Part shown: piece after piece, positions 1-64,000 of the stretch | Layout of the letters: every line of letters starts with the position of its first letter | Numbering within the stretch: the stretch's first letter is position 1 | NCBI RefSeq assembly: GCF_016767175.1 | Contig: NZ_CP068564.1 | Location: 2,108,001 to 2,172,000 of the forward strand | Source: Keratinibaculum paraultunense | GTDB taxonomy: Bacteria; Bacillota; Clostridia; Tissierellales; Tepidimicrobiaceae | Length of the DNA stretch: 64,000 bases | Direction of reading: 5' to 3' | Notes under the pieces: generated by a model | Databases searched by the model: none | Seen by the model: only the letters and a program-made list of their open reading frames with translations | What the model was told of the DNA's origin: nothing | Program-made: the position numbers and the translations under genes

Positions 1-235
1 CAAATAAAAATATTCCTATTATAAAACCTGCCTTCAAATCCTCTAATTTTACTTTCTTAACCCTTTTAAAAAATACTATTAGCATCAATATTGATGAAAT
101 CATAAATCTACAAGCTAGTAAATAATAAGGAGTTATATGATCCAAAGCATTCTTTGTAACTACAAATCCACTTCCCCAAATAACAGCAACTAGTAATAAT
201 GAAATATCTGCAAACAAACTATTTTTATTTTTCAT
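1..235 (-). CDS. EamA/DMT-family transporter, N-terminal part (cut by window edge)
   Basis: This is the N-terminal ~78 residues of a membrane transporter; the rest lies beyond the window start. Reading the minus strand from the ATG at 235 gives MKNKNSLFADISLLLVAVIW, followed by GSGFVVTKNALD and a second hydrophobic stretch. The pattern of a first helix ending in IWGS(G/S) followed by F-V-x-K is typical of the drug/metabolite transporter (EamA) superfamily, whose members export metabolites or amino acids across the inner membrane. A strong AAGGAGG ribosome binding site lies 6-7 bases upstream. It diverges from the aminotransferase gene at 367, with a shared AT-rich promoter region between them. 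The substrate cannot be inferred. Confidence 0.8.
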   Translation of the reverse strand, partial: MKNKNSLFADISLLLVAVIWGSGFVVTKNALDHITPYYLLACRFMISSILMLIVFFKRVKKVKLEDLKAGFIIGIFLF

Positions 236-366
236 ATTCAACCTCCTTAACTGACTCCTTATATCCATTATAATATAACTTCACCTAACTTTACTACCTA
301 TTTTCTCGTAACCTTTTCTTTTTTATCAAATATAATGATATTATTAAATAAAATATAGGTGATCTT

Positions 367-1680
367 ATGTATAAAAACTTAATTTATGGAATAAACACTT
401 TAGTCCCTTTAGCAAATGGAATTGAAGTTCCATATATAAATTTTGATAATGCTGCCACTACTCCTCCTTTTGTATCTGTAATAGAAACGATAAATAATTT
501 TTCTCAATACTACTCTTCTGTTCACAGAGGAACAGGATATAAATCCATAATATCTTCTCAGTTTTATGAAAATGCAAGAGATGAAGTATTAAATTTTGTA
601 AAAGGCAACAATAAATATCACACAGTAATATTTGTAAAGAATACAACAGAGGCTATAAATAAATTATCTTATAGATTAAAAGATGAAATAGGAGATGGAA
701 TAGTTCTATCCACATATATGGAACATCACTCCAACGATCTTCCTTGGAGAAGTAAATATAAAGTGGATTATGTACAAGTAGATAAAAATGGAAGATTATC
801 TTTAGATCATTTAGAATATCTATTAAAAAAATATAATGGAAAAGTAAAATTATTAACTGTAACTGGTGCTTCCAATGTTACAGGTTATTTAAATCCAATA
901 TATAAAATAGCACAAATTGCTCATAAATATGGAAGTAAAATCCTCGTAGATGGAGCTCAATTAGTGCCTCATCATCCAGTGGATATGAAACCCATAGACC
1001 ATCCTGAACATATTGATTATATTGCTTTCTCTGCTCATAAAATGTATGCCCCTTTTGGTATTGGCGTATTAATTGCACCTAAGGCTACATTTAATAAAGG
1101 GCATTCTGAATATGTTGGAGGAGGTACAATAAAATTAGTAACACCTCAAGATGTTATATGGGAAGAACCGCCACAAAAAGAAGAAGCAGGTACTCCTAAT
1201 CTCTTAGGAGTAGTAGCTTTAATAGAAAGTTTAAAAATATTAAAATCTATAGGTATGAATAAAATATCCAATTATGAAAGAGAACTAACTAAATACACCC
1301 TTGAAAGGATAAAAAAAGTACCTCATATAATATTATATGATGATATGGATATTATGAATAAGGTATCTATAATATCCTTCAACATAGAGGGATTATACCA
1401 TGAAACTGTAGCAAATATTTTATCATTAGAAGGAGGCATTGCTGTAAGAAATGGATGCTTTTGTGCACAGCCCTATATACAGAAACTACTCAATATCTCT
1501 ATAGAGGAGATGAAAAAGTACAAACAGGATGAAAATCTATTAAGACCAGGTACTGTTAGAATAAGCTTCGGTCTATATAATGATTATCAAGAAGTAAATA
1601 TTTTAATAGAATTGTTAAACCAAATCGCATACAATAGAAAAAAATATAATTTAAAGTATAAAACCCTCCTTTCTACTTAA
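367..1680 (+). CDS. Class V aminotransferase, cysteine-desulfurase-like
   Basis: This is a 437-residue PLP enzyme of the class V aminotransferase fold, probably removing sulfur or selenium from cysteine or a related substrate. Visible features are the N-terminal NFDNAATTPP motif (about residues 25-34), the cofactor-contacting HH at 120-121, Asp195 in VDGAQ, the Schiff-base lysine Lys225 in FSAHKMYAPFG, and cysteines at 364 and 366 in RNGCFCAQP, where SufS/CsdA proteins carry the persulfide cysteine. The length is slightly above the usual ~400 residues. The start is supported by an AGGTG ribosome binding site. A broken DsrE-like sulfur-carrier gene follows 23 bases after the stop, which fits a sulfur-transfer role. 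The true substrate remains uncertain. Confidence 0.8.
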   Translation: MYKNLIYGINTLVPLANGIEVPYINFDNAATTPPFVSVIETINNFSQYYSSVHRGTGYKSIISSQFYENARDEVLNFVKGNNKYHTVIFVKNTTEAINKLSYRLKDEIGDGIVLSTYMEHHSNDLPWRSKYKVDYVQVDKNGRLSLDHLEYLLKKYNGKVKLLTVTGASNVTGYLNPIYKIAQIAHKYGSKILVDGAQLVPHHPVDMKPIDHPEHIDYIAFSAHKMYAPFGIGVLIAPKATFNKGHSEYVGGGTIKLVTPQDVIWEEPPQKEEAGTPNLLGVVALIESLKILKSIGMNKISNYERELTKYTLERIKKVPHIILYDDMDIMNKVSIISFNIEGLYHETVANILSLEGGIAVRNGCFCAQPYIQKLLNISIEEMKKYKQDENLLRPGTVRISFGLYNDYQEVNILIELLNQIAYNRKKYNLKYKTLLST

Positions 1681-1703
1681 AATAGTGGAAAGGAAGGTTG
1701 CTT

Positions 1704-1805
1704 GTGAAGAAAAAGGTGAATATACTCATGTTTAGTGGCGAATACGATAATGCTTTAGCAACTTTAATTCTAGCTAATTCTGCTTTAACCATGGATACTG
1801 ATTGA
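1704..1805 (+). pseudogene. Truncated DsrE/DsrF-like sulfur-carrier gene remnant
   Basis: A GTG at 1704, preceded by GAAAGGAAGG, opens a 33-residue frame with the stretch VNILMFSGEYDNALATLILA. This closely resembles the N-terminus of DsrE/DsrF/DsrH-like proteins (typically K-x-N-I-x-M-F-S-G-D-Y-D-K-A-L-A), which are normally 110-160 residues long. The frame stops at 1805, and the following 26 bases lead straight into the 3' end of the opposite-strand ABC permease. The C-terminal two thirds, including the usual functional cysteine, are absent. It looks like a gene cut by a deletion. It is co-directional with the cysteine-desulfurase-like gene, a common pairing for sulfur relay. Confidence 0.6.
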
Positions 1806-1831
1806 ATTCCTATGACTCCCTTTTCTAATAG

Positions 1832-2491
1832 TTAGAACTCCCTCGTTCTATAAATTTTTTCGGATATCTTCATAGACATATAGAACATGATCAAAGAAAG
1901 TATTAGCACATATATATTTATCCTATTAATATCCATATCAATTATTTTTTCCAAATAGCCTATATTGTCTAATCCCTCCATCAATTTACTTAAAACCGTT
2001 GGCCCTATTACCATCAGTATCCACAACATGGTATTAAAACTCCTTAGACCTTCCCCCACTTTAAAATAAATTGGATAGTATATGGAATAGAATATCAGGG
2101 ATATATTAGTAACAAAGATAGCATTCCATATACTCGCACCTTTCCCAGTGCTAGCAATTCCTAATTTCAAAATAATATTGGTAAATATCAACACGGTACC
2201 ACAACTTATTACAATAAATAGTATTAACGCCATGTATTTTGCTCTAACAATATTTTTCCTATCCATTGGGAGACTATTAAGTATTATTTCACTCTTATAC
2301 TTATCATCGTATCCATTTGTATATATAACAGTAATAAATATAAGTATAATCATCCCAAAAACGTATAGGAGAGTTGACATTAAAGGATCAGGCATTGTAA
2401 GCCCCATAGCCGCAATAAACAGTCCATATATTACTGCAAATATATTGATCTTTCTCGACAATATAAAATCCTTTTTTATTAAATTAAACAT
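1832..2491 (-). CDS. ABC-2 type transporter permease
   Basis: This 219-residue integral membrane protein has about six hydrophobic segments and begins MFNLIKKDFILSRKIN, the cytoplasmic start usual for ABC-2 permeases of the YtrC/BcrB-like group. It is the last gene of a GntR-ATPase-permease-permease operon, 12 bases downstream of the second permease. It probably forms the membrane channel with that permease, as a heterodimer driven by the ATPase at 3141-3995. Such YtrGABC-like systems export peptides or lipid-cycle-linked compounds and often respond to cell-envelope antibiotics. The substrate here is unknown. Confidence 0.8.
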   Translation of the reverse strand: MFNLIKKDFILSRKINIFAVIYGLFIAAMGLTMPDPLMSTLLYVFGMIILIFITVIYTNGYDDKYKSEIILNSLPMDRKNIVRAKYMALILFIVISCGTVLIFTNIILKLGIASTGKGASIWNAIFVTNISLIFYSIYYPIYFKVGEGLRSFNTMLWILMVIGPTVLSKLMEGLDNIGYLEKIIDMDINRINIYVLILSLIMFYMSMKISEKIYRTREF

Positions 2492-2503
2492 CCTATCCCT
2501 CCC

Positions 2504-3136
2504 CTATAGATCCCTATTCTTATATAGTTTCATGGATAGAAATAGGGAGATTATATACATTGCTGCGGAAACATATATCATACCTTTTCCCCTAATAAAT
2601 CCTATACGGCTTACTAAAGATTTATCTCCCACCGAACCCAAATTTGCCATACCAATGAAAAAAGTAAAAAATACTATCATATGGATTATCTGTGCTATCT
2701 TAGGGTCAAATATAAAATACGCTGGATAGACTATAGATGTTAAAATCATAATAATAGGTATAGCCTTGATTATCATCTCCAGATTAAAATAATCCACAGG
2801 TTTTATTCCTATTGCATTAATTATCCACAAATAAATCCCAACATACACAATCGTGATGGCCAAATACACAAAACTAGATAAATACTTATAAAAAACCATC
2901 TCTTCCCTATTTATCGGCAATGAATGAATAATATATTTAGCCTTACCATTAATATCATGAGAAAAAGATAATATGGAAAGAATATAAGTATAGGCTACTA
3001 TTATTGCAAGGTAAAGCCATTTTAAATCGTAGGATTCTATTATCAGTAGTAAAAATGGTATATAAAATATTATAAAAAATCTATCTCGCTTGTTTGACCA
3101 CAATAGCATTAAATCCCTCTTAATAATCCCTAGCAT
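2504..3136 (-). CDS. ABC-2 type transporter permease
   Basis: A second ABC-2-like permease of 210 residues. It begins MLGIIKRDLMLLWSNKRDRF, the same short positively charged start as its downstream neighbour, and then has about six transmembrane stretches. The two permeases are similar in layout but diverged in sequence, suggesting an old duplication and a heterodimeric channel. The start lies 4 bases after the ATPase stop, so the two genes are likely translationally coupled. It belongs to the GntR-controlled operon that starts at 4372. Confidence 0.8.
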   Translation of the reverse strand: MLGIIKRDLMLLWSNKRDRFFIIFYIPFLLLIIESYDLKWLYLAIIVAYTYILSILSFSHDINGKAKYIIHSLPINREEMVFYKYLSSFVYLAITIVYVGIYLWIINAIGIKPVDYFNLEMIIKAIPIIMILTSIVYPAYFIFDPKIAQIIHMIVFFTFFIGMANLGSVGDKSLVSRIGFIRGKGMIYVSAAMYIISLFLSMKLYKNRDL

Positions 3137-3140
3137 ACTC

Positions 3141-3995
3141 CTACCTCCTCACGCTATAAACCATAATGTCTTCTAAACTTGCTTTTTCTATCAACACCTT
3201 ATCTCCAAATGTGTTTTTTATCTTGTCTAAATTATTGGTCAATCCTTCAAACCCAACTCTAGTTTCTCTTAATCCAATAAATTGCTTTCTAGTATTTTCA
3301 TCTAATAGGTCCATACCACCTTTTACTATGGCATAGCTCTCCATCACCCCATCCTTAGACTCTGAAAATACCACTTTTCCCTCATTGATGAAGGTTATAT
3401 AGTCTGCTATCTTCTCCAAATCCGTAGTTATATGAGTGGAAAAAAATATACTTTTGGTATCATCCTGGATAATGTTGTATAAAATATCCAATATCTCCCG
3501 TCTAAATACTGGATCCAACCCAGATGTAGGTTCATCCATGATTATTAAGTCAGCATTATGGGATAAGGCAACAGCTAATGAAAACTTCATCTTCATACCT
3601 TTAGATAGAGTTTTGATCTTTACCTTTGGATTTAGATCAAATTCTTTAATATAATAGTTAAACTGCTGTTCATCCCATCTTGAATAAAAGGAGGCTACTA
3701 TGTTTTTCATTTGATTGATAGTCAAATCTTCATAATAATAATTTTCATCATATACAAAGCCTATTCTATCCTTTATCTCCTTCTCGTATTTTACATGATC
3801 CTTACCAAATATATTAATCTCCCCACCATCTTTTTTGAGCAGATTCATTATAAGCTTTATAGTGGTACTTTTCCCTGCTCCATTAGGCCCTATAAACCCC
3901 ATTATATATCCAGGCTCCAATTTAAAACTAATGTCATCTAAAGTAAAATTTTTGAACTGTTTTCTCAAATTCTTAACTTTTAGAATATAATCCAT
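3141..3995 (-). CDS. ABC transporter ATP-binding protein (YtrB/BcrA-like)
   Basis: This 284-residue ATPase would energise the two permeases downstream. The Walker A motif GPNGAGKST is at about residues 36-44, the signature region is LSKGMKMKFSLA, the Walker B is LIIMDEPTSGLDP, and the H-loop is in FFSTHITTDLEKIADY. The signature reads LSKGM rather than LSGGQ, which is common in the BcrA/YtrB group of exporters. The C-terminal ~70 residues form the small accessory region usual in that group. The ATG at 3995 is two bases after the GntR stop codon and is preceded by GAGGAGG, so expression is tightly linked to the regulator. Confidence 0.88.
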   Translation of the reverse strand: MDYILKVKNLRKQFKNFTLDDISFKLEPGYIMGFIGPNGAGKSTTIKLIMNLLKKDGGEINIFGKDHVKYEKEIKDRIGFVYDENYYYEDLTINQMKNIVASFYSRWDEQQFNYYIKEFDLNPKVKIKTLSKGMKMKFSLAVALSHNADLIIMDEPTSGLDPVFRREILDILYNIIQDDTKSIFFSTHITTDLEKIADYITFINEGKVVFSESKDGVMESYAIVKGGMDLLDENTRKQFIGLRETRVGFEGLTNNLDKIKNTFGDKVLIEKASLEDIMVYSVRR

Positions 3996-3997
3996 AT

Positions 3998-4372
3998 CTA
4001 TACCTCCTCAAACAAAATTTTCAACATTTCCTGTATTTCTTCATAATCTAGTCCTAATAATTTGCTTTCCTCTACTATGTCAAGAAGTTTTTCTTCTACG
4101 ATTTTCAGTTTTTTCTCTCGCATTAATTCCTTGTTCTGCCCTGCTACAAAGGAACCTTTCCCCTGCATAGTTTCAATAAATCCTTCCTTTTCCAACTCAT
4201 CGTAAGCCCTCTTAGTGGTTATAACAGATATTTGAAGATCCCTAGCTAATCCTCTAATAGAAGGCAATAAATCTCCTTCTTTCAACTCTCCCTTTAAAAT
4301 CATTCCCTTGATTTGTTGGGATATCTGTTCATATATAGGCTCATCTGATGAATTAGAAACGATAATCTTCAT
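3998..4372 (-). CDS. GntR-family transcriptional regulator (YtrA-like)
   Basis: This is a small repressor of 124 residues with a GntR winged helix in the first ~75 residues (EPIYEQISQQIKGMILKGEL, then LPSIRGLARDLQISVITTKR). After it comes only a short helical tail of about 45 residues, as in the YtrA subfamily, with no large ligand domain. The ATG at 4372 was chosen because TTAGGAGG lies 6 bases upstream; the ATG at 4378 would abut the ribosome binding site. It heads the ABC exporter operon. A perfect 11-bp inverted repeat 42 bases upstream is its probable operator, so it likely represses its own operon until an inducer relieves it. Confidence 0.87.
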   Translation of the reverse strand: MKIIVSNSSDEPIYEQISQQIKGMILKGELKEGDLLPSIRGLARDLQISVITTKRAYDELEKEGFIETMQGKGSFVAGQNKELMREKKLKIVEEKLLDIVEESKLLGLDYEEIQEMLKILFEEV

Positions 4373-4413
4373 AGCCATCCTCCTAAGCAAAGTATATAGT
4401 GTTTATTTTGTAT

Positions 4414-4442
4414 ATACTGTATATATAGTCCATATACAGTAT
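4414..4442. promoter_or_regulatory. Probable GntR/YtrA operator, perfect inverted repeat
   Basis: ATACTGTATAT at 4414-4424 is repeated exactly as its reverse complement at 4432-4442, with a 7-base spacer. It lies just upstream of the GntR gene on the minus strand, in the position of an autoregulatory operator. Symmetric TGTATA/TATACA half-sites are in keeping with YtrA-type sites. No binding data exist here; the assignment rests on position and symmetry. Confidence 0.6.
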
Positions 4443-4497
4443 AAGCTTATTTTAAAAATTTGTCAATAGTTTTAAATAAATTAATATAGATATAGTT

Positions 4498-4526
4498 TGT
4501 TAACTTGTATAATTTTATAGTTGACA
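4498..4526 (+). promoter_or_regulatory. BirA-type operator 1 upstream of bioY
   Basis: Half-sites TGTTAAC (4498-4504) and GTTGACA (4520-4526) are arranged as an inverted pair with a 15-base spacer, matching the general TTGTTAAC-N15-GTTAACA form of Firmicute BirA sites. The right half-site overlaps the -35 hexamer of the bioY promoter. Binding of biotinyl-AMP-loaded BirA here would exclude RNA polymerase. Confidence 0.6.
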
Positions 4527-4549
4527 TTGCTTTTATAATGGTCTACAAT
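4521..4549 (+). promoter_or_regulatory. SigA-type promoter of bioY
   Basis: A perfect -35 hexamer TTGACA (4521-4526) and a -10 hexamer TACAAT (4544-4549) are separated by 17 bases. It points toward bioY, 50 bases ahead of the start codon. It is embedded between and overlaps the BirA-like half-sites. Confidence 0.75.
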
Positions 4550-4554
4550 CTTAT

Positions 4555-4583
4555 TGTCAACTTAAATTATTTATCGGTTTACA
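4555..4583 (+). promoter_or_regulatory. BirA-type operator 2, over the bioY transcription start region
   Basis: TGTCAAC (4555-4561) and GTTTACA (4577-4583) form a second inverted half-site pair with the same 15-base spacing as operator 1. It sits immediately downstream of the -10 box, where the transcript should begin. Two phased sites, about 57 bases apart, suggest cooperative or looped repression. Confidence 0.55.
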
Positions 4584-4598
4584 TATAGGAGGGATCAT

Positions 4599-5153
4599 AT
4601 GAAAATATCTGTAAAGGAAATGGTATTAACTTCTTTATTTACTGCATTAACAGCAATAGGGGCTTTTTTAAGTATACCTGTAGGTAGTGTCCCCATTACG
4701 CTACAAAGCTTGTTTGTTGTATTATCTGGACTTTTGCTTGGTCCTAAATTGGGAGCTTTATCTCAACTAATCTATGTATTATTAGGGCTTTCTGGGGTTA
4801 GAATATTTGCAGGATTTTCTGGTGGACCTCAAACGGTATTTACACCAAGTTTTGGTTTTTTGATCGGATTTATATTTGCAGCTTTTATAGTTGGACAAAT
4901 CGTTCATAGTGGCGATAACATAAGCTTTGTAAGAATATTTGTAGCTTCCCTTATAGGAACATTTATCATATATTTATTCGGAGTTCCATATATGTATATG
5001 ATAATTAACCATGTAATGGGAAAATCCATCTCTTTTGCTACAGCTTTAAAAACTGGGTGCATTATATTTTTACCTGGGGATACATTAAAAGCTATAGTAT
5101 CTTCTTTGGTAGCATCAAAAGTTCTTCAAAGAATTAAATTGGTTAATGAATAA
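4599..5153 (+). CDS. bioY: Biotin transporter BioY (ECF S-component)
   Basis: BioY is the substrate-binding membrane component that captures biotin and, with an energy-coupling factor module encoded elsewhere, imports it. The 184-residue product has about six transmembrane helices and the family signatures SIPVGSVPITLQSLFVVLSG near residues 24-43 and GFSGGPQTVFTPSFGFLIGF in the middle. Length is normal for the family. The ATG at 4599 follows AGGAGGGATCAT. Two BirA-like operators and a strong promoter lie upstream. The cognate repressor gene birA is about 3 kb away in this window, so the transporter should be shut off when biotin is plentiful. Confidence 0.93.
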   Translation: MKISVKEMVLTSLFTALTAIGAFLSIPVGSVPITLQSLFVVLSGLLLGPKLGALSQLIYVLLGLSGVRIFAGFSGGPQTVFTPSFGFLIGFIFAAFIVGQIVHSGDNISFVRIFVASLIGTFIIYLFGVPYMYMIINHVMGKSISFATALKTGCIIFLPGDTLKAIVSSLVASKVLQRIKLVNE

Positions 5154-5295
5154 TCAAGTAATTCACAATTTATAATATCATAAACAAATTCTCTATTATA
5201 TTTATGTTATATCTTAATTAAAATTAAAATTAAACATAAATACAGCTTTACTTATGCTAATTAAATATGCAAATATAAATAAAATTAAAAAAGCA

Positions 5296-5362
5296 AAAGA
5301 TAGCAAAGTATTATACAGAACACATAATGACCTAAGTCATTATAATTTACTTTGCTATCTTT
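5296..5362. terminator. Compound palindrome between convergent bioY and thlA
   Basis: AAAGATAGCAAAGTA (5296-5310) pairs exactly with 5348-5362, and inside the 37-base loop a second perfect hairpin ATAATGAC-CTAA-GTCATTAT spans 5324-5343. The location between convergent genes suggests a bidirectional terminator, but there is no clear T tract. The nested form could also be the relic of a small palindromic mobile repeat. Confidence 0.45.
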
Positions 5363-5413
5363 CGCCATTAACTAAGATTTGTATTTTAAATCAAAATCAC
5401 ACAATTAATATAA

Positions 5414-6592
5414 TTACCTTTCAACAATCATAGCCATTCCTTGTCCTCCACCTATACATAAAGTGGCTAAACCAGTTTTGACATCTCTTTTTTCCATTTC
5501 ATAAAGTAATGTAACTACTATTCTAGCACCAGATGCTCCTATAGGATGACCTAATGCAATTGCACCACCATTTACATTTACTTTTTCATCATCAAAATTT
5601 AATTCTTTAGCTACTGCCAAAGATTGAGCTGCAAAAGCTTCATTTGCTTCTATAAGATCCATATCATCTATAGTCATATTTACTTTGCTTAGTACCTTTT
5701 TAGTAGCAGGTACTGGACCAATTCCCATTATACTTGGATCTACTCCTGCTGCCCCATAAGCCTTAATAGTTGCTAAAGGCTTTAATCCTAATTCTTCCGC
5801 CTTTTCCTTAGCCATTAAAACCAAAGCTGCTGCTCCATCATTTATACCCGATGCATTACCAGCTGTTACTGTACCACCTTTTTTAAATGCAGGTCTCAAT
5901 TTAGCTAAACCTTCAATAGTAGAACCAAATCTTGGATGCTCATCTGTATCTACTATTAGTGGATCACCTTTTCTTTGAGGTACTTCTACAGGAATTATTT
6001 CATCTTTAAATCTTCCACTTTTTATAGCTTCTTCTGCCCTTAATTGACTTCTTAATGCAAATTTATCTTGTTCTTCTCTGGTTATATTATACTTTTCTGC
6101 TACATTTTCTGCAGTAATTCCCATATGATAATCATTAAATATATCCCAAAGTCCATCTTTCACCATATAATCTTCTAATACTCCATCTCCCATTCTATAT
6201 CCCCATCTAGCTCCTTTTAAAATATATGGTGCTTGAGACATATTTTCTGTACCTCCTGCTAAAATTATGTCTCCTTCACCTGCCATAATAGATTGAGCTG
6301 CTAATGTTATAGCTTTAAGTCCAGAAGCACATACTTTGTTTACCGTATATGAAGGTACTTCTACTGGAATCCCTGAATGTATTGAAATTTGTCTAGCTAC
6401 ATTTTGACCTAACCCAGCTTGTAACACATTCCCAAATATAACTTCATCTACCATATCAGGCTTTATAGTTGCCCTTTTCATGGCTTCTTCAGCAACTACA
6501 GTCCCTAATTTTACTGCAGAAACATTCTTAAAACTTCCACCAAATGTTCCTATTGGTGTTCTAACTGCTGATACAATAACAACTTCTCGCAT
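5414..6592 (-). CDS. thlA: Acetyl-CoA C-acetyltransferase (thiolase)
   Basis: This thiolase II joins two acetyl-CoA to acetoacetyl-CoA (or the reverse), feeding butyrate/3-hydroxybutyrate-type fermentation or the mevalonate route. The 392-residue protein has the acyl-accepting Cys88 in [12 protein letters not shown], His349 in [10 protein letters not shown] and the acid/base Cys379 in LCIGGGQG. It also carries the NEAFAAQ motif typical of biosynthetic thiolases. Length is exactly that of clostridial ThlA. The start follows AAGGAGGAGTTAAGT. It is monocistronic, and the other enzymes of butyrate formation are not adjacent. A 10-bp palindrome lies upstream. Confidence 0.93.
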
Positions 6593-6634
6593 ACTTAACT
6601 CCTCCTTTTTTTATAATATGCTTAAATTTATCAT

Positions 6635-6659
6635 AAAAGTTAAAGCATATTTAACTTTT
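6635..6659 (-). promoter_or_regulatory. Palindrome upstream of thlA, candidate operator
   Basis: AAAAGTTAAA (6635-6644) and TTTAACTTTT (6650-6659) are perfect 10-bp inverted arms around GCATA, 43-67 bases upstream of the thiolase start. A partly overlapping pair, TATGCTT (6617-6623) and AAGCATA (6643-6649), adds a second symmetry. This could be a repressor site; the protein is not identified. Confidence 0.35.
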
Positions 6660-6858
6660 TATGTTTATTTATTAAGTGTACTAAATTATAGATTAGTTAT
6701 ATATGTATAATTAGGATTGTTAAATTTTATACTATTACCATTTGTTATAATTTTATCAAAGTTCTACTAATTTTGCAACCCTTATTTGAAAATAATTTTA
6801 AAAATCTTCAAAATCAATGTATTTGTTTGATATAATACTTAATGAGAGGAGGGGTATT

Positions 6859-7533
6859 ATGATTGCTGTAACTGGAGAAAATATGAAAGCTATAGACAAC
6901 TATTGTATAGAAAAATTAGGAATACCTGGAATTGTATTAATGGAAAATGCTGCATTAAAAGTAATTAAAAATATAGACTTAAATAAATTTAATCACTTCA
7001 CAATTCTTTGTGGTGTTGGTAATAATGGAGGAGATGGATTAGCAGTAGCTAGACATTTGATAGTTAAAGATAAAAAAGTAGATATATTTATACTTGGAAA
7101 CATAGATAAAGGTAGTCACGATTTTATGATAAATTATAATATACTCAAAAATATGAATATTCCTATAAAATATATAGATAACAAAAAAGATTTAAAAACT
7201 TTAGAGGAATCCTTATCAAAATCAGATATGGTAATCGATTCAGTATTTGGAACAGGCTTAACTAGAGAAGTAGAGGGAATATACAAAGATGCATTTTCCC
7301 TAGTAAATCAAAAGGGTAAATATATATTATCGATAGATATACCTTCTGGCATGGATTCTGATACTGGGAAAATACTAGGCATAGCTATTAAACCTAACAA
7401 AACTATAACCTTTCAACTTATGAAGAAAGGGCTTGTTGATAACAAGAATTTGGCAGGCGATGTAATTGTAGAACCCATAGGAATGCCTAAAATAGCTATA
7501 GATACGGTACTTAATACAAATAAAGACCATTAG
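6859..7533 (+). CDS. nnrE: NAD(P)H-hydrate epimerase, YjeF N-terminal domain only
   Basis: The enzyme epimerises damaged NAD(P)H hydrates (R to S) so that a dehydratase can repair them. The 224-residue product is a single YjeF_N domain: GVGNNGGDGLAVARHL at about residues 54-69 forms the nucleotide/phosphate loop, followed by VIDSVFGTGL and IDIPSGMDSDTG. Most Firmicutes fuse this to a C-terminal NnrD dehydratase of ~280 residues, which is absent here. The frame ends cleanly at a shared terminator, so NnrD must be separate or missing. The ATG at 6859 follows GAGAGGAGGGG; an upstream in-frame start at 6817 lacks a ribosome binding site. Confidence 0.85.
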   Translation: MIAVTGENMKAIDNYCIEKLGIPGIVLMENAALKVIKNIDLNKFNHFTILCGVGNNGGDGLAVARHLIVKDKKVDIFILGNIDKGSHDFMINYNILKNMNIPIKYIDNKKDLKTLEESLSKSDMVIDSVFGTGLTREVEGIYKDAFSLVNQKGKYILSIDIPSGMDSDTGKILGIAIKPNKTITFQLMKKGLVDNKNLAGDVIVEPIGMPKIAIDTVLNTNKDH

Positions 7534-7560
7534 TATGATTCTAATGGTCTTTATTTGTAT
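7514..7560. terminator. Bidirectional terminator shared by nnrE and birA
   Basis: A perfect 20-bp stem (7514-7533 with 7541-7560) encloses a 7-base loop. The left arm encodes the last codons and stop of nnrE, and the right arm carries the last codons and stop of the oppositely oriented birA. The A-rich/T-rich flanks supply a U tract in both directions. Confidence 0.8.
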
Positions 7561-8534
7561 CCTTTTAAACCTCGAATTGAAACTTCTCCAGAAAATATAC
7601 TATCTACAGTTCCATCTTCATACTCCACTATAAGTCTTCCTTCTTCATCTATGTCCAAGGCTTTTCCTGTACGTTCTGTCTCCCCTTGAATTATTCGTAT
7701 TTTTTTACCTATTAAAATGGATTTTTCTTTTGATATATTAATTACTTTTGATATGTCTCCTGCATTTTTAAAAGGAATATATAAATCCTCAAAATGATTT
7801 AAAATAGCTCCTAATAATTTTTTTCTATCCACGCTATGCCCAATAATTTCTTTTAACGATGTAGCTTTATCAACTAATTCTTTACTAAAATCTTTATTTT
7901 CTAAATTAACATTTATACCTATTCCCATAATTACATAATTAATCATATTTAATTCACAACTCATCTCTGTAAGAATTCCACATATCTTTTTACCTTGAAC
8001 TATAATATCATTAGGCCATTTTATATAGGATTCTATCCCTATTTCCTCTAAAGCCTTACTCACAGCAGCAGCTCCAATCAAAGTCAATTTTGCTACCTCT
8101 GAAGGAGGTAATTGAGGTTTTAATACAATACTCATCCATATACCTTTACCCTTTGGAGAAAGCCAATCTCTGCCTAAACGTCCTTTACCTTTAGTTTGTT
8201 CTTCAGCTATTACAACTGTCCCTTCTTCTACTTCCATAGCCAATTCTTTAGCTTTAATATTAGTTGAATCTACAGTATCAAAATAATATATATTTCTTCC
8301 TATAAACTCTGTATTTAAATATTCCTCTACTTCTTCCAACGTTAGTACATCTGGACAATTTAATAATTTATATCCATTTTTAGGCATGGATTCAATCTCA
8401 TATCCTTCTTCCCTTAAATTATTAATATGCTTCCAGACCGCAGTACGACTTATACCCAACTTATTACTAATCATCTCTCCTGATATAAATTCGTCTTTAT
8501 GTTCTTTTAACATTGACAATATTTTTTCCCTCAT
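7551..8534 (-). CDS. birA: Bifunctional biotin-protein ligase / biotin repressor
   Basis: BirA attaches biotin to carrier proteins through biotinyl-AMP, and as biotinyl-AMP-bound dimer represses biotin genes. The 327-residue product has an N-terminal winged helix (ISNKLGISRTAVWKHI at about 22-37), the adenylate-binding loop TKGKGRLGRDW at about 114-124, KWPNDI near 180, and the small C-terminal SH3-like domain. The start at 8534 gives the usual ~325-residue length; an upstream in-frame start at 8621 would add 29 non-homologous residues and overlap fni, so it was rejected. The DNA-binding domain makes it the likely repressor of bioY at 4599. Confidence 0.93.
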   Translation of the reverse strand: MREKILSMLKEHKDEFISGEMISNKLGISRTAVWKHINNLREEGYEIESMPKNGYKLLNCPDVLTLEEVEEYLNTEFIGRNIYYFDTVDSTNIKAKELAMEVEEGTVVIAEEQTKGKGRLGRDWLSPKGKGIWMSIVLKPQLPPSEVAKLTLIGAAAVSKALEEIGIESYIKWPNDIIVQGKKICGILTEMSCELNMINYVIMGIGINVNLENKDFSKELVDKATSLKEIIGHSVDRKKLLGAILNHFEDLYIPFKNAGDISKVINISKEKSILIGKKIRIIQGETERTGKALDIDEEGRLIVEYEDGTVDSIFSGEVSIRGLKGYK

Positions 8535-8589
8535 ATAACCACATCCCTTAACCAAAACCACATTTATCATCAATATAATCCCAACAAAA

Positions 8590-8611
8590 CCCAACAATAT
8601 ATCTTGTTGGG
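8590..8611 (-). terminator. Hairpin after fni
   Basis: CCCAACAA (8590-8597) pairs with TTGTTGGG (8604-8611) around a 6-base loop. On the minus strand it directly follows the fni stop codon and is followed by TTTTG. It probably terminates or attenuates fni transcription before birA. A second partial CCAAC copy at 8580-8585 could form an alternative pair. Confidence 0.5.
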
Positions 8612-8617
8612 AATTAA

Positions 8618-9649
8618 TCAACCTTCTAAAAGCTCTTTCAATTCTCCCTTTACCTTATATGGGACATTTTTTAAATCTTGAATATTTTTACTCCCTGTTA
8701 ATAACATTAAGACCTTCAGTTTATATGTCAAATTGTTCATATATTTATCGACTTTTTCATATCCTCCCTTTATTAAATTCCATAATATATAGCCACTTAT
8801 TCCTACCATATCTGCTCCTAATACTAAAGATTTAAATACCTCTAAGCTCCCTTTTATGCCACCACTAGATATCAATGTCAATTCTTCTGATATACTCCTA
8901 CATTGAATTAAGCTAAATGCTGTTGGTATTCCCCAAGTATACATATCCTTAAAATCCATATCTTCATTTCTTTTATCTTCTATTTCAATAAAATTAGTCC
9001 CTCCCTTACCAGATATATCTATATATTTTACTCCTATATCAAACAACCTTAAAGCTACATCTTTTGATATTCCAAATCCTACTTCTTTTACTATAACTGG
9101 TTTTTCTATATTTAGTACTATATTTTCTATATTCCTTAAAATCCCTTTGAAATTCCTATCTCCTTCTCTCATAACTAGCTCTTGAGCTGGATTTAAATGA
9201 ATTTGGATTCCGTCTGCTTCTAATAGATCTATTGCAAATTTTACATCTTCTATAGAAGCATGAGCATTTAAATTAGCTATTACTACTCCTTCATTTCCTA
9301 TATTTTCTCTAACTATTCTAAAAGACTTATGGCTTTCTTTATCTACTAAAGCAATAGTTTGAGAACCTACTGCCATAGGAATATTATATTTACTTGCTAT
9401 TTTTGATAAATTTTTATTTATTTCCCAGGCAAACTCTGTTCCTCCAGTAATAGCATTTATCATTATAGGATAATCTATTTTTTTTCCTAAAAATTCAGTA
9501 TTTGTGTTAATTTCTAATAAATTTAATTCAGGTAAAGAATTATGCTCTATAAATACATCATCAAATAGCGTATTCCCACCATGTTTTGATTTTAAATAAT
9601 AAGCTATATGTTCTCTTTTTCTGTCTTTTCTCAATATATCTTTTCTCAT
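8618..9649 (-). CDS. fni: Type 2 isopentenyl-diphosphate delta-isomerase
   Basis: This FMN/NADPH-dependent enzyme interconverts isopentenyl and dimethylallyl diphosphate for isoprenoid synthesis. The 343-residue product begins with the IDI-2 hallmark RKDRKREHIAYYL, followed by FDDVFIEHNSLPELN and the FMN-barrel motifs IMINAITGGT, VGSQTIAL, VKEVGFGI and DISGKGGTNF. Length matches the family (~340-350). It starts 15 bases after the LCP gene stop, with AGAGG as ribosome binding site, so the two are probably co-transcribed. An association of undecaprenyl-precursor supply with the wall-polymer ligase upstream is plausible. Confidence 0.92.
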   Translation of the reverse strand: MRKDILRKDRKREHIAYYLKSKHGGNTLFDDVFIEHNSLPELNLLEINTNTEFLGKKIDYPIMINAITGGTEFAWEINKNLSKIASKYNIPMAVGSQTIALVDKESHKSFRIVRENIGNEGVVIANLNAHASIEDVKFAIDLLEADGIQIHLNPAQELVMREGDRNFKGILRNIENIVLNIEKPVIVKEVGFGISKDVALRLFDIGVKYIDISGKGGTNFIEIEDKRNEDMDFKDMYTWGIPTAFSLIQCRSISEELTLISSGGIKGSLEVFKSLVLGADMVGISGYILWNLIKGGYEKVDKYMNNLTYKLKVLMLLTGSKNIQDLKNVPYKVKGELKELLEG

Positions 9650-9664
9650 AAAAACCTCTTTCCA

Positions 9665-10609
9665 TTAATTTAATAGATAATCTCCAAACATCTCTTCTAT
9701 TAAAATTTTAGTTTCCACTTCATCATATATAAAATATGATGTTGTTCCTATATACTCTGGTTTACCAGGCAATGTAGTAAGCTTTATATTATCTAAATTT
9801 ATTTTCCTTGCTGACATAACACCTTTCATAACTATTTCAAAAGGTACATTTGTATCCACATAATCATAATAAGTTTTAGCCAATTTAGGTAATAATAATA
9901 AATTTTTAGGTTTTAATAGTTGTTTCATAAATTCCTTCACAAATATTTGCTGAGCTTTAATGCGTCCTAAATCTCCATCTGGATAAGATCTAAATCTTAA
10001 GTACATTAAAGATTCTTCTCCATTTAATGTTTGTAGTCCTGGATCTAAGTGTATATATGGATCAGAATGACGCATTTTAACAGGAACATCTATTTTCACT
10101 CCACCAATAGCATCTACTATTTCTTTTACAGCTAAATAATCTACAGTTACATAATATTTTAAATCTATATTTAATAGATCTCTTACAGTTTTTATCGATA
10201 AATAAGGACCTCCGTAGGAATGGGCATGGTTTATTCTTTCTAAATTTTTTCTCCCTCTTATATAAACCAATGTATCTCTTGGAATAGATAACAAAGTAAC
10301 TTCCCCAGTTTTAAAATTATATTTTCCTAATATCATAGTATCAGTTCGCATTCCCGTTGGCTTATGCCTATCTTCACCTTTTATCTTTTTTTCCTTAACC
10401 GCTTTTACACCGCCTAATCCATCATTATCATCTATACCCATAATTAAAACTAATATTTCATCTTCATTATCAAGTGATTTTTCCACCTCATCTTCTTCTC
10501 CAGTTGAAATAGCTGTCTCTTTATTGGATAAATACATTCCTAACCCTGCAAATAAAATAGAAAAACACACTAATGATATAAAAAATGTAGTCCAAAATTT
10601 TTTTTTCAT
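9665..10609 (-). CDS. LytR-CpsA-Psr (LCP) family cell-wall polymer transferase
   Basis: LCP enzymes transfer teichoic-acid-like or capsular polymers from undecaprenyl pyrophosphate to peptidoglycan on the outer membrane face. The 314-residue protein has an N-terminal signal-anchor helix (WTTFFISLVCFSILFAGLGM), then the LCP domain: LILVLMGIDD-like strand, RTDTMILGKYNF, LSIPRDTLVYI, RINHAHSYGG and LRFRSYPDGDLGRIKAQQ, including the arginines and aspartates that bind pyrophosphate. The ATG at 10609 was chosen over upstream starts because GGGGGAT lies 6 bases before it. It leads into fni with a 15-base gap. Confidence 0.88.
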   Translation of the reverse strand: MKKKFWTTFFISLVCFSILFAGLGMYLSNKETAISTGEEDEVEKSLDNEDEILVLIMGIDDNDGLGGVKAVKEKKIKGEDRHKPTGMRTDTMILGKYNFKTGEVTLLSIPRDTLVYIRGRKNLERINHAHSYGGPYLSIKTVRDLLNIDLKYYVTVDYLAVKEIVDAIGGVKIDVPVKMRHSDPYIHLDPGLQTLNGEESLMYLRFRSYPDGDLGRIKAQQIFVKEFMKQLLKPKNLLLLPKLAKTYYDYVDTNVPFEIVMKGVMSARKINLDNIKLTTLPGKPEYIGTTSYFIYDEVETKILIEEMFGDYLLN

Positions 10610-10691
10610 ATTTTTATCCCCCATTGTATAATACAACAACTTATACCTTAAATAATACTAAATATAGAGGTATTTTGCAATAAAAATAAAG

Positions 10692-11300
10692 TTACAATTT
10701 AGATACATGAGGATTACCTTCTATATAAAATCTATAGGGAAAGTATTTTGCTTCTTCTGCATAATCTATTCCAATCCTTGTAGTCTCTATAATATTAAAA
10801 TCTTCACATATCCCTTCTTCTAAATACAATTTGTTACCCCATAGTTTTTCTTTATCTAAAGTTTTATCTATATTAAAGGCCATCGATAATTTTCCTGGTC
10901 CATTTGTTAAATTTTCCCTTTGATATTTATTTAACTGCCCATAAGGCTTTCCAAAACGATTTTTAGCCATTTCATCTATTCCTTCTAGGGGTTCTATTGC
11001 CCTTATAAGAACTGCTTCTGGGATACCTTTTTCTTTTGTTACTATATTAAAACAATAATACATACCATATATGAAATAAACGTAAGCTCTTCCAGGTTCT
11101 CCATACATAGTCTCTACCCTTTTAGTTCTTCTGCCCCCATAAGAATGAGCTGCTTTATCCTTTAAGCCTAAATAGGCTTCTGTTTCAACGATTTTCCCTT
11201 TTAATAATTTCCCATCTACATTACGCACCAAAATCTTTCCTAATAATTCTTTTGCTACTATTAATGTATCTCTCATATAAAAATTTTTATCCAATTTCAT
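10692..11300 (-). CDS. mpg: 3-methyladenine (alkyladenine) DNA glycosylase
   Basis: This AAG/MPG-family enzyme excises alkylated and deaminated purines in base-excision repair. The 202-residue product carries IVETEAYLG near residues 38-46 with the catalytic Glu, AAHSYGGRRTKRVETMYGEP, and AYVYFIYGMYYCFNIVT with the lesion-intercalating Tyr region. The later motifs ENLTNGPGKLSMAFNID are also typical. Length is normal for bacterial homologues. It stands alone between the LCP gene and a terminator. It is transcribed leftward with an ATG at 11300. Confidence 0.92.
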   Translation of the reverse strand: MKLDKNFYMRDTLIVAKELLGKILVRNVDGKLLKGKIVETEAYLGLKDKAAHSYGGRRTKRVETMYGEPGRAYVYFIYGMYYCFNIVTKEKGIPEAVLIRAIEPLEGIDEMAKNRFGKPYGQLNKYQRENLTNGPGKLSMAFNIDKTLDKEKLWGNKLYLEEGICEDFNIIETTRIGIDYAEEAKYFPYRFYIEGNPHVSKL

Positions 11301-11355
11301 ATATTTTCCGCCTCTCGTGTATTACATTTTCTAATATATACTTTTTTATGTATCT

Positions 11356-11391
11356 AAAAAACAAAAAGGCAACTTTGCCTTTTTGTTTTTT
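11356..11391 (-). terminator. Intrinsic terminator of the DJ-1/PfpI gene
   Basis: A 17-base arm AAAAAACAAAAAGGCAA (11356-11372) pairs with 11375-11391. Read on the minus strand, the hairpin ends in a run of six T residues, eight bases after the DJ-1 stop codon. Confidence 0.8.
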
Positions 11392-11398
11392 AAATATT

Positions 11399-11977
11399 TT
11401 ATTTTTTATTTTTAATAGACTCTTCTACCATATCTAGTAGTATCTCTTTTCTTAATTCAGAAGCCTTTTCTTTTCCTATTAGGTTTTCTACCAACTTCAT
11501 AGCAAAACATACTGCTACTGCTGGTCCTCTTGCAGTTATAATATTTCCATCTTGCACTACTAAATCCTCTTTATATATACTTTCTTTTAAGTCCTCTTCA
11601 AATCCTGGATAAGAAGTAACTTTTTTCCCTTTTATTATACCTGCTCTTTGAAGTACTATAGGTCCTGCACATATGGCAGCTATAATCTTCCCTTCTTCAT
11701 TAAATTCCTTAACCAATTTAATAACTCTTTCATCATCCCTTAAATTAGTAGCTCCTGGTATACCTCCTGGAATTACCAGTCCATCATAATCATTGCTGTT
11801 ATTTATTTCATCAATTTTTTTATCCGCTTCTACTATTATTTTATGAGCTCCTTGCACATTTTTCTCACCTATGGAACATGTATCTACTACAATATCTTTT
11901 CTCCTTAAATAATCAACTACTGTAAAAGCTTCTACCTCTTCAAATCCTTCAGCCAAAAATACTATTACCCTTTTCAT
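11399..11977 (-). CDS. DJ-1/PfpI family protein
   Basis: A 192-residue class I glutamine-amidotransferase-like protein of the DJ-1 branch (YajL/PARK7-like). It has Glu in FLAEGFEEVEA (about residues 8-17) and the reactive Cys103 in the nucleophile elbow AAICAGPIVLQRAG. DJ-1 proteins have been linked to oxidative and carbonyl stress protection. Which activity this one has cannot be read from sequence. It is monocistronic, with AAGGAGG upstream of the ATG and a strong terminator just downstream. Confidence 0.88.
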   Translation of the reverse strand: MKRVIVFLAEGFEEVEAFTVVDYLRRKDIVVDTCSIGEKNVQGAHKIIVEADKKIDEINNSNDYDGLVIPGGIPGATNLRDDERVIKLVKEFNEEGKIIAAICAGPIVLQRAGIIKGKKVTSYPGFEEDLKESIYKEDLVVQDGNIITARGPAVAVCFAMKLVENLIGKEKASELRKEILLDMVEESIKNKK

Positions 11978-12058
11978 CTCTATCCCTCCTTAAAATTATT
12001 CATATATATTATATCAACAATTTAAAGATTTCCAAAACAAAATAGAGTATTATTATAC

Positions 12059-13069
12059 TTATTTACATTCTTCTAATTTAGCTATCGCCTCATTATGAAG
12101 AACAGTTATTTGAGAAATTATATCTTCATCAATTATAAATTGGTTTTCCTCAATTATGTTCATATATTTGCCAATTATATATGATAATACAGTATCTTTA
12201 CTTTTCATTGTCTTTTTATAGCTAGATAAAACTTCATCTTTTATTTTATATGTTTCTTCATCGTATATTGGAGTATTATCTGCACCTTCTAAGTAAAATA
12301 TCAAATAGGTTCCATAAAGTCGCAATAATTCTTCACATCTTATACCTTCAGAATGTTTTTTAATATAATTTTCTACTGCCATAAGTCTTTCTGCTAACTC
12401 ATCAAAAGATATCATTAAAGATCCATCTATTATTGTAGGCTCATTAGAATCCATGGCTTTTATATCTATATAATCCTTTAACTCATCAGATATATATTTA
12501 TCATATACTTTTAATGCTTCATAATCTATAATAGGATAAAAAGCTCCTTCTAAATTAATTAATCTATATTTGCCTTGTATAATTTTAGATATCAATTCTT
12601 TTAAATTATCATTTGTTATCTTTTCTACATTAGCTTCATTAAAAAATAAATATTCCTTTATATCTTCTTTTGATTGCGATCTTAATTGAGGTATTTCAGA
12701 TAAACTTAATAATTCTGCTTGATAATCATCTGCAAAGAGCTCACTAGCATATTTCTCTATATATTTTTCTTGAATTAATTCTAATTTTTCTATCATCTCT
12801 ACTCTTTCTTCAGGTAAAACTTTTTCTATATTTTCATCTATATAATTTATCAAATCTACTGGTTCATTATTGTTTTCTACCATATTCCTAAAATCCTTCA
12901 TTATATCAGAATTTTTATTATCTCCTTCTTTTCCCCTTATACTGTTCTCTTTTGAATTACTGTTTACCCTTTCATCATTTGCTTGTACATTACTATATTT
13001 ACATCCTGAAAGGGTTAAAATTAATATAAAAACCATTATCATTAATAAAAACTTAGTCTTACTTTTCAT
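12059..13069 (-). CDS. Secreted lipoprotein of unknown function
   Basis: A 336-residue protein with a lipoprotein signal peptide: a charged start (MKSKTK), a hydrophobic core, and the lipobox LSGC with the lipidated Cys at 23. The mature part starts with a serine/asparagine-rich linker and then appears helical and acidic, with no cysteine-based or catalytic motif that I recognise. It probably sits on the outer face of the membrane. No operon partner is adjacent, since the aldehyde dehydrogenase at 13292 is divergent. Confidence 0.75.
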   Translation of the reverse strand: MKSKTKFLLMIMVFILILTLSGCKYSNVQANDERVNSNSKENSIRGKEGDNKNSDIMKDFRNMVENNNEPVDLINYIDENIEKVLPEERVEMIEKLELIQEKYIEKYASELFADDYQAELLSLSEIPQLRSQSKEDIKEYLFFNEANVEKITNDNLKELISKIIQGKYRLINLEGAFYPIIDYEALKVYDKYISDELKDYIDIKAMDSNEPTIIDGSLMISFDELAERLMAVENYIKKHSEGIRCEELLRLYGTYLIFYLEGADNTPIYDEETYKIKDEVLSSYKKTMKSKDTVLSYIIGKYMNIIEENQFIIDEDIISQITVLHNEAIAKLEECK

Positions 13070-13291
13070 ATCTTTACCTCTTTCTTATATTTATCTTAAG
13101 TATATTATCCTCCATACATTATATCTTATACTTAGAATTTTTTCCACAATTTCAAATTTCACCAGTACATGCTTAGCTATATTGTAAAATTTTATTGTCT
13201 TTATAAACAATATATCAATATATTATCTAAAAATCGTTACAAATGAGTTACAAACAATGTTATAATTTAATTAAAAGAAGGAGGTGTAAAC

Positions 13292-14671
13292 ATGGATAAC
13301 AGAGAATATATAGATTTAATAATTAATAAACAAAGAAACTTTTTTAATTTAAATTCCACTAAAGATATATCTTTTAGAATAGAACAACTTAATAAATTAA
13401 AAGATCTATTATTAGAATATGAGAATTTAATAATGGATAGCTTGTATAAGGACTTAAAAAAATCTCAATTTGAAAGTTATTCTACTGAAATAGGTATAGT
13501 TTTAAGTGAAATATCCCATGCTTTAAAAAATATCAAAGAATGGACAAAAGTAAAAAAAGTAAAGACCCCTATGACAAATTTCAAGTCTAAATCATATATA
13601 TATCCAGAACCCTATGGAAACGTACTTATTATTTCTCCTTGGAATTATCCTCTGCAACTTACCTTAACTCCATTAATTGGAGCTATAGCAGCAGGAAATA
13701 CTGCTATCATTAAACCTTCTAGTTCCTCTATTCATACTAGCAAAATAATTGAAAAAATGATAAATGAAAATTTCCCTGAAGAATTTATTCATGTAATTAA
13801 TATGGATTCCACATCCGCCAATTATCTATTGGATACAAAATTTGATTACATTTTTTATACTGGCAGCGTTTCTGTAGGAAAATTGATAATGGAAAAAGCA
13901 TCTAAAAATCTAACGCCTATAACTTTAGAATTAGGAGGTAAAAGCCCTTGTATTATAGATAAAGAAGGGGATTTGGATATATTTGCTAAAAGGATTATAT
14001 GGGGAAAATTTTTAAATGCTGGACAAACTTGTGTAGCACCAGATTACTTATACGTCCATAAGAATATAAAAAATAAATTAATTGAAAAATTAATAAAATA
14101 CATTGAAGAATTTTATGGCAAAAATATAGAAAATAACGAAGATTATCCAAGAATAATAAATGAAAAACATTTTAATAGGCTAATCTCTTTAATAGATAAA
14201 GACAAAGTAGTATATGGTGGAAATTCAAATATAAGTGATTTATTTATATCTCCTACCATAATGGATAATATAACTTGGGAGGACAAGATTATGGAAGATG
14301 AAATATTCGGTCCTATACTTCCCATATTGGAATATGAATCTATTGTTGAAGTTATAGAGGAAATAAAATCAAGACCTCGCCCTTTAGCATTATATGTGTT
14401 TTCTACTAATTACAAAATAATTGATAAGGTTATAAATAGCTTGTCCTTTGGTGGAGGATGTATTAATGATACTATAATGCACCTAACTAACCCCTATATG
14501 CCTTTTGGAGGAGTTGGAGATAGTGGCATGGGAGCGTACCATGGTGAATATAGCTTCCATACATTTACCCATTACAAAAGTATATCTGATAAAAGTATTA
14601 GCCCAGATATTAACACTAGATATCCACCTTATAAGGATAAATTAAAATGGGTAAAAAGATTCTTAAAATAA
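13292..14671 (+). CDS. Aldehyde dehydrogenase (ALDH3-like)
   Basis: This NAD(P)-dependent enzyme oxidises aldehydes to acids. The 459-residue length and absence of an N-terminal oligomerisation extension place it in the short class 3/YwdH-type group that acts on fatty or aromatic aldehydes. Key residues visible are Asn118 in SPWNYP, Lys141 in IIKPSS, GSVSVGK, the general base Glu213 in LELGGKSP, the nucleophile Cys247 in GQTCVAP, and the EIFGPILP motif. The start follows GAAGGAGGTGTAAAC. It is a single gene ended by a perfect palindrome. Confidence 0.9.
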   Translation: MDNREYIDLIINKQRNFFNLNSTKDISFRIEQLNKLKDLLLEYENLIMDSLYKDLKKSQFESYSTEIGIVLSEISHALKNIKEWTKVKKVKTPMTNFKSKSYIYPEPYGNVLIISPWNYPLQLTLTPLIGAIAAGNTAIIKPSSSSIHTSKIIEKMINENFPEEFIHVINMDSTSANYLLDTKFDYIFYTGSVSVGKLIMEKASKNLTPITLELGGKSPCIIDKEGDLDIFAKRIIWGKFLNAGQTCVAPDYLYVHKNIKNKLIEKLIKYIEEFYGKNIENNEDYPRIINEKHFNRLISLIDKDKVVYGGNSNISDLFISPTIMDNITWEDKIMEDEIFGPILPILEYESIVEVIEEIKSRPRPLALYVFSTNYKIIDKVINSLSFGGGCINDTIMHLTNPYMPFGGVGDSGMGAYHGEYSFHTFTHYKSISDKSISPDINTRYPPYKDKLKWVKRFLK

Positions 14672-14698
14672 AGTTGTCACCATCGATGGTGACAACTT
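14671..14698. terminator. Bidirectional terminator, 28-bp perfect palindrome
   Basis: AAGTTGTCACCATC (14671-14684) is followed immediately by its exact reverse complement. It begins at the last base of the aldehyde dehydrogenase stop codon and ends 4 bases before the stop of the convergent activase gene. It is flanked by an A tract on one side and a T tract on the other. Confidence 0.8.
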
Positions 14699-14701
14699 AT
14701 T

Positions 14702-17700
14702 TTAATTTTTCCCATTATACGCTTTTTTATATGGTCTTAGTGTAGATTCTTTTTTTCTTCTTTTAATCTGTTTCTCTTTTATATTGTCATGGGCTGTAGA
14801 AAGCATTAGTTTTATTCTATTCAATTGGTTTACTTCACTCGCTCCTGGATCATAGTCAATAGCTACTATATTTGCTTGTGGATATTCTTCTCTAACTGCT
14901 TTTATAACCCCTTTGCCAGTTATGTGATTTGGAAGACAGCCAAAGGGCTGTACACATACTATATTTTCAGCACCATTATGGATTAACTCTAACATTTCAG
15001 CTGTAAGAAGCCAACCTTCACCATATTGATTTCCTATAGATACTAATCTCTCTGCTTCTTCTGCCAGCTCATATACAGTCATAGGTTCATGAAATCTATT
15101 ACTGCGTCTTAACGCATCCATTAAAGGTTTCCTATAATATTCCATATATTTTATGGCTATATCACTACCAAGCTTAGGGAGATATCCTTTCGATAAATAT
15201 TTATATTTATAGGTTGAATTATAACAGCAGTACATTAAAAAGTCTGTTAAATCTGGAACAACTGCTTCTGCTCCTTCCTTTTCTAATATATCTACTATAT
15301 TGTTATTAGCCATAGGATGATATTTTACCAATATTTCTCCAACTACACCTACTCGAGGTTTTATTAACTCTTCATCTATCTCAAGTTCATCAAAATCTTC
15401 AACCATTTGATACACATTTTCTTCATACTCTTTTTTATCTCCTACTTTAACTGCTTGAGAACATTTTTCTAACCAATGTTTTGCTAATAAGTTTGCTGAA
15501 CCCTTTATCTTTTCATAAGGTCTTACTCGATATAGTAATCTCATAATAAGATCTCCATACATTATCGCCATTATGCCTTTTCTCGCCATTTCCATTGAAT
15601 AGGTAAATCCAGGATTTGTTTCTATACCCTGAGCTGATACAGCTATAACTGGTATATTTCCAAAACCTGCATCTTTTAAAGCCTTTCTAATAAATCCAAT
15701 ATAATTGGAAGCTCTACATACCCCTCCTGTTTGAGTCATTAACAAAGAAACATTGTCTAAATCATATTTACCTGATTTCAATGCTGCTATATACTGTCCT
15801 ACAGTTATTATTGATGGATAACAAGCATCATTATTTACATATTTTAAACCTTCATCTACAGCTTTAGGGTCATAAGCAGGTAAAAATTCTAAATGATATC
15901 CACAAGTATTTAAAGCATCCTCTAATAATTTAAAGTGTATTGGTGCCATTTGAGGTACTAATATAGTATGATTTTCCCTCATTTCCTTTGTAAATACTAC
16001 TCGTTTTTCTGGCTTTTCTATTTTTTGTGGTTTAAATCCTCTCTTTTCTCTTTCCTTTAAAGCTGCATTTAAAGATCTTATTCTAATTTTTGCGGCACCT
16101 AAATTACTTACTTCATCTATCTTTAATACAGTATATATTTTTTCATAAGCATGAAGTATTTCCTCCACTTGATCCGTTGTTACTGCATCTAATCCACAGC
16201 CAAATGAATTTAATTGTATAAGCTCTAAATTTTCCTGAGTTGCTACAAAAGATGCTGCCCTATATAATCTAGAATGATATACCCATTGGTCTAATACTCT
16301 TAAAGGTCTATCGGGTTTGGCTAAATGTGCTACTGAATCTTCAGTTAATACTGCCATGCCTAAAGAAGTGATCAATTGAGGTATTCCATGATTTATTTCT
16401 GGATCTACATGATAAGGTCTTCCTGCAAGAACTATGCCTCTAATCCCTTCTTCCTCCATATACTTTAAAGTTTCTTCACCTTTTCTTTCTATATCCTTCT
16501 TGTAATTAATCAACTCATTCCAAGCCTTATCTACAGCTTTTTTTATTTCTCTATTAGATATAGAGAAAAAAGGCTTTAACTCATCTTTGAGTCTTTTCTT
16601 TAAACCTTCTTTATCATCAAAATTCAAGAAAGGATTTAGGAATAAAATATCCTTATCTTTTAATTCATCTACATTATGCTTTATAACTTCAGAATATCCA
16701 ATAACTACAGGACAATTTAGATGATTATCCGTTTCTTCATCTTCCCTTCGTTCATAGAAAATTGCTGGATAGAATATAAATTTAATTCCCTTTTCCAACA
16801 AATCCATTATGTGACCATGGGAAATTTTTGCTGGATAACAAGCAGTCTCACTAGGTATAGAACTTATTCCTTTTTCATAAATTTCTCTATTGGATTGACT
16901 CGATAATACCACTCTAAATCCTAATTCAGTAAAAAATGTATGCCAAAATGGATAATTTTCATAAATATTTAAAACTCTAGGTATTCCTACTGTGCCTCTT
17001 GTAGCTTCTTCTTCTGATAAAGGCTCATAATCAAAAACCCTATTATACTTATACTCATATAAGTTGGGAATATCCTTAGTGGATTTTTCTACTCCTGTGC
17101 CCTTTTCACATCTATTTCCTGTTATATATTTTTTGCCATCTGAAAATATATTGATTGTAAGCAGACAATTGTTTCCACATCCACCACAATTTACTCTGTT
17201 AGTTTTATAACTAAAACTATCCAATTCATCCTTTAATAGAATATTAGTTTCTTTACCTTCTTCATACCTTTCTTTTGCAATTAAAGCTGCTCCTAAGGCA
17301 CCCATCAACCCAGGAATATCTGGTCTTACTACTTTTCTCTTTGATACCAATTCAAAAGCTCTTAAAATAGCATCACCATAAAATGTACCACCTTGTACGA
17401 CTATATTTTCTCCCATTTCTTCTGGATCTCTGATTTTTATTACCTTTTGTATAGCATTTTTAATTACAGAATAAGATAGCCCTGCAGCTATATCTCCAAT
17501 ACTTGCCCCTTCTTTTTGAGCTTGCTTTACCTTGGAATTCATAAACACTGTACATCTAGAACCTAAGTCTACAGGATTTTCTGCTAGAAGTCCTTCATTT
17601 AAAAATTCCTCGACTGACATGTTTAAAGAATGAGCAAAAGTCTCCAAGAAAGAGCCACACCCCGAGGAACAAGCTTCATTTAAAAGTATACTATCTATTA

Positions 17701-19000
17701 CCCCTTCGTTAATCTTCATACACTTCATATCTTGCCCGCCTATATCTAGTATAAAATCTACCTCTGGTTGGAAAAATTGTGCTGCTTTATAATGAGCTAT
17801 AGTTTCAACTTCCCCTTCATCTATGTTTAAGGCGGCTTTAATAAATTCCTCACCATAACCAGTAACAGCTGAATAAGTAATTCTTTCTCCTTCCGGAAGT
17901 TTCTCATATATATCTTTCAATATCTCTACAGTTAAATCTAATGGTTTCCCTCTGTTATTTCCATAATAAGAATAAAGTATATTATTATCTTCATCAATAA
18001 GTATAGCTTTAGTAGTAGTAGAGCCAGCATCTATTCCAAGATAACATCTTCCGCTATGCTCTTCTATATTTTTATAAGCCATCTTATGAGTTTTGTGTTC
18101 TTTCCTAAATTGTTCCAGTTCTTCTTTATCTTTAAATAAAGGTCTCAACTTGCGAATTTCTGATTCTATTGGTCCTGTAGATTTTAATACTCTATTTTTT
18201 AATTCTTCAAAACTAATTGGCTTTTCTTCTATTGAAGAAACTGCTGCACCTATTGCCACAAACAACTGGGAATTATCTGGGAAAATTATTTCATCTTCTT
18301 TTAATCCTAAAGTTTCTATATATCTTTTTCTAAGTTCAGGCAAGAAATGTAAAGGTCCTCCTAAAAAAGCTACTTTCCCTTTTATAGGTCTGCCACAAGC
18401 TAAATTAGATATGGTTTGATTTACCACCGATTGAAATACTGATGCTGCTATATCCTCTTTAGAAACTCCTTGATTTATTAAAGCTTGAATATCTGTTTTA
18501 GCAAATACTCCACAACGTGAAGCTATTGAATATATGGATTTATGCTTTGCAGCTAATTCATTTAGTCCCTCTGCATCGGTTTCTATTAAAGATGCCATCT
18601 GATCTATAAATGCACCAGTACCTCCAGCACATATACTGTTCATTCTCTGCTCCACATTACCTTCAAAATATATTATTTTTGCATCTTCACCACCTAATTC
18701 AATAGCCACATCAGTTTCTGGAATAAATTCTTTAATTCCAGTAGTTGAAGCAACCACCTCCTGTATAAATGGAATCTCTAACCATTTATGAACAGAAAGC
18801 CCACCAGATCCTGTAACCATTATTGTTGCACTCTCATTTTTAAATCTTTTATATGCATCTAGTATTACATCTTTTACACTATTTCTTACATCAGAATAGT
18901 GCCTCTTATAAGTACTATATATTATCTCATACGATGAATTTAATGCCACTAATTTAACAGTAGTGGACCCTACATCTAAGCCTAAATGTATCTTTGCCAT
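14702..19000 (-). CDS. 2-hydroxyacyl-CoA dehydratase activase-related giant protein
   Basis: This 1432-residue protein belongs to the BadF/BadG/HgdC activase group. It has two ASKHA ATPase modules: the first (about 1-270) begins [14 protein letters not shown] and contains [10 protein letters not shown]; the second (about 318-575) begins [14 protein letters not shown] and contains [10 protein letters not shown]. Each has cysteines for a bridging iron-sulfur cluster (CAGGTG.../CGVFAK and [13 protein letters not shown]). A DUF2229-like region and a HgdB-like C-terminal half follow, with further CxxC cysteines (NCGGCGNNC). Classical activases use ATP to inject an electron into a dehydratase. In this fused form the dehydratase partner and substrate are unknown. 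It is monocistronic. Confidence 0.85.
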
Positions 19001-19299
19001 ACCATTGCAGCTAAGCTGCCTACCTCCTTACAATAATTTATATAAAATAATAGACTTCTTTACATAATCTATAGATCAAATGAATTATAGCATAATTATT
19101 ACTAAATTACAAATACTAGAAAACTATTTGATCTGCATACTAGTATACTATAATTTCACAAAATATACCTATATACTTAATTTATATTCTATCACATTTG
19201 TATAATGCTTTGACAATATAAAAAAGTTATTCTCATATATACTATTATACATGTCCTACATGAATTTATGGAAAAAATATTAAAAATTGAAAATTAAAA
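19001..19299. other. Intergenic stretch between the activase and tRNA-Val
   Basis: About 300 bases of very AT-rich sequence upstream of the divergent activase gene. Apart from likely leftward promoter elements and a TTGACA at 19210-19215 of unclear use, I see no gene, riboswitch or strong repeat. Confidence 0.5.
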
Positions 19300-19328
19300 T
19301 TGCATAAAATATAATTTTAGTATATAAT
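19300..19328 (+). promoter_or_regulatory. Promoter of tRNA-Val
   Basis: TTGCAT (19300-19305) and TATAAT (19323-19328) are spaced by 17 bases and end 11 bases before the first tRNA base. Confidence 0.6.
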
Positions 19329-19339
19329 ATTTGTCACAA

Positions 19340-19414
19340 GGGCGATTAACTCAATGGTAGAGTGTCATCTTGACGTGGTGAAAGTTACAGGTTCGAGCCC
19401 TGTATCGCCCACCA
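19340..19414 (+). tRNA. tRNA-Val (anticodon GAC)
   Basis: The 75 bases fold as a standard tRNA. The acceptor GGGCGAT pairs with ATCGCCC, the D arm is ACTC/GAGT, and the anticodon stem TCATC/GGTGA has a loop TTGACGT placing GAC at 34-36. The variable loop has five bases, and the T arm is ACAGG-TTCGAGC-CCTGT. The 3' CCA is encoded. It is a solitary tRNA gene with its own promoter and terminator. GAC reads GUC and GUU codons. Confidence 0.95.
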
Positions 19415-19425
19415 TACATAAAATT

Positions 19426-19457
19426 AAAAGGAAAGCCAATATTGACTTTCCTTTTTT
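19426..19457. terminator. Terminator after tRNA-Val, shared with the LysM gene
   Basis: AAAAGGAAAG (19426-19435) pairs with CTTTCCTTTT (19446-19455), followed by more T residues on the plus strand. It ends the tRNA transcript. It also lies directly after the stop of the convergent LysM gene and has T-rich sequence on that side as well. Confidence 0.75.
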
Positions 19458-19461
19458 TATT

Positions 19462-20202
19462 CTAGAAACAAAATACTACACATTTTCTAGGAATACATAA
19501 TATTTGCCCTATTTGTAACCTATTAGGATCTATACTTGGATTAGCATTTATTATTTCCTGTACTGATACATTAAATTTTTGTCCAATTGAAAATAGTGTA
19601 TCTCCTGCTTTCACAACATAATAAACACCCTCAGGACATGGAGGCAAATATGGTACTGGTTTTGGTTGTGGTATACATATCACTTGCCCTATTTGTAATC
19701 TATTAGGATCTATCCCTGGATTAGCATTTATTATTTCTTGCAGCGGAACATTAAACTTTTGGCTTAAATTATATAAGGTATCTCCTGCCTTTATGGTATA
19801 ATAAAACCCATTAGCACATGGAGGAAGTGGTGCAGTTACCCGAGGTATACATATCACTTGACCTATTTGTAAATTATTTGGATCTATTCCTGGATTAGCA
19901 TTTATTATTTCTTGTAATGGAACATTAAACTTTTGGCTTAAATTATATAAGGTATCTCCTGACTTTATGGTATAGTAAAAACCATTAGGACATGGAGGAA
20001 GCGGTGCAGTTACCTCTCCTGGTATACATATTACTTGCCCTATTTGTAAATTATTTGGATCTATTCCTGGATTTATTGCCATAATTCCTTCTACAGTTGT
20101 ATTAAACCTACGAGCTAATTGAAATAAAGTATCCCCTGACTTAATCGTGTATGCAAAACTTCCAGTAGGACATTTTTGTTCTATTTGATAGTTTCCTTTC
20201 AT
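19462..20202 (-). CDS. Four-LysM-domain protein
   Basis: A 246-residue protein made almost entirely of four LysM peptidoglycan-binding repeats, each beginning YTIKSGDTLFQLA-like and ending QIGQVICIP, joined by short proline-rich linkers with a Cys-Pro pair. There is no signal peptide and no catalytic domain. LysM proteins of this type without export signal are often placed on or under the spore coat (SafA-like), with the cysteines perhaps cross-linked. That role is an inference. The ATG at 20202 was chosen over a GTG at 20211 because AAAGGTGG lies 5 bases upstream. Repeats 2 and 3 are nearly identical, suggesting recent duplication. Confidence 0.85.
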   Translation of the reverse strand: MKGNYQIEQKCPTGSFAYTIKSGDTLFQLARRFNTTVEGIMAINPGIDPNNLQIGQVICIPGEVTAPLPPCPNGFYYTIKSGDTLYNLSQKFNVPLQEIINANPGIDPNNLQIGQVICIPRVTAPLPPCANGFYYTIKAGDTLYNLSQKFNVPLQEIINANPGIDPNRLQIGQVICIPQPKPVPYLPPCPEGVYYVVKAGDTLFSIGQKFNVSVQEIINANPSIDPNRLQIGQILCIPRKCVVFCF

Positions 20203-20283
20203 ACTAACCACCTTTCTTTCATATAATTATCTGCACTATATATTATGCAGATAATAGAATAGATGTTAAAATAAAAAATAAAA

Positions 20284-20302
20284 AAGGAGCTATTAGCTCC
20301 TT
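20284..20302 (-). terminator. Intrinsic terminator of the radical SAM gene
   Basis: AAGGAGC (20284-20290) pairs with GCTCCTT (20296-20302). On the minus strand the hairpin is followed by TTTTTTATTTTTT and lies just after the stop of the gene at 20331-21266. Confidence 0.75.
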
Positions 20303-20330
20303 ATATGTTTAAGTTGATCTATATGAAAAT

Positions 20331-21266
20331 TTATTTAATATCATTTTTAGTTTGATACCTCGATCCTTGACAAGAATTTCTCCTTTTTAATTCCTTATCT
20401 ATACCTGAAAGAACCCTTAATTTATCCAAAGACCATTTAGGTTTATACAATAAATTCTTCTTACCATCTCCTGTTAATCTATGAATTACCATCTCCTCTG
20501 GTAACATTTCTAAACCATCTACTACTAAAGATATATACTCCTCTCTACTAAGTATAGGAAAAGGATTTTTAATATAATATTCATATAAATCCGTTCCCTT
20601 TTGTATATATAATAAATGAAATTTAACTCCCCAAGTATTGGTATCAGCTACATATCTAACAGAATTTAATATATCTTCTCTAGATTCACCTGGCAATCCA
20701 AATATTAAATGAGTAACTATCTTTATATTTTTATCCTTTAACTCTTGTATAGCTTTATTGTAAATTTTCAAAGGGTATCCCCGTCTAATAAAATTACTAG
20801 TTCTTTCATGGATAGTTTGAAGACCTAATTCCACCCAAAGGTAAGTTTTTTGATTAATATTAGCTAAAAGCTCTAGCACATCTTTTGATAAACAGTCAGG
20901 TCTTGTAGCTATAGCTAATCCTACTACCCCGTCTTGAGAAAGAGCTTCATAATATTTTTTCTTCAAATCTTCAATAGAAGAATAAGTATTAGTAAAGTTT
21001 TGAAAATAAGCAATATATTTATCAGTATTCCATTTATTTGATAAAAGCCTTTTTTGCTCTTCAATTTGCTCTTTTATGCTTAAATTTCTAGAACCTGTAA
21101 ATTCACCAGCACCTTCCTCACCACAAAAAATACAACCTCTACATCCAATGGTTCCATCTCTGTTAGGACAGGTAAATCCCCCATCTAAAGATAATTTCAT
21201 AACTTTTTTCCCAAATTGTTTTCTCAATTCATAATTTAAAGTATGATATCTTTTATCTCCCCACAT
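20331..21266 (-). CDS. Radical SAM protein, TIGR01212/YtqA family
   Basis: A 311-residue radical SAM enzyme. Its cluster-binding region is unusual: CPNRDGTIGCRGCIFC, in which the cysteines are spaced as in the YtqA/YhcC group (Elp3-like core) rather than simple CxxxCxxC. Later motifs are IATRPDCLS, WVELGLQTIH and HLIFGLPGE, all typical of that family. The biochemical reaction is not firmly established for the family. The ATG at 21266 follows AAGGA by nine bases; a TTG at 21275 is in frame but less likely. It stands alone with its own terminator. Confidence 0.87.
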   Translation of the reverse strand: MWGDKRYHTLNYELRKQFGKKVMKLSLDGGFTCPNRDGTIGCRGCIFCGEEGAGEFTGSRNLSIKEQIEEQKRLLSNKWNTDKYIAYFQNFTNTYSSIEDLKKKYYEALSQDGVVGLAIATRPDCLSKDVLELLANINQKTYLWVELGLQTIHERTSNFIRRGYPLKIYNKAIQELKDKNIKIVTHLIFGLPGESREDILNSVRYVADTNTWGVKFHLLYIQKGTDLYEYYIKNPFPILSREEYISLVVDGLEMLPEEMVIHRLTGDGKKNLLYKPKWSLDKLRVLSGIDKELKRRNSCQGSRYQTKNDIK

Positions 21267-21423
21267 TATAGTCAATCCTTATTATGTTTAGAAAAGTATA
21301 TTTTTTAAGTTTACTACTTTCGCTTTTTATATATTTTATGTATTTATATTCTCTATATATTATAGTACCATATTTTATATATGTACAATGGACTTTTTAC
21401 CATTCATTTATAAAATCAATATA

Positions 21424-22536
21424 TTACTTATTTTTCCCATCTTTAATAACAGTTTGAATACATTTATCTTTATTAAAATCTTCATAATAAGTAGCATCTA
21501 CTTGGATATGGGGAATCGTTTTTGTTTCCATATTTATTGTACCATCTTGATTTATCCCTAATTCTCTACTATATCTAACTGCAAATTTGCTTTTTGGTAG
21601 AAAAGTAATGGGAATTTCTTCGAAAACTCTGCCTCCACCAGTAACTTCTCCAACTAATGTTGCAAAGCCTGTATCTTTAGCAAAAGAAGCAAATTTTTCA
21701 GCAGCTGAAAAAACATTCCTATCTACTAACAAATATATCTTCCCCTTAAAGTCTATATTCTCTTCAAAGTTTTCTTCAAGATTATGGTAAGCATCCAGTG
21801 AATTTATATCAATAGAATAGGTCTTGTAAAAATCAAAATCTGTTTTTACTTCTTCTGGGAATTTACATAGTACTTTTTCATCTAATTGTTGAATAGTAGT
21901 TAAATTTTGAACTCTAAATGGATCATATTTATATCTATGCCCATCTTTAAAAAATGCATAATATTTAGCATTTAAAGGTTTATCAATCAGTAATTTTACA
22001 ATGTTTTCCCAATAGACATCAAATCCTTCATCATTACCCCTTATATCGATAATTAGTTTTTCGTAATCCTCTACTTCTTTTAAAAATTCCTTTATTTTAC
22101 CATAATCCTCCTCAGCAACATCAAAACCAGCCATTTTTTTAATTTTCATATACGCTATTTTATCCTCTATTAATATATCAGTTTCTAAAACAGGTTCTTT
22201 ATATAATTGAATGTTTTCTATATTTCCATCAAATTGATATCTATACATAACATAAGGACTAGAAAAAGTATCAAACCAAAAGAAGTCCTTGAAGTTTTCA
22301 CTTTCAGCAAAGGATAAATAATAGGACTTAAAAAACTTTCTAAAATCTTCCCCTTCTAAAATATTCGTGTAGCCGTCATTTAAGTCCCCCAGTATCCTTT
22401 CCATAGCCACTAAAAATTCTGCATCGTTTTTTGTATTTCTAATTATCCTTTTGTATTTTCCTTTATTTCCTAACCAATCTACACCATGTAGCCTTTGGTT
22501 TACTAAAATAATAGCCTTGAGCTTTATCACATCCAA
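21424..22536 (-). pseudogene. S41 family peptidase, 5'-truncated by a deletion
   Basis: The reading frame from about 22512 down to 21424 encodes a tail-specific-protease-like S41 peptidase. LHGVDWLGNKGKYKRII and MERILGDLNDGYTNILEG lie at the front, DIRGNDEGFD in the middle, and the catalytic-serine segment VDRNVFSAAEKFASFAKDTG near residue 285. The expected signal peptide and first ~60-80 residues are missing. The frame instead runs in from the 3' end of the EAL gene in a different frame; the only in-frame ATG (22536) lies in EAL-derived DNA. A secreted enzyme without its signal would not reach its site, so it is likely nonfunctional. Confidence 0.7.
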
Positions 22537-24691
22537 TTTTCTTTAGTATATCAAGTTGTTCCTTAGTTTCTACGCCTTCAGCTGTTACCAATATATCAAA
22601 TTGCTTAGCTAATACTGTTATGGTTCTTGAAATAGCTCTATTTTTTTCATTAGTTTCTATATCCCATATAAAAGCTCTATCTATCTTAATTTCATTAATA
22701 CTCATTTCTCTTAAATATTTTAAACTAGAATAGCCTGTGCCAAAATCATCCATAATTACAGATACCCCTAATTGTTTTAGTCTATTTAATACATCTATAG
22801 TATATTCAATATCTGATATGGCAGTAGTTTCTGTTATCTCTAGCCCTAGATATTCAGGTTCTAATCCTGTTTCTTCTAGTATGTTAGATACTGTATCTAA
22901 AAAATTATAATATTGAAATTGTCTAGCTGATATATTAACTGATATCCTTCTAGGTTTATAACCCTTTTGAATCCATTCTTTGTTTTGCCTACAAGCCTCC
23001 CTTAGTACCCATTCTCCAATAGGCACTATTAATCCTGTATCTTCCGCTAATGGAATAAACTTATCTGGAAATACCAATCCCCTTTTAGGATTGTTCCAGC
23101 GAATTAATGCTTCCATGCCAATTATCTTTTCCCTTTTAATATCTATTTTAGGTTGATAATATAATACAAATTCTTCATTATTTACTGCTTGTCTCAATTC
23201 ATTTAACATAGTTAAATTTTCATATTCCTTTATACCAATTGTTTCATCATATATAAAATAGCTATTTCCCCCTACATCCTTAGCTCTATATAAAGCAGCT
23301 TCTGCATTTTTTATTAAAGATGAACTAGTAATCCCTGCCTCTGGATATACTGCTATACCTATACTTGTAGTTAAATATAATTTATATCCTTCAACTATTA
23401 AAGGCTGCTTAAAATCTTCAATTATTCTTTTAGCTACATCAACAGCTTCGCCTTCATCCATTAAATCCTTTATAAGTATAAAAAATCCATCCCCTTCACC
23501 TCTTGCTATTAAATTTCCTTCACCAATTAATTTCTCTAATCTTAATCCAATTAATCTTAAAATTTCATCTCCTATATCATGACCCAATGTATTATTTATA
23601 TGTTTAAATTTATCTAAATTTAAGTACAACACTGCTAATTTTATATTTTTATCTATATTCTTATTTAATTCTTCGATAAAATACAATCTATTAGGAAGAG
23701 ATGTTTTTGGATCAAAATAGGCAAGTCTATATATCTCCTGTTGTTGCATCATCAAGTTTTTATTTGCAATTTCCAATTCATTGGTTCTTTTAGATACTTC
23801 AATTTTAAGTTTTTTATTCCAATAGTATAATCCTAATATAATAATGGTAATTATCAATAGTATTATAAATATCTCTTTGATATAACCTAATAACATAAAT
23901 CTTCCAAAGGACAATTCATCTCCAAACCATTTTTTATATATCTTATCATAAGTACCATCTTCTTTTATTTTATCTATACCAGCATTCAATAACTCATATA
24001 CCTCTTCATTTCCTTTATATGTTACAGGACCATAAGCTGTTTCCCCTATAGGCATACCAACTATTTTCACTTTATTAGTTTCTTTCATCTTATTTAACTG
24101 ATATATAGCAGCTATCTTGTTACCTATAAAAGCATCAACTTCTCCATCTAACAAAGCCTTAATCCCTTCCAATTGATTATATCTTGGTACCATAATTGCA
24201 CCAGATATATCCTTGATTCTATCTTCATTTATATCTCCTATCTGATAAGCTACTCTTACTCCTTTTAAATCTTCTATATCTTTTATATGTTCTGTATCTT
24301 TTCTTACAAATATAGCACTGGAATTAATAATAGTAGATTGAGTAAAAAGATATTTTCCCTCTCTCTCAGGAGTTCTAGACATACCTTGAATAGCATCTAC
24401 ATAATGATTTTCAAGAGCAGAAACTGCCTCTGACCATTTCATAGGAATCAATTGGATTTCTACGTTCATAGTTTCACTTATGGCTTTCATTATATCTACA
24501 TTAAATCCTTTATAATTACCTTTATCATCCACAAATTCATAAGGAGGAAAATTATTATCCCCAGCAACTTTTATTTTAAATTTATTTTCATCTTTAATAA
24601 ACTCATATGCTTCAGAGTTTTTATAATTATAAAATAGCAAAATACAAACAACAATAAGTATAATGCTAAGTATTTTTTGCTTTCTATGCAT
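22463..24691 (-). CDS. Sensor with periplasmic-type solute-binding, degenerate GGDEF and EAL domains
   Basis: A 742-residue membrane c-di-GMP enzyme. After a signal-anchor helix (about 6-22) comes an SBP_bac_3 amino-acid-binding-like domain (about 35-255; NFPPYEFVDDKGNYKGFNVD), a transmembrane helix (about 265-290), a GGDEF domain whose motif reads EGDGF and is probably inactive, and an EAL domain with GMEALIRW, ETTAIS, DDFGTGYSSLKYL and EGVETKEQL. It is therefore a likely phosphodiesterase controlled by an external ligand. The C-terminus is altered: after AQGYYFSKP the frame reads KATWCRLVRK from the deleted S41 gene. The ATG at 24691 has GAGG nine bases upstream. Confidence 0.88.
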   Translation of the reverse strand: MHRKQKILSIILIVVCILLFYNYKNSEAYEFIKDENKFKIKVAGDNNFPPYEFVDDKGNYKGFNVDIMKAISETMNVEIQLIPMKWSEAVSALENHYVDAIQGMSRTPEREGKYLFTQSTIINSSAIFVRKDTEHIKDIEDLKGVRVAYQIGDINEDRIKDISGAIMVPRYNQLEGIKALLDGEVDAFIGNKIAAIYQLNKMKETNKVKIVGMPIGETAYGPVTYKGNEEVYELLNAGIDKIKEDGTYDKIYKKWFGDELSFGRFMLLGYIKEIFIILLIITIIILGLYYWNKKLKIEVSKRTNELEIANKNLMMQQQEIYRLAYFDPKTSLPNRLYFIEELNKNIDKNIKLAVLYLNLDKFKHINNTLGHDIGDEILRLIGLRLEKLIGEGNLIARGEGDGFFILIKDLMDEGEAVDVAKRIIEDFKQPLIVEGYKLYLTTSIGIAVYPEAGITSSSLIKNAEAALYRAKDVGGNSYFIYDETIGIKEYENLTMLNELRQAVNNEEFVLYYQPKIDIKREKIIGMEALIRWNNPKRGLVFPDKFIPLAEDTGLIVPIGEWVLREACRQNKEWIQKGYKPRRISVNISARQFQYYNFLDTVSNILEETGLEPEYLGLEITETTAISDIEYTIDVLNRLKQLGVSVIMDDFGTGYSSLKYLREMSINEIKIDRAFIWDIETNEKNRAISRTITVLAKQFDILVTAEGVETKEQLDILKKIGCDKAQGYYFSKPKATWCRLVRK

Positions 24692-24946
24692 TTCACTCAT
24701 CCTCAATAATATAAACCTACTTATCATTAAGTTATAAGCTTATTCTCTTTATACCCAATTATCTAGTAACATACTAGCCTTCCAAATAATTGTTATTAAA
24801 AAATAGTTAAAAACATATCCAAATAATTTATATTTATATAATCAATTATGATAACTAACAGTAACATTAGTCAATAGTTCCTTTGCTTCATTCTTAATAT
24901 TGTGATATTATAATAAAAAGTAATTTATTTTAGAAAGGATTTTAAA

Positions 24947-25291
24947 ATGAAAATACTAGGATTCATAACAACTGTTTTCCTATTGATTTACCTATTTGTT
25001 AATAGAAACATACCAATTGTTTTAAATTTAGCCAATGGAACTTTTATTATAGGTCTAATATATTTTCTTATAGCTCTTATATTTTACGTCCGAAATGTTG
25101 GCTTTTTTAAACTTATTAGCTACCATAAATATAAAAAAAACCAATTAAAAACTGTTACCAATCATGAAGATATATTGAAATTTCATGAATTTTGTAAAAA
25201 ACATTATAAAGAAAAATGGTCTAATAAAGAGTTTTTTGTATTTGGCATTTCACTCTTGATTCTATCCTATATATTAGCATATTTTGCTTAA
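24947..25291 (+). CDS. Small membrane protein, DUF3899-like
   Basis: A 114-residue protein with two N-terminal transmembrane helices (about 4-19 and 28-48), a basic cytosolic middle segment (SYHKYKKNQLK) and a C-terminal helix. The layout and the RNVGFF segment resemble DUF3899 proteins of Firmicutes, which have no known function. It follows AGAAAGGATT. It is a single gene convergent with the DEAD-box helicase. Confidence 0.65.
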   Translation: MKILGFITTVFLLIYLFVNRNIPIVLNLANGTFIIGLIYFLIALIFYVRNVGFFKLISYHKYKKNQLKTVTNHEDILKFHEFCKKHYKEKWSNKEFFVFGISLLILSYILAYFA

Positions 25292-25293
25292 AT

Positions 25294-25330
25294 AATAATT
25301 GGAGGAAAAATTTCTCCCCCAATATTATAT
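25294..25330. terminator. Imperfect hairpin between convergent genes
   Basis: ATTGGAGGA and its imperfect complement TCTCCCCCAAT (about 25298-25323) could fold with a few mismatches, between the stops of the DUF3899-like gene and the helicase. Support is weak. Confidence 0.35.
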
Positions 25331-25338
25331 TTATCATA

Positions 25339-26937
25339 TTATTTATCGTTTTTTGGATTAGCTGGTTCCACTTTTATTTTAAAACCCTTAATTCTTTTAT
25401 TATTTAAATTTTTAACCACTTGTTCCAAATACTCTTCTGGAATTTCCACAAATGTAAATTTATCATACATATCAATTTCCCCTACTACCTTCCTTGGTAA
25501 ATTAGTTTCATTTAATATGGCACCTAATATATGTCTTGGACTTACGCCCTTTCTTTTACCTATATTAATATATATTCTTTTGATAGATTTAAAACTAGCA
25601 TTTCCATAATCTACTACTTCTAATTTTCTATTACCATCTAATTTATTATTCGTAAGATAAAATTTCAAAAGAGCTGCTGCTATATCAAGTGAATCATAAT
25701 CATCTCTCAATAAAATATTAATCATATCCTTATACTTATCAATATTATTACTATCTATTTCTTCCTTTATTTTATCTGATAATATATCTATTTGCCTTTC
25801 TTCTATATCCTTTAATGTGGGTAAAGCACTTTTTGTTATTTTGGTCTTTGTATATTTTTCAATATCTTTTATTCTATACTTCTCTCTACCTACTACAAAA
25901 CTAAAAGCCATACCCTCCCGCCCTGCTCTAGCAGTTCTGCCTATTCTATGAACATAGTATTCATCGTCATGAGGAATATCATAATTAAAAACTGCATCTA
26001 CATCATCTACATCAATTCCTCTTGCTGCCACATCAGTGGCTACAAGTATATCTATAGTCCCATTTCTAAACTTATTCATAACCTTGTCTCTTTGGAATTG
26101 ATTTAAATCACCATGAAGCCCATCAGCAAAATAGCCTCTCCCCTGTAATTCAATAGTTAACTCATCCACCTTTTTCTTAGTATTGCAAAAAACTATACAT
26201 AACTTAGGATTATATACATCCATAAGTCTACATAGTATTTCTGTTTTCATATGCTCTTTTAATTCAAAATAATATTGTTCAACTTTTGGTACAGTTAATT
26301 CTTTAGGAACTACTTTAATAATTTTAGGATTTGTCTGATATTTCTTTGCAAACTTCACTATTTCATCAGGCATAGTAGCTGAAAAAAATACTGTTTGCCT
26401 TTCTGCTGGCATGTAACTCATTATCCATTCTATATCATCTCTAAATCCCATATCAAACATTTCGTCAGCTTCATCCAATACTACAATTCTTATATTATCA
26501 AGCTTTAAAGTTTTTCTTCTAATATGATCCATTATTCTACCTGGGGTACCAACCACAACTTGAATACCTTTCTTTAAAGCTTTTATCTGCCTATTAATAG
26601 GCTGCCCTCCATATATTGGAAGCACAAATATATCTTTTTTATACTTGGATAATCTCTTTATTTCCTCTGCAACTTGAATAGAAAGTTCCCTAGTTGGGCA
26701 CAAAACTATAGCTTGTAATTTTCTATCATCAGATTTACAGCTTTCAACAATTGGTATCCCAAAAGCAGCTGTTTTTCCTGTTCCTGTCTGAGCCTGACCT
26801 ATTATATCCCTTCCATTGAGTAAATAGGGTATTGCTTCAGATTGAATAGGTGACATCTCCTCAAAACCCATATCAGAAATTGCTCTTTGAATTTCCTCAG
26901 ATAAATTAAGTTCTTCAAATTTTATTTTTCTTGTCAT
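25339..26937 (-). CDS. DEAD-box RNA helicase with DbpA-type RNA-binding domain
   Basis: A 532-residue ATP-dependent RNA helicase acting on rRNA or mRNA structure. It has the Q-motif, Walker A AQTGTGKT (about 49-56), DEAD in VLDEADEMFDMGF, SAT in FFSATMP, and HRIGRTARAGREG of motif VI. The C-terminal ~75 residues contain GKRKGVSPRHILGAI, the hallmark of the DbpA/CsdA RNA-recognition fold that binds 23S rRNA hairpin 92 in relatives. The ATG at 26937 follows GGAAGGATG by eight bases; 22 residues upstream in frame are not conserved-looking and were excluded. It is likely a cold-shock or ribosome assembly helicase. Confidence 0.92.
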   Translation of the reverse strand: MTRKIKFEELNLSEEIQRAISDMGFEEMSPIQSEAIPYLLNGRDIIGQAQTGTGKTAAFGIPIVESCKSDDRKLQAIVLCPTRELSIQVAEEIKRLSKYKKDIFVLPIYGGQPINRQIKALKKGIQVVVGTPGRIMDHIRRKTLKLDNIRIVVLDEADEMFDMGFRDDIEWIMSYMPAERQTVFFSATMPDEIVKFAKKYQTNPKIIKVVPKELTVPKVEQYYFELKEHMKTEILCRLMDVYNPKLCIVFCNTKKKVDELTIELQGRGYFADGLHGDLNQFQRDKVMNKFRNGTIDILVATDVAARGIDVDDVDAVFNYDIPHDDEYYVHRIGRTARAGREGMAFSFVVGREKYRIKDIEKYTKTKITKSALPTLKDIEERQIDILSDKIKEEIDSNNIDKYKDMINILLRDDYDSLDIAAALLKFYLTNNKLDGNRKLEVVDYGNASFKSIKRIYINIGKRKGVSPRHILGAILNETNLPRKVVGEIDMYDKFTFVEIPEEYLEQVVKNLNNKRIKGFKIKVEPANPKNDK

Positions 26938-27197
26938 TATTAATACATCCTTCCTTGTTTTACATAACTTATAAAGTATACACATAATATGCCTATTTTG
27001 CAATAAAAATATTTAACTTTACTCCGAAATAAAAAGGATTTATTTAAAAATAAGTTTATATAAATAAAAAATAGTATATAATATAATTTAAAGAGTAGAT
27101 AAATTAAAAAAGGATTATCAATTTTTGTGTAGAATAGTATTCATAAGTAATGTATTTTAAATTGAGCTATTAGATAACAAAGAGGAGGAATACATCC

Positions 27198-28100
27198 ATG
27201 AAAAATAAAGATAATTCAAAGATATGTATCATGATAATTCCTCATACAGAAAAAGTAAAAAGAATTACTATACCCAAATGGGTTCCCAAAGTTATTATTA
27301 CAGCCATTGCAATAGTTGTAACAGTAACTCTTGTATTCTTTAATAATATGTCTTCTTCGGAAATAGAATTAAAGGAAGAATATAATAATAAAATTACAGA
27401 ACTTTCAAATTTGGAAAAAGAATACGAAAATAAACAAAAAGAATTAGAAAAACTAAAATCACAAAATTTAGAACTATATGAAATAACTAATGAAGTAAAA
27501 AATAAATTAGTTGAAATAGATAAATTGCAACGACAATTGGAAAAAATGGCTGGAATAAAAAGCTCTTCTAGAGGAAATATAATAAGAAAAATAAATCCAG
27601 AAAAATTAGACCCTGAAAAAGAGATGGAAGTATCAAAAGAACTATTAGAGGATAAAGAAAAGGAACTTGAAATATTTATTCAAGATTTAGAAGAAAGATT
27701 TGAATATTTGGAAAGTATTCCTGATCTATGGCCAGCAGAAGGAGAACTTACTTCTACCTTTGGAAACAGAAAAAACCCCTTTGGAAAAGGAACACAATTT
27801 CATCAAGGAATAGATATAAATAATTCTTCAGGAACAGATGTAAAAGCTGCAGCTAAAGGAATAGTTGTATTTTCAGGAGATAAAGCTGGATATGGGAAGG
27901 TAATTATCATTGATCACGGCAATGATTATAGCACCTTATATGGTCATAATAAAAAACTACTAGTGAATGTAGGAGATAAGGTAGAGAAGGGACAAGTTAT
28001 TGCAAAAATGGGAAATACCGGGCGAAGCACAGGTCCACATCTTCACTTTGAAATACATAAGAGTGGGAATCCAATAAATCCTTTAGAAGTTTTAAAATAA
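27198..28100 (+). CDS. M23 family metallopeptidase, membrane-anchored with coiled coil
   Basis: A 300-residue peptidoglycan endopeptidase. Residues about 30-50 form a signal-anchor helix, 55-115 and 145-175 are coiled coil, and the C-terminal ~120 residues are a LytM domain. The zinc-binding pattern is present: FHQGIDIN (H-x3-D) and GPHLHFEI (HxH). The catalytic His is in YGHNKKL. The next gene, 20 bases downstream, is a bactofilin; this pairing is known in several phyla, where the bactofilin scaffold localises a peptidoglycan hydrolase that shapes the cell. The start follows AAAGAGGAGGAATACATCC. Confidence 0.9.
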   Translation: MKNKDNSKICIMIIPHTEKVKRITIPKWVPKVIITAIAIVVTVTLVFFNNMSSSEIELKEEYNNKITELSNLEKEYENKQKELEKLKSQNLELYEITNEVKNKLVEIDKLQRQLEKMAGIKSSSRGNIIRKINPEKLDPEKEMEVSKELLEDKEKELEIFIQDLEERFEYLESIPDLWPAEGELTSTFGNRKNPFGKGTQFHQGIDINNSSGTDVKAAAKGIVVFSGDKAGYGKVIIIDHGNDYSTLYGHNKKLLVNVGDKVEKGQVIAKMGNTGRSTGPHLHFEIHKSGNPINPLEVLK

Positions 28101-28120
28101 TTTATTGGGGGTGAAACATA

Positions 28121-28522
28121 ATGTTTGGCAAAAAGGAAGAATTTACTTCAAAAATTGATTCCTTAATAGGAGAAAACACAAAGATAATAGGGAAAATAGA
28201 AGGTAGTGGTAGCCTTAGAATTGATGGGTTCATAGAAGGAGATATTGACTATAATGGTGATATAATTATAGGAGAAACTGGTAAAGTTGAAGGAAATATA
28301 TCCTGCAATAATTTATCTTTATCTGGAAAAGTAAAAGGTAATATTAATTCTAAATCCAATTTAACTATCCTTCCAAAAGGAAACTTAGTTGGAGATACAG
28401 AAGTTGCTAGTTTAATTATTCATGAAAACGCTTCCTTTAATGGTAATTGTAAAATGAAAAATGAAAATAATCATTCAAAAATTACAAATTTAGAAGAAAA
28501 AGTAAAAGATAAATCAAAATAA
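28121..28522 (+). CDS. Bactofilin (polymer-forming cytoskeletal protein)
   Basis: Bactofilins polymerise without nucleotides into filaments at the membrane. The 133-residue product has the right-handed beta-helix repeat pattern through about residues 15-110 (IGKIEGSGSLRIDGFIEGDI, then GKVEGNISC, GKVKGNI, GNLVGDTEV), with glycine-hydrophobic spacing. A charged disordered tail follows (NHSKITNLEEKVKDK). It is 20 bases after the M23 peptidase with its own GGGGGTG ribosome binding site, so the pair forms an operon ending at the 28598 palindrome. Confidence 0.93.
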   Translation: MFGKKEEFTSKIDSLIGENTKIIGKIEGSGSLRIDGFIEGDIDYNGDIIIGETGKVEGNISCNNLSLSGKVKGNINSKSNLTILPKGNLVGDTEVASLIIHENASFNGNCKMKNENNHSKITNLEEKVKDKSK

Positions 28523-28597
28523 TGTAAAAATTCAGGAAGTTTTGCTATGATACATACAAATAAAGATAGACTCATAATCCAATCAGTACATAGAATT

Positions 28598-28627
28598 AAA
28601 AAGCTTATGCCTAGGCATAAGCTTTTT
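28598..28627. terminator. Bidirectional terminator, 30-bp perfect palindrome
   Basis: AAAAAGCTTATGCCT (28598-28612) is followed at once by its exact reverse complement, with T-rich flanks on both sides. It separates the bactofilin operon from the convergent Wadjet operon; the jetC stop codon is 2 bases away. Confidence 0.85.
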
Positions 28628-28629
28628 TC

Positions 28630-31600
28630 TTATATTTCAAACATACTTAACTGTTCTCTATCTCCTATCCTTTCTATAACCATAGGATCGTTATCTTTAA
28701 AAAAAGCATAATTTATATTTTTTTCCTTTGTTAAAATGGAAGTATTCCCATCTGTTGACGGTCTTAGTTTACAGCTATAAACTACTGGAAAATAATCTCT
28801 TATAAATCTACCTTCTCCATGAGCTGTTAAAGCTATAAATTGAAAACCCAATTGTTCTGCTATAAAGAATACTGGACTTAATACATGATCACTAGAAGCC
28901 TTTCCAAAAGGATTATCCATTATAACCGTTCTATGTCTTTTTTGATTTGGTAATATATGCTCTTTCTTTTCAGCTACATAATTTAATATTCCTAAAAAAA
29001 GTGCCATATTCTTGCTCCACTTTTCCCCTCCAGACCATAGATTAGAACTTTCCCATGAATAATACATATTGCTTACTTTACCATCATTGGTAACCTTTCT
29101 ACATTTAACCTTTATCTCTTTTCCGCCCATTATAATGCTCAATAGCTGTTTAGATTGTAACCATGTTTCTATACTCTTTTTTACTTTCCCATAATCTTCT
29201 TTTCCTTCTTCATCTAAAAATTCTTCTGTATCTAATTTATTAATCATCCAATCTATATGCTTTCTAATCTCCTCTTTACCTTCATCTTCTTCCCAAGTAG
29301 GTACTTGAATTTGAAATATCTCCTTCCAATCATCCCCTATTTTTATCCGTGTATTTTTAGGTATAGATCTTAACTCATCTGCTAAAGTATTTAAATAGGT
29401 ATATAGATATTGAATAAACTGACTCAATTCTTTATCATGTTCCATCATGTTTTTTTCATGTATTCTTATAACTCTATTTATAGTATTGTTCATATTTTCC
29501 TGCCATTCAATTACCTCATCAAATGTATTTTTGTTTCTAATTCCAGATACTGCCATTTCCCTTAGTCTTACATCTCTAACATTAGCATTTGAAAATTGAA
29601 TAAATTGATTCCTTTCCCCAAAAACCTTTTCTCTATGAACTTCTAATTTTTGAGTTAAAGCCTCCATCTCTTCAACTATTTTAGATATTATATCCTTTCT
29701 ATTATAGGGGAGATTTCTTTTAATATCAGACGATAGGATTGTCTCATTGATATCAACTAATAAAAATTCAAATTTCCCATTTTTAATTTCCATATACTTT
29801 AAATTATTTTGAATATCTTTTAATTGTTCTTCTATTTTTTTCCAGCTTGTCTCTATAAATTCCTGTTTTTCTTCTAATTTTAGTTTTTCCTCTTCCAATT
29901 GTACCTTAACACTGGGTAAAGGTTGAGTAAAACATACAACTTCTTCAAATTCTTCATAGAAACTTTTTAATCTCTCTTCATATATATATTTATTACGTTT
30001 ATAGAAATCCTCTTTCTCCTTTAAACTTGGAAATATCCTTTCCAATTCATCTTTTAAATCTTTAATATCCTTTAGTAATTCCTTTATCAATCTACTGCCA
30101 TCATAAGGATATTTCATATCTTCATCTACAGGATAATTAGCACTAGCATATTTTCTTTTTAATAGTTCTTCATCTCTTTTTTTATTACTTTTTATCTCAT
30201 TTAATTTTCCTTCTATTTCTCGTCTTCCTATTTGTCTTTCCCTTAATTTTTCCTCAATAAATTTTCTTTCTTCTAATATACTATCCTTATTTAAATCTTT
30301 ATATAAAGCAGTAAAATTCTCTACTTCTTTATAATAAGAATCTGTCAATATATCATGTATTCCAATATCTATTTCTTTTAATCCCTCTTTTACTTCATCA
30401 ATTATGGCTTCTTTGCCATTTTTATCCTTTTCTAGTAGCATTATTTTCTTTTCCACAAGAGCTAACTGTTCATTCTTCTTATATATTTGATTGTTTATTC
30501 TCTTTTTATCCTTTACCTTTTCAAAATAATCCAAAGCTTTTTCAATTCTTCTATTTAAATAATTTGCTTCTTGCTCCAATTCTTTTAACTTATTTTCAAA
30601 GTGCTCTATTTCTTTATTAATTAAAATGTTCTCCTTCTGTTTTTCAGCTAATATATTTTTCTTATTATCAAGTTTATTCTTTAAATCTTTTACTTCCTCT
30701 GTTAACTTTATATATTCATCATAAGGATAGTCAGCTAAAAATTTAATAATTGTATCCAATATATCCTGCCAAGTTTTTTCTTCCTTTTCCTTCTCTTTCC
30801 TATTCTCTACAACCTTTTTTACAGATTTCTTTAAATCATCTTTCCATAAATCAAACTTATACTTATCTATATTTTCCTGCCATATACTAGGATATATATA
30901 TCTTTCTGTAATTTTCCCTTTTCCTAATAATATATTAGATGCCTCTTCCTGAGACAATACCAATATAGGAAATGTTATTTTTTCTATTTGTCCATTGATC
31001 TTTTTAATAAGTTTTTCCACTTCTGAATTAGAAGTTATAATTGCCAAAGGCCAAAGTGGATATTCTCTGTATATATCCTTTAAATTTTTATTTAAATTAA
31101 CTGCTGCTTTTTCTATATATCTAGTCCCAATTTCTAATAAATTAAATTGATTTTCCCAGCTATCTTGCCATAATTCCAGCAGAGGCTCACCAGTAAAATA
31201 GTCATTTTCACCATAATAATCTAATAATCTATAAGATATCCTTTCCTTCTCTAATAATATTTCTCTTTCCTTTCTGGTTCGTTCTAAACGCCCTCTTATA
31301 TATTCTACTATGGACTGTTGTTTTAGGTAGATGGAATCTAAATAGCTCCATTCTATTCTTAGCACCTTCACCATAGATAATATATTATTGTGATTTTTTT
31401 CTATATTATTAAAACTAGTTTCTTTTACTGTAGATATCTCTATAAGACTTTGAATTTCTTCATGTAAAGTTGGGATCTCTAAAGAAAGCTCTTCCTTTTT
31501 GTCCTTCAATTCCTTTAATCTATTTTTATAGGAAATATCTAATTCTTGAATTTTCTCCATTCTCTCTTTCCATTTAGGATATTCCCCTTCTATTGTTTCT

Positions 31601-33075
31601 TTTGTAGGATTAGCTAATATATCTTTTTTAATATATTCCATATGCTTTTCTATACTTTCTACTTCCCTTATATCTCCAGCCCGTTCCTCTAATAATTTTT
31701 GTCTATTAAATTTAATCCCTTCTAACTCATTATTTATCTTTTGCAATAAGTTCTCATATTTTATCCTTTGATTTTCCCACTGAAGTTTTTGCTTTTGTAG
31801 ATTTTCCTTTTCCTTTTCAAAATACCCCTTAAGCACCCTGGAATTTTCTTCTAATTTATCCTTTAAAACTGCAATATCCTCATCTTGGTCTAATTCTTCA
31901 AGTTGTTTTTTCAATATATCTATTAGCTCTTCTTTTTTTATTATATTTAATTTAAGCTCTGCAATTTCTAAATCTTGAAGGCTTTTTTCTTTCTTTTTTA
32001 ATCTACTCTCCAACTCCATGTATTGAGATTTAATAAATTCATAATCATCTTCTGCCTCTTTTAATTCATTATTGAATAGAGCTAATTCATAAGATATTTC
32101 TTTTCTATTAAGCTCATATTTATCCTTTAGTAAAAGCTCATTTAGTTCCTCCAAATGGGCAATTTCCTCTTGAGTTTTTGTTTCCTCTTCTTTTAAAAAA
32201 TTATATATGGATTTCGCTTCTTTCTTTTTATCAAGCATCTTTTGTTCTATTTCATTTAATTTAGTATAAATAAAAACATAATCATTTATCTTACTCTCTA
32301 TACATCTACTTTCCTCTATTCTTTCCCTAAGCTCTTTATGTTTCCTAAAATGCTCCCTTTGTTTTTCAAATATTTGCACAAAATCCTCTGTACCATTTCC
32401 TGCTAGTGCTTCTTCTACCACAGGTATAAGCAACTGATCTACCAACTGAGATGTGGTTTTACAACCATCAAAAAACTTTTCCACATCTCCTTCGGCTCCA
32501 TTTATGTGAGCAATACTTCTCCATTCAGAAGGTATTATATGGAAATTTCCCTCAATATATTCATGGAACTCTTTTTTGGTATCGAAGGTGTAAGCATTCA
32601 TCTTCTGGTTCTGCATATATTGATAATATTCTTGCATCTCTTGCCTACTAGCAGGTCTAACATGCCCTTCATTGGTCCTTTTTACAAAGGGTATGTTTTC
32701 TATAGAGTGTTCATCTCCTGCTGAATAATCATATACATATTTTAAAGATTCCAATCCATTGGGAGATAAAAATAAAGTTACTGCTGTAATACCATATCTT
32801 CTTGGTCTATCATTTAATATCCATTCTATAGCTACATGGCTAGCCCCACCCTCTAAAGAAAGAGTATCTCTAATTTTTCTTTCTCCCAATTTTGCATTGG
32901 GCAATATAGCCTGAAGAACAGTTTGAATAAATACTGTTTTCCCGCCACCATTTTCCAGTAATATTACTCCATTATAACCATCAAACTCAAATATATCATC
33001 ATTAAACCTTTTACCTCCATTTTCATATATTACATTTGTCAATCTAATTTTGGATATGGCTGGCAATATTTTCAC
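28630..33075 (-). CDS. jetC: Wadjet JetC, SMC/MukB-like ATPase
   Basis: JetC is the motor of Wadjet, which extrudes loops on circular DNA so that JetD can cleave plasmids. The 1481-residue protein has an N-terminal ATPase half with a P-loop GVILLENGGGKT (about 36-47), over 1000 residues of charged heptad-rich coiled coil with a central hinge region around residues 640-760, and a C-terminal ATPase half with the signature SGGEKW (1348-1353), a Walker B-like TVIMDNPFGK (1383-1392) and an H-loop TAHGEG (about 1417). The position after the Walker B Asp is Asn rather than Glu. The GTG start at 33075 overlaps jetB by 32 bases. It is the last gene of the operon. Confidence 0.88.
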   Translation of the reverse strand: MKILPAISKIRLTNVIYENGGKRFNDDIFEFDGYNGVILLENGGGKTVFIQTVLQAILPNAKLGERKIRDTLSLEGGASHVAIEWILNDRPRRYGITAVTLFLSPNGLESLKYVYDYSAGDEHSIENIPFVKRTNEGHVRPASRQEMQEYYQYMQNQKMNAYTFDTKKEFHEYIEGNFHIIPSEWRSIAHINGAEGDVEKFFDGCKTTSQLVDQLLIPVVEEALAGNGTEDFVQIFEKQREHFRKHKELRERIEESRCIESKINDYVFIYTKLNEIEQKMLDKKKEAKSIYNFLKEEETKTQEEIAHLEELNELLLKDKYELNRKEISYELALFNNELKEAEDDYEFIKSQYMELESRLKKKEKSLQDLEIAELKLNIIKKEELIDILKKQLEELDQDEDIAVLKDKLEENSRVLKGYFEKEKENLQKQKLQWENQRIKYENLLQKINNELEGIKFNRQKLLEERAGDIREVESIEKHMEYIKKDILANPTKETIEGEYPKWKERMEKIQELDISYKNRLKELKDKKEELSLEIPTLHEEIQSLIEISTVKETSFNNIEKNHNNILSMVKVLRIEWSYLDSIYLKQQSIVEYIRGRLERTRKEREILLEKERISYRLLDYYGENDYFTGEPLLELWQDSWENQFNLLEIGTRYIEKAAVNLNKNLKDIYREYPLWPLAIITSNSEVEKLIKKINGQIEKITFPILVLSQEEASNILLGKGKITERYIYPSIWQENIDKYKFDLWKDDLKKSVKKVVENRKEKEKEEKTWQDILDTIIKFLADYPYDEYIKLTEEVKDLKNKLDNKKNILAEKQKENILINKEIEHFENKLKELEQEANYLNRRIEKALDYFEKVKDKKRINNQIYKKNEQLALVEKKIMLLEKDKNGKEAIIDEVKEGLKEIDIGIHDILTDSYYKEVENFTALYKDLNKDSILEERKFIEEKLRERQIGRREIEGKLNEIKSNKKRDEELLKRKYASANYPVDEDMKYPYDGSRLIKELLKDIKDLKDELERIFPSLKEKEDFYKRNKYIYEERLKSFYEEFEEVVCFTQPLPSVKVQLEEEKLKLEEKQEFIETSWKKIEEQLKDIQNNLKYMEIKNGKFEFLLVDINETILSSDIKRNLPYNRKDIISKIVEEMEALTQKLEVHREKVFGERNQFIQFSNANVRDVRLREMAVSGIRNKNTFDEVIEWQENMNNTINRVIRIHEKNMMEHDKELSQFIQYLYTYLNTLADELRSIPKNTRIKIGDDWKEIFQIQVPTWEEDEGKEEIRKHIDWMINKLDTEEFLDEEGKEDYGKVKKSIETWLQSKQLLSIIMGGKEIKVKCRKVTNDGKVSNMYYSWESSNLWSGGEKWSKNMALFLGILNYVAEKKEHILPNQKRHRTVIMDNPFGKASSDHVLSPVFFIAEQLGFQFIALTAHGEGRFIRDYFPVVYSCKLRPSTDGNTSILTKEKNINYAFFKDNDPMVIERIGDREQLSMFEI

Positions 33076-33796
33076 CTTTCCTTTCTTCTAGGGAATATAT
33101 AAATTCTAAAATTCCTCTATTATATTCTAACTCCATATAGTATCTTTGAATAATAGCTTTTGCCTTCTCTGTCAGCTGAATTTCCTCATTTCCAATTTCC
33201 TCTACTAATTCCTGTTCTTCTAAAAACCTTTTTACCACATTCATAAAGCTCATACGACTTATAGTTCTTGCATTTTGCTGTACATTCTCCTTTATATCAT
33301 CTAATGCGTCCCATTTTTCTATTATGGATATCCAATTATATTCATATTTTTGTTCCAATGCCATTAAGTCCTCTTCATCATAACCTTTTAGAAATAATAT
33401 CTTGTCATTTACGCTGTTTAACCAATCCTCCATCTTTATAAAATCCCTTGTTGCTTCAGTAGTTTGATAACTATCATAAAATTCCCCAAACAAAATAATT
33501 ATAGCAATATACATCATGTATATATCTGCATTTACCGCTCTAGAAGGTAAATGTTTTTGTTTAATAGTTTCATTGGATACATGAAAAGGTGAACTTGTAA
33601 CTAAGGGTATCATATATACAAAATCCCCTACTACTAATAAAGTACAATCTACTTCCTTTGCAAACAAATTCACCAATCCTCTTATGGAATCATCGGCAAT
33701 ATACAATCTTATATCATCTTTATAAGCTTTTCCATCAATAGCCAATGTGGAATATATTTTAAAAGCTTCTAATATTTCTTCTTGTCTATAAAGCAT
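33044..33796 (-). CDS. jetB: Wadjet JetB, MukE-like KITE protein
   Basis: JetB is the predicted winged-helix (KITE) subunit bridging JetA and the JetC heads. The 250-residue product shows no enzymatic motif and is predicted mostly helical with two winged-helix-like regions, ending in ELEYNRGILEFIYSLEERKG. Its length and place between JetA and JetC fit JetB/MukE-like proteins of the DUF4194/DUF6063 sort; I am not certain which Pfam entry it matches. The start has GGAGGAGAAATAAA, overlapping the end of jetA by position (one base gap). The 3' end overlaps jetC by 32 bases, implying coupled synthesis. Confidence 0.8.
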   Translation of the reverse strand: MLYRQEEILEAFKIYSTLAIDGKAYKDDIRLYIADDSIRGLVNLFAKEVDCTLLVVGDFVYMIPLVTSSPFHVSNETIKQKHLPSRAVNADIYMMYIAIIILFGEFYDSYQTTEATRDFIKMEDWLNSVNDKILFLKGYDEEDLMALEQKYEYNWISIIEKWDALDDIKENVQQNARTISRMSFMNVVKRFLEEQELVEEIGNEEIQLTEKAKAIIQRYYMELEYNRGILEFIYSLEERKGENIASHIQN

Positions 33797-33797
33797 T

Positions 33798-35294
33798 TTA
33801 TTTCTCCTCCAGTATAAGCTCCATATTCTTAATTACATATCTATTATTTGGTTGTAGTTTACCAGCAATTTCAACTACATTTAACCATTTATATTTCTCA
33901 TCTAATAGTTCTATTACTTTATCCAATGTATGATTTTGATTTTCTTCCTTTTCTATTTTTATAGGGGAAATATGATGAAGCAATATCCAAAAATCATAAA
34001 AAGATCTTTCTTCAAGTATATCATCTTTATTGTTTTCCTTAATAAATCTTACAACTTCTTTTAAAGTTATCCTATTAGCTTTATCCATAGCTTTCATAAT
34101 TATATTCATTATACATTTGAAATTTTCCTGCTGAATTCTCATCTCCTCCTGAATTTCCCACTCTTCTAAAGGTTCTAAGAAAGAAGAACCTTCTCCCTCT
34201 ATATCTTTTTTCCCTATTCTTTGCTTTGAAAATACCGCTAAAGGCGACCAAAACTCTCCCTTCTCTAAATATAAAAAGGGCTCAACTAATGTTCTAGAAG
34301 CTTCTAAGGGTAAAGGTGTTGACAATAATTTATTGGTTATCTGATCTTTAAAATTGAATGAATCAATTCCTATGTAGTAAAGAGATTCTTGTGCAGCACT
34401 TAAAGCTGCTGTTTTCATATCTATACTTTGAGATAAAAGTTTTCTATGTTCATAATGAACTTCCCCTAATTCCTTATCTATTCTAATAATTAGTCCATAA
34501 GCTTTTCTCATCTTATCTTCATGAGTTTCGTGTTCTAATCTTTCTTTAGTATCTTTTATAAAAGATTTAAGTTCCTCAAATTCTTCATTTTCACGGCTTA
34601 ATCTAAAATGAATATCATCAACTATTGTTTCATACCGTTTATAGGTTTCATCAGATACAATATTTCTTTGAATTTCATGTTTAATCCTATATATTTTATC
34701 CTGTAAATTTCTTACATCCATTCTCATTTCGTCAATTTGACGTAAAGCCCCCACAAATTCACCCTTTTCCAACTGCTTTCTAAGTATTAACTGATTTATA
34801 GAAAGCTGAAATTCTGAAAAATATTCCTTAGTTGCAAATATAAGCTCTAAACCCTGTTCATCTAGTTCGTAATATTGGGTATTGGTCTTTGCATCAAAAT
34901 GAGAAGCTTTCAATATGGAGTATTGAATTATTTCTTCTTCTCCAGTCTCCCAATTAAAAAATTCTCGATAGTTTCTTTTCCCACTTGGAGGACGAAACTC
35001 CTGAATTATTTCTCTAGCTAATTTTATATACTCTTCAAAATTTAAATCATACTCTTTTTGAGTAAGTTCAGACAAGAATTCTGCTAACTGTAATACTCCC
35101 GCTTTCTTGTTTCTAATTAACATGTTTTCAAAGAAAAACAACAGTGTTAAAAGTCCTAAACCATAATAATCTATAGATTTACCGCTATTATCTCTTCCTG
35201 TTTTCCTCCCTAATATATATAGGGGGTCAAATAAAACTAATCTTTCCATTCTGTCCTTGTAATTTTCTGTGATGTTCTTTATGGAAACATCCAT
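33798..35294 (-). CDS. jetA: Wadjet JetA, MukF-like kleisin
   Basis: JetA is the predicted kleisin that closes the SMC ring. The 498-residue product has an N-terminal winged-helix-like part (LFDPLYILGRKTGRDNSGKS), a central helical/coiled region (about 190-290, REENEEFEELKSFIKDTKER-like charge pattern) and a C-terminal winged-helix-like end. No catalytic motif is visible, as expected. It starts at ATG 35294, with GGAGGAATAGCAT upstream, and overlaps the end of jetD by 16 bases. The stop is followed directly by the jetB start. The combination with a TOPRIM protein and a giant SMC makes the Wadjet assignment firm even though each accessory subunit is diverged. Confidence 0.82.
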   Translation of the reverse strand: MDVSIKNITENYKDRMERLVLFDPLYILGRKTGRDNSGKSIDYYGLGLLTLLFFFENMLIRNKKAGVLQLAEFLSELTQKEYDLNFEEYIKLAREIIQEFRPPSGKRNYREFFNWETGEEEIIQYSILKASHFDAKTNTQYYELDEQGLELIFATKEYFSEFQLSINQLILRKQLEKGEFVGALRQIDEMRMDVRNLQDKIYRIKHEIQRNIVSDETYKRYETIVDDIHFRLSRENEEFEELKSFIKDTKERLEHETHEDKMRKAYGLIIRIDKELGEVHYEHRKLLSQSIDMKTAALSAAQESLYYIGIDSFNFKDQITNKLLSTPLPLEASRTLVEPFLYLEKGEFWSPLAVFSKQRIGKKDIEGEGSSFLEPLEEWEIQEEMRIQQENFKCIMNIIMKAMDKANRITLKEVVRFIKENNKDDILEERSFYDFWILLHHISPIKIEKEENQNHTLDKVIELLDEKYKWLNVVEIAGKLQPNNRYVIKNMELILEEK

Positions 35295-36298
35295 ATGCTA
35301 TTCCTCCAAACATTTGCCAATTCTTCCTGTTTTAGTCCCTCTTGAGGGATATAGCCATTATTTTGAACCAACTTGTCTATAATATATAGTTCCTTATCAA
35401 AATAACTTTTAAATTTCTGTATCGCTTTTTTATTCTTCTGTTGAGTCTTTTTCCCAATAGAATAATCCTTTTTAAGTAAAGCCTTATAAAAGGGTAATGC
35501 CAATTCTATTTTATATTTTTCATATAAAAAATACCAAATGGAAATTCCTTCTGCATCTATATCACCAAAATAATATATCCTATGTAATTTATCATCTAAA
35601 CCTAGTTGATTAGGTAATCTGTAAATATTAGATGCAATCTTCCATCCTCCACCATATATTAAAGAAGTAAAATTGGTCTCTTTTATATGTTCCATCAAAG
35701 CATAGAAAGGAGCTTTGTTTTCTACTACTAAATGAATATGACTATCCTTTTTAAATCTTAATGGATTAACCGCTAACATAAGGGGATCTGGATTGGTAGT
35801 TATCTTTAGTTTATCCCAAAGTTCAATCCTTTCTAATAGCTTCTTCCCACCTTTTTCATCAATCCATTTTTCATCACCTACCAACTGAAAGGACCTTTCT
35901 GGAGTAGTAGCATAGTCATCTGGGAGTCCATTTTCTTTTAAATAAAAATGGATTTTTTCTATATAAGGTAAATCCTTATACCATTCTTTCTCATCTAATG
36001 AAAAATATATATCCAAATGAATATGGGGATTAAATTTAATGCTAAAATATTGAATTTGACTATTAATAGATTTTCTTAAATTGGTCTTTATTATACGATA
36101 AGTATTATATAAAGGAATAGATTTACCATTAACACCATGAGCTTTTACAGGTTTTAAAATTTCCTTATCTACTAAACTTTCTATAACAAATGCAAAATCC
36201 TCATAGGATTCCTTCCCCGTCCATAAATCTTCCAATTCACTTAATGGAATTGTCTTTTTGGGATAAGTTTTTAAATACTTAACGATCATATTTTCCAT
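35279..36298 (-). CDS. jetD: Wadjet JetD, TOPRIM nuclease subunit
   Basis: JetD is the topoisomerase VI A-like nuclease that cuts plasmid DNA after loop extrusion stalls. The 339-residue protein has an N-terminal winged-helix-type region (about 1-75), a middle domain, and a C-terminal TOPRIM domain (about 185-280) with Glu193 in LVVENKAPFY, a glycine-rich YGGGW at 215-219, and the metal-binding pair in YYFGDIDAEGISIW (Asp246, Asp248). This matches the DUF3322/DUF2220 group. It is the first gene of the operon, with AAGGTG eight bases before the ATG. Order D-A-B-C differs from the A-B-C-D order of the best-known system and fits other Wadjet subtypes. Confidence 0.87.
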   Translation of the reverse strand: MENMIVKYLKTYPKKTIPLSELEDLWTGKESYEDFAFVIESLVDKEILKPVKAHGVNGKSIPLYNTYRIIKTNLRKSINSQIQYFSIKFNPHIHLDIYFSLDEKEWYKDLPYIEKIHFYLKENGLPDDYATTPERSFQLVGDEKWIDEKGGKKLLERIELWDKLKITTNPDPLMLAVNPLRFKKDSHIHLVVENKAPFYALMEHIKETNFTSLIYGGGWKIASNIYRLPNQLGLDDKLHRIYYFGDIDAEGISIWYFLYEKYKIELALPFYKALLKKDYSIGKKTQQKNKKAIQKFKSYFDKELYIIDKLVQNNGYIPQEGLKQEELANVWRNSIWMFP

Positions 36299-36344
36299 AA
36301 ATTTTTCACCTTGACTTTAAAGATAAATCATCTATTTAAATTAC

Positions 36345-36373
36345 ATTATACTTTATTGTTTTAACATTTTCCA
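36345..36373 (-). promoter_or_regulatory. Promoter of the Wadjet operon
   Basis: On the minus strand TGGAAA (36373-36368) and TATAAT (36350-36345) are spaced by 17 bases, ending 46 bases before the jetD start. The -35 is imperfect and the -10 perfect. Confidence 0.55.
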
Positions 36374-36391
36374 GTATATAAAATTCCTTTA

Positions 36392-36418
36392 AAAAAGAGA
36401 CCTAAAAGGTCCCTTTTT
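36392..36418 (-). terminator. Terminator of the TrpXYZ-like operon
   Basis: AAAAAGAGACCT (36392-36403) pairs with AGGTCCCTTTTT (36407-36418) with one mismatch. The T-rich end on the minus strand directly follows the ATPase gene stop codon. Confidence 0.7.
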
Positions 36419-37200
36419 CATACAAATAAACTTTTATCACTTACATTTTTAAATAATGATAATAACTCTTCTTTGGTTAAAGAACTTTTCATATCCCCTT
36501 CTATATCTACTACCTTCTCCCCCATATGGAGCATTATCAATCTATTTCCATACTTTATAGCATGTTCTATATTATGGGTTACCATAAGAGTAGTAATATT
36601 TCTCTCCTCTACTATCCTACTTGTAATATCCATAATAATTTCACTAGTTTTAGGGTCCAATGCTGCTGTATGTTCATCTAATAATAATACTTCTGGATTT
36701 CCCATAACTGCCATTATCAATGCTAGGGATTGCCTTTGTCCACCAGAAAGTTGAGAGATAGGAGTATTTAATTTATCCTCTAAATTTAATCCTAAAACCT
36801 TTAAGGATTCTTTAAAATACTCTTCATCATCTTTATCTATTAAAAAGCTAAGTCCAAATCTTTCCCCTTTGTTTTTCGCCATAGATAAATTTTCATATAT
36901 GGTCATGGAAGGATTGGTACCCATAGATGGATCTTGAAATATTCTAGATATCCTCCTACACCTTTCATGTTCTCCTTCATTTGTTATATCCATTCCATTT
37001 AAAACAATGCTTCCTTCATCTACTTCTATACTTCCAGATATTAAATTTAGTAGGGTGGATTTCCCTGCACCATTGCTACCTATTATGGATATGAAATCTC
37101 CATCTTTTATATTTAACGAAAAATTATTAAACAATTTTTGCTCATTTATACTTCCTTTATTAAATGTTTTTGAAATATTGTTTAACTTAAGCATTTTCAC
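36418..37200 (-). CDS. ABC transporter ATP-binding protein (TrpZ/COG1101-like)
   Basis: The ATPase of a three-gene importer. The 260-residue product has Walker A IGSNGAGKST (about 36-45), signature QLSGGQRQSLA, Walker B VLLLDEHTAALDPKTSE and H-loop VTHNIEHAI. The DEHTAALDP form, with His after the catalytic Glu, is typical of the COG1101 subgroup that pairs with ABC_sub_bind-type lipoproteins. It overlaps the permease end by 14 bases. It is the last gene of the operon at 39097-36418. Relatives have been connected to aromatic amino acid uptake, but the substrate is not shown here. Confidence 0.87.
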   Translation of the reverse strand: MKMLKLNNISKTFNKGSINEQKLFNNFSLNIKDGDFISIIGSNGAGKSTLLNLISGSIEVDEGSIVLNGMDITNEGEHERCRRISRIFQDPSMGTNPSMTIYENLSMAKNKGERFGLSFLIDKDDEEYFKESLKVLGLNLEDKLNTPISQLSGGQRQSLALIMAVMGNPEVLLLDEHTAALDPKTSEIIMDITSRIVEERNITTLMVTHNIEHAIKYGNRLIMLHMGEKVVDIEGDMKSSLTKEELLSLFKNVSDKSLFV

Positions 37201-38095
37201 TACCTACCTTCTTAAGCTTTGAAATGGATTTATCCTTTTCTTCCATTAAAATCTTTTTCTTTTTAAGCATTCCTTTTCCACTACCTAGGGATAAAGCTAC
37301 TATAACTATAATGGAACTGATAAGCTTTAAATCACTAGGATTAAATCCAATTTTTAAACTTAATGCTATACTAGTTCTATATATTAAAGTCCCAAGTATA
37401 CACAATATACTGGAATTAGCTAGTTTTAATTTTCCAAATAGATTAAATCCAATAATTATAGAAGCAAGTCCCATAATCATAATCCCAGTACCCATATTTA
37501 TATCACTAAAACCTTGGTATTGGGCTAATATCCCTCCTGATAATGCTATAAAAGCATTGGATAAAGAAAGGGCAAATATCTTAATACCACCAGTATTAAT
37601 CCCTAAAGATATAATCATGTTTTCATTGTCCCCTATGCCTTTTAGTAGATATCCTAATTTTGTTTTGTAAAATAATGTAAAGAATATTACAGAAATAGAT
37701 GCTAAAATAATTATGGTAAATAATGTATTCCCCTTTGAAAATATATTATACTCAGCAAATAAGGGGAGATTAGCCCTTCCCATTACCCTTAAATTTATGG
37801 AATAAAGACCTACCATCACTAGTATACTTGAGAGTATATCCTGTATTTTAAGCTTTACATTTAATATGCCTGTTATAGCTCCTGCTATAGCTCCTGCTAA
37901 CATAGAAAATATCAAAGCTATAAAGGGGTTAACTCCCTTAATTATAAGTATTGCCGATACGCTAGCTCCTAAAGTAAAGCTGCCATCTGCTGATAGATCA
38001 GCAAATTTAAGAATCTCATAACTTATATATATTCCCATAACTGCAATGGAAAATATTAAACTCTGTTGAACTACACCTAATAAAAAATCCTGCAT
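37187..38095 (-). CDS. ABC transporter permease (TrpY/COG4120-like)
   Basis: A 302-residue integral membrane protein with about eight to nine hydrophobic helices and the branched-chain-type permease pattern (DLSADGSFTLGASVSAIL near residue 33, GIGDNENMIISLGIN near the middle as the coupling loop). It ends with a charged cytosolic tail (KKKKILMEEKDKSISKLKK). It starts with the ATG immediately after the lipoprotein stop, with GAGGGGG upstream. It forms the channel of the importer with the neighbouring ATPase. Confidence 0.87.
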   Translation of the reverse strand: MQDFLLGVVQQSLIFSIAVMGIYISYEILKFADLSADGSFTLGASVSAILIIKGVNPFIALIFSMLAGAIAGAITGILNVKLKIQDILSSILVMVGLYSINLRVMGRANLPLFAEYNIFSKGNTLFTIIILASISVIFFTLFYKTKLGYLLKGIGDNENMIISLGINTGGIKIFALSLSNAFIALSGGILAQYQGFSDINMGTGIMIMGLASIIIGFNLFGKLKLANSSILCILGTLIYRTSIALSLKIGFNPSDLKLISSIIVIVALSLGSGKGMLKKKKILMEEKDKSISKLKKVGSENA

Positions 38096-39097
38096 TTATT
38101 TTTCCCCCTCTACTATTATAGCTTCATCTAATATATCCTTTGGAAGCTCTACTCCCAAATTATTTACTATATATTGGTTTATTGTAAGCTGAGTATCCTT
38201 TGGTTTAGAAGGGGGAATCTCTTTTATATTCTTCCCATTAATTATATCTACAGCCATAAGACCCGTTTCATATCCTAATTTGTAATAATCTAATCCTTCA
38301 CAGGCTAAAGCTCCATTTTTAACCATAGGTTCATCTACACCAATAGCTCCTATATTGTTATCTAAAGCTACTTTGGTAATTATAGACATACTAGAAGCAA
38401 TTAAATTATCTGAAGGAAGAAATAAAAAATCAACTTCATCAATTTTAGCCCTAAGAGCCGGCTCTATCTCAGAAGAATTAGTCACAGGTATTTCCACTAT
38501 TTCAAGATCTTCTAATTTAGCTGCTTCTTTTGCTAATTCTACTTGTACTTGAGAGTTTACTTCACTGGTATTATAAGGCACTCCTACTTTCTTCGAACCA
38601 GGAAATATCTTTTTACCTAACTTCAATTGCTTCTCTATAGGAACCAAATCAGTAGTCCCTGTTATATTTCCTTCTGGCAAATCCAAATTTCCCATTAGTC
38701 CTGCTGATACAGGATCAGTTACTGCTGTAAATAGTATAGGAATTTCTTTAGTAGATTGAAAAGCCGACTGAGCTGATGGGGTAGATATGGCAAATATTAA
38801 ATCCTTTTTTTGAGATACGAAGTTTTGGGCTATAGTAGTAGTCAAAGCTATATCCCCTTGGGCAAATTGAGTATCTATTTTTATATTTTTCCCATCTTCG
38901 TAACCTTTTTCTTTTAAAGCATCAATAAATCCTTCCCGTGCTAAATCTAGTACAGGATTTTCAACAATTTGACTAATACCTATGGAAAATATTTCTTGTT
39001 CTTGAGATGAACAACCACTTAAAGATATGCTAATAATCAATAACAAAATAAAGCCTAAGCATTTACTTAGACTGGTAAGGTGTTTTTTTCCTACCAT
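38096..39097 (-). CDS. ABC transporter substrate-binding lipoprotein (TrpX/ABC_sub_bind family)
   Basis: A 333-residue extracellular lipoprotein that delivers substrate to the permease at 37187-38095. It has a signal peptide with lipobox LSGC (Cys about residue 29), then a two-lobed type 1 periplasmic-binding fold: FSIGISQIVENPVLDLAREG, DLIFAISTPSAQSA, PILFTAVTDPVSAGL, GVPYNTSEVNSQVQ and DFLFLPSDNLIASS, all characteristic of the ABC_sub_bind (COG2984) family. The ATG at 39097 follows TTAGGAGG by eight bases. It leads the operon behind a perfect promoter. A 5' leader of about 95 bases shows no T-box or other riboswitch that I can recognise. Confidence 0.9.
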   Translation of the reverse strand: MVGKKHLTSLSKCLGFILLLIISISLSGCSSQEQEIFSIGISQIVENPVLDLAREGFIDALKEKGYEDGKNIKIDTQFAQGDIALTTTIAQNFVSQKKDLIFAISTPSAQSAFQSTKEIPILFTAVTDPVSAGLMGNLDLPEGNITGTTDLVPIEKQLKLGKKIFPGSKKVGVPYNTSEVNSQVQVELAKEAAKLEDLEIVEIPVTNSSEIEPALRAKIDEVDFLFLPSDNLIASSMSIITKVALDNNIGAIGVDEPMVKNGALACEGLDYYKLGYETGLMAVDIINGKNIKEIPPSKPKDTQLTINQYIVNNLGVELPKDILDEAIIVEGEK

Positions 39098-39200
39098 GCT
39101 ACCATCCTCCTAATATTAATTTTTAATCTTACATAATTCTACTAATCTACCTTCCTACCCTTAGCCTCTTTCGACCACCTACAAAAAAATATATGATTAA

Positions 39201-39229
39201 ATTATAATATGTTTTTAAATCTTTGTCAA
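39201..39229 (-). promoter_or_regulatory. Consensus SigA promoter of the ABC importer operon
   Basis: On the minus strand TTGACA (39229-39224) and TATAAT (39206-39201) are both perfect and separated by 17 bases. Confidence 0.8.
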
Positions 39230-39242
39230 CAATATTTAGAAT

Positions 39243-39662
39243 CTATTCTACAATTGGAATAGATCTATGTCCTATTGCTATGGCTAAATCGTTTAGATGA
39301 AGTAGTCCTATACTTATAAATAGGCATACCACTATATGTTCTCCTGATCTAGCTATACCTAATTTCCCACCAAAATTAAGACCTAATGCTTTAGAATTTA
39401 ATTGGCTTATAGCATCCTTAGCTGCCCCTGCTACTGCTCCTTCATGGACATGAATATCCTTTATAATCCCAGTCTTCTTTGATGCTACCAAAGCCCTTTC
39501 TATAATAGTAGGTATAGAATTGATTAGATCCCCACCCACATCAACTGCACAAGATTTGATGCCTTCTTTTTTCAATTCATCTATTATTATCCTCTCCTCT
39601 TCCCTAGTGGATACTGCCAACTTAATAGCTGCCTTTGCAACTTCTATACTACTACTGTTCAT
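39243..39662 (-). CDS. HutP-family RNA-binding regulator
   Basis: A 139-residue protein resembling clostridial HutP-family members: TREEERIIIDELKKEGIKSC, AVDVGGDLINSIPTIIERAL, DIHVHEGAVAGAAKDA and GKLGIARSGEHIVVCLF. In Bacillus, HutP is an L-histidine- and Mg-dependent antiterminator of the hut operon. The metal-contacting histidines may correspond to the HVH segment here. No histidine-use genes are adjacent, so the target is unknown. The ATG at 39662 has GGAGG eight bases upstream; an ATG at 39668 is too close. A 10-bp inverted repeat flanks its -10 box. Confidence 0.75.
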   Translation of the reverse strand: MNSSSIEVAKAAIKLAVSTREEERIIIDELKKEGIKSCAVDVGGDLINSIPTIIERALVASKKTGIIKDIHVHEGAVAGAAKDAISQLNSKALGLNFGGKLGIARSGEHIVVCLFISIGLLHLNDLAIAIGHRSIPIVE

Positions 39663-39676
39663 ATTCATTCCTCCTC

Positions 39677-39720
39677 TTGTATTTGATTTTATTATAATAC
39701 CCGCTCAAATACAATATCAA
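39677..39720 (-). promoter_or_regulatory. Promoter with flanking inverted repeat ahead of the HutP-like gene
   Basis: TTGTATTTGA (39677-39686) and TCAAATACAA (39705-39714) are perfect 10-bp inverted arms with an 18-base spacer. On the minus strand TTGATA (39720-39715) and TATAAT (39696-39691) form a promoter with 18-base spacing, so the -10 lies in the spacer. It may be an operator, or a hairpin that exposes the ribosome binding site; I cannot tell which. Confidence 0.45.
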
Positions 39721-39874
39721 ATCTATTATTACATGATTAATATACTCCTCTTAGGATACAATCCTTGGTAGTAAATATATGTTGATTAATGATTTTTGTT
39801 GTGATAATATTTTTTGCATGTAAAATAAACTTTATATTAACATAAATAGTTTGATACAAGAGAGGAGAAAAGAT

Positions 39875-40949
39875 ATGAAAACTAATGTTTATATACTTTA
39901 TGGAGGAAAATCAGTAGAACACGAGGTGTCATTAAAATCTGCATCAGCAATATTAAATGCTTTAGATAGAAATAAATTTAATGTTTATCCCGTATATATT
40001 ACAAAAGAAGGTATATGGTGTAGTTTAGGATTATTGGAAGAAAAAATAAAAGATATAAGTCAGATACAAGTAAAACCCACCACTACTGTAGCTAAATCCA
40101 TAGGAGAATTCTTAGCAAATGATTTTAAAGAAGGTGAAGAAAACATCATATTTCCTGCTATTCATGGAATTAATGGAGAAGATGGTACTATACAAGGTCT
40201 CTTAGAATTAATTGACGTTCCTTATGTAGGAAATGAAGTACTATCCTCTGCAATAGGGATGGACAAAGTAATAATGAGGGATATTTTTGCCAAACATAAT
40301 ATACCTCAAACAAAATATACCTCCTTTAGATTCCATAGTTGGAAAGATAATGAAGAAAAATGCTACAAACAAGTGGAAGAAAAGATTGGCTATCCTTGCT
40401 ATATTAAACCTGCCAATTCTGGTTCTAGTGTTGGAATATCCAAAGCTGAAAATAGGAAAGAACTTAAAAATTCCTTCCAAGAAGCTTTTCTATATGATTG
40501 TAAAATAATAGTAGAAAAAGAAGTGATAGGCAGAGAAATGCAAACCTCTGTTATAGGAAATGATTATCCCAAGGCTTCTATATCAGGAGAATTCATCATG
40601 GAAAGACCTTTCTTCGATTATAACGCTAAATACATAGATGGTTCTATAACTCCTGTAGTCCCTGCCTAATGTGGCAAATAAGGTAAAGGAAATAGCAGTT
40701 AAAGTATTCAAGGTGCTAAATTGTTATGGTCTTGCTAGAGTAGATATATTTGTTACTGATGATAATGATGTATTGGTCAATGAAATAAATACCATGCCAG
40801 GATTTACCCCACTAAGTATGACACCAGTTCTATGGGAAGCCACCAATGGTACTACCTATGCTGAGTTAATCGAATGGCTAATAAATTTAGCCTTTGAAAG
40901 ATATCAACAAAAAAAAGCTATACTATATACGAGGAGCGTTGAAGAATGA
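39875..40949 (+). pseudogene. ddl: D-alanine--D-alanine ligase, frameshifted
   Basis: Ddl joins two D-alanines for peptidoglycan precursors. The first part (39875-40669) shows VYILYGGKSVEHEVSLKSAS, HGINGEDGTIQGLLEL, GYPCYIKPANSGSSVGISKA and ends SITPVVPA, where a TAA interrupts the frame. The remainder (40671-40949) continues in another frame with NKVKEIAVKV, ARVDIFVTD and the ATP/Mg motif LVNEINTMPGFTPLSMTP. Only four bases separate the two, so a few bases have been lost next to the conserved VPA. All other motifs are intact, indicating recent inactivation. A functional copy must exist elsewhere if the cell makes normal wall. The start follows GAGAGGAGAAAAGAT. Confidence 0.85.
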
Positions 40950-41183
40950 TAAGGCGTAAATTAAAAGAAATAGAAAAAATGGCTAAAGGCTTTAATTTAG
41001 CAGAAGAATATGAGGAAATCTATATTGAAGGAATATCTACAGATTCTAGAAGTATAAAAAAAGGGCAACTTTTTATCACATTAATCGGAGAAAACTTTAA
41101 TGGACATAATTTTTTAGAAAAAGCAATAGAAAACGGAGCTATTGCTACTTTATGGGCAAAAAGTGAACCAATACCCCCTTTAG

Positions 41184-41195
41184 ATTTTCCTATAA
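41184..41195. repeat. Left target-site duplication of the IS
   Basis: ATTTTCCTATAA here is identical to 42590-42601. Removing one copy and the insert restores the murF frame D-F-P-I-I-L-V-E-D. Confidence 0.85.
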
Positions 41196-42589
41196 TAGCT
41201 CGTTGCAGAATTCTACAACTCGCATAAATACTAAATTTAATTTATTGAAATGGCTAAGTTTCCCCCATTTTTGGGTATATATATTAACAAGGCATTTAAA
41301 ACTAAAACCAAAAATGAAAGGAGAAACTTATGCCAATTTCAGCTAAACAATTAAACTTCTGTGATATTTCTACTGATTTTGATAAGTTTTATAATCAAAA
41401 TCAAGATACTTTATTTTCTTTATTAGACGAATTCATTAATATTAATGATTTTATTCCATTTTCTTTTTATCAAAAATATTATTCTAAACTTTGATAATCT
41501 TAATGACCTGTTTAATAATTTAGTCGATTATACTGAAGAAATTTCTCAAAAAATTAATCCTTTTTTATCTTCTATCTTAATTACTGATACTACTGGATTT
41601 GAAGCTTATGTCACTGAGAATAATCCCAAATTTTATCAGTCTGAACTTAGAAAAGCTAAAGCTTATTCTAAGAGGATCGCGAAGGATAATCTTAACTCAA
41701 ACTTTGACGTTGAAAAATATGCTCAAGGGCAAATGCCTAAGTACGCTAATTCTAACCCAGATGCAAAGCTTGCTTATCTTAATGGTCATTTTGGATATTA
41801 TTTGAAATGTTCTGTTTCTACTAACGCTCTTGGTCTTGTTAGAAACGTCAACTTCTATGATTCTGACAATAATCTTGATTTAGATTTAAGTCCTAAGGAT
41901 ATAAAAGATTCTTATGATTCTAAGTCGCCAATTCCTACTCTTGAAACATATTTTCAACTACATCCTAATTTCTCTTATAAATATTTTTTAGGTGATTCTG
42001 GTTTTGATGCTGATGATAATTATGCCTATCTTCACGAAAAAAAGATTATGCCTATTATTAACTTAAATCCTCGTAATTCATCAGATTTAGCTCAGCCTGG
42101 ATTCAATGATGTAGGTGTTCCTCTTTGCCCATATGATTCTTCTCTACCTATATACACCACAATTATCGCTTTAATTCCTCTATCCCACGCGATAGCTTAA
42201 AATGGCAAAAATTATATAGACTTAGAACTATCTGTGAAAGATCTATTTCTCAAATTAAAAATTTTATACAAATTAAAACATCTAAAGTTAGAAATACTAT
42301 ATCTTTAAAAACTGATGTTTTACTTGCTTGTATTTCTCAATTAGTTGCCTTTATTCTTATGGTTAAGACAGAAAACCATAAGAATCCTCTTGCAATTAAA
42401 TCTTTAGTTGCATAGACTAATTTAAATTATTTAATTAAATAATTATTTTTTCAAAGGTTTATTAAACCTTTATTTTGCTATACTCTTTTTTGTGTATAAC
42501 TTATATACCTACATAGTTTTATGGAATATTCTCACCTTCTGTTGTGGATAACCTTTCATAATTTTAAAATTCTATTCTGCAACTAACTA
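41196..42589. mobile_element. IS4-like insertion sequence (1394 bp) inside murF
   Basis: The ends are imperfect 16-bp inverted repeats: TAGCTCGTTGCAGAAT at 41196-41211 and, read inward from the other end, TAGTTAGTTGCAGAAT (42589-42574), 14 of 16 matching. The insertion is flanked by a 12-bp direct duplication of murF, a length typical of the IS4 family. The single transposase gene is defective, so the copy is not autonomous. A small AAAGGTTTATTAAACCTTT hairpin at 42453-42471 follows the transposase and probably terminates it. Confidence 0.8.
41330..42415 (+). pseudogene. DDE transposase of the IS, internally deleted and frameshifted
   Basis: Three reading frames together make a DDE transposase. 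The first (41330-41494) begins MPISAKQLNFCDISTDFDKF after GGAGAAACTT and breaks off after PFSFYQKYYSKL. The middle part resumes in another frame at FDNLNDLFNNLVDY, with the first catalytic Asp in ITDTTGFEAY and the second in YFLGDSGFDADDNY. It shifts frame again near 42160. The last part, ending at 42415, holds the third catalytic residue in RTICERSISQIKNF. A stretch of perhaps 50-70 codons seems lost at the first break. Confidence 0.75.
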
Positions 42590-42601
42590 ATTTTCCTATA
42601 A
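42590..42601. repeat. Right target-site duplication of the IS
   Basis: Second copy of ATTTTCCTATAA, matching 41184-41195. Confidence 0.85.
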
Positions 42602-43763
42602 TACTGGTAGAGGACACCTTAAAAGCTCTTCAAAACTTAGCAAAAGAATACCGGAATCAATTAGATGTAAAAGTAATCGGTATAACTGGCAGCAATGGAA
42701 AAACCTCAACAAAGGATATTTTGGCTAGCCTATTAAATACTAAATATAAAACTCAAAAAACCCTTGGGAACCTAAATAATCATATAGGTACACCCCTTAC
42801 TATTTTAAATCTAGATGAGGATACTGAAATGACCGTTATTGAAATGGGTACCGACAATTTTGGACAGATATCTCTATTGACCTCTATAGTTAAACCCGAT
42901 GTAGCCATGATAACTAACATTGGCGAAGCTCATCTAGAGGGATTGAAGACTAAAGAAAATATAGCAAAAGCAAAATTGGAAATTCTAGAAGGTTTAAATA
43001 AAGAAGGAATATTTATATACTATGGAGATGATCTAATACTTAGTAAAATAATTAAAGAAATCAATATCAATCAAAGGATATTGACCTATGGTATAGAAAA
43101 AACTAATGATTATCGCTGCGAATTAAATATGGTAGATGAAAATGGTATATCCTTTAAGTTAAAATCTCCTTATGAACAGGATTACTTTTTACCAATGCTA
43201 GGAAGTCACAATATGCTAAATGCAACAGGAGCCATTGCAATAGCTAGGTATTTTAATATACCAATGAGTCTATCCAAGAAGGTCTATACCATGTGGAGAA
43301 AACTGGTATGAGAAATGAACTAGTATTTGCAGAAGGATTTACCATATTAAACGATTCTTATAAATCTAACCCCTCTAGCCTATTAGCTGCACTGGACACT
43401 CTATATAGTATGAAACAATATGAACAAAAGATAGCCGTAATCGGTGACATGCTTGGGCTTGGAGATGAAGAAATTAAAATGCATGAAGAAATTGGGGAAA
43501 AAATAAATCCTAAAGAGATATAATATTTATTTACTATTGGACCCTTAGCAGAGCATGTTGCCAAAACAGCTGGAATAAATTTTGATAAGGATAAAATAAT
43601 ATCCTGTAATAATAAAACTCAACTAGTGGAAAAATTAGAAAAGGTCATCAAGCCTAAATCCATTATATTGATTAAGGCTTCTAGACCTTTGGAGCTAGAA
43701 GAGGCAGTGGAAAGATTACAAAAAGAAGTAATCCTATCCAAAGATGAAGTAGTTTGAGATATT

Positions 43764-43787
43764 ATCGGTGAAGAATTCTTCACCGAT
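43764..43787. terminator. Bidirectional terminator, 24-bp perfect palindrome
   Basis: ATCGGTGAAGAA is followed by its exact reverse complement and then TTTATTTT. It separates the murF remnant from convergent recQ. Confidence 0.8.
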
Positions 43788-45965
43788 TTATTTTAGTTTA
43801 TTTTTTATAATGACTATTTTAATATCTCCATAACTTATGTATTCAGGAAGAACATCTTTTATGGGTTTTAATCTATCTAATCCTATTTCATCTATAGCCC
43901 ATAGTATCTTTTTCTCTTTATTAGGATCATCTATAAATCTAGACCAATCTATCCTATCACCCCTTTTTTCACACTTTTCTAAATGCTTAATTATAGTATC
44001 TATAGTAAAATCTCTCTTTTTAGCAATCTCCTCTAGGGACAAACCTTCTAGATAGTACTCATAAGTTAAATCATATCTATCCTTGGATCCTTCTTTTATT
44101 TGTTTTTCTATCTCTACCCTTTTGATATTAGAGGTATCTATTTTATTTATATCCACATAATCTTTTATGATATTGATAAAATATTCTCCATAGTTTTCAT
44201 ATTTTTTTATACCTACACCTTTAATATTTAAAAACTGCTCTTTATCTTGAGGAAAGTAGGTAGCCATCTCCTTTAAAGTTGAGTCATGAAATATTATAAA
44301 TGGAGCTACACCTTTTTGTTGAGCCAATCTATATCTATACTCCCTCAACTCCTCAAACAATTCCTCATCATAATTTTCATCTATGTAATCTAAATCCAAA
44401 GTTCTTTTTTTGATAATTTGTTTTGCTTCTAGAAGATCCTTTTTATGAAATACCTTTACCTCTCCTTTTAATACTTGAATAGAAGCTGAAGTTAATTTTA
44501 AAACCGGATACTTGTCCGCTGTCATGTGAATGTAGTCCATGGATACTAAAGTCATAATTATTTCTTTCAAAGCAGGTTCAGTATACTCTCTCATAATCCC
44601 ATAAGTAGATAAATTATCTAAACCTAATTCTAATATCCTCTTACTTTTAGATCCCCTTAATATTTGAGTTATCATTGTTACTCCATATTTTTCTCGAACC
44701 CTATATATACAAGAGAGAATCTTCTGAGCTTCTATTGTAATATCTACCATTTCTGATTGACTCAAACAATTTCCACAATTATTACATTTTTCATCTTCTA
44801 TTTCTTCCCCAAAATAACTCAATATATTATTCCGTAGGCAATCATTAGTATTACAATAATCTACTAAATACTGAAGGTTTTCATACAACATAAGCTCCCT
44901 TTCTGGAGAATAGGTACTATTTTGAATTAAATACTTTTGTTTAACTATATCCCCTGGGGAATAGAGAAGTATACAATCGCTAGGCTTTCCATCCCTTCCT
45001 GCTCTCCCTGCCTCTTGATAATAAGCCTCCATATTTTTAGGCATATTATAATGAATAACAAATCTAATATCTGGCTTGTCTATACCTAGACCAAATGCAT
45101 TAGTAGCTACAATTATTCTAGTTCGATTATGTATAAAGTCCTCTTGATTCCTATGTCGTATATCATCTGGCATTCCACCATGATAAGCTACAGCCGATAT
45201 ATTCTTATCCTGCAATCTTCTAGTCAAAGATTCTACGGTCTTCCTAGTAGCACAGTATATTATTCCAGACTCCTGTTGAAAATTATTCTCTAAATACTCA
45301 ATTAAGTAGGTAAATTTATCCCTAGCCTTCACTACTTGATAAAACAAATTAGGTCTATCAAATCCCACCACGGATATCAATGGATTTCTTAATCCTATTA
45401 ATCTATTTATCTCATCTACTATTTCTTTGGTAGCAGTAGCAGTATAGGCTGATACCACAGGCCTTTTGTTTAAGCTATTAATAAATCTAGGTATCTCAAG
45501 ATAACTAGGTCTAAAATCATGCCCCCATTGGCTTATACAGTGAGCTTCATCTACAGCAACCATGGAAATATCTATATCCTTTACCAAATTTAGAAATTGA
45601 TATGTATTCAATCTCTCTGGTGCCACATATACTATTTTGTACTTTCCATTTTTAACATCCTCTATTCTATGATACTGCTCTTTCTGGTCTAAAGTACTAT
45701 TTATATAAGTCCCCTCTATACCTATTTCCTCTAGTGAATCCACTTGATCTTTCATCAAGGATATTAGGGGAGAGATGACTAGGGTTACCCCATCGAATAA
45801 AATAGCAGGCAATTGATAACAAAGGGACTTGCCACCACCAGTAGGCATTACCCCTAAAACATCTCTTCCTTTTAAAGTTTCTTCTATTAATTTTTGTTGT
45901 CCTTTCTTAAATTCATCATACCCAAAATAGGTCTTCAATGCATGCTTAATATCCATATATTTCAC
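43788..45965 (-). CDS. recQ: ATP-dependent DNA helicase RecQ
   Basis: RecQ unwinds DNA 3' to 5' in recombination and replication repair. The 725-residue protein has Walker A GVMPTGGGKSLCYQ (about 38-51), DEAH in VAVDEAHCISQWGHDFRPSY, motif VI QEAGRAGRDG, the zinc-binding RQC cysteines in CLRNN/KCNNCGNC (about 380-405), an HRDC domain (about 515-590, LAQQKGVAPFIIF) and a C-terminal helix-turn-helix-like segment (EYYLEGLSLEEIAKKRDFTI). Length is typical for Firmicute RecQ with the extra domain. The GTG at 45965 is two to three bases from GGAGG, and the ATG at 45956 eleven bases away, so either could be the real start. Confidence 0.93.
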   Translation of the reverse strand: MKYMDIKHALKTYFGYDEFKKGQQKLIEETLKGRDVLGVMPTGGGKSLCYQLPAILFDGVTLVISPLISLMKDQVDSLEEIGIEGTYINSTLDQKEQYHRIEDVKNGKYKIVYVAPERLNTYQFLNLVKDIDISMVAVDEAHCISQWGHDFRPSYLEIPRFINSLNKRPVVSAYTATATKEIVDEINRLIGLRNPLISVVGFDRPNLFYQVVKARDKFTYLIEYLENNFQQESGIIYCATRKTVESLTRRLQDKNISAVAYHGGMPDDIRHRNQEDFIHNRTRIIVATNAFGLGIDKPDIRFVIHYNMPKNMEAYYQEAGRAGRDGKPSDCILLYSPGDIVKQKYLIQNSTYSPERELMLYENLQYLVDYCNTNDCLRNNILSYFGEEIEDEKCNNCGNCLSQSEMVDITIEAQKILSCIYRVREKYGVTMITQILRGSKSKRILELGLDNLSTYGIMREYTEPALKEIIMTLVSMDYIHMTADKYPVLKLTSASIQVLKGEVKVFHKKDLLEAKQIIKKRTLDLDYIDENYDEELFEELREYRYRLAQQKGVAPFIIFHDSTLKEMATYFPQDKEQFLNIKGVGIKKYENYGEYFINIIKDYVDINKIDTSNIKRVEIEKQIKEGSKDRYDLTYEYYLEGLSLEEIAKKRDFTIDTIIKHLEKCEKRGDRIDWSRFIDDPNKEKKILWAIDEIGLDRLKPIKDVLPEYISYGDIKIVIIKNKLK

Positions 45966-46367
45966 TGCCTCCTATGAACTTTATCTATAACATAAATTCG
46001 AAAAAGTAAACTATTATAGACAATATACTTACTATAATCCTATTTAAACTCATGTTATTATTGCATAAATATCATATTTTCATTATAACATTTATTTTAT
46101 ATCCTTTCATTTTCAACAATACTTTCTAAATAGAAATAATATAAAACCTACAAAATATATGATATAATCATAGATAATAGTATTATAATTTTCTCAAAAT
46201 TAACAAATTTTAAATACTTTAATGGATAAAATAATATTATCAAACATGATATCTTTTATATTTAAAGAAAGGAGGCTTTTAAAATTATTTGAAATCAATA
46301 TAAATATCGTTATGTTTTAAAAAATATAGTTTTTTAACTATAACATCATTAAATAGGAGGTTGAAAA
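45966..46367. other. AT-rich intergenic region between recQ and the M16 peptidase
   Basis: About 400 bases without a supported gene. It contains a perfect ribosome-binding-like AAAGGAGG at 46268-46275 that leads to no open frame, and a small hairpin TATAGTT-TTTT-AACTATA at 46325-46342 about 25 bases before the peptidase start. Several AT-rich -10-like boxes are present but none is convincing. Confidence 0.5.
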
Positions 46368-49289
46368 ATGAACTTTCAAGTAGGTAAAAAATATTACGGA
46401 TTTAATCTAAAAGAAGAATATGAAATAAAAGAAATTCAATCCATTGCACGAATTTTTACTCATGAAAAATCTGGTGCAAAACTATTACACTTAGAAAACA
46501 ATGATGATAACAAAGTGTTTTCCGTAGGTTTTAGAACTCCACCCCCAAATAGTACAGGAGTTCCTCATATAATAGAACACAGTGTTCTATCAGGCTCTAG
46601 AAAATATAGGACTAAAGAGCCTTTCATGGATATGGTAAAAGGTTCCTTACAAACATTTATAAATGCCATTACTTTTAGCGATAAAACTCTATATCCAGTA
46701 GCAAGTAGAAATGACAAAGATTTTTTTAATTTGATGGATGTATATTTAGATGCTGTATTTTATCCAAGAATATATGAAGAACCTAAAATATTTATGCAAG
46801 AAGGATGGCATTATGAAATATTTAACAAAGAAGATCCTATAGTATATAAAGGAGTCGTGTATAATGAAATGAAAGGAGCTTACTCATCTCCAGAAACAAT
46901 TTTAGATGAAGAAATTAGTAAATCCCTTTATCCAGATACTTGCTATAAATATTCATCTGGAGGAAATCCAGATGTGATACCAGAACTTACTTATGAGGAA
47001 TTTTTAGATTTTCATAAACGATTTTATCATCCATCAAATAGTTATATATATGTATATGGCAATGGAAATATTGAAAAATATTTAGAACATATTGATAAAG
47101 ATTATCTATCTAATTTTAATAAAAAAGATATAGATTCCCATATAGATGCACAAAAACCCTTCCAAAAGAGGAAAGAAATATTAGCATATTATCCAATTTT
47201 AAAAGATGAAGATGATAAAAATCGCTCTTACTTAAGCTTAAATTTTGTTTTAGGTGAAAATACCAACCCAGAAACTTATTTAATGACTGATATACTACGT
47301 TTAATGTTAATTGAATTAGAAGGAGCACCAATAAAAAAAGCTCTACTTCAAGATAATATTGGAGAAGATGTCTTTTCCATAAATGTAGGAGGAATACAAC
47401 CTGGCTTTGGTATAGTGGCTAAAAATACTTCCTCAAATAAAAAAGAAAAATTTGAAAACATAGTTTTTGATACTCTAAAAAAACTAGTCGAAAAAGGAAT
47501 TGATAAAAAATTAATAGAAGCTTCTATCAACATTGTAGAATATAATTTACGAGAAGCTGGCAATTTCCCAACAAAAGGATTGTTATATAATATACAATCT
47601 ATGGATAGTTGGTTATATGATGGTAGTCCAACTGCTCATCTTCAATATGAAGATACTATAAACAAACTAAGAAAAAACATAGACACAGGATATTTTGAAA
47701 AATTTATTGAAGAACGTTTAATCAAAAATCCCCACAGTTCTATGGTCATTGTAGAACCTAAAAAAGGTCTACAAGAAGAAAAGGATAGGGCATTAAAAGA
47801 AAAATTGGCTAAATTTAAGAAATCTCTTAGCGATAAAGAAATTGAAGATTTAATAAAACAAAATAAAGAACTTAAAAAAATGCAGCTATCAGATGATACT
47901 CCTGAAGCTAAAGCAACTATACCTAAGTTATCTTTATCCGATGTAGATAAAAAAGCAGAAATAATTCCACAAGAAATAATAAAATTTAAAGATATTACTC
48001 TTCTTTCTCACAATATATTTACCAGTAAAGTATCTTATGTAGACTTTTACTTTGATACTTCCGTAGTAGAAGAAAATTTGATTCCATATATAAGCTTGTT
48101 AGCAGGGATCTTAGGGAAAATAGATACTCAAGTTAGAGATTACTCAGAACTTGAAAATGACATATATATACATACAGGTGGAATAAATTTTGGTGCCAAT
48201 ATTTATATAGAAAATGATAATAATGAAATATTCTATCCCAAATTTATAGTAAGTGGCAAAGCTGTGGGAAATAATATCAATAAAATGATGGAATTGATAA
48301 ATGAAATACTCACTCAATCTAAGATTGAAGATACAAATCGAATCAAAGAACTAATACAACAAATTAAGTCTAGAATAGAAATGAGTATATTCAATATGGG
48401 AAATATTTTTACTTCTTTAAGGGTAAATTCTTATTTTTCACCTTCAATGAAATATGCAGAAAAACTTAAAGGTTTAGATTATTACTGGTTCATATCTCAT
48501 ATTATTGAAGAATTTGATAATAATAGTCAGGATATTTTAGATAATTTAAACAAGGTATATAATGATATATTCAATGCAAACAATTTAATTATAAGCTTTA
48601 CAGGAGATAAGGAAGATTTAGATTTAACGAAAAAAAGCCTTCCAATAGTTATCAACAATCTAGATAAAGAAAATTTAACCTCTAAAAATTTTGATTTTAT
48701 TGAACAAAAATTAAATGAAGGTATATTATCTTCCGCTAATGTTCAATACGTATCTAAAGGATACAATTTTAAAAAACTTGGATATGAATACAGTGGAAAT
48801 ATGAATGTATTAGCTACCATTCTTAATGGAGATTATCTTCATAATAGAATTAGAGCCCAAGGCGGTGCCTATGGAGCAGGCATAACAATAGATAGAACTG
48901 GTCATCTAACTACTTACTCTTATAGAGATCCAAATTTAAAAGAAAGTATAGATGCCTATGACAATATGGGAGAATATATAAGAAACCTAGATATAGATGA
49001 ATCAGAACTAAGTAACTATATTATAGGGACTATAAGCCGTCTAGATCCTGCAATGACTCCTCATGGTAAAGGACAATTAGCTACCAGTAGGTATATTTCC
49101 CATATAACTCAAGAAGATATACAAAAAACTAGAGATGAAGTACTAAATACAAAACTAGAAAATATTAAGGCTTATGCTTCACTCCTAGAAGATACAATGA
49201 AAGAAAACTACTTATGCGTATTGGGTAATGAGTACAAAATTAAAGAAAATAAAGATCTGTTCAATAAGCTTGTAAAGTTAAAGAAATAA
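46368..49289 (+). CDS. M16C metallopeptidase (insulinase/PreP family)
   Basis: A 973-residue zinc peptidase of the inverted HxxEH type that degrades short peptides inside a closed two-half chamber. The zinc motif is HIIEH (His67, Glu70, His71) in GVPHIIEHSVLSGS, with the distal zinc Glu in VYNEMKGAYSSPE (around 165). The hinge lies around residues 480-510, and the catalytically inactive second half ends with RAQGGAYGAGITIDRTGHLTTYSYRDP-like sequence, including the Arg/Tyr residues that contact substrate. Size and layout match the presequence-protease-like M16C group. The start follows ATAGGAGGTTGAAAA. It is monocistronic with a strong terminator. Confidence 0.92.
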   Translation: MNFQVGKKYYGFNLKEEYEIKEIQSIARIFTHEKSGAKLLHLENNDDNKVFSVGFRTPPPNSTGVPHIIEHSVLSGSRKYRTKEPFMDMVKGSLQTFINAITFSDKTLYPVASRNDKDFFNLMDVYLDAVFYPRIYEEPKIFMQEGWHYEIFNKEDPIVYKGVVYNEMKGAYSSPETILDEEISKSLYPDTCYKYSSGGNPDVIPELTYEEFLDFHKRFYHPSNSYIYVYGNGNIEKYLEHIDKDYLSNFNKKDIDSHIDAQKPFQKRKEILAYYPILKDEDDKNRSYLSLNFVLGENTNPETYLMTDILRLMLIELEGAPIKKALLQDNIGEDVFSINVGGIQPGFGIVAKNTSSNKKEKFENIVFDTLKKLVEKGIDKKLIEASINIVEYNLREAGNFPTKGLLYNIQSMDSWLYDGSPTAHLQYEDTINKLRKNIDTGYFEKFIEERLIKNPHSSMVIVEPKKGLQEEKDRALKEKLAKFKKSLSDKEIEDLIKQNKELKKMQLSDDTPEAKATIPKLSLSDVDKKAEIIPQEIIKFKDITLLSHNIFTSKVSYVDFYFDTSVVEENLIPYISLLAGILGKIDTQVRDYSELENDIYIHTGGINFGANIYIENDNNEIFYPKFIVSGKAVGNNINKMMELINEILTQSKIEDTNRIKELIQQIKSRIEMSIFNMGNIFTSLRVNSYFSPSMKYAEKLKGLDYYWFISHIIEEFDNNSQDILDNLNKVYNDIFNANNLIISFTGDKEDLDLTKKSLPIVINNLDKENLTSKNFDFIEQKLNEGILSSANVQYVSKGYNFKKLGYEYSGNMNVLATILNGDYLHNRIRAQGGAYGAGITIDRTGHLTTYSYRDPNLKESIDAYDNMGEYIRNLDIDESELSNYIIGTISRLDPAMTPHGKGQLATSRYISHITQEDIQKTRDEVLNTKLENIKAYASLLEDTMKENYLCVLGNEYKIKENKDLFNKLVKLKK

Positions 49290-49345
49290 TAAAAATCCAG
49301 TATATATGCCAGTATTATTAAGTTAAGAAAATTAATCAAAGTTTT

Positions 49346-49381
49346 AAAAACAGAGTATGTCTTAAGACATACTCTGTTTTT
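49346..49381. terminator. Terminator of the M16 peptidase, 36-bp perfect palindrome
   Basis: AAAAACAGAGTATGTCTT (49346-49363) is followed directly by its exact reverse complement ending in TTTTT, then TTATG. It lies 57 bases after the peptidase stop. Confidence 0.82.
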
Positions 49382-49513
49382 TATGTATTTTATGGAATAT
49401 CTAAAAACATTTTGAAAAATTATAGAAAATCAACATTTTTTAATTATATATTAAATGATTTGTCTATTTATTTAATAAATTGAGAATAAAATAAATAATT
49501 TTGTCTTTAAGTG

Positions 49514-49542
49514 TAGAAATTAATCAATCACTAATGTATAAT
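49514..49542 (+). promoter_or_regulatory. Putative promoter of the MFS gene
   Basis: A perfect -10 TATAAT (49537-49542) lies 17 bases after a weak -35 TAGAAA (49514-49519), 37 bases before the start codon. Confidence 0.4.
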
Positions 49543-49578
49543 GTCCTTGTCACTAACTTTTATTAAGAAGGTGGTATT

Positions 49579-50823
49579 ATGGAAAAGAGTTGTTTTTCTT
49601 ATGACGAAGAACTTATTAAATATAATACTAAAATAAACATTATATGTGGTATTTGTGCTACTGTAGCATTAAATTTAGTTAATCCATACTTTGCAAAATT
49701 TGCTGAACGATTAGGAGCTACTGATTATCAAATAGGTCTTCTTACTTCTCTACCCCATTTTGTAAGTATATTTGCTTTTATACCAGGAGCAATACTTATA
49801 GAAAGTAGTAACAATAAAAAACAAGTAACTGGAACTATAATGTTAATACATAAATTTTTTTATTTATTACTTGCTGCAGTCCCATTTTTTTATAATCTCA
49901 ATCGTGCCAACTTGTTTGTTATATTAGTAGGACTTATGAACTTACCTGGTTCAATTGGAACCATGGGATATCAATCAAGCATTGGGGATGTATTCCTTCC
50001 TAGAGAAAGAGGATTAGCCATGGGTCTTAGAAATAGATATGCAACTATATTTAGTATGATAGTTACTTTTATATCGGGAATGTTACTCACAAAAATACCT
50101 AAAAACAACGATGAAACTATATTTTTATATCAAATATTTTTCGTTATAGCCTTTGTAGTATCTTTGGGAGAAGTAATAGCTTATTTTAAATTTAAAGGCA
50201 TAAAAAAAGATAGAAATAACCATCATAAGTATATTGACTCTTTAAAAGAAACCCTTAAACAAATTCCAAAAGAAAAAGATTTTATAATTTTTACCCTTTG
50301 TTCCCTATTTTTTAATATAGGATGGATGGGAGCCCAGCCATTATTTAATATATATTCTATTAAAGTACTAAAGGCAAATGAAATCCACCTAAGTGCTCTT
50401 TCTATTGCAAGTAGTATTTCTTCTGTAATCGCTTATACTAAATGGGCTAAATTTGCCGATAAAAAAGGAAATAGCTTTGCACTAAGTATAGCTATATTTG
50501 GAATGGGAATCACTCCAATATTATACGCACTATCCAGCACCATAAAACAACTTGTATTATTTAATATAATAATAGGCATTTCTGTAGCAGGTACTACTTT
50601 AATTTTATTTAATCAATTACTAGAAGTAACTCCTAAAGAAAATAGAACAATCTATATTGCCATATATAATACATTTATTGCAGTAATCTCTGCCATAGCT
50701 CCAATGATGGGAATAGCTTTAAAAGAAGCTACTAATATAAAAATTTCATTAGTGATAATTGGTTTACTTAGAATTACCGCAAGTATATTTTTCTTCTTAA
50801 AGGACAAGCATAGGGTAGCATAG
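49579..50823 (+). CDS. Major facilitator superfamily transporter
   Basis: A 414-residue protein with about twelve transmembrane helices and a cytosolic central loop (FKFKGIKKDRNNHHKYIDSL, near residues 205-225). The RERGLAMGLRNRYATIF region matches the loop 2-3/4-5 consensus of MFS permeases related to lipid- or sugar-type exporters in clostridia. The substrate cannot be inferred. It starts at an ATG after AGAAGGTGGTATT and ends in a shared terminator with the convergent secreted-protein gene. Confidence 0.82.
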   Translation: MEKSCFSYDEELIKYNTKINIICGICATVALNLVNPYFAKFAERLGATDYQIGLLTSLPHFVSIFAFIPGAILIESSNNKKQVTGTIMLIHKFFYLLLAAVPFFYNLNRANLFVILVGLMNLPGSIGTMGYQSSIGDVFLPRERGLAMGLRNRYATIFSMIVTFISGMLLTKIPKNNDETIFLYQIFFVIAFVVSLGEVIAYFKFKGIKKDRNNHHKYIDSLKETLKQIPKEKDFIIFTLCSLFFNIGWMGAQPLFNIYSIKVLKANEIHLSALSIASSISSVIAYTKWAKFADKKGNSFALSIAIFGMGITPILYALSSTIKQLVLFNIIIGISVAGTTLILFNQLLEVTPKENRTIYIAIYNTFIAVISAIAPMMGIALKEATNIKISLVIIGLLRITASIFFFLKDKHRVA

Positions 50824-50844
50824 CATTGAGGATAGTACACAACA

Positions 50845-50871
50845 AAAACAGGAGAATTACTCTCCTGTTTT
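50845..50871. terminator. Bidirectional terminator between MFS and the MMPL operon
   Basis: AAAACAGGAGA (50845-50855) pairs with TCTCCTGTTTT (50861-50871) around five bases. The right arm contains the final codons of the minus-strand gene, whose stop codon is at 50857-50859. Confidence 0.75.
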
Positions 50872-52611
50872 ACCTCTAAATAAATCTAAAAATCTTTCCC
50901 AAAAACTTTTATCATTTTTTTCTTCAATTTTTACTTGTCTTTCAGAGCTTTCTATTTTTATTGCCGGTGTTTTCATTACAAATTGGCAAGTGGAATTATT
51001 TACATTTCTACTATCTACAAAAGAAGTATAGTTGTCTTCAGTGTCTTCCCCTTTTTCTGCAAATATTTCAACAGTGTATTTTATTTTACTTATACCTTCA
51101 TCATTTATTTTAGATATTCCCTTAGTCAATTCCTCTTGACCTTCAGCTAATTCCTGTACTTTATCTGGAAGGGTTTTTGTATTGTTATTTATTTTTGAAA
51201 TTCCATCATCCATTGAATTTAGACCTTCAAACAATGTGTCTAATCCATTAGTTAATTGAATATGACCACTATACATATTGTCTAATTCCTTAGGCAATGG
51301 TTGAAGTTTTTCATTTAATTCATTATATCCTCCAAGTATTTCATTTAATCCATTATTGTATTCAATATAGCCTAGATACAATTTATTGCTATTTTCTGAA
51401 ATAGCATTCATACCTTTATAACTTTCATCTAATCCACTACTTAAATTCCCAATAGCCACTCCTTCACCAATTACTCCTTCTGCCAATGCTTTTACCCTTG
51501 GATCTTGGCTATTTTGTAAAGATTTAGCTAATTCTACTAATTGTTTATGATTGGAATTAAGAGTAGTAATACCATTATTTAATTCCTTTAATCCATCATC
51601 TAAATTAGATGTTCCTTCTTTTAATTGAAATAAGCCATCTTTAATACCACTGCTTTTTTCACCAATTGTTTGTAATCCATAATTTAATTCTCCAATTCCC
51701 TTTACTAAATCTCCTATGCTCTCCTTTAAAGTTTTAAAACCTAAATTAAACTGATTAAAACCTTTAGATATTTCTTTAGTTTTGCTATTTACCTGGCTAA
51801 AGCCAGAATAAAATTCACTAATTCCATCTGCTAAAACCTTTAAACCATCTTTTAAACGAAACGTCCCTTTACTTAATTCTTTAGACCCTTCCTCTAATTC
51901 ATTAAAACCTTCTGCCATTTCATCAATCCCTGATGAAAAATCCTCTAAATCTTCTGATACTGGCATTTTAGAATTAATCGAGGAAATTAAAATTGAATCT
52001 AATTCTATATTTTCCCCTTTAGCCTCTATACTAAATTTCCCATCTCCAATAGGTAAATGAGTAAATACAACTGTCATAGTTTTACCTACTACAGAAATTG
52101 TTCCATTTTCTACTTTAATATTAGAAAAAATATCTAAATTAAGAGGTACTTGAATTTGAGTAGTCAAATTGTTTTCATTTTCTATGGATATATCTATTTT
52201 TAAGTTGCCTGATTTCCCTGCTAGTTCTTCTCCTGTGATTTCTTTCCCATCTAAGAAATATTTAATATTTATTTTCATAGGTAATTCCTTTTTTATACTT
52301 GCTTCATAATATATATCATTATCTTTTAATCCTTCTAAAGGCCACTTTATTTTATCTTTTTCTATAATTGGTTCAACATCATCTACCAATACATATATAT
52401 TGTCATATTTCCCATAATCAATATAATATTTATCTTGATATTCATTTTGAATATCACCATGAATTCTATTGACTACTACAATCTTTTGAGGATTTCCATT
52501 ATAGTCTAAGTTTGTATATATAGTTTCATCCTTAAAAACTTCTGCAAATCCTATAGAAAATCCAGAAAATATTAAACTCAATATTATTAAGATAGAAACT
52601 ATTTTTCTCAA
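50857..52611 (-). CDS. Secreted YhgE/Pip-like coiled-coil protein, partner of an MMPL transporter
   Basis: A 584-residue protein with a signal peptide (about 1-23, ending FSIGFA). It has an N-terminal beta-rich domain (about 25-215) and a long middle region (about 225-500) of repeated GLxxLxxGxxxLxxG heptad-like motifs resembling the extracellular part of YhgE/Pip-type proteins. The C-terminal end (FWERFLDLFRGKTGE) is amphipathic and may touch the membrane. It starts 2 bases after the MMPL gene stop, so the two are coupled. It probably works with the transporter at the outer face of the membrane. Its role is not established. Confidence 0.72.
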   Translation of the reverse strand: MRKIVSILIILSLIFSGFSIGFAEVFKDETIYTNLDYNGNPQKIVVVNRIHGDIQNEYQDKYYIDYGKYDNIYVLVDDVEPIIEKDKIKWPLEGLKDNDIYYEASIKKELPMKINIKYFLDGKEITGEELAGKSGNLKIDISIENENNLTTQIQVPLNLDIFSNIKVENGTISVVGKTMTVVFTHLPIGDGKFSIEAKGENIELDSILISSINSKMPVSEDLEDFSSGIDEMAEGFNELEEGSKELSKGTFRLKDGLKVLADGISEFYSGFSQVNSKTKEISKGFNQFNLGFKTLKESIGDLVKGIGELNYGLQTIGEKSSGIKDGLFQLKEGTSNLDDGLKELNNGITTLNSNHKQLVELAKSLQNSQDPRVKALAEGVIGEGVAIGNLSSGLDESYKGMNAISENSNKLYLGYIEYNNGLNEILGGYNELNEKLQPLPKELDNMYSGHIQLTNGLDTLFEGLNSMDDGISKINNNTKTLPDKVQELAEGQEELTKGISKINDEGISKIKYTVEIFAEKGEDTEDNYTSFVDSRNVNNSTCQFVMKTPAIKIESSERQVKIEEKNDKSFWERFLDLFRGKTGE

Positions 52612-52613
52612 AA

Positions 52614-54692
52614 TTATCGCCTCCTTCTGTCATTAATTTCAGACCAATTAAAAGTGCTAACCCTAATAATTTTATCGAACATAATCAATAAAGATGGAAG
52701 GACCATTAAAACCAAAATTAAAGATATAATAGCTCCTCTACCTATTAAAAGAGTTAATTCCTTAGTATTGGACATGCTTGTAATCAAATACACACTAAAA
52801 GTACCAGTAAATAGTATTAATGCTGACGTAAGTATAGATCTTCCCGTATCCTTTATTGTTTGAATTGATGCATCATTTCGATTACTAATTATTTCTAAAT
52901 TTTCTTTATATCTAGATGTAAATAATATTGCATAATCTACTGTTGCACCTAGTTGTATAGCTCCTATTATTATAAAACTAATAAAATTTAGTTCTGTTCC
53001 TTGTATATACGGAATGGCTAAATTAATCCAAATTCCTAACTGAATAATAAAAACTAAAATTAAAGGAATTGATATAGATTTAAATGCAATTAAAATTATG
53101 CTAGATATTAAAATTATAGATAGTATATTTACATTTTTAAAATCTTTTGCTGTAGTCTTCTGTAAATCAGAATATATAGCCGATTCTCCAGTTAGATACC
53201 ATTCTTCATAATAATTGGATACTTTTGTTTTAATTTTATTTAAACTTTCCTTAGTAATATCTCCTTCCATTGGCAAATTTAAATTTATATTGATTAAAGA
53301 ATAGTTCTCTGATTGAAAATTACCTTTAACATCTTCTGGTATAAAAGTTTCTGGAATTACTACATCTACCATGGAATACAATCCTTTTACATCTACTACT
53401 CCTTCCATATCTTCTAATTCTTTTATAAGCTGAAATTCTTTTAACTTATCTCCTTTAGGTAAAATCAAAGCCAATTGATTTTTATTTGAAAATAATTTAT
53501 CTATTTCCTTAATCGCTATATTAGAATCAGAAGATTCTGGTAAAATTTTTTCATTAGCATAATAATATTTTATATTGGATTGAGCTAGATATGCTGGTAT
53601 TGCTATTAATATTGCTATTATTAAAAATATATACTTTCTTTTTATGATAAAAGCTGCAGATTTCTTAAAACTTGGCATATAAACTTTATGTTTATATTTT
53701 TCAATCGCTTCATCGAATAATAAAATCAAAACTGGAAGTAAAGTAACTACAGACAATAAGCTAAAAAACACTCCTTTGGCTAAAACCATACCTAAATCTT
53801 TCCCAATAGCATATTTCATAATCATAAGAGCTAAAAAACCTGCAATAGTAGTCAAGGATGAAGATGATATTGAAATAAAAGTTTTATGTATCGATTCAAC
53901 CATAGCCTGTTCTTTATCTTTATGCTTTCCTTTTTCCTCCACATATCTATGCAGCAAAAATATAGAATAATCCATAGACACTGCTAATTGAATTATAGCT
54001 GCTACAGAATGTGTAGTAAACGATATATTGTCAAATATTACATTTGTCCCCATATTTAATATAATTGCTGCTCCTATAGTGATAAAAAACAATATTGGTT
54101 CAATAAAAGATTCTAAAGATAAAAATAATATTATTGAAACTATCACAAAAGCTAATAAAGAATAATATTTTACTTCCTTAGCTGTTGTATATTGTAAATC
54201 GTGAGAAACAGCAGCAGGCCCGCCTACCATCCCCTTTTCCCCTAGAATATTTTTTATTTCTTCTATAGCTTCCACAGTTTCTAATGAATCATTTGAATTG
54301 ACAAAATGTATTTGGATTAAATTAGAATTTCCAGAAATAAATTCTTTTTTTATATTTTCATCCATAAAATCTTCGGGTTTAAATATATCCTCTACAGTTC
54401 CAAGCCATATTACCTCTCTTACTCCTTCTATGGTCTCGACATCCTTCACTATATTTTCTATTTCATAGAAAAGTTCATCATTTATTAATATGTAAGCAAT
54501 GCCACCTATACCGAACTCTTCTTCTAATATATTTTTCCCTTTAATTGAATTTAAATCTTTAGGTAAATATAAACTTAAATCATAATTCACTTCTACAAAT
54601 CTATTTCCTATAAATGCTACTATACATAATATTAAGTACAAAAATATTATAATTTTTTTATGTTTTACAATGAAATTTGCTATAGTTTCCAA
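52614..54692 (-). CDS. MMPL/RND-superfamily transporter
   Basis: A 692-residue protein with two RND halves. Each half has one helix, a large extracellular loop (about 30-165 and 375-515), then five to six helices, giving about twelve in all. SVDMSYSIFLLHRY-like VSMDYSIFLLHRY and VDYAILFTSRY carry the proton-relay Asp-Tyr pairs typical of MMPL proteins (AVSMDYSIFL in the first half, GATVDYAILF in the second). Such proteins export lipids or amphipathic drugs. The start is a TTG at 54692 after TTTGGAGGTGATTAA. It is controlled by the TetR gene just upstream. Confidence 0.88.
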   Translation of the reverse strand: METIANFIVKHKKIIIFLYLILCIVAFIGNRFVEVNYDLSLYLPKDLNSIKGKNILEEEFGIGGIAYILINDELFYEIENIVKDVETIEGVREVIWLGTVEDIFKPEDFMDENIKKEFISGNSNLIQIHFVNSNDSLETVEAIEEIKNILGEKGMVGGPAAVSHDLQYTTAKEVKYYSLLAFVIVSIILFLSLESFIEPILFFITIGAAIILNMGTNVIFDNISFTTHSVAAIIQLAVSMDYSIFLLHRYVEEKGKHKDKEQAMVESIHKTFISISSSSLTTIAGFLALMIMKYAIGKDLGMVLAKGVFFSLLSVVTLLPVLILLFDEAIEKYKHKVYMPSFKKSAAFIIKRKYIFLIIAILIAIPAYLAQSNIKYYYANEKILPESSDSNIAIKEIDKLFSNKNQLALILPKGDKLKEFQLIKELEDMEGVVDVKGLYSMVDVVIPETFIPEDVKGNFQSENYSLININLNLPMEGDITKESLNKIKTKVSNYYEEWYLTGESAIYSDLQKTTAKDFKNVNILSIILISSIILIAFKSISIPLILVFIIQLGIWINLAIPYIQGTELNFISFIIIGAIQLGATVDYAILFTSRYKENLEIISNRNDASIQTIKDTGRSILTSALILFTGTFSVYLITSMSNTKELTLLIGRGAIISLILVLMVLPSLLIMFDKIIRVSTFNWSEINDRRRR

Positions 54693-54711
54693 TTAATCAC
54701 CTCCAAATAAA

Positions 54712-54758
54712 AAAATGTATTTAAACAATTATTTTAAACATCTGTTTAAATACATTTT
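54712..54758. promoter_or_regulatory. TetR-type operator upstream of the MMPL gene
   Basis: AAAATGTATTTAAACA (54712-54727) recurs as its exact reverse complement at 54743-54758, 15 bases apart. Inside, TTTAAACA-TC-TGTTTAAA (54734-54751) makes a second, tighter palindrome sharing the right arm. It lies between the tetR stop and the MMPL start, so the repressor could bind one or two overlapping dimer sites to block the operon. Confidence 0.65.
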
Positions 54759-54792
54759 ATTACTCTTTTACTTTAAAATCAATACATATTTA

Positions 54793-55395
54793 TTATTTCA
54801 CTATAGTATCCACTAAGTTTTCTATATATCTTTTTCTTTCTACTTCATTATTTAAATCCATAAACACATTATTAGTATCCTTAATATTTGGTATCATTTG
54901 AAAAATAATAGGTCCTATTACTCCAGAAAATAATTGTATATATTTAAAATTTAAAATTTCTTCATCGTTTATATGTGTAAGAGAATATATTATATTTTGG
55001 ATATTTTTCTTAGACTCTATACTCCCTAAAATTTTATCTATGATTTCTGGATTATAGCTCTTATCTTGTAAAACTAAATTTGTTACTAGCATTATTAATG
55101 CTGGATAATCTAGAACAAACTTCATCAATGCATCTGCCCAATCTATTAATTTTTCTCTAGGCTCTTGCATCTTATCCATTATTATTTTGTTTTGTATATC
55201 AAATAATAATCCAGAATAATGTTTTTCTACCTTTTTTAATAAATTATCTTTTGAACCAAAATGATAATTTACAGAAGCAACATTTACTCCAGCTTTTTCA
55301 CAAATTTCTCTTACGGTAATATCTCCCTTAAGTCCGTATAATTCAATGGTAGTAGATAAAATTTTTTCTTTAGTATTTAAATTTTTATCATCCAT
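54793..55395 (-). CDS. TetR/AcrR-family repressor
   Basis: A 200-residue regulator. The N-terminal helix-turn-helix is TVREICEKAGVNVASVNYHFGSKDNLLKKV (about residues 27-55, quoted in part: VREICEKAGVNVASVNYHFG). The remaining helical domain would bind an inducer. The ATG at 55395 follows AGAGGTGATTAAG; an in-frame GTG at 55404 overlaps the ribosome binding site. It precedes the MMPL and secreted-protein genes in the same direction and, with the operator at 54712-54758, probably controls their expression in response to an exported compound. Confidence 0.87.
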   Translation of the reverse strand: MDDKNLNTKEKILSTTIELYGLKGDITVREICEKAGVNVASVNYHFGSKDNLLKKVEKHYSGLLFDIQNKIIMDKMQEPREKLIDWADALMKFVLDYPALIMLVTNLVLQDKSYNPEIIDKILGSIESKKNIQNIIYSLTHINDEEILNFKYIQLFSGVIGPIIFQMIPNIKDTNNVFMDLNNEVERKRYIENLVDTIVK

Positions 55396-55491
55396 CTTAA
55401 TCACCTCTATTGTTAATATTATACCATTGAAGATGGATTTTTTCCTAAGGGATTGTTAGATAAAATTATTAATCTTTAAAATTAATTAAAG

Positions 55492-55522
55492 CAGCATCTT
55501 CACTTTAAAAGTAAAAATGCTG
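55492..55522. repeat. Isolated imperfect hairpin
   Basis: CAGCATCTTCACTTT (55492-55506) pairs with 55508-55522 except for two positions, with a one-base nominal loop. It sits in an otherwise empty ~200-bp gap after TetR, and may be the terminator of the membrane-protein gene at 55612-56028 read on the minus strand. Confidence 0.35.
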
Positions 55523-55611
55523 ATAATTGTTTATATCTATTCTATTAATTATTTTACTGTATAACCTTTGCTTTTTAAAATTTTTATTATTCAGTATCCT
55601 CAACTAGATAG

Positions 55612-56028
55612 TTACTTTTTTATTTCAACATCCCATTTTTTTCTTGTAAAGACATACACACTAGTAATAGTAGTTGAAAATATTAAAGAAAATATTATAT
55701 GAACTATTAATCTCTGCCAACTCATAGTTTTATCTCTGTCTATATAATTTAAATATACTGATGAGACAAACCATAAAAAAAACGAAGAAATAAATGTATA
55801 AATCTTAATCTTATTAAATTCTTCTTTATCCCCATTTTTTAGTACTTTATAAGTTATCATTGTGACTAATGGTGCTAAAGATAATACAACTATTATTTTT
55901 ACCGAATCCACATAATCCATCTTGAATCCAAATATATATATTGCACTTAAAAAAATTAATATGACTAAATGTATAATAAGATCTTTATAAAAAACTTCTT
56001 TCAAATTTTCTACTTTTTTAGTTTTCAT
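55612..56028 (-). CDS. Small four-helix membrane protein, possible immunity-type protein
   Basis: A 138-residue protein with four hydrophobic segments (about 18-35, 43-60, 77-95 and 107-128) and charged ends, beginning MKTKKVENLKEV after TTGGAGGAATTTAT. I do not recognise a family. Its place directly after a peptide gene with a double-glycine leader and a degraded regulatory pair makes a self-immunity role plausible, but this is inference from context only. Confidence 0.5.
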   Translation of the reverse strand: MKTKKVENLKEVFYKDLIIHLVILIFLSAIYIFGFKMDYVDSVKIIVVLSLAPLVTMITYKVLKNGDKEEFNKIKIYTFISSFFLWFVSSVYLNYIDRDKTMSWQRLIVHIIFSLIFSTTITSVYVFTRKKWDVEIKK

Positions 56029-56104
56029 ATAAATTCCTCCAATTCAACATAGTATCAAATATAAAGATATTTTTGGACACCCAAACCTTGAACTTTAAAC
56101 ATTT

Positions 56105-56371
56105 TTAATTAATTGGATTTTTATCATATATATTTTTTATTCTGCTTATTCTCTTTTCTAATTTTGGATGTACATCAAATCCTTTTATTTCATCATTATT
56201 TTCAACTTTATTCATCAATTCCATTTTTTTCAATGCATTTATTAAATCATCTTTATTATCGCAAATACTCACAGCAAACTTATCTGCATCAAATTCTTGT
56301 TTCTTAAAATATTTGTTTGCAATTAACTGTAGTGCTATTCCCATTCCTATAAGCATTGTAGAATGCAGCAA
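56105..56371 (-). pseudogene. M48-type metallopeptidase remnant, C-terminal end only
   Basis: The reading frame gives LIGMGIALQLIANKYFKK, then QEFDADKFAVSICDNKDDLI and HPKLEKRISRIKNIY. This matches the end of M48 (HtpX/Ste24-type) peptidases: the glutamate-containing E-x3-D zinc site and the HP-x-x-x-x-R-I-x-x-I tail. The HExxH segment and the membrane helices are absent. The frame runs into the double-glycine peptide gene upstream, so a deletion has probably removed the N-terminal half. Confidence 0.65.
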
Positions 56372-56507
56372 ATTTTATACCAGCAACTACATACGGTAAT
56401 GCTGCTTTTCCGGTTAAATATAATACTGCTACACCAACACCACCATCAATATTCTCAAGTTCATTTTCGTTTAAATATTCAAATTTACTATTCAATGTTA
56501 ATTCCAT
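56304..56507 (-). CDS. Bacteriocin-like peptide precursor with double-glycine leader
   Basis: A 67-residue peptide. Residues 1-23 form a leader MELTLNSKFEYLNENELENI followed by DGG, with the acidic/hydrophobic spacing and terminal Gly-Gly typical of leaders cut by C39-protease ABC exporters. The mature part begins VGVAVLYLTGKAALPYVVAG and is hydrophobic, like class II bacteriocins or signalling peptides. The last ~20 residues overlap, in another frame, the M48 peptidase remnant, so the original C-terminus may have been lost by deletion. GGGAGGAG lies 12 bases upstream of the ATG. No C39 transporter is in the window. Confidence 0.6.
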   Translation of the reverse strand: MELTLNSKFEYLNENELENIDGGVGVAVLYLTGKAALPYVVAGIKFAAFYNAYRNGNSTTVNCKQIF

Positions 56508-56990
56508 TCTATTTCATTTCTCCTCCCTAAGTTTTTTATATAAACAAGTCCCCCTCCGCGATTAGTACTAGGTTACTTGCATATGTTTAATTTAGATATA
56601 TAATTTAATTTCCATAAAATTTTTAAAATATTTTTTTACATTAATAAGCTAAATCCTTTATAGTTGCTAATTGAAAGTCTTTCATATTCTTTCTATAACA
56701 ACTTATCCCCATAAACTATTATATATATCACTGACATCATCCTCCAATCAATGATTTTAATTCTATAAATGTATATAAGTTTCTATATAATATAGCCTTT
56801 TGTATATATGGGATAAAATCCTTTCAATGTATTCAAAGATGTATAAAATAATCAAATTTACTTCTCTAAAAATATCCTTCTCTATTTGAATTCCATAATA
56901 TTCTGATTATTTAATACTATATCATTCTCTTTATAGTATTGCTATAGAAATGGACGAACAACATGATTTTATAAAATATGTATTTGTCCA
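56508..56990. other. Degraded intergenic region of the peptide locus
   Basis: A gap of nearly 500 bases with short decayed frames only. One (56641-56685) reads MKDFQLATIKDLAY, and another starts after GGAGG near 56745 but has only 15 codons. I see no complete gene, but the length and the remnants suggest lost peptide genes. Confidence 0.4.
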
Positions 56991-57104
56991 TTAACTACCA
57001 ATATACTTAAAATTAGCACCATTTGCACTTGTTAATACAGCTTCTATAGTATTTTGGGGAGAACCAAAATGTCCAGATGAGCTAAAAAAATTAATAGGTC
57101 CCAA
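56991..57104 (-). pseudogene. Unidentified C-terminal coding remnant next to the kinase gene
   Basis: A 37-codon frame directly after the kinase gene encodes GPINFFSSSGHFGSPQNTIE followed by AVLTSANGANFKYIGS and a TAA. The composition is protein-like. There is no ribosome binding site and no proper start (only TTG at 57104), and the frame runs into the kinase coding end. It looks like the 3' end of a gene whose start has been deleted. I do not recognise the family. Confidence 0.35.
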
Positions 57105-57921
57105 ATAATATTCTAAAAACTAAATAATTTTCTCCCTCAATTTTTTCATTAAATACTTCTATATTACCATTATGTTTTTTTATAATTTCTTTAATATTAT
57201 ATAATCCATAACCTCTTTTACTACTTGATTTTGTAAAATATCCTTTATTAAATATCTTATTGATACTTTCTACACTTAGATATGGATGTTTATTTTTAAT
57301 TTCTATAACATTCATATCTTTTTCTTTTTTTAATTTAAACCCATAGTCTCTTATATCTATCCAGAAATCTATTCCTAGTTCCTTAGCTTTTTTTACTTTA
57401 CTATACAAAAAACCTACTAATATTTTATTATCAAGTTTAATTAAATCTTCTAAATCTCTATTTACCTCTATCTCTTTTATATAATTTTCCCTAAAATTAA
57501 CAATATCTTCATAGTCTGTACTTGTAACGGCAATCATATTTAATACTTGAATATGATTGTCAAATTCATGCTGCTTAACCCTTATTTCATTAATTAATTC
57601 ATCAATTCTGGGAATATAATCTTCATAAATTTGTAATTGTTTTATTTCATATTCATTCTTCAGGCTATCTCTTAACATAATAAAATTTACATATATTGCC
57701 CCCAAAGAAAAAGTGGCCATTACAATTATATTTTTTAAAATACCTTCAATATCTATATACCAATGCATTAATATGGAAACTAGTAGAATAAATAAATTTA
57801 ACATTAACCCTTTAAATGCTTTGCTATTTTGAACTTTTTTAGCCTTAACTAATTTATTTGACAGCATCATATATTCTGTAATATCAAATATTCCCAATAT
57901 AATTAATTCAATCAATTTCAT
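57091..57921 (-). CDS. AgrC-like GHKL sensor kinase with missing ATP-binding segment
   Basis: A 276-residue protein of the AgrC/ComD type. It has about three hydrophobic helices (within residues 1-80, fewer than the usual six), a dimerisation helix with the H-box VKQHEFDNHIQ (phospho-acceptor His about residue 119) and a GHKL end with HPYLSVESINKIFNKGYFTK and GYGLYNIKEIIKKHNG. The segment carrying the N box (LxNLLDNAIEA-like), which binds Mg-ATP, is absent: IDIRDYGFKLKK runs straight into EKDMNVIEIKN. It may be catalytically dead. It overlaps the end of the response regulator frame by 14 bases. Confidence 0.8.
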   Translation of the reverse strand: MKLIELIILGIFDITEYMMLSNKLVKAKKVQNSKAFKGLMLNLFILLVSILMHWYIDIEGILKNIIVMATFSLGAIYVNFIMLRDSLKNEYEIKQLQIYEDYIPRIDELINEIRVKQHEFDNHIQVLNMIAVTSTDYEDIVNFRENYIKEIEVNRDLEDLIKLDNKILVGFLYSKVKKAKELGIDFWIDIRDYGFKLKKEKDMNVIEIKNKHPYLSVESINKIFNKGYFTKSSSKRGYGLYNIKEIIKKHNGNIEVFNEKIEGENYLVFRILFGTY

Positions 57922-58613
57922 AAATCTTACCCCTAATATAATCTTTATATTTCCTTCCTATAGGTATAGGAATCTCAACTCCTTTGAGGTAAATATCATT
58001 TTCAGTCTTATGAATTTTTTCTATATAGTTCATATTAATTATGTATCCTCTATGACACTGCACAAAATTTCCCCCTAGTTTGTCCATTAACTGCTTTAAA
58101 GTATAGGTAGATAAGCTTATCTCCTCATTTATGGTTACAATAAATAATTTTTCTAGATTCAATATAAATTATTTCATCTTCGTTTATAAGGTAAGAATAT
58201 TCTCTCTGCTTTATTTTTATATAAGTATCTTCTTCCATTTCTATCCCATAATTAATTAGGGTTTTTAAAATATGTTCTACCTCCTCATCTTTAAAAGGTT
58301 TTACTATATAGTCATAACAATGTATCTCTTTAAATGCCATTAGTTCTCTTGTAGGAATTGCTGTTATAAATACAATGGGGGTTAGTTTATATTTATCTAT
58401 ATCTCTGATTTCTTTAGCTAAATCAAATCCTGAATAGTCTTTTAATTGAATATCTAATAAAAACATATTGTAATCCATGTTTTTAACATATTCTAGGGCT
58501 TTTTCTGCATATCCCGTTATGTTAATTCTTATTTCTTCGTTTATTGAATTTATAATAGTTGTTAATCCCTTTGCAATTAAAGGTTCATCCTCAACAATTA
58601 GTACATTAGTCAT
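57908..58613 (-). pseudogene. LytTR-family response regulator, frameshifted
   Basis: An AgrA/ComE-like regulator in two frames. The first (from ATG 58613) has the receiver domain: LIVEDEPLIAKG, the phospho-accepting Asp in MFLLDIQLKDYSG, and FITAIP/VKPFKDEE. The LytTR DNA-binding domain begins at IKIKQREYSYLINEDEI. After EIIYIESRK the frame runs out at CNHK. The domain continues in the next frame (LFIVTINEEISLSTYTLKQL and FVQCHRGYIINMNYI). The break is at an A5 run (about 58146-58150), fitting a homopolymer indel or a sequencing error. With the altered kinase it forms a degraded quorum-sensing pair. Confidence 0.8.
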
Positions 58614-58622
58614 CCGAATCAC

Positions 58623-58784
58623 TTCTTTCTAGATTATATAACTTCATTATATTTGATAAATATGGAATATTCAAGAAATTAATGTAATATATCCTAGAAA
58701 TTACTTTACCTTATTTACAACTATTAGACTTAACGTCATCTTGTTTTTATATCTTATATATGATATGTTATAATAACTAATAAA
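58623..58784. promoter_or_regulatory. Divergent promoter region for the regulator and queT
   Basis: A TATAAT at 58769-58774 lies at a suitable distance before the preQ1 aptamer and probably starts the queT transcript near 58781; its -35 region is weak. Leftward signals for the regulator gene are not clear. Confidence 0.45.
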
Positions 58785-58858
58785 AAAAGTGTTTCCTTGG
58801 CACCCACTTTAAAAAAATCAAGGGATTATTTGACATCCCTTTTGGGATGTTTTTTTAT
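58785..58858 (+). promoter_or_regulatory. PreQ1-I riboswitch with terminator expression platform
   Basis: P1 is AAAGTG (58786-58791) with CACTTT (58805-58810). The loop contains CCTTG (58795-58799) and a GGCACC stretch, and the A-rich tail A7-T leads to CAAGG (58819-58823), which pairs with CCTTG to form the pseudoknot helix. This is the class I preQ1 arrangement. Downstream, ACATCCC-TTTT-GGGATGT (58833-58850) followed by seven T residues is an intrinsic terminator, and AAGGGAT (58820-58826) can pair with ATCCCTT as an antiterminator. PreQ1 binding should hold CAAGG in the pseudoknot and allow termination, so it is an OFF switch. Confidence 0.85.
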
Positions 58859-58875
58859 TCTAATAATTTGGGTAG

Positions 58876-58894
58876 CCAAGATGAAAAATCTTGG
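58876..58894 (+). promoter_or_regulatory. Hairpin abutting the queT ribosome binding site
   Basis: CCAAGAT (58876-58882) pairs with ATCTTGG (58888-58894) around GAAAA. Its 3' arm includes the first two G residues of the GGAGGG Shine-Dalgarno sequence at 58893-58898, so it may lower initiation. Confidence 0.4.
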
Positions 58895-58904
58895 AGGGAT
58901 GTTT

Positions 58905-59381
58905 ATGAATACTAAAAAACTTACAAAAGCTGGAGTCGTGATTGCTCTATATGTGGCATTGACTTATGCTTTTTCTTCATTGTCTTATGGACCATTGCAA
59001 TTTAGAGTATCAGAAATACTCACATTATTAGCCTATATAGATCCATTTTATGTACTTCCATTAACTTTAGGCAATGCTTTGGCTAATATAGGGAGTCCTT
59101 TTGGAATAATTGATGTAGTATACGGTACTTTTTTAAGTTTCCTAGCATTATATTCCATGAGTAAAACTAAAAACATATATATAGCCAGCCTCTGGCCAGC
59201 TATATTTAATGCATTCATAGGATTAGAAATATATTTATTATCAGAAACTCCTGTTAACTTCTTTATAGTAGCTGGACAAATTGCTTTATCTGAATTTATA
59301 ATAGTAAGTTTAATAGGTGTACCTGTTTTTAAACTTATTGAGAAGAATGATTATATCATGAAAATGTTGAAGGATAATTAA
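58905..59381 (+). CDS. queT: Queuosine precursor transporter QueT (ECF S-component)
   Basis: QueT takes up a queuosine precursor such as preQ1 with an ECF module encoded elsewhere. The 158-residue protein has about five transmembrane helices and the family motifs ALYVALTYAFSSLSYGPLQF, RVSEILTLLAYIDP and NIGSPFGIIDVVYGT. The ATG at 58905 was chosen for its distance from GGAGGG; an in-frame ATG at 58899 is too close. The preQ1-I riboswitch in the leader strongly supports the substrate assignment: when preQ1 is abundant, transcription should stop before the gene. Confidence 0.93.
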   Translation: MNTKKLTKAGVVIALYVALTYAFSSLSYGPLQFRVSEILTLLAYIDPFYVLPLTLGNALANIGSPFGIIDVVYGTFLSFLALYSMSKTKNIYIASLWPAIFNAFIGLEIYLLSETPVNFFIVAGQIALSEFIIVSLIGVPVFKLIEKNDYIMKMLKDN

Positions 59382-59470
59382 ACCTATCTTATTTCTCTAA
59401 ACTAAGAATAAATAAAAAAATATGTAATAATAATTAAATCTAAAATAATTACCTTGAAAAAATGATATAT

Positions 59471-59503
59471 GCCAAACGTTAGAAATTATCCCTAACGTTT
59501 GGC
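59471..59503. terminator. Bidirectional terminator between queT and the HAD gene
   Basis: GCCAAACGTTAG (59471-59482) pairs perfectly with CTAACGTTTGGC (59492-59503) around nine bases, with T-rich downstream sequence on both strands. Confidence 0.75.
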
Positions 59504-59509
59504 TATTTT

Positions 59510-59980
59510 CTAGTTTCTCAATGTAGCCTTTAATTTATTTTTATCTAAAATAATATTTATTGCCTCTATAATATTTCTTGCTACTATATCTGCTTGCCAT
59601 AATAATTTCCCTGAAGCTCCTTCTCCCTCAATTATAGCTATAGATAATGTAGCTTCTTTAAACATAGGTATATCATTAAAACCGTTTCCCACTGCTAAAG
59701 TTTTTTCTTTACCTATTTTTTCGACTATATCTTTTTTAGACTTCCCTGCATTTTCTTTAGGAAAAGTTAGTATCTTAACAGGAATATTTTTGCATTGTTC
59801 TACTACAGTTCCATATGTATCTGCTGTAAGTATATAAAGATTTGCATACTTTTCTAATTCTAAAAAAAGTTCCCCTACTCCCTCTAATATCTTCCCATCT
59901 ACTGCTATGGTTCCATTATAATCAAATACAATGTTTTCAATCTCTATATTTTCTCTCCCGGGTATTTCATATATTATCAA
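59510..59980 (-). CDS. HAD-family protein, soluble P-type-ATPase-like
   Basis: A 156-residue HAD hydrolase. Motif I is FDYNGTIA (DxN instead of DxD), the basic residue is in the KSKKDI segment, and motif III is VGNGFNDIPMFKEA, the form found in P-type ATPase phosphorylation domains and their soluble relatives (COG4087). These are thought to be phosphatases or remnants of metal-ATPase domains; the substrate is unknown. It is a single gene beginning at an ATG at 59980. The motif I Asn replaces the acid that protonates the leaving group in many HAD phosphatases. Confidence 0.78.
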   Translation of the reverse strand: MIIYEIPGRENIEIENIVFDYNGTIAVDGKILEGVGELFLELEKYANLYILTADTYGTVVEQCKNIPVKILTFPKENAGKSKKDIVEKIGKEKTLAVGNGFNDIPMFKEATLSIAIIEGEGASGKLLWQADIVARNIIEAINIILDKNKLKATLRN

Positions 59981-60080
59981 TTATATCCACCTCCCATATT
60001 TAAAAATTGACTTCTATATAGTTCATAATAATATCAATGATATAAAAAAATACAATATTTTGTTGAAATTTTTAGATTTT

Positions 60081-60115
60081 AAAAGAGGTAGTCTTGCAAG
60101 ACTACCTCTTTTTTT
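60081..60115 (-). terminator. Terminator of the subtilase, 32-bp palindrome
   Basis: AAAAGAGGTAGTCTTG (60081-60096) is followed by its exact reverse complement (60097-60112). Read leftward from the subtilase stop it ends in a T tract. Confidence 0.75.
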
Positions 60116-60171
60116 AAAAATTTAGTAAAATTATACTTTCCCTCTTGAACTCAAGAGAAAAATTATCTACC

Positions 60172-62928
60172 TCAGCCACCACCTGTAGTAAGCCATACAG
60201 ATGTAGATGCTGAACTGGGTTCATATCCAGATAATGTAGTATCAACTTTTATAGTGTACGTCCCTACTGGGTCACTAGTACATGTGGATTTTGTAAAAGT
60301 AGCAATTCCATATGAATTAGTTGTTAATGTTGCAGTTTCATTAATCCCTCTTGGATTAGTAAGTGTAACCTTAACTGTCGCACCTATTAGAGCATTTTTA
60401 TTTTCATCTGTTACTTTAATTGTAGCTGTAATTTTTTCTCCTTGTTTATAAGATGTTTTATCTGTTGAAATATTGGTTAATGTCTTTTTTATTGGTATTG
60501 GATCTGGTTCTGGTTCTGGTTCTGGATCTGGTTCTGGCATAACTTCATCTACTAATTTAATAGTAGTATTAGCAGTACTATTTTCATATCCATTTGTAGG
60601 GAAAGTGTTTGCAGTAATTTTATAAGTTCCTAGTTCCATTGAAGATGTTGTATTAAAATTATATACAGCAATACCTGAAGTATTTGTCAATAATATATTT
60701 CTAAATGTAGTTCCATTAGGTCTTGTAATATATAAATCTATCCATGCATATGGCATTGGTCTGCCATCTCTATCTGTTACTTTTATATTTATCTTTGCAG
60801 TTTCTCCTCTTAAATATTCTGTTTTATCTGTTGTTATAGTTGTAATTGTTGCATAGATAGGTAAATCTGGCTCTGGTTCTGGTTCTGGTTCTGGATCTGG
60901 TTCTGGCATAACTTCATCTACTAATTTAATAGTAGTATTAGCAGTACTATTTTCATATCCATTTGTAGGGAAAGTGTTTGCAGTAATTTTATAAGTTCCT
61001 AGTTCCATTGAAGATGTTGTATTAAAATTATATACAGCAATACCTGAAGTATTTGTCAATAATATATTTCTAAATGTAGTTCCATTAGGTCTTGTAATAT
61101 ATAAATCTATCCATGCATATGGCATTGGTCTGCCATCTCTATCTGTTACTTTTATATTTATCTTTGCAGTTTCTCCTCTTAAATATTCTGTTTTATCTGT
61201 TGTTATAGTTGTAATTGTTGCATAGATAGGTAAATCTGGCTCTGGTTCTGGTTCTGGTTCTAAACTTACTACAGGTCTTCCTTCTTCTAACCATTTATTC
61301 ATTCCTCCAAGCATCCTATAAACTTCTTTAAAATTCAATTCTTTCATTAAATCTACAGTATATCCGCTACGACCTTGAGTCCTACAATAAACTAAATATT
61401 TTTTATCTCTGTCTAGTTTTTCTATCTCACTTCTAAAATTATCCCCATAATAATCAATATTTATTGCACCTTCAATATGGGCTTCTTTATATTCCTCTGG
61501 AGTCCTTACATCTAAAATAACAAATTGCGGATTGTTTTTATTAGCTGCTATCATTTCTGCTGCTTCTTGAGTAGAAATATCCTTAAATATTGGTTCTATT
61601 ACATCTTCACCTCTAGCTGCTTTAACTGCTTCATAAGCATCTACTATCCCGTAACCATAGTAATAGCTATCACCTGCATATTGTGCTGTCTCTCTTAATA
61701 TATCTGCAGCTTCTTGTACAGAAATATTTTTATTAACTGATCGCATCAATCCTGCTACTCCAGCTACATGAGGACTTGCCATTGAAGTACCTGACATATA
61801 TTGATACCCATTATTAGGAACTGTACTATATACATTTACTCCTGGTGCCATGACATCTAAGCCTGTCCCATAATTAGAAAAGCTTGCCCTATTTCTATTT
61901 GAATCTACAGCTCCTACTGCTATTACACCATCATATGCTGCTGGATAACTAATCCTGGAAGAATATTCATTACCACTAGCTGCTACTATAATAACACCTT
62001 TTGACATTGCTGTTTGACATGCATTATCAAATGCTTGTACATATCCTCCGCCACCTAATGACATATTAATTACATCAGCTCCTACATTAGCTGCATGTAA
62101 TATACCTTCAATTATCCCATAAACTGATCCACTGCCATTATCGCCTAATACTTTTACTGGTATTAAAGTACCTTGTTTCATAACTCCTGACACTATGCCA
62201 TAACTAGCAATTGTTCCTGCTACGTGAGTACCATGACCAGCTCTATCCATAAAATCTGAACTATTAGAACTTGTAAAGTTTTTCCCTAAACTTGTGTTAA
62301 CATAGTTTCTCAAACTTTGATGATTATAGTCAATTCCAGTATCTACTACAGCTATTTTTACATCCATACTACCTGGGGTAATATCCCAAGCTTGTGGTGC
62401 TTTAATCATTTCATATTGCCATTTCTGATTATTATGAACATCATAAATTTGAATTTCTTCATCTTCTGCAACTTCTCCTATTGCATGCATTATATAATTT
62501 GGTTCAATGCTATTTACTTTTAAACCATTGCTTTCTAGTTCTTGTTTTAAAGCCTTAATTGCATGATCTATAGTTTTATATTCATTAGATGAATAACCAA
62601 CCAAATAAACATATCCCATATTTTCAATTACAGTTGCTTTAAAATTACTATCAAAATTACTTGTTTTGATATTATTCTCATCAGTATCAATAAGGGATTT
62701 TTTAATATTAAATCCTTTTTTACTATTAATTATTGAAGTATGTTTAACAATGTTATTTCTAATACTTTGGGTTGAATAACCATTATCCTTTTGAATAGAA
62801 ACTATCAATTCTCCTGGAACATATTGATCTGCATTACTATTTGATAATAATTGACTTTCTGCCATGACTGGAATTGTCATAGCCATGATTAACGTTAAAA
62901 CCATCAATAAACGTAAAAACTTTTTCAT
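60172..62928 (-). CDS. Secreted S8 subtilase fused to rhodanese and Ig-like repeats
   Basis: A 918-residue exported protease. It has a signal peptide (about 1-23), an inhibitor-type propeptide (about 35-150) and a subtilisin domain with Asp196 (VVDTGIDYNHQSL), His232 (GHGTHVAGTIAS), oxyanion Asn320 (AASGN) and Ser382 (SGTSMASPHVAG). A rhodanese-like domain follows (about 447-555; LDVRTPEEYKEAHIEGAINI, active-site Cys515 in VYCRTQGRSG). A Pro-Glu linker (EPEPEPEPD) leads to two identical 123-residue Ig-like repeats (566-688, 689-811) and a third, diverged one. There is no LPXTG anchor. The start follows AAAGGGGGAAAAGTA. A sulfurtransferase fold on a secreted protease is unusual. Confidence 0.9.
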   Translation of the reverse strand: MKKFLRLLMVLTLIMAMTIPVMAESQLLSNSNADQYVPGELIVSIQKDNGYSTQSIRNNIVKHTSIINSKKGFNIKKSLIDTDENNIKTSNFDSNFKATVIENMGYVYLVGYSSNEYKTIDHAIKALKQELESNGLKVNSIEPNYIMHAIGEVAEDEEIQIYDVHNNQKWQYEMIKAPQAWDITPGSMDVKIAVVDTGIDYNHQSLRNYVNTSLGKNFTSSNSSDFMDRAGHGTHVAGTIASYGIVSGVMKQGTLIPVKVLGDNGSGSVYGIIEGILHAANVGADVINMSLGGGGYVQAFDNACQTAMSKGVIIVAASGNEYSSRISYPAAYDGVIAVGAVDSNRNRASFSNYGTGLDVMAPGVNVYSTVPNNGYQYMSGTSMASPHVAGVAGLMRSVNKNISVQEAADILRETAQYAGDSYYYGYGIVDAYEAVKAARGEDVIEPIFKDISTQEAAEMIAANKNNPQFVILDVRTPEEYKEAHIEGAINIDYYGDNFRSEIEKLDRDKKYLVYCRTQGRSGYTVDLMKELNFKEVYRMLGGMNKWLEEGRPVVSLEPEPEPEPDLPIYATITTITTDKTEYLRGETAKINIKVTDRDGRPMPYAWIDLYITRPNGTTFRNILLTNTSGIAVYNFNTTSSMELGTYKITANTFPTNGYENSTANTTIKLVDEVMPEPDPEPEPEPEPDLPIYATITTITTDKTEYLRGETAKINIKVTDRDGRPMPYAWIDLYITRPNGTTFRNILLTNTSGIAVYNFNTTSSMELGTYKITANTFPTNGYENSTANTTIKLVDEVMPEPDPEPEPEPDPIPIKKTLTNISTDKTSYKQGEKITATIKVTDENKNALIGATVKVTLTNPRGINETATLTTNSYGIATFTKSTCTSDPVGTYTIKVDTTLSGYEPSSASTSVWLTTGGG
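60503..61240. repeat. Perfect 369-bp tandem duplication in the subtilase gene
   Basis: 60503-60871 and 60872-61240 are two copies of a 369-bp (123-codon) unit; the homology extends about 20 bases into the next Pro-Glu linker. By eye they are identical at the DNA level. The unit covers one Ig-like domain plus its Pro-Glu linker, and lies in a gene whose linker DNA is a simple (GGTTCT)-like repeat on this strand. Confidence 0.9.
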
Positions 62929-63189
62929 TACTTTTCCCCCTTTTTAAATTTTTTAAATTTTTATTTTTAATACTTAAAAAAAATATTTTTTAATCACCTC
63001 CTAATAAATATTTTTTTGTTATAAATATAATAAATAACTTGCTTAATTTTACTATAATTATATTTATAACTAAGTTTTATAATTTTTTACACTTAATATT
63101 AAGCTATCTTATTTTTATAATATTACATACAAAGTATAATCACAACGTGATTCAAATCTGGATTTAAAATTCACTTTACAAAACATAAA
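62929..63189. promoter_or_regulatory. Upstream region of the subtilase
   Basis: About 260 very AT-rich bases (upstream of the minus-strand subtilase) with several possible -10 boxes and no gene or clear operator. Confidence 0.4.
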
Positions 63190-63214
63190 AAAAAGATCAC
63201 TTTTCAGTGATCTT
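63190..63214 (-). terminator. Terminator of the amidohydrolase gene
   Basis: AAGATCAC (63193-63200) pairs with GTGATCTT (63207-63214). On the minus strand it is followed by a run of eight T residues, about 90 bases after the amidohydrolase stop. Confidence 0.75.
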
Positions 63215-63306
63215 ACACTTTCTATCTTATCCACCACAGTATATTCATTACTAATATACGCTAGTTTTATGGGTTACACTCCAATTTCATAGTAATACTT
63301 TTAAAA

Positions 63307-64000
63307 CTATTCTCTTTTTATAAATTCTCCTTCTTTCATTATCATTTCCATATTTCCAACAGAAATATTATGAATATCTTCAAGAGGATTGCCCTTAACA
63401 ACCAATAGATCAGCAAATTTACCTTCTTCAAGAGTCCCAGTAATATCATCTATTTTAAGCATCTCTGCACCATTTTTAGTAGCCGCTACTATTACTTCCA
63501 TCTCAGAAAGCCCAGCTCTATTAAGAGCATACATCTCAGTAATAGCATATTCTCCATAAGGGGTTAAACTGCTACAGAATGAATCTGAACCTACAGTTAT
63601 TCTTATACCTTTACTATTAGCATTTTTAAGATTTTCTATTATACGATTTAATTCCTTTTCAGCTATTGTATCACCTGGATAGTTATCTAATATAGGTCTA
63701 TAAGGTGGTTCGTATACTGTAAACCATTCGTAAAAAAACTGTAATGTCGGACAAAAGGTAATATCCTTTTCCTTCATTATTTCCAAACATTCTTCATTTA
63801 ATTCTTGTCCATGAATAATTGCAGACACACCTGCTTTACAAGAATTTAGAGCTCCATCATATCCTTCAGCGTGAGACCAAACTGGTAGCCCAATCATATT
63901 ACATTCATCTACTACTGCTTGAATTTCTTCCATACAATAATGGCTATCCGCCTTAGCATCATGTCTCCATATTCCTCCTCCTGTAGTCCATATCTTAATA
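63307..64000 (-). CDS. Amidohydrolase-family protein, C-terminal part (cut by window edge)
   Basis: At least 231 residues of a metal-dependent amidohydrolase (imidazolonepropionase/prolidase-like branch). The window edge truncates its start; the frame is open to 64000 with IKIWTTGGGIWRHDAKADSH. Motifs visible are the metal His in GLPVWSHAEG, IIHGQEL, the metal-binding Asp in ITVGSDSF, and the closing barrel and small domain (GTLEEGKFADLLVVKGNPLEDI). Substrate is not predictable from this part. It is transcribed toward the subtilase and has its own terminator. Confidence 0.85.
   Translation of the reverse strand, partial: IKIWTTGGGIWRHDAKADSHYCMEEIQAVVDECNMIGLPVWSHAEGYDGALNSCKAGVSAIIHGQELNEECLEIMKEKDITFCPTLQFFYEWFTVYEPPYRPILDNYPGDTIAEKELNRIIENLKNANSKGIRITVGSDSFCSSLTPYGEYAITEMYALNRAGLSEMEVIVAATKNGAEMLKIDDITGTLEEGKFADLLVVKGNPLEDIHNISVGNMEMIMKEGEFIKRE

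Follow-up and report, generated by a model that had tools for sequence, protein, structure and literature searches.

Does the out-of-frame overlap between a predicted c-di-GMP phosphodiesterase gene and an S41 peptidase gene in this genome record a deletion that joined two formerly separate genes, and what would such an event have left of the two products? The window, by which we mean the whole 64,000-nucleotide stretch analysed here, covers bases 2108001-2172000 of a genome assembled as one contig of 2,307,997 bases. A preliminary description had proposed that a deletion joined the EAL gene to the S41 gene at about 22490-22512, with a few bases shared between them. We compared the locus (Table 1) with its counterparts in related genomes and weighed what each of the two genes may still encode.

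Table 1. Features of the EAL-S41 junction in the window and of the corresponding tandem genes in the same-genus genome G001 (locus L052).
Feature	Position	Strand	Evidence or remark
SBP_bac_3-GGDEF-EAL gene, 754 aa, predicted c-di-GMP phosphodiesterase with new 10-residue tail	22463..24727	(-)	ORF, Pfam
Newly acquired C-terminal codons (KATWCRLVRK + TAA), peptidase DNA in origin, in another frame	22463..22495	(-)	ORF, BLASTN
Junction of the deletion, with 459 bp of G001 absent	22494..22504	(-)	BLASTN
S41 peptidase remnant, 359 codons + stop, matching G001 protein residues 79-432	21424..22503	(-)	ORF, Pfam, BLASTN
Out-of-frame overlap of both open frames, from S41-frame TTG to EAL stop	22463..22536	(-)	ORF
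Earliest ATG in frame with S41, 58 nt past the EAL stop	22402..22404	(-)	sequence; inference
G001 EAL gene	L052 1036-3276	same strand as S41	
G001 terminator-like hairpin	L052 3275-3303		1 found, mean 0.1 in shuffles
G001 S41 gene	ATG L052 3458, stop 4756		AAAGGAGG before ATG, by eye

The overlapping frames of the preliminary description are borne out by the open reading frames, by Pfam and by two blocks of BLASTN similarity. The 754-aa frame matches SBP_bac_3, GGDEF and a full-length EAL domain, and the frame overlapping it matches Peptidase_S41. The EAL protein runs to AQGYYFSKP and then reads KATWCRLVRK, its frame spanning the junction and entering former S41 DNA for 10 codons; no stop interrupts the S41 frame between a TTG at 22536 and its end at 21424, with peptidase similarity from VNQRLHGVDWLG (22503) onward. 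The interval 22463-22536, under which the event had been recorded, corresponds to the frame overlap, and the actual junction lies inside it.

The decisive comparison is with G001 (contig JAAYFV010000177.1), the sole other genome of the genus that was compared. Window 22800..22201 (minus strand) gave two BLASTN blocks on G001, one at the 3' end of the EAL gene (283/306 identical) and one in the S41 gene (236/295), and because these blocks meet at the junction, the overlapping frames are not a matter of chance. EAL-side similarity stops at 22495 and S41-side similarity starts at 22503, which places the junction within 22494-22504, inside the range first proposed; window position 22503 corresponds to L052 3233 in the EAL block and to 3692 in the S41 block, 459 bp apart. 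The separate, complete genes that had been suggested as a check are both present in G001, where they are whole, neighbouring and in tandem on one strand, 459 bp further apart than in the window, in agreement with a deletion. Relative to G001, the EAL protein has lost 11 residues (IPKEEFEKLLD) and gained 10, and the deleted stretch in G001 coordinates also comprises the EAL stop, the hairpin, 181 bp of intergenic DNA and the S41 start with 78 of the 432 peptidase residues. The G001 peptidase gene has its own ribosome-binding site and a hydrophobic N-terminus (both by eye). A search of window 21200-24950 for terminator-like sites found 0, compared with 0.8 in shuffles.

We read separate EAL and S41 genes as the ancestral state because, besides the whole tandem genes of G001, a genome of another genus in the same family (G011) has an EAL tail of the G001 type, a hairpin with identical letters and, 4.6 kb downstream of the EAL gene on the same strand and with other genes between, a complete S41 gene. 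Two overlapping searches listed S41 matches, one in 24 of 41 genomes and one in 14 of 20, the window's own genome counted. From the first we assembled a set of the window and 14 sequences, excluding G006 and G020 as well as weak hits and short fragments. The junction is absent from all 14 relatives (13 genomes) when they are read upstream: each has a native N-terminus, with 64-116 open codons upstream of the position of the window's first remnant codon. Relatives sharing the junction and having a full-length, expressed peptidase, which the preliminary description had named as counter-evidence, were thus not encountered in this set. A scan of genome contigs with the remnant returned 1 locus, the G001 contig, and no second strain.

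These observations also bear on the readings in which no deletion took place in this lineage. The reading that the fused state came first and that the extra DNA was acquired by G001 has, in our judgement, practically no chance of being right: what G001 has in addition corresponds precisely to the 3' end of one gene plus the 5' end of the other, the similar EAL tail and identical hairpin recur in G011, the upstream codons are open in all 14 S41 relatives, and none of these comparisons yielded evidence in its favour. An assembly error, whereby the 459 bp would be present in the organism and dropped from the assembly, is very unlikely. The genome is one contig, 100% complete and 0.25% contaminated; the direct repeats listed within G001 3200-3720 are short (exact ones of <=9 nt, inexact ones of <=18 nt at 72%), and none of them joins both breakpoints; and the stretch from EAL to S41 is colinear with G001, though the genomes differ further out. 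Translocation of the lost piece was also considered and is disfavoured because a 481-bp G001 stretch surrounding the lost DNA, searched against the window's genome, gave no convincing hit at any other place (the best of 44 matches at E up to 10 had E 0.006 over 36 bases).

Beyond the S41 gene, G001 carries a 122-aa ORF between the S41 and LysM genes (L052:4757-5767) that, by eye, resembles part of an ABC transporter permease; its position is taken in the window by a radical SAM gene (20331-21275), so that the two genomes differ here too.

How the ends were joined is less clear-cut. The 8-base microhomology GTAAACCA put forward in the preliminary description is not established. The window reads GTA AAC CAA AGG on the peptidase side of the junction, and the CAA (Gln) codon that would complete the proposed repeat on that side is absent from all 14 relative sequences, which encode Glu (5) or Lys (9) there; the EAL side in G001 reads AAACCAATT. 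The CCAA may derive from the EAL gene, with two or so bases shared, or else the peptidase codon may have changed earlier. Since no relative has a peptidase-side CAA, the shared stretch may fall anywhere in a range of about 2 to 9 bases.

It had been suggested that the EAL enzyme may survive the event, and the comparisons favour this. Pfam matches the domain over 2-236 of 236 (E 1.9e-75), and residues 500-744 are identical to G001 at 225 of 245 positions (92%), with 110/160 identical in the GGDEF domain and 167/228 in the binding domain. The motifs EAL, DDFGTGYS and EITET, which we take to be the catalytic motifs of the domain, are retained in an alignment with relatives from which G011, G003 and G019 were excluded, their genes being broken or having an internal stop. 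Because the EAL domain is whole, the phosphodiesterase with its swapped tail is probably active, and we infer that the new tail is tolerated; the likeliest role of the protein would be that of a ligand-sensing phosphodiesterase that still works. The tail itself is unlike those of all 10 other EAL genes compared, in which FS(K/R/E)P is followed by 8-16 residues starting with IP, VP or VS. A structure model of the window's EAL domain (mean pLDDT 63, last 12 residues <50) is uninformative on the new tail. The 754-aa protein carries the sole EAL domain that Pfam finds in the whole genome, and the replacement of its tail is a natural test of how much C-terminal sequence an EAL enzyme requires.

The GGDEF domain of the same protein, still matched by Pfam, reads EGDGF at the active-site motif, where six of seven aligned relatives, G001 among them, read GGDEY and one SGDEY; the cyclase site thus looks degenerate in the only EAL protein that Pfam detects in the genome. 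Separately, the EAL orthologue of G011 is broken too (L053:7187-8486): a 179-aa binding-domain ORF overlaps a 268-aa EAL ORF out of frame, and the GGDEF part is missing.

The peptidase remnant preserves a long reading frame, 359 codons free of stops and frameshifts, and matches Pfam Peptidase_S41 over 1-164 of 165. What it lacks is residues 1-78 of the G001 protein, and with them an export signal or anchor and a complete N-terminal region: by eye the lost part is a hydrophobic anchor and a linker, followed by approximately the first third of a weak Tricorn_C1 match (residues 57-116 of the G001 protein, 22.5 bits and thus below the Pfam cut-off of 24), which is cut at residue 79. The earlier statement that the peptidase had lost its signal peptide and first domain therefore stands for the hydrophobic anchor but not for the first domain, which is cut with the rest kept.

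The conserved S41 motifs are also not all preserved. From tricorn protease, we assume the His, Gly-Gly and Ser motifs to be catalytic. The remnant keeps the Ser, has Tyr for the His of L-N-x-G-H-T (His in 13 of 15 aligned sequences) and has Glu for a Gly of IRGNxGG (Gly in 14/14 others). In the four alignments listed to solved S41 relatives, based on a protein alignment of the window and 10 of the 14 relatives, the Gly is kept in 4/4 and the His in all three that cover that position. At 53 otherwise invariant columns the remnant shows 2 breaks (the Gly, and a Pro to Ser change) and the other sequences 0 to 7, a count by which the window copy is unremarkable. Changed motif residues alone do not amount to a lost gene, because the S41 proteins of G001 and G016 are full-length and yet carry Gly where the others have the Ser of S-x-x-E, and that of G016 is also without the His. 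A structure model of the G001 S41 protein was discarded (mean pLDDT 39).

Those two proteins (L003, L007) are possibly inactive members of the family in their own right. Short partial S41-family matches recur in the bacterial family (G003, G004, G007, G010, G016 and G019) as fragments or local matches. In the window's genome, Pfam finds four S41 matches: two strong ones (415 and 384 open codons), the remnant, and a second paralogue shortened at its N-terminus. This last lies at about 498380-499290 of C1 in the same genome (L064:1881-2789), head to head with a methyltransferase ORF whose beginning coincides with its VLDVGCGTG motif. Over 960 bp the DNA of this paralogue shares 98.96% identity with G005, from another genus, and over 2404 bp it shares 90.9% with G015, both matches ending at L064:2783; this looks like a recent transfer (or contaminated G005 and G015 drafts) together with a second truncating junction.

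Selection on the two genes was estimated with a codon model in our own Python code (F3x4, four taxa, topology assumed), in which branches are near saturation and the omegas therefore rough. On the S41 remnant branch, omega is 0.105 compared with 0.072 elsewhere, a difference that is not significant (2 x delta lnL 0.9), and a value of 1 can be rejected (2 x delta lnL 14.5). No decay is seen as a change of rate; therefore either the deletion is recent or the remnant is still constrained. In the EAL gene, the window branch has omega 0.164 against 0.045 for the rest (2 x delta lnL 14.3), and when the G001 branch is freed as well, both members of the genus come to 0.10, so the increase is not specific to the window.

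The remaining question is whether the overlap works as a gene pair, with the remnant translated as a cytoplasmic protein by coupling or from its TTG, GTG or ATG starts. Its intact frame of 359 codons and an omega well below 1 speak for this reading, as does the loss of the intergenic hairpin, by which both genes are probably placed on one transcript. Against it, no clear Shine-Dalgarno sequence or other ribosome-binding site was seen by eye before the starts of the remnant; the first ATG, with a GTG nearby at 22410, comes well after the EAL stop; the conserved His and Gly are altered; and the omega is an average over the entire branch back to the divergence from G001, the greater part of which may be older than the deletion. 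We consider a functional overlap improbable, with a small chance of being right, and smaller still is the chance of the fuller version, a working overlapping pair in which the only EAL phosphodiesterase, with its new tail, is co-transcribed with a formerly membrane-anchored protease that has a new role in the cytoplasm. The early view of the peptidase as probably dead thus holds, open frame notwithstanding: the remnant is probably not a working enzyme because it is without a proper start or export signal, and probably dead because the anchor is absent and the conserved His and Gly are changed. Most likely no functional enzyme is produced from it, which would make it a young pseudogene.

Taken together, it is very probable that one deletion fused the two genes out of frame, leaving the EAL enzyme probably active and the peptidase probably dead. 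Comparison with G001 shows that in this lineage one short deletion, of 459 bp on the G001 scale, took the last 11 EAL codons, the stop codon, the terminator-like hairpin and the intergenic region and, in the same event, the S41 gene's ribosome-binding site and start together with its first 78 codons. The EAL frame now ends 10 codons later, out of frame in former peptidase DNA, and with the hairpin gone the remnant probably belongs to the EAL transcription unit. The event is ordinary genome decay, the loss of about 460 bases running a signalling-enzyme gene into a protease gene. It also illustrates cleanly what a short deletion can do: one gene is brought to an end, another receives a new tail, and the two are probably placed under common transcription, while the ancestral arrangement can still be seen intact within the genus.

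Within the bacterial family, the SBP_bac_3-GGDEF-EAL proteins of G001, G005, G012, G013, G015 and G017 match the window's protein over nearly its whole length with 62-77% identity, from which it differs in lacking the native IPxEEFEKLL-like tail and in its degenerate GGDEF motif. The S41 (tricorn/IRBP-like) peptidases with a hydrophobic N-terminus (G001, G011 and G004) are 68-77% identical over the retained part, whereas the remnant lacks the N-terminal 78 residues and has changes at the motif His and Gly.

Parallels exist outside the family as well. Same-strand gene overlaps that arise through a 3' extension of the upstream gene are treated in the relevant passages of Fonseca et al. 2013 (PMC3887535); as in those cases, the upstream stop is lost here and the next one lies inside the downstream gene in another phase, but the cause is a deletion instead of a point mutation, and the start of the downstream gene is lost too. 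Closer still are the deletion-born fusion genes covered in the corresponding part of a bioRxiv preprint by Kaul et al. 2026 (PMC12803068), which include mlaE-htpX of the Mycobacterium bovis split, a fusion whose ancestral split state is known and which its authors judged not immediately functional. As described there, the deletion ends in two genes and combines the frame of the 5' gene with an out-of-frame fragment of the 3' gene. Unlike mlaE-htpX, the upstream EAL gene keeps its whole catalytic domain, with only a 10-residue tail that is new, and the downstream S41 gene retains a long open frame in which the Pfam catalytic domain is complete. The EAL-S41 junction is a deletion-born out-of-frame fusion of a kind already described, and adds one more instance of it.
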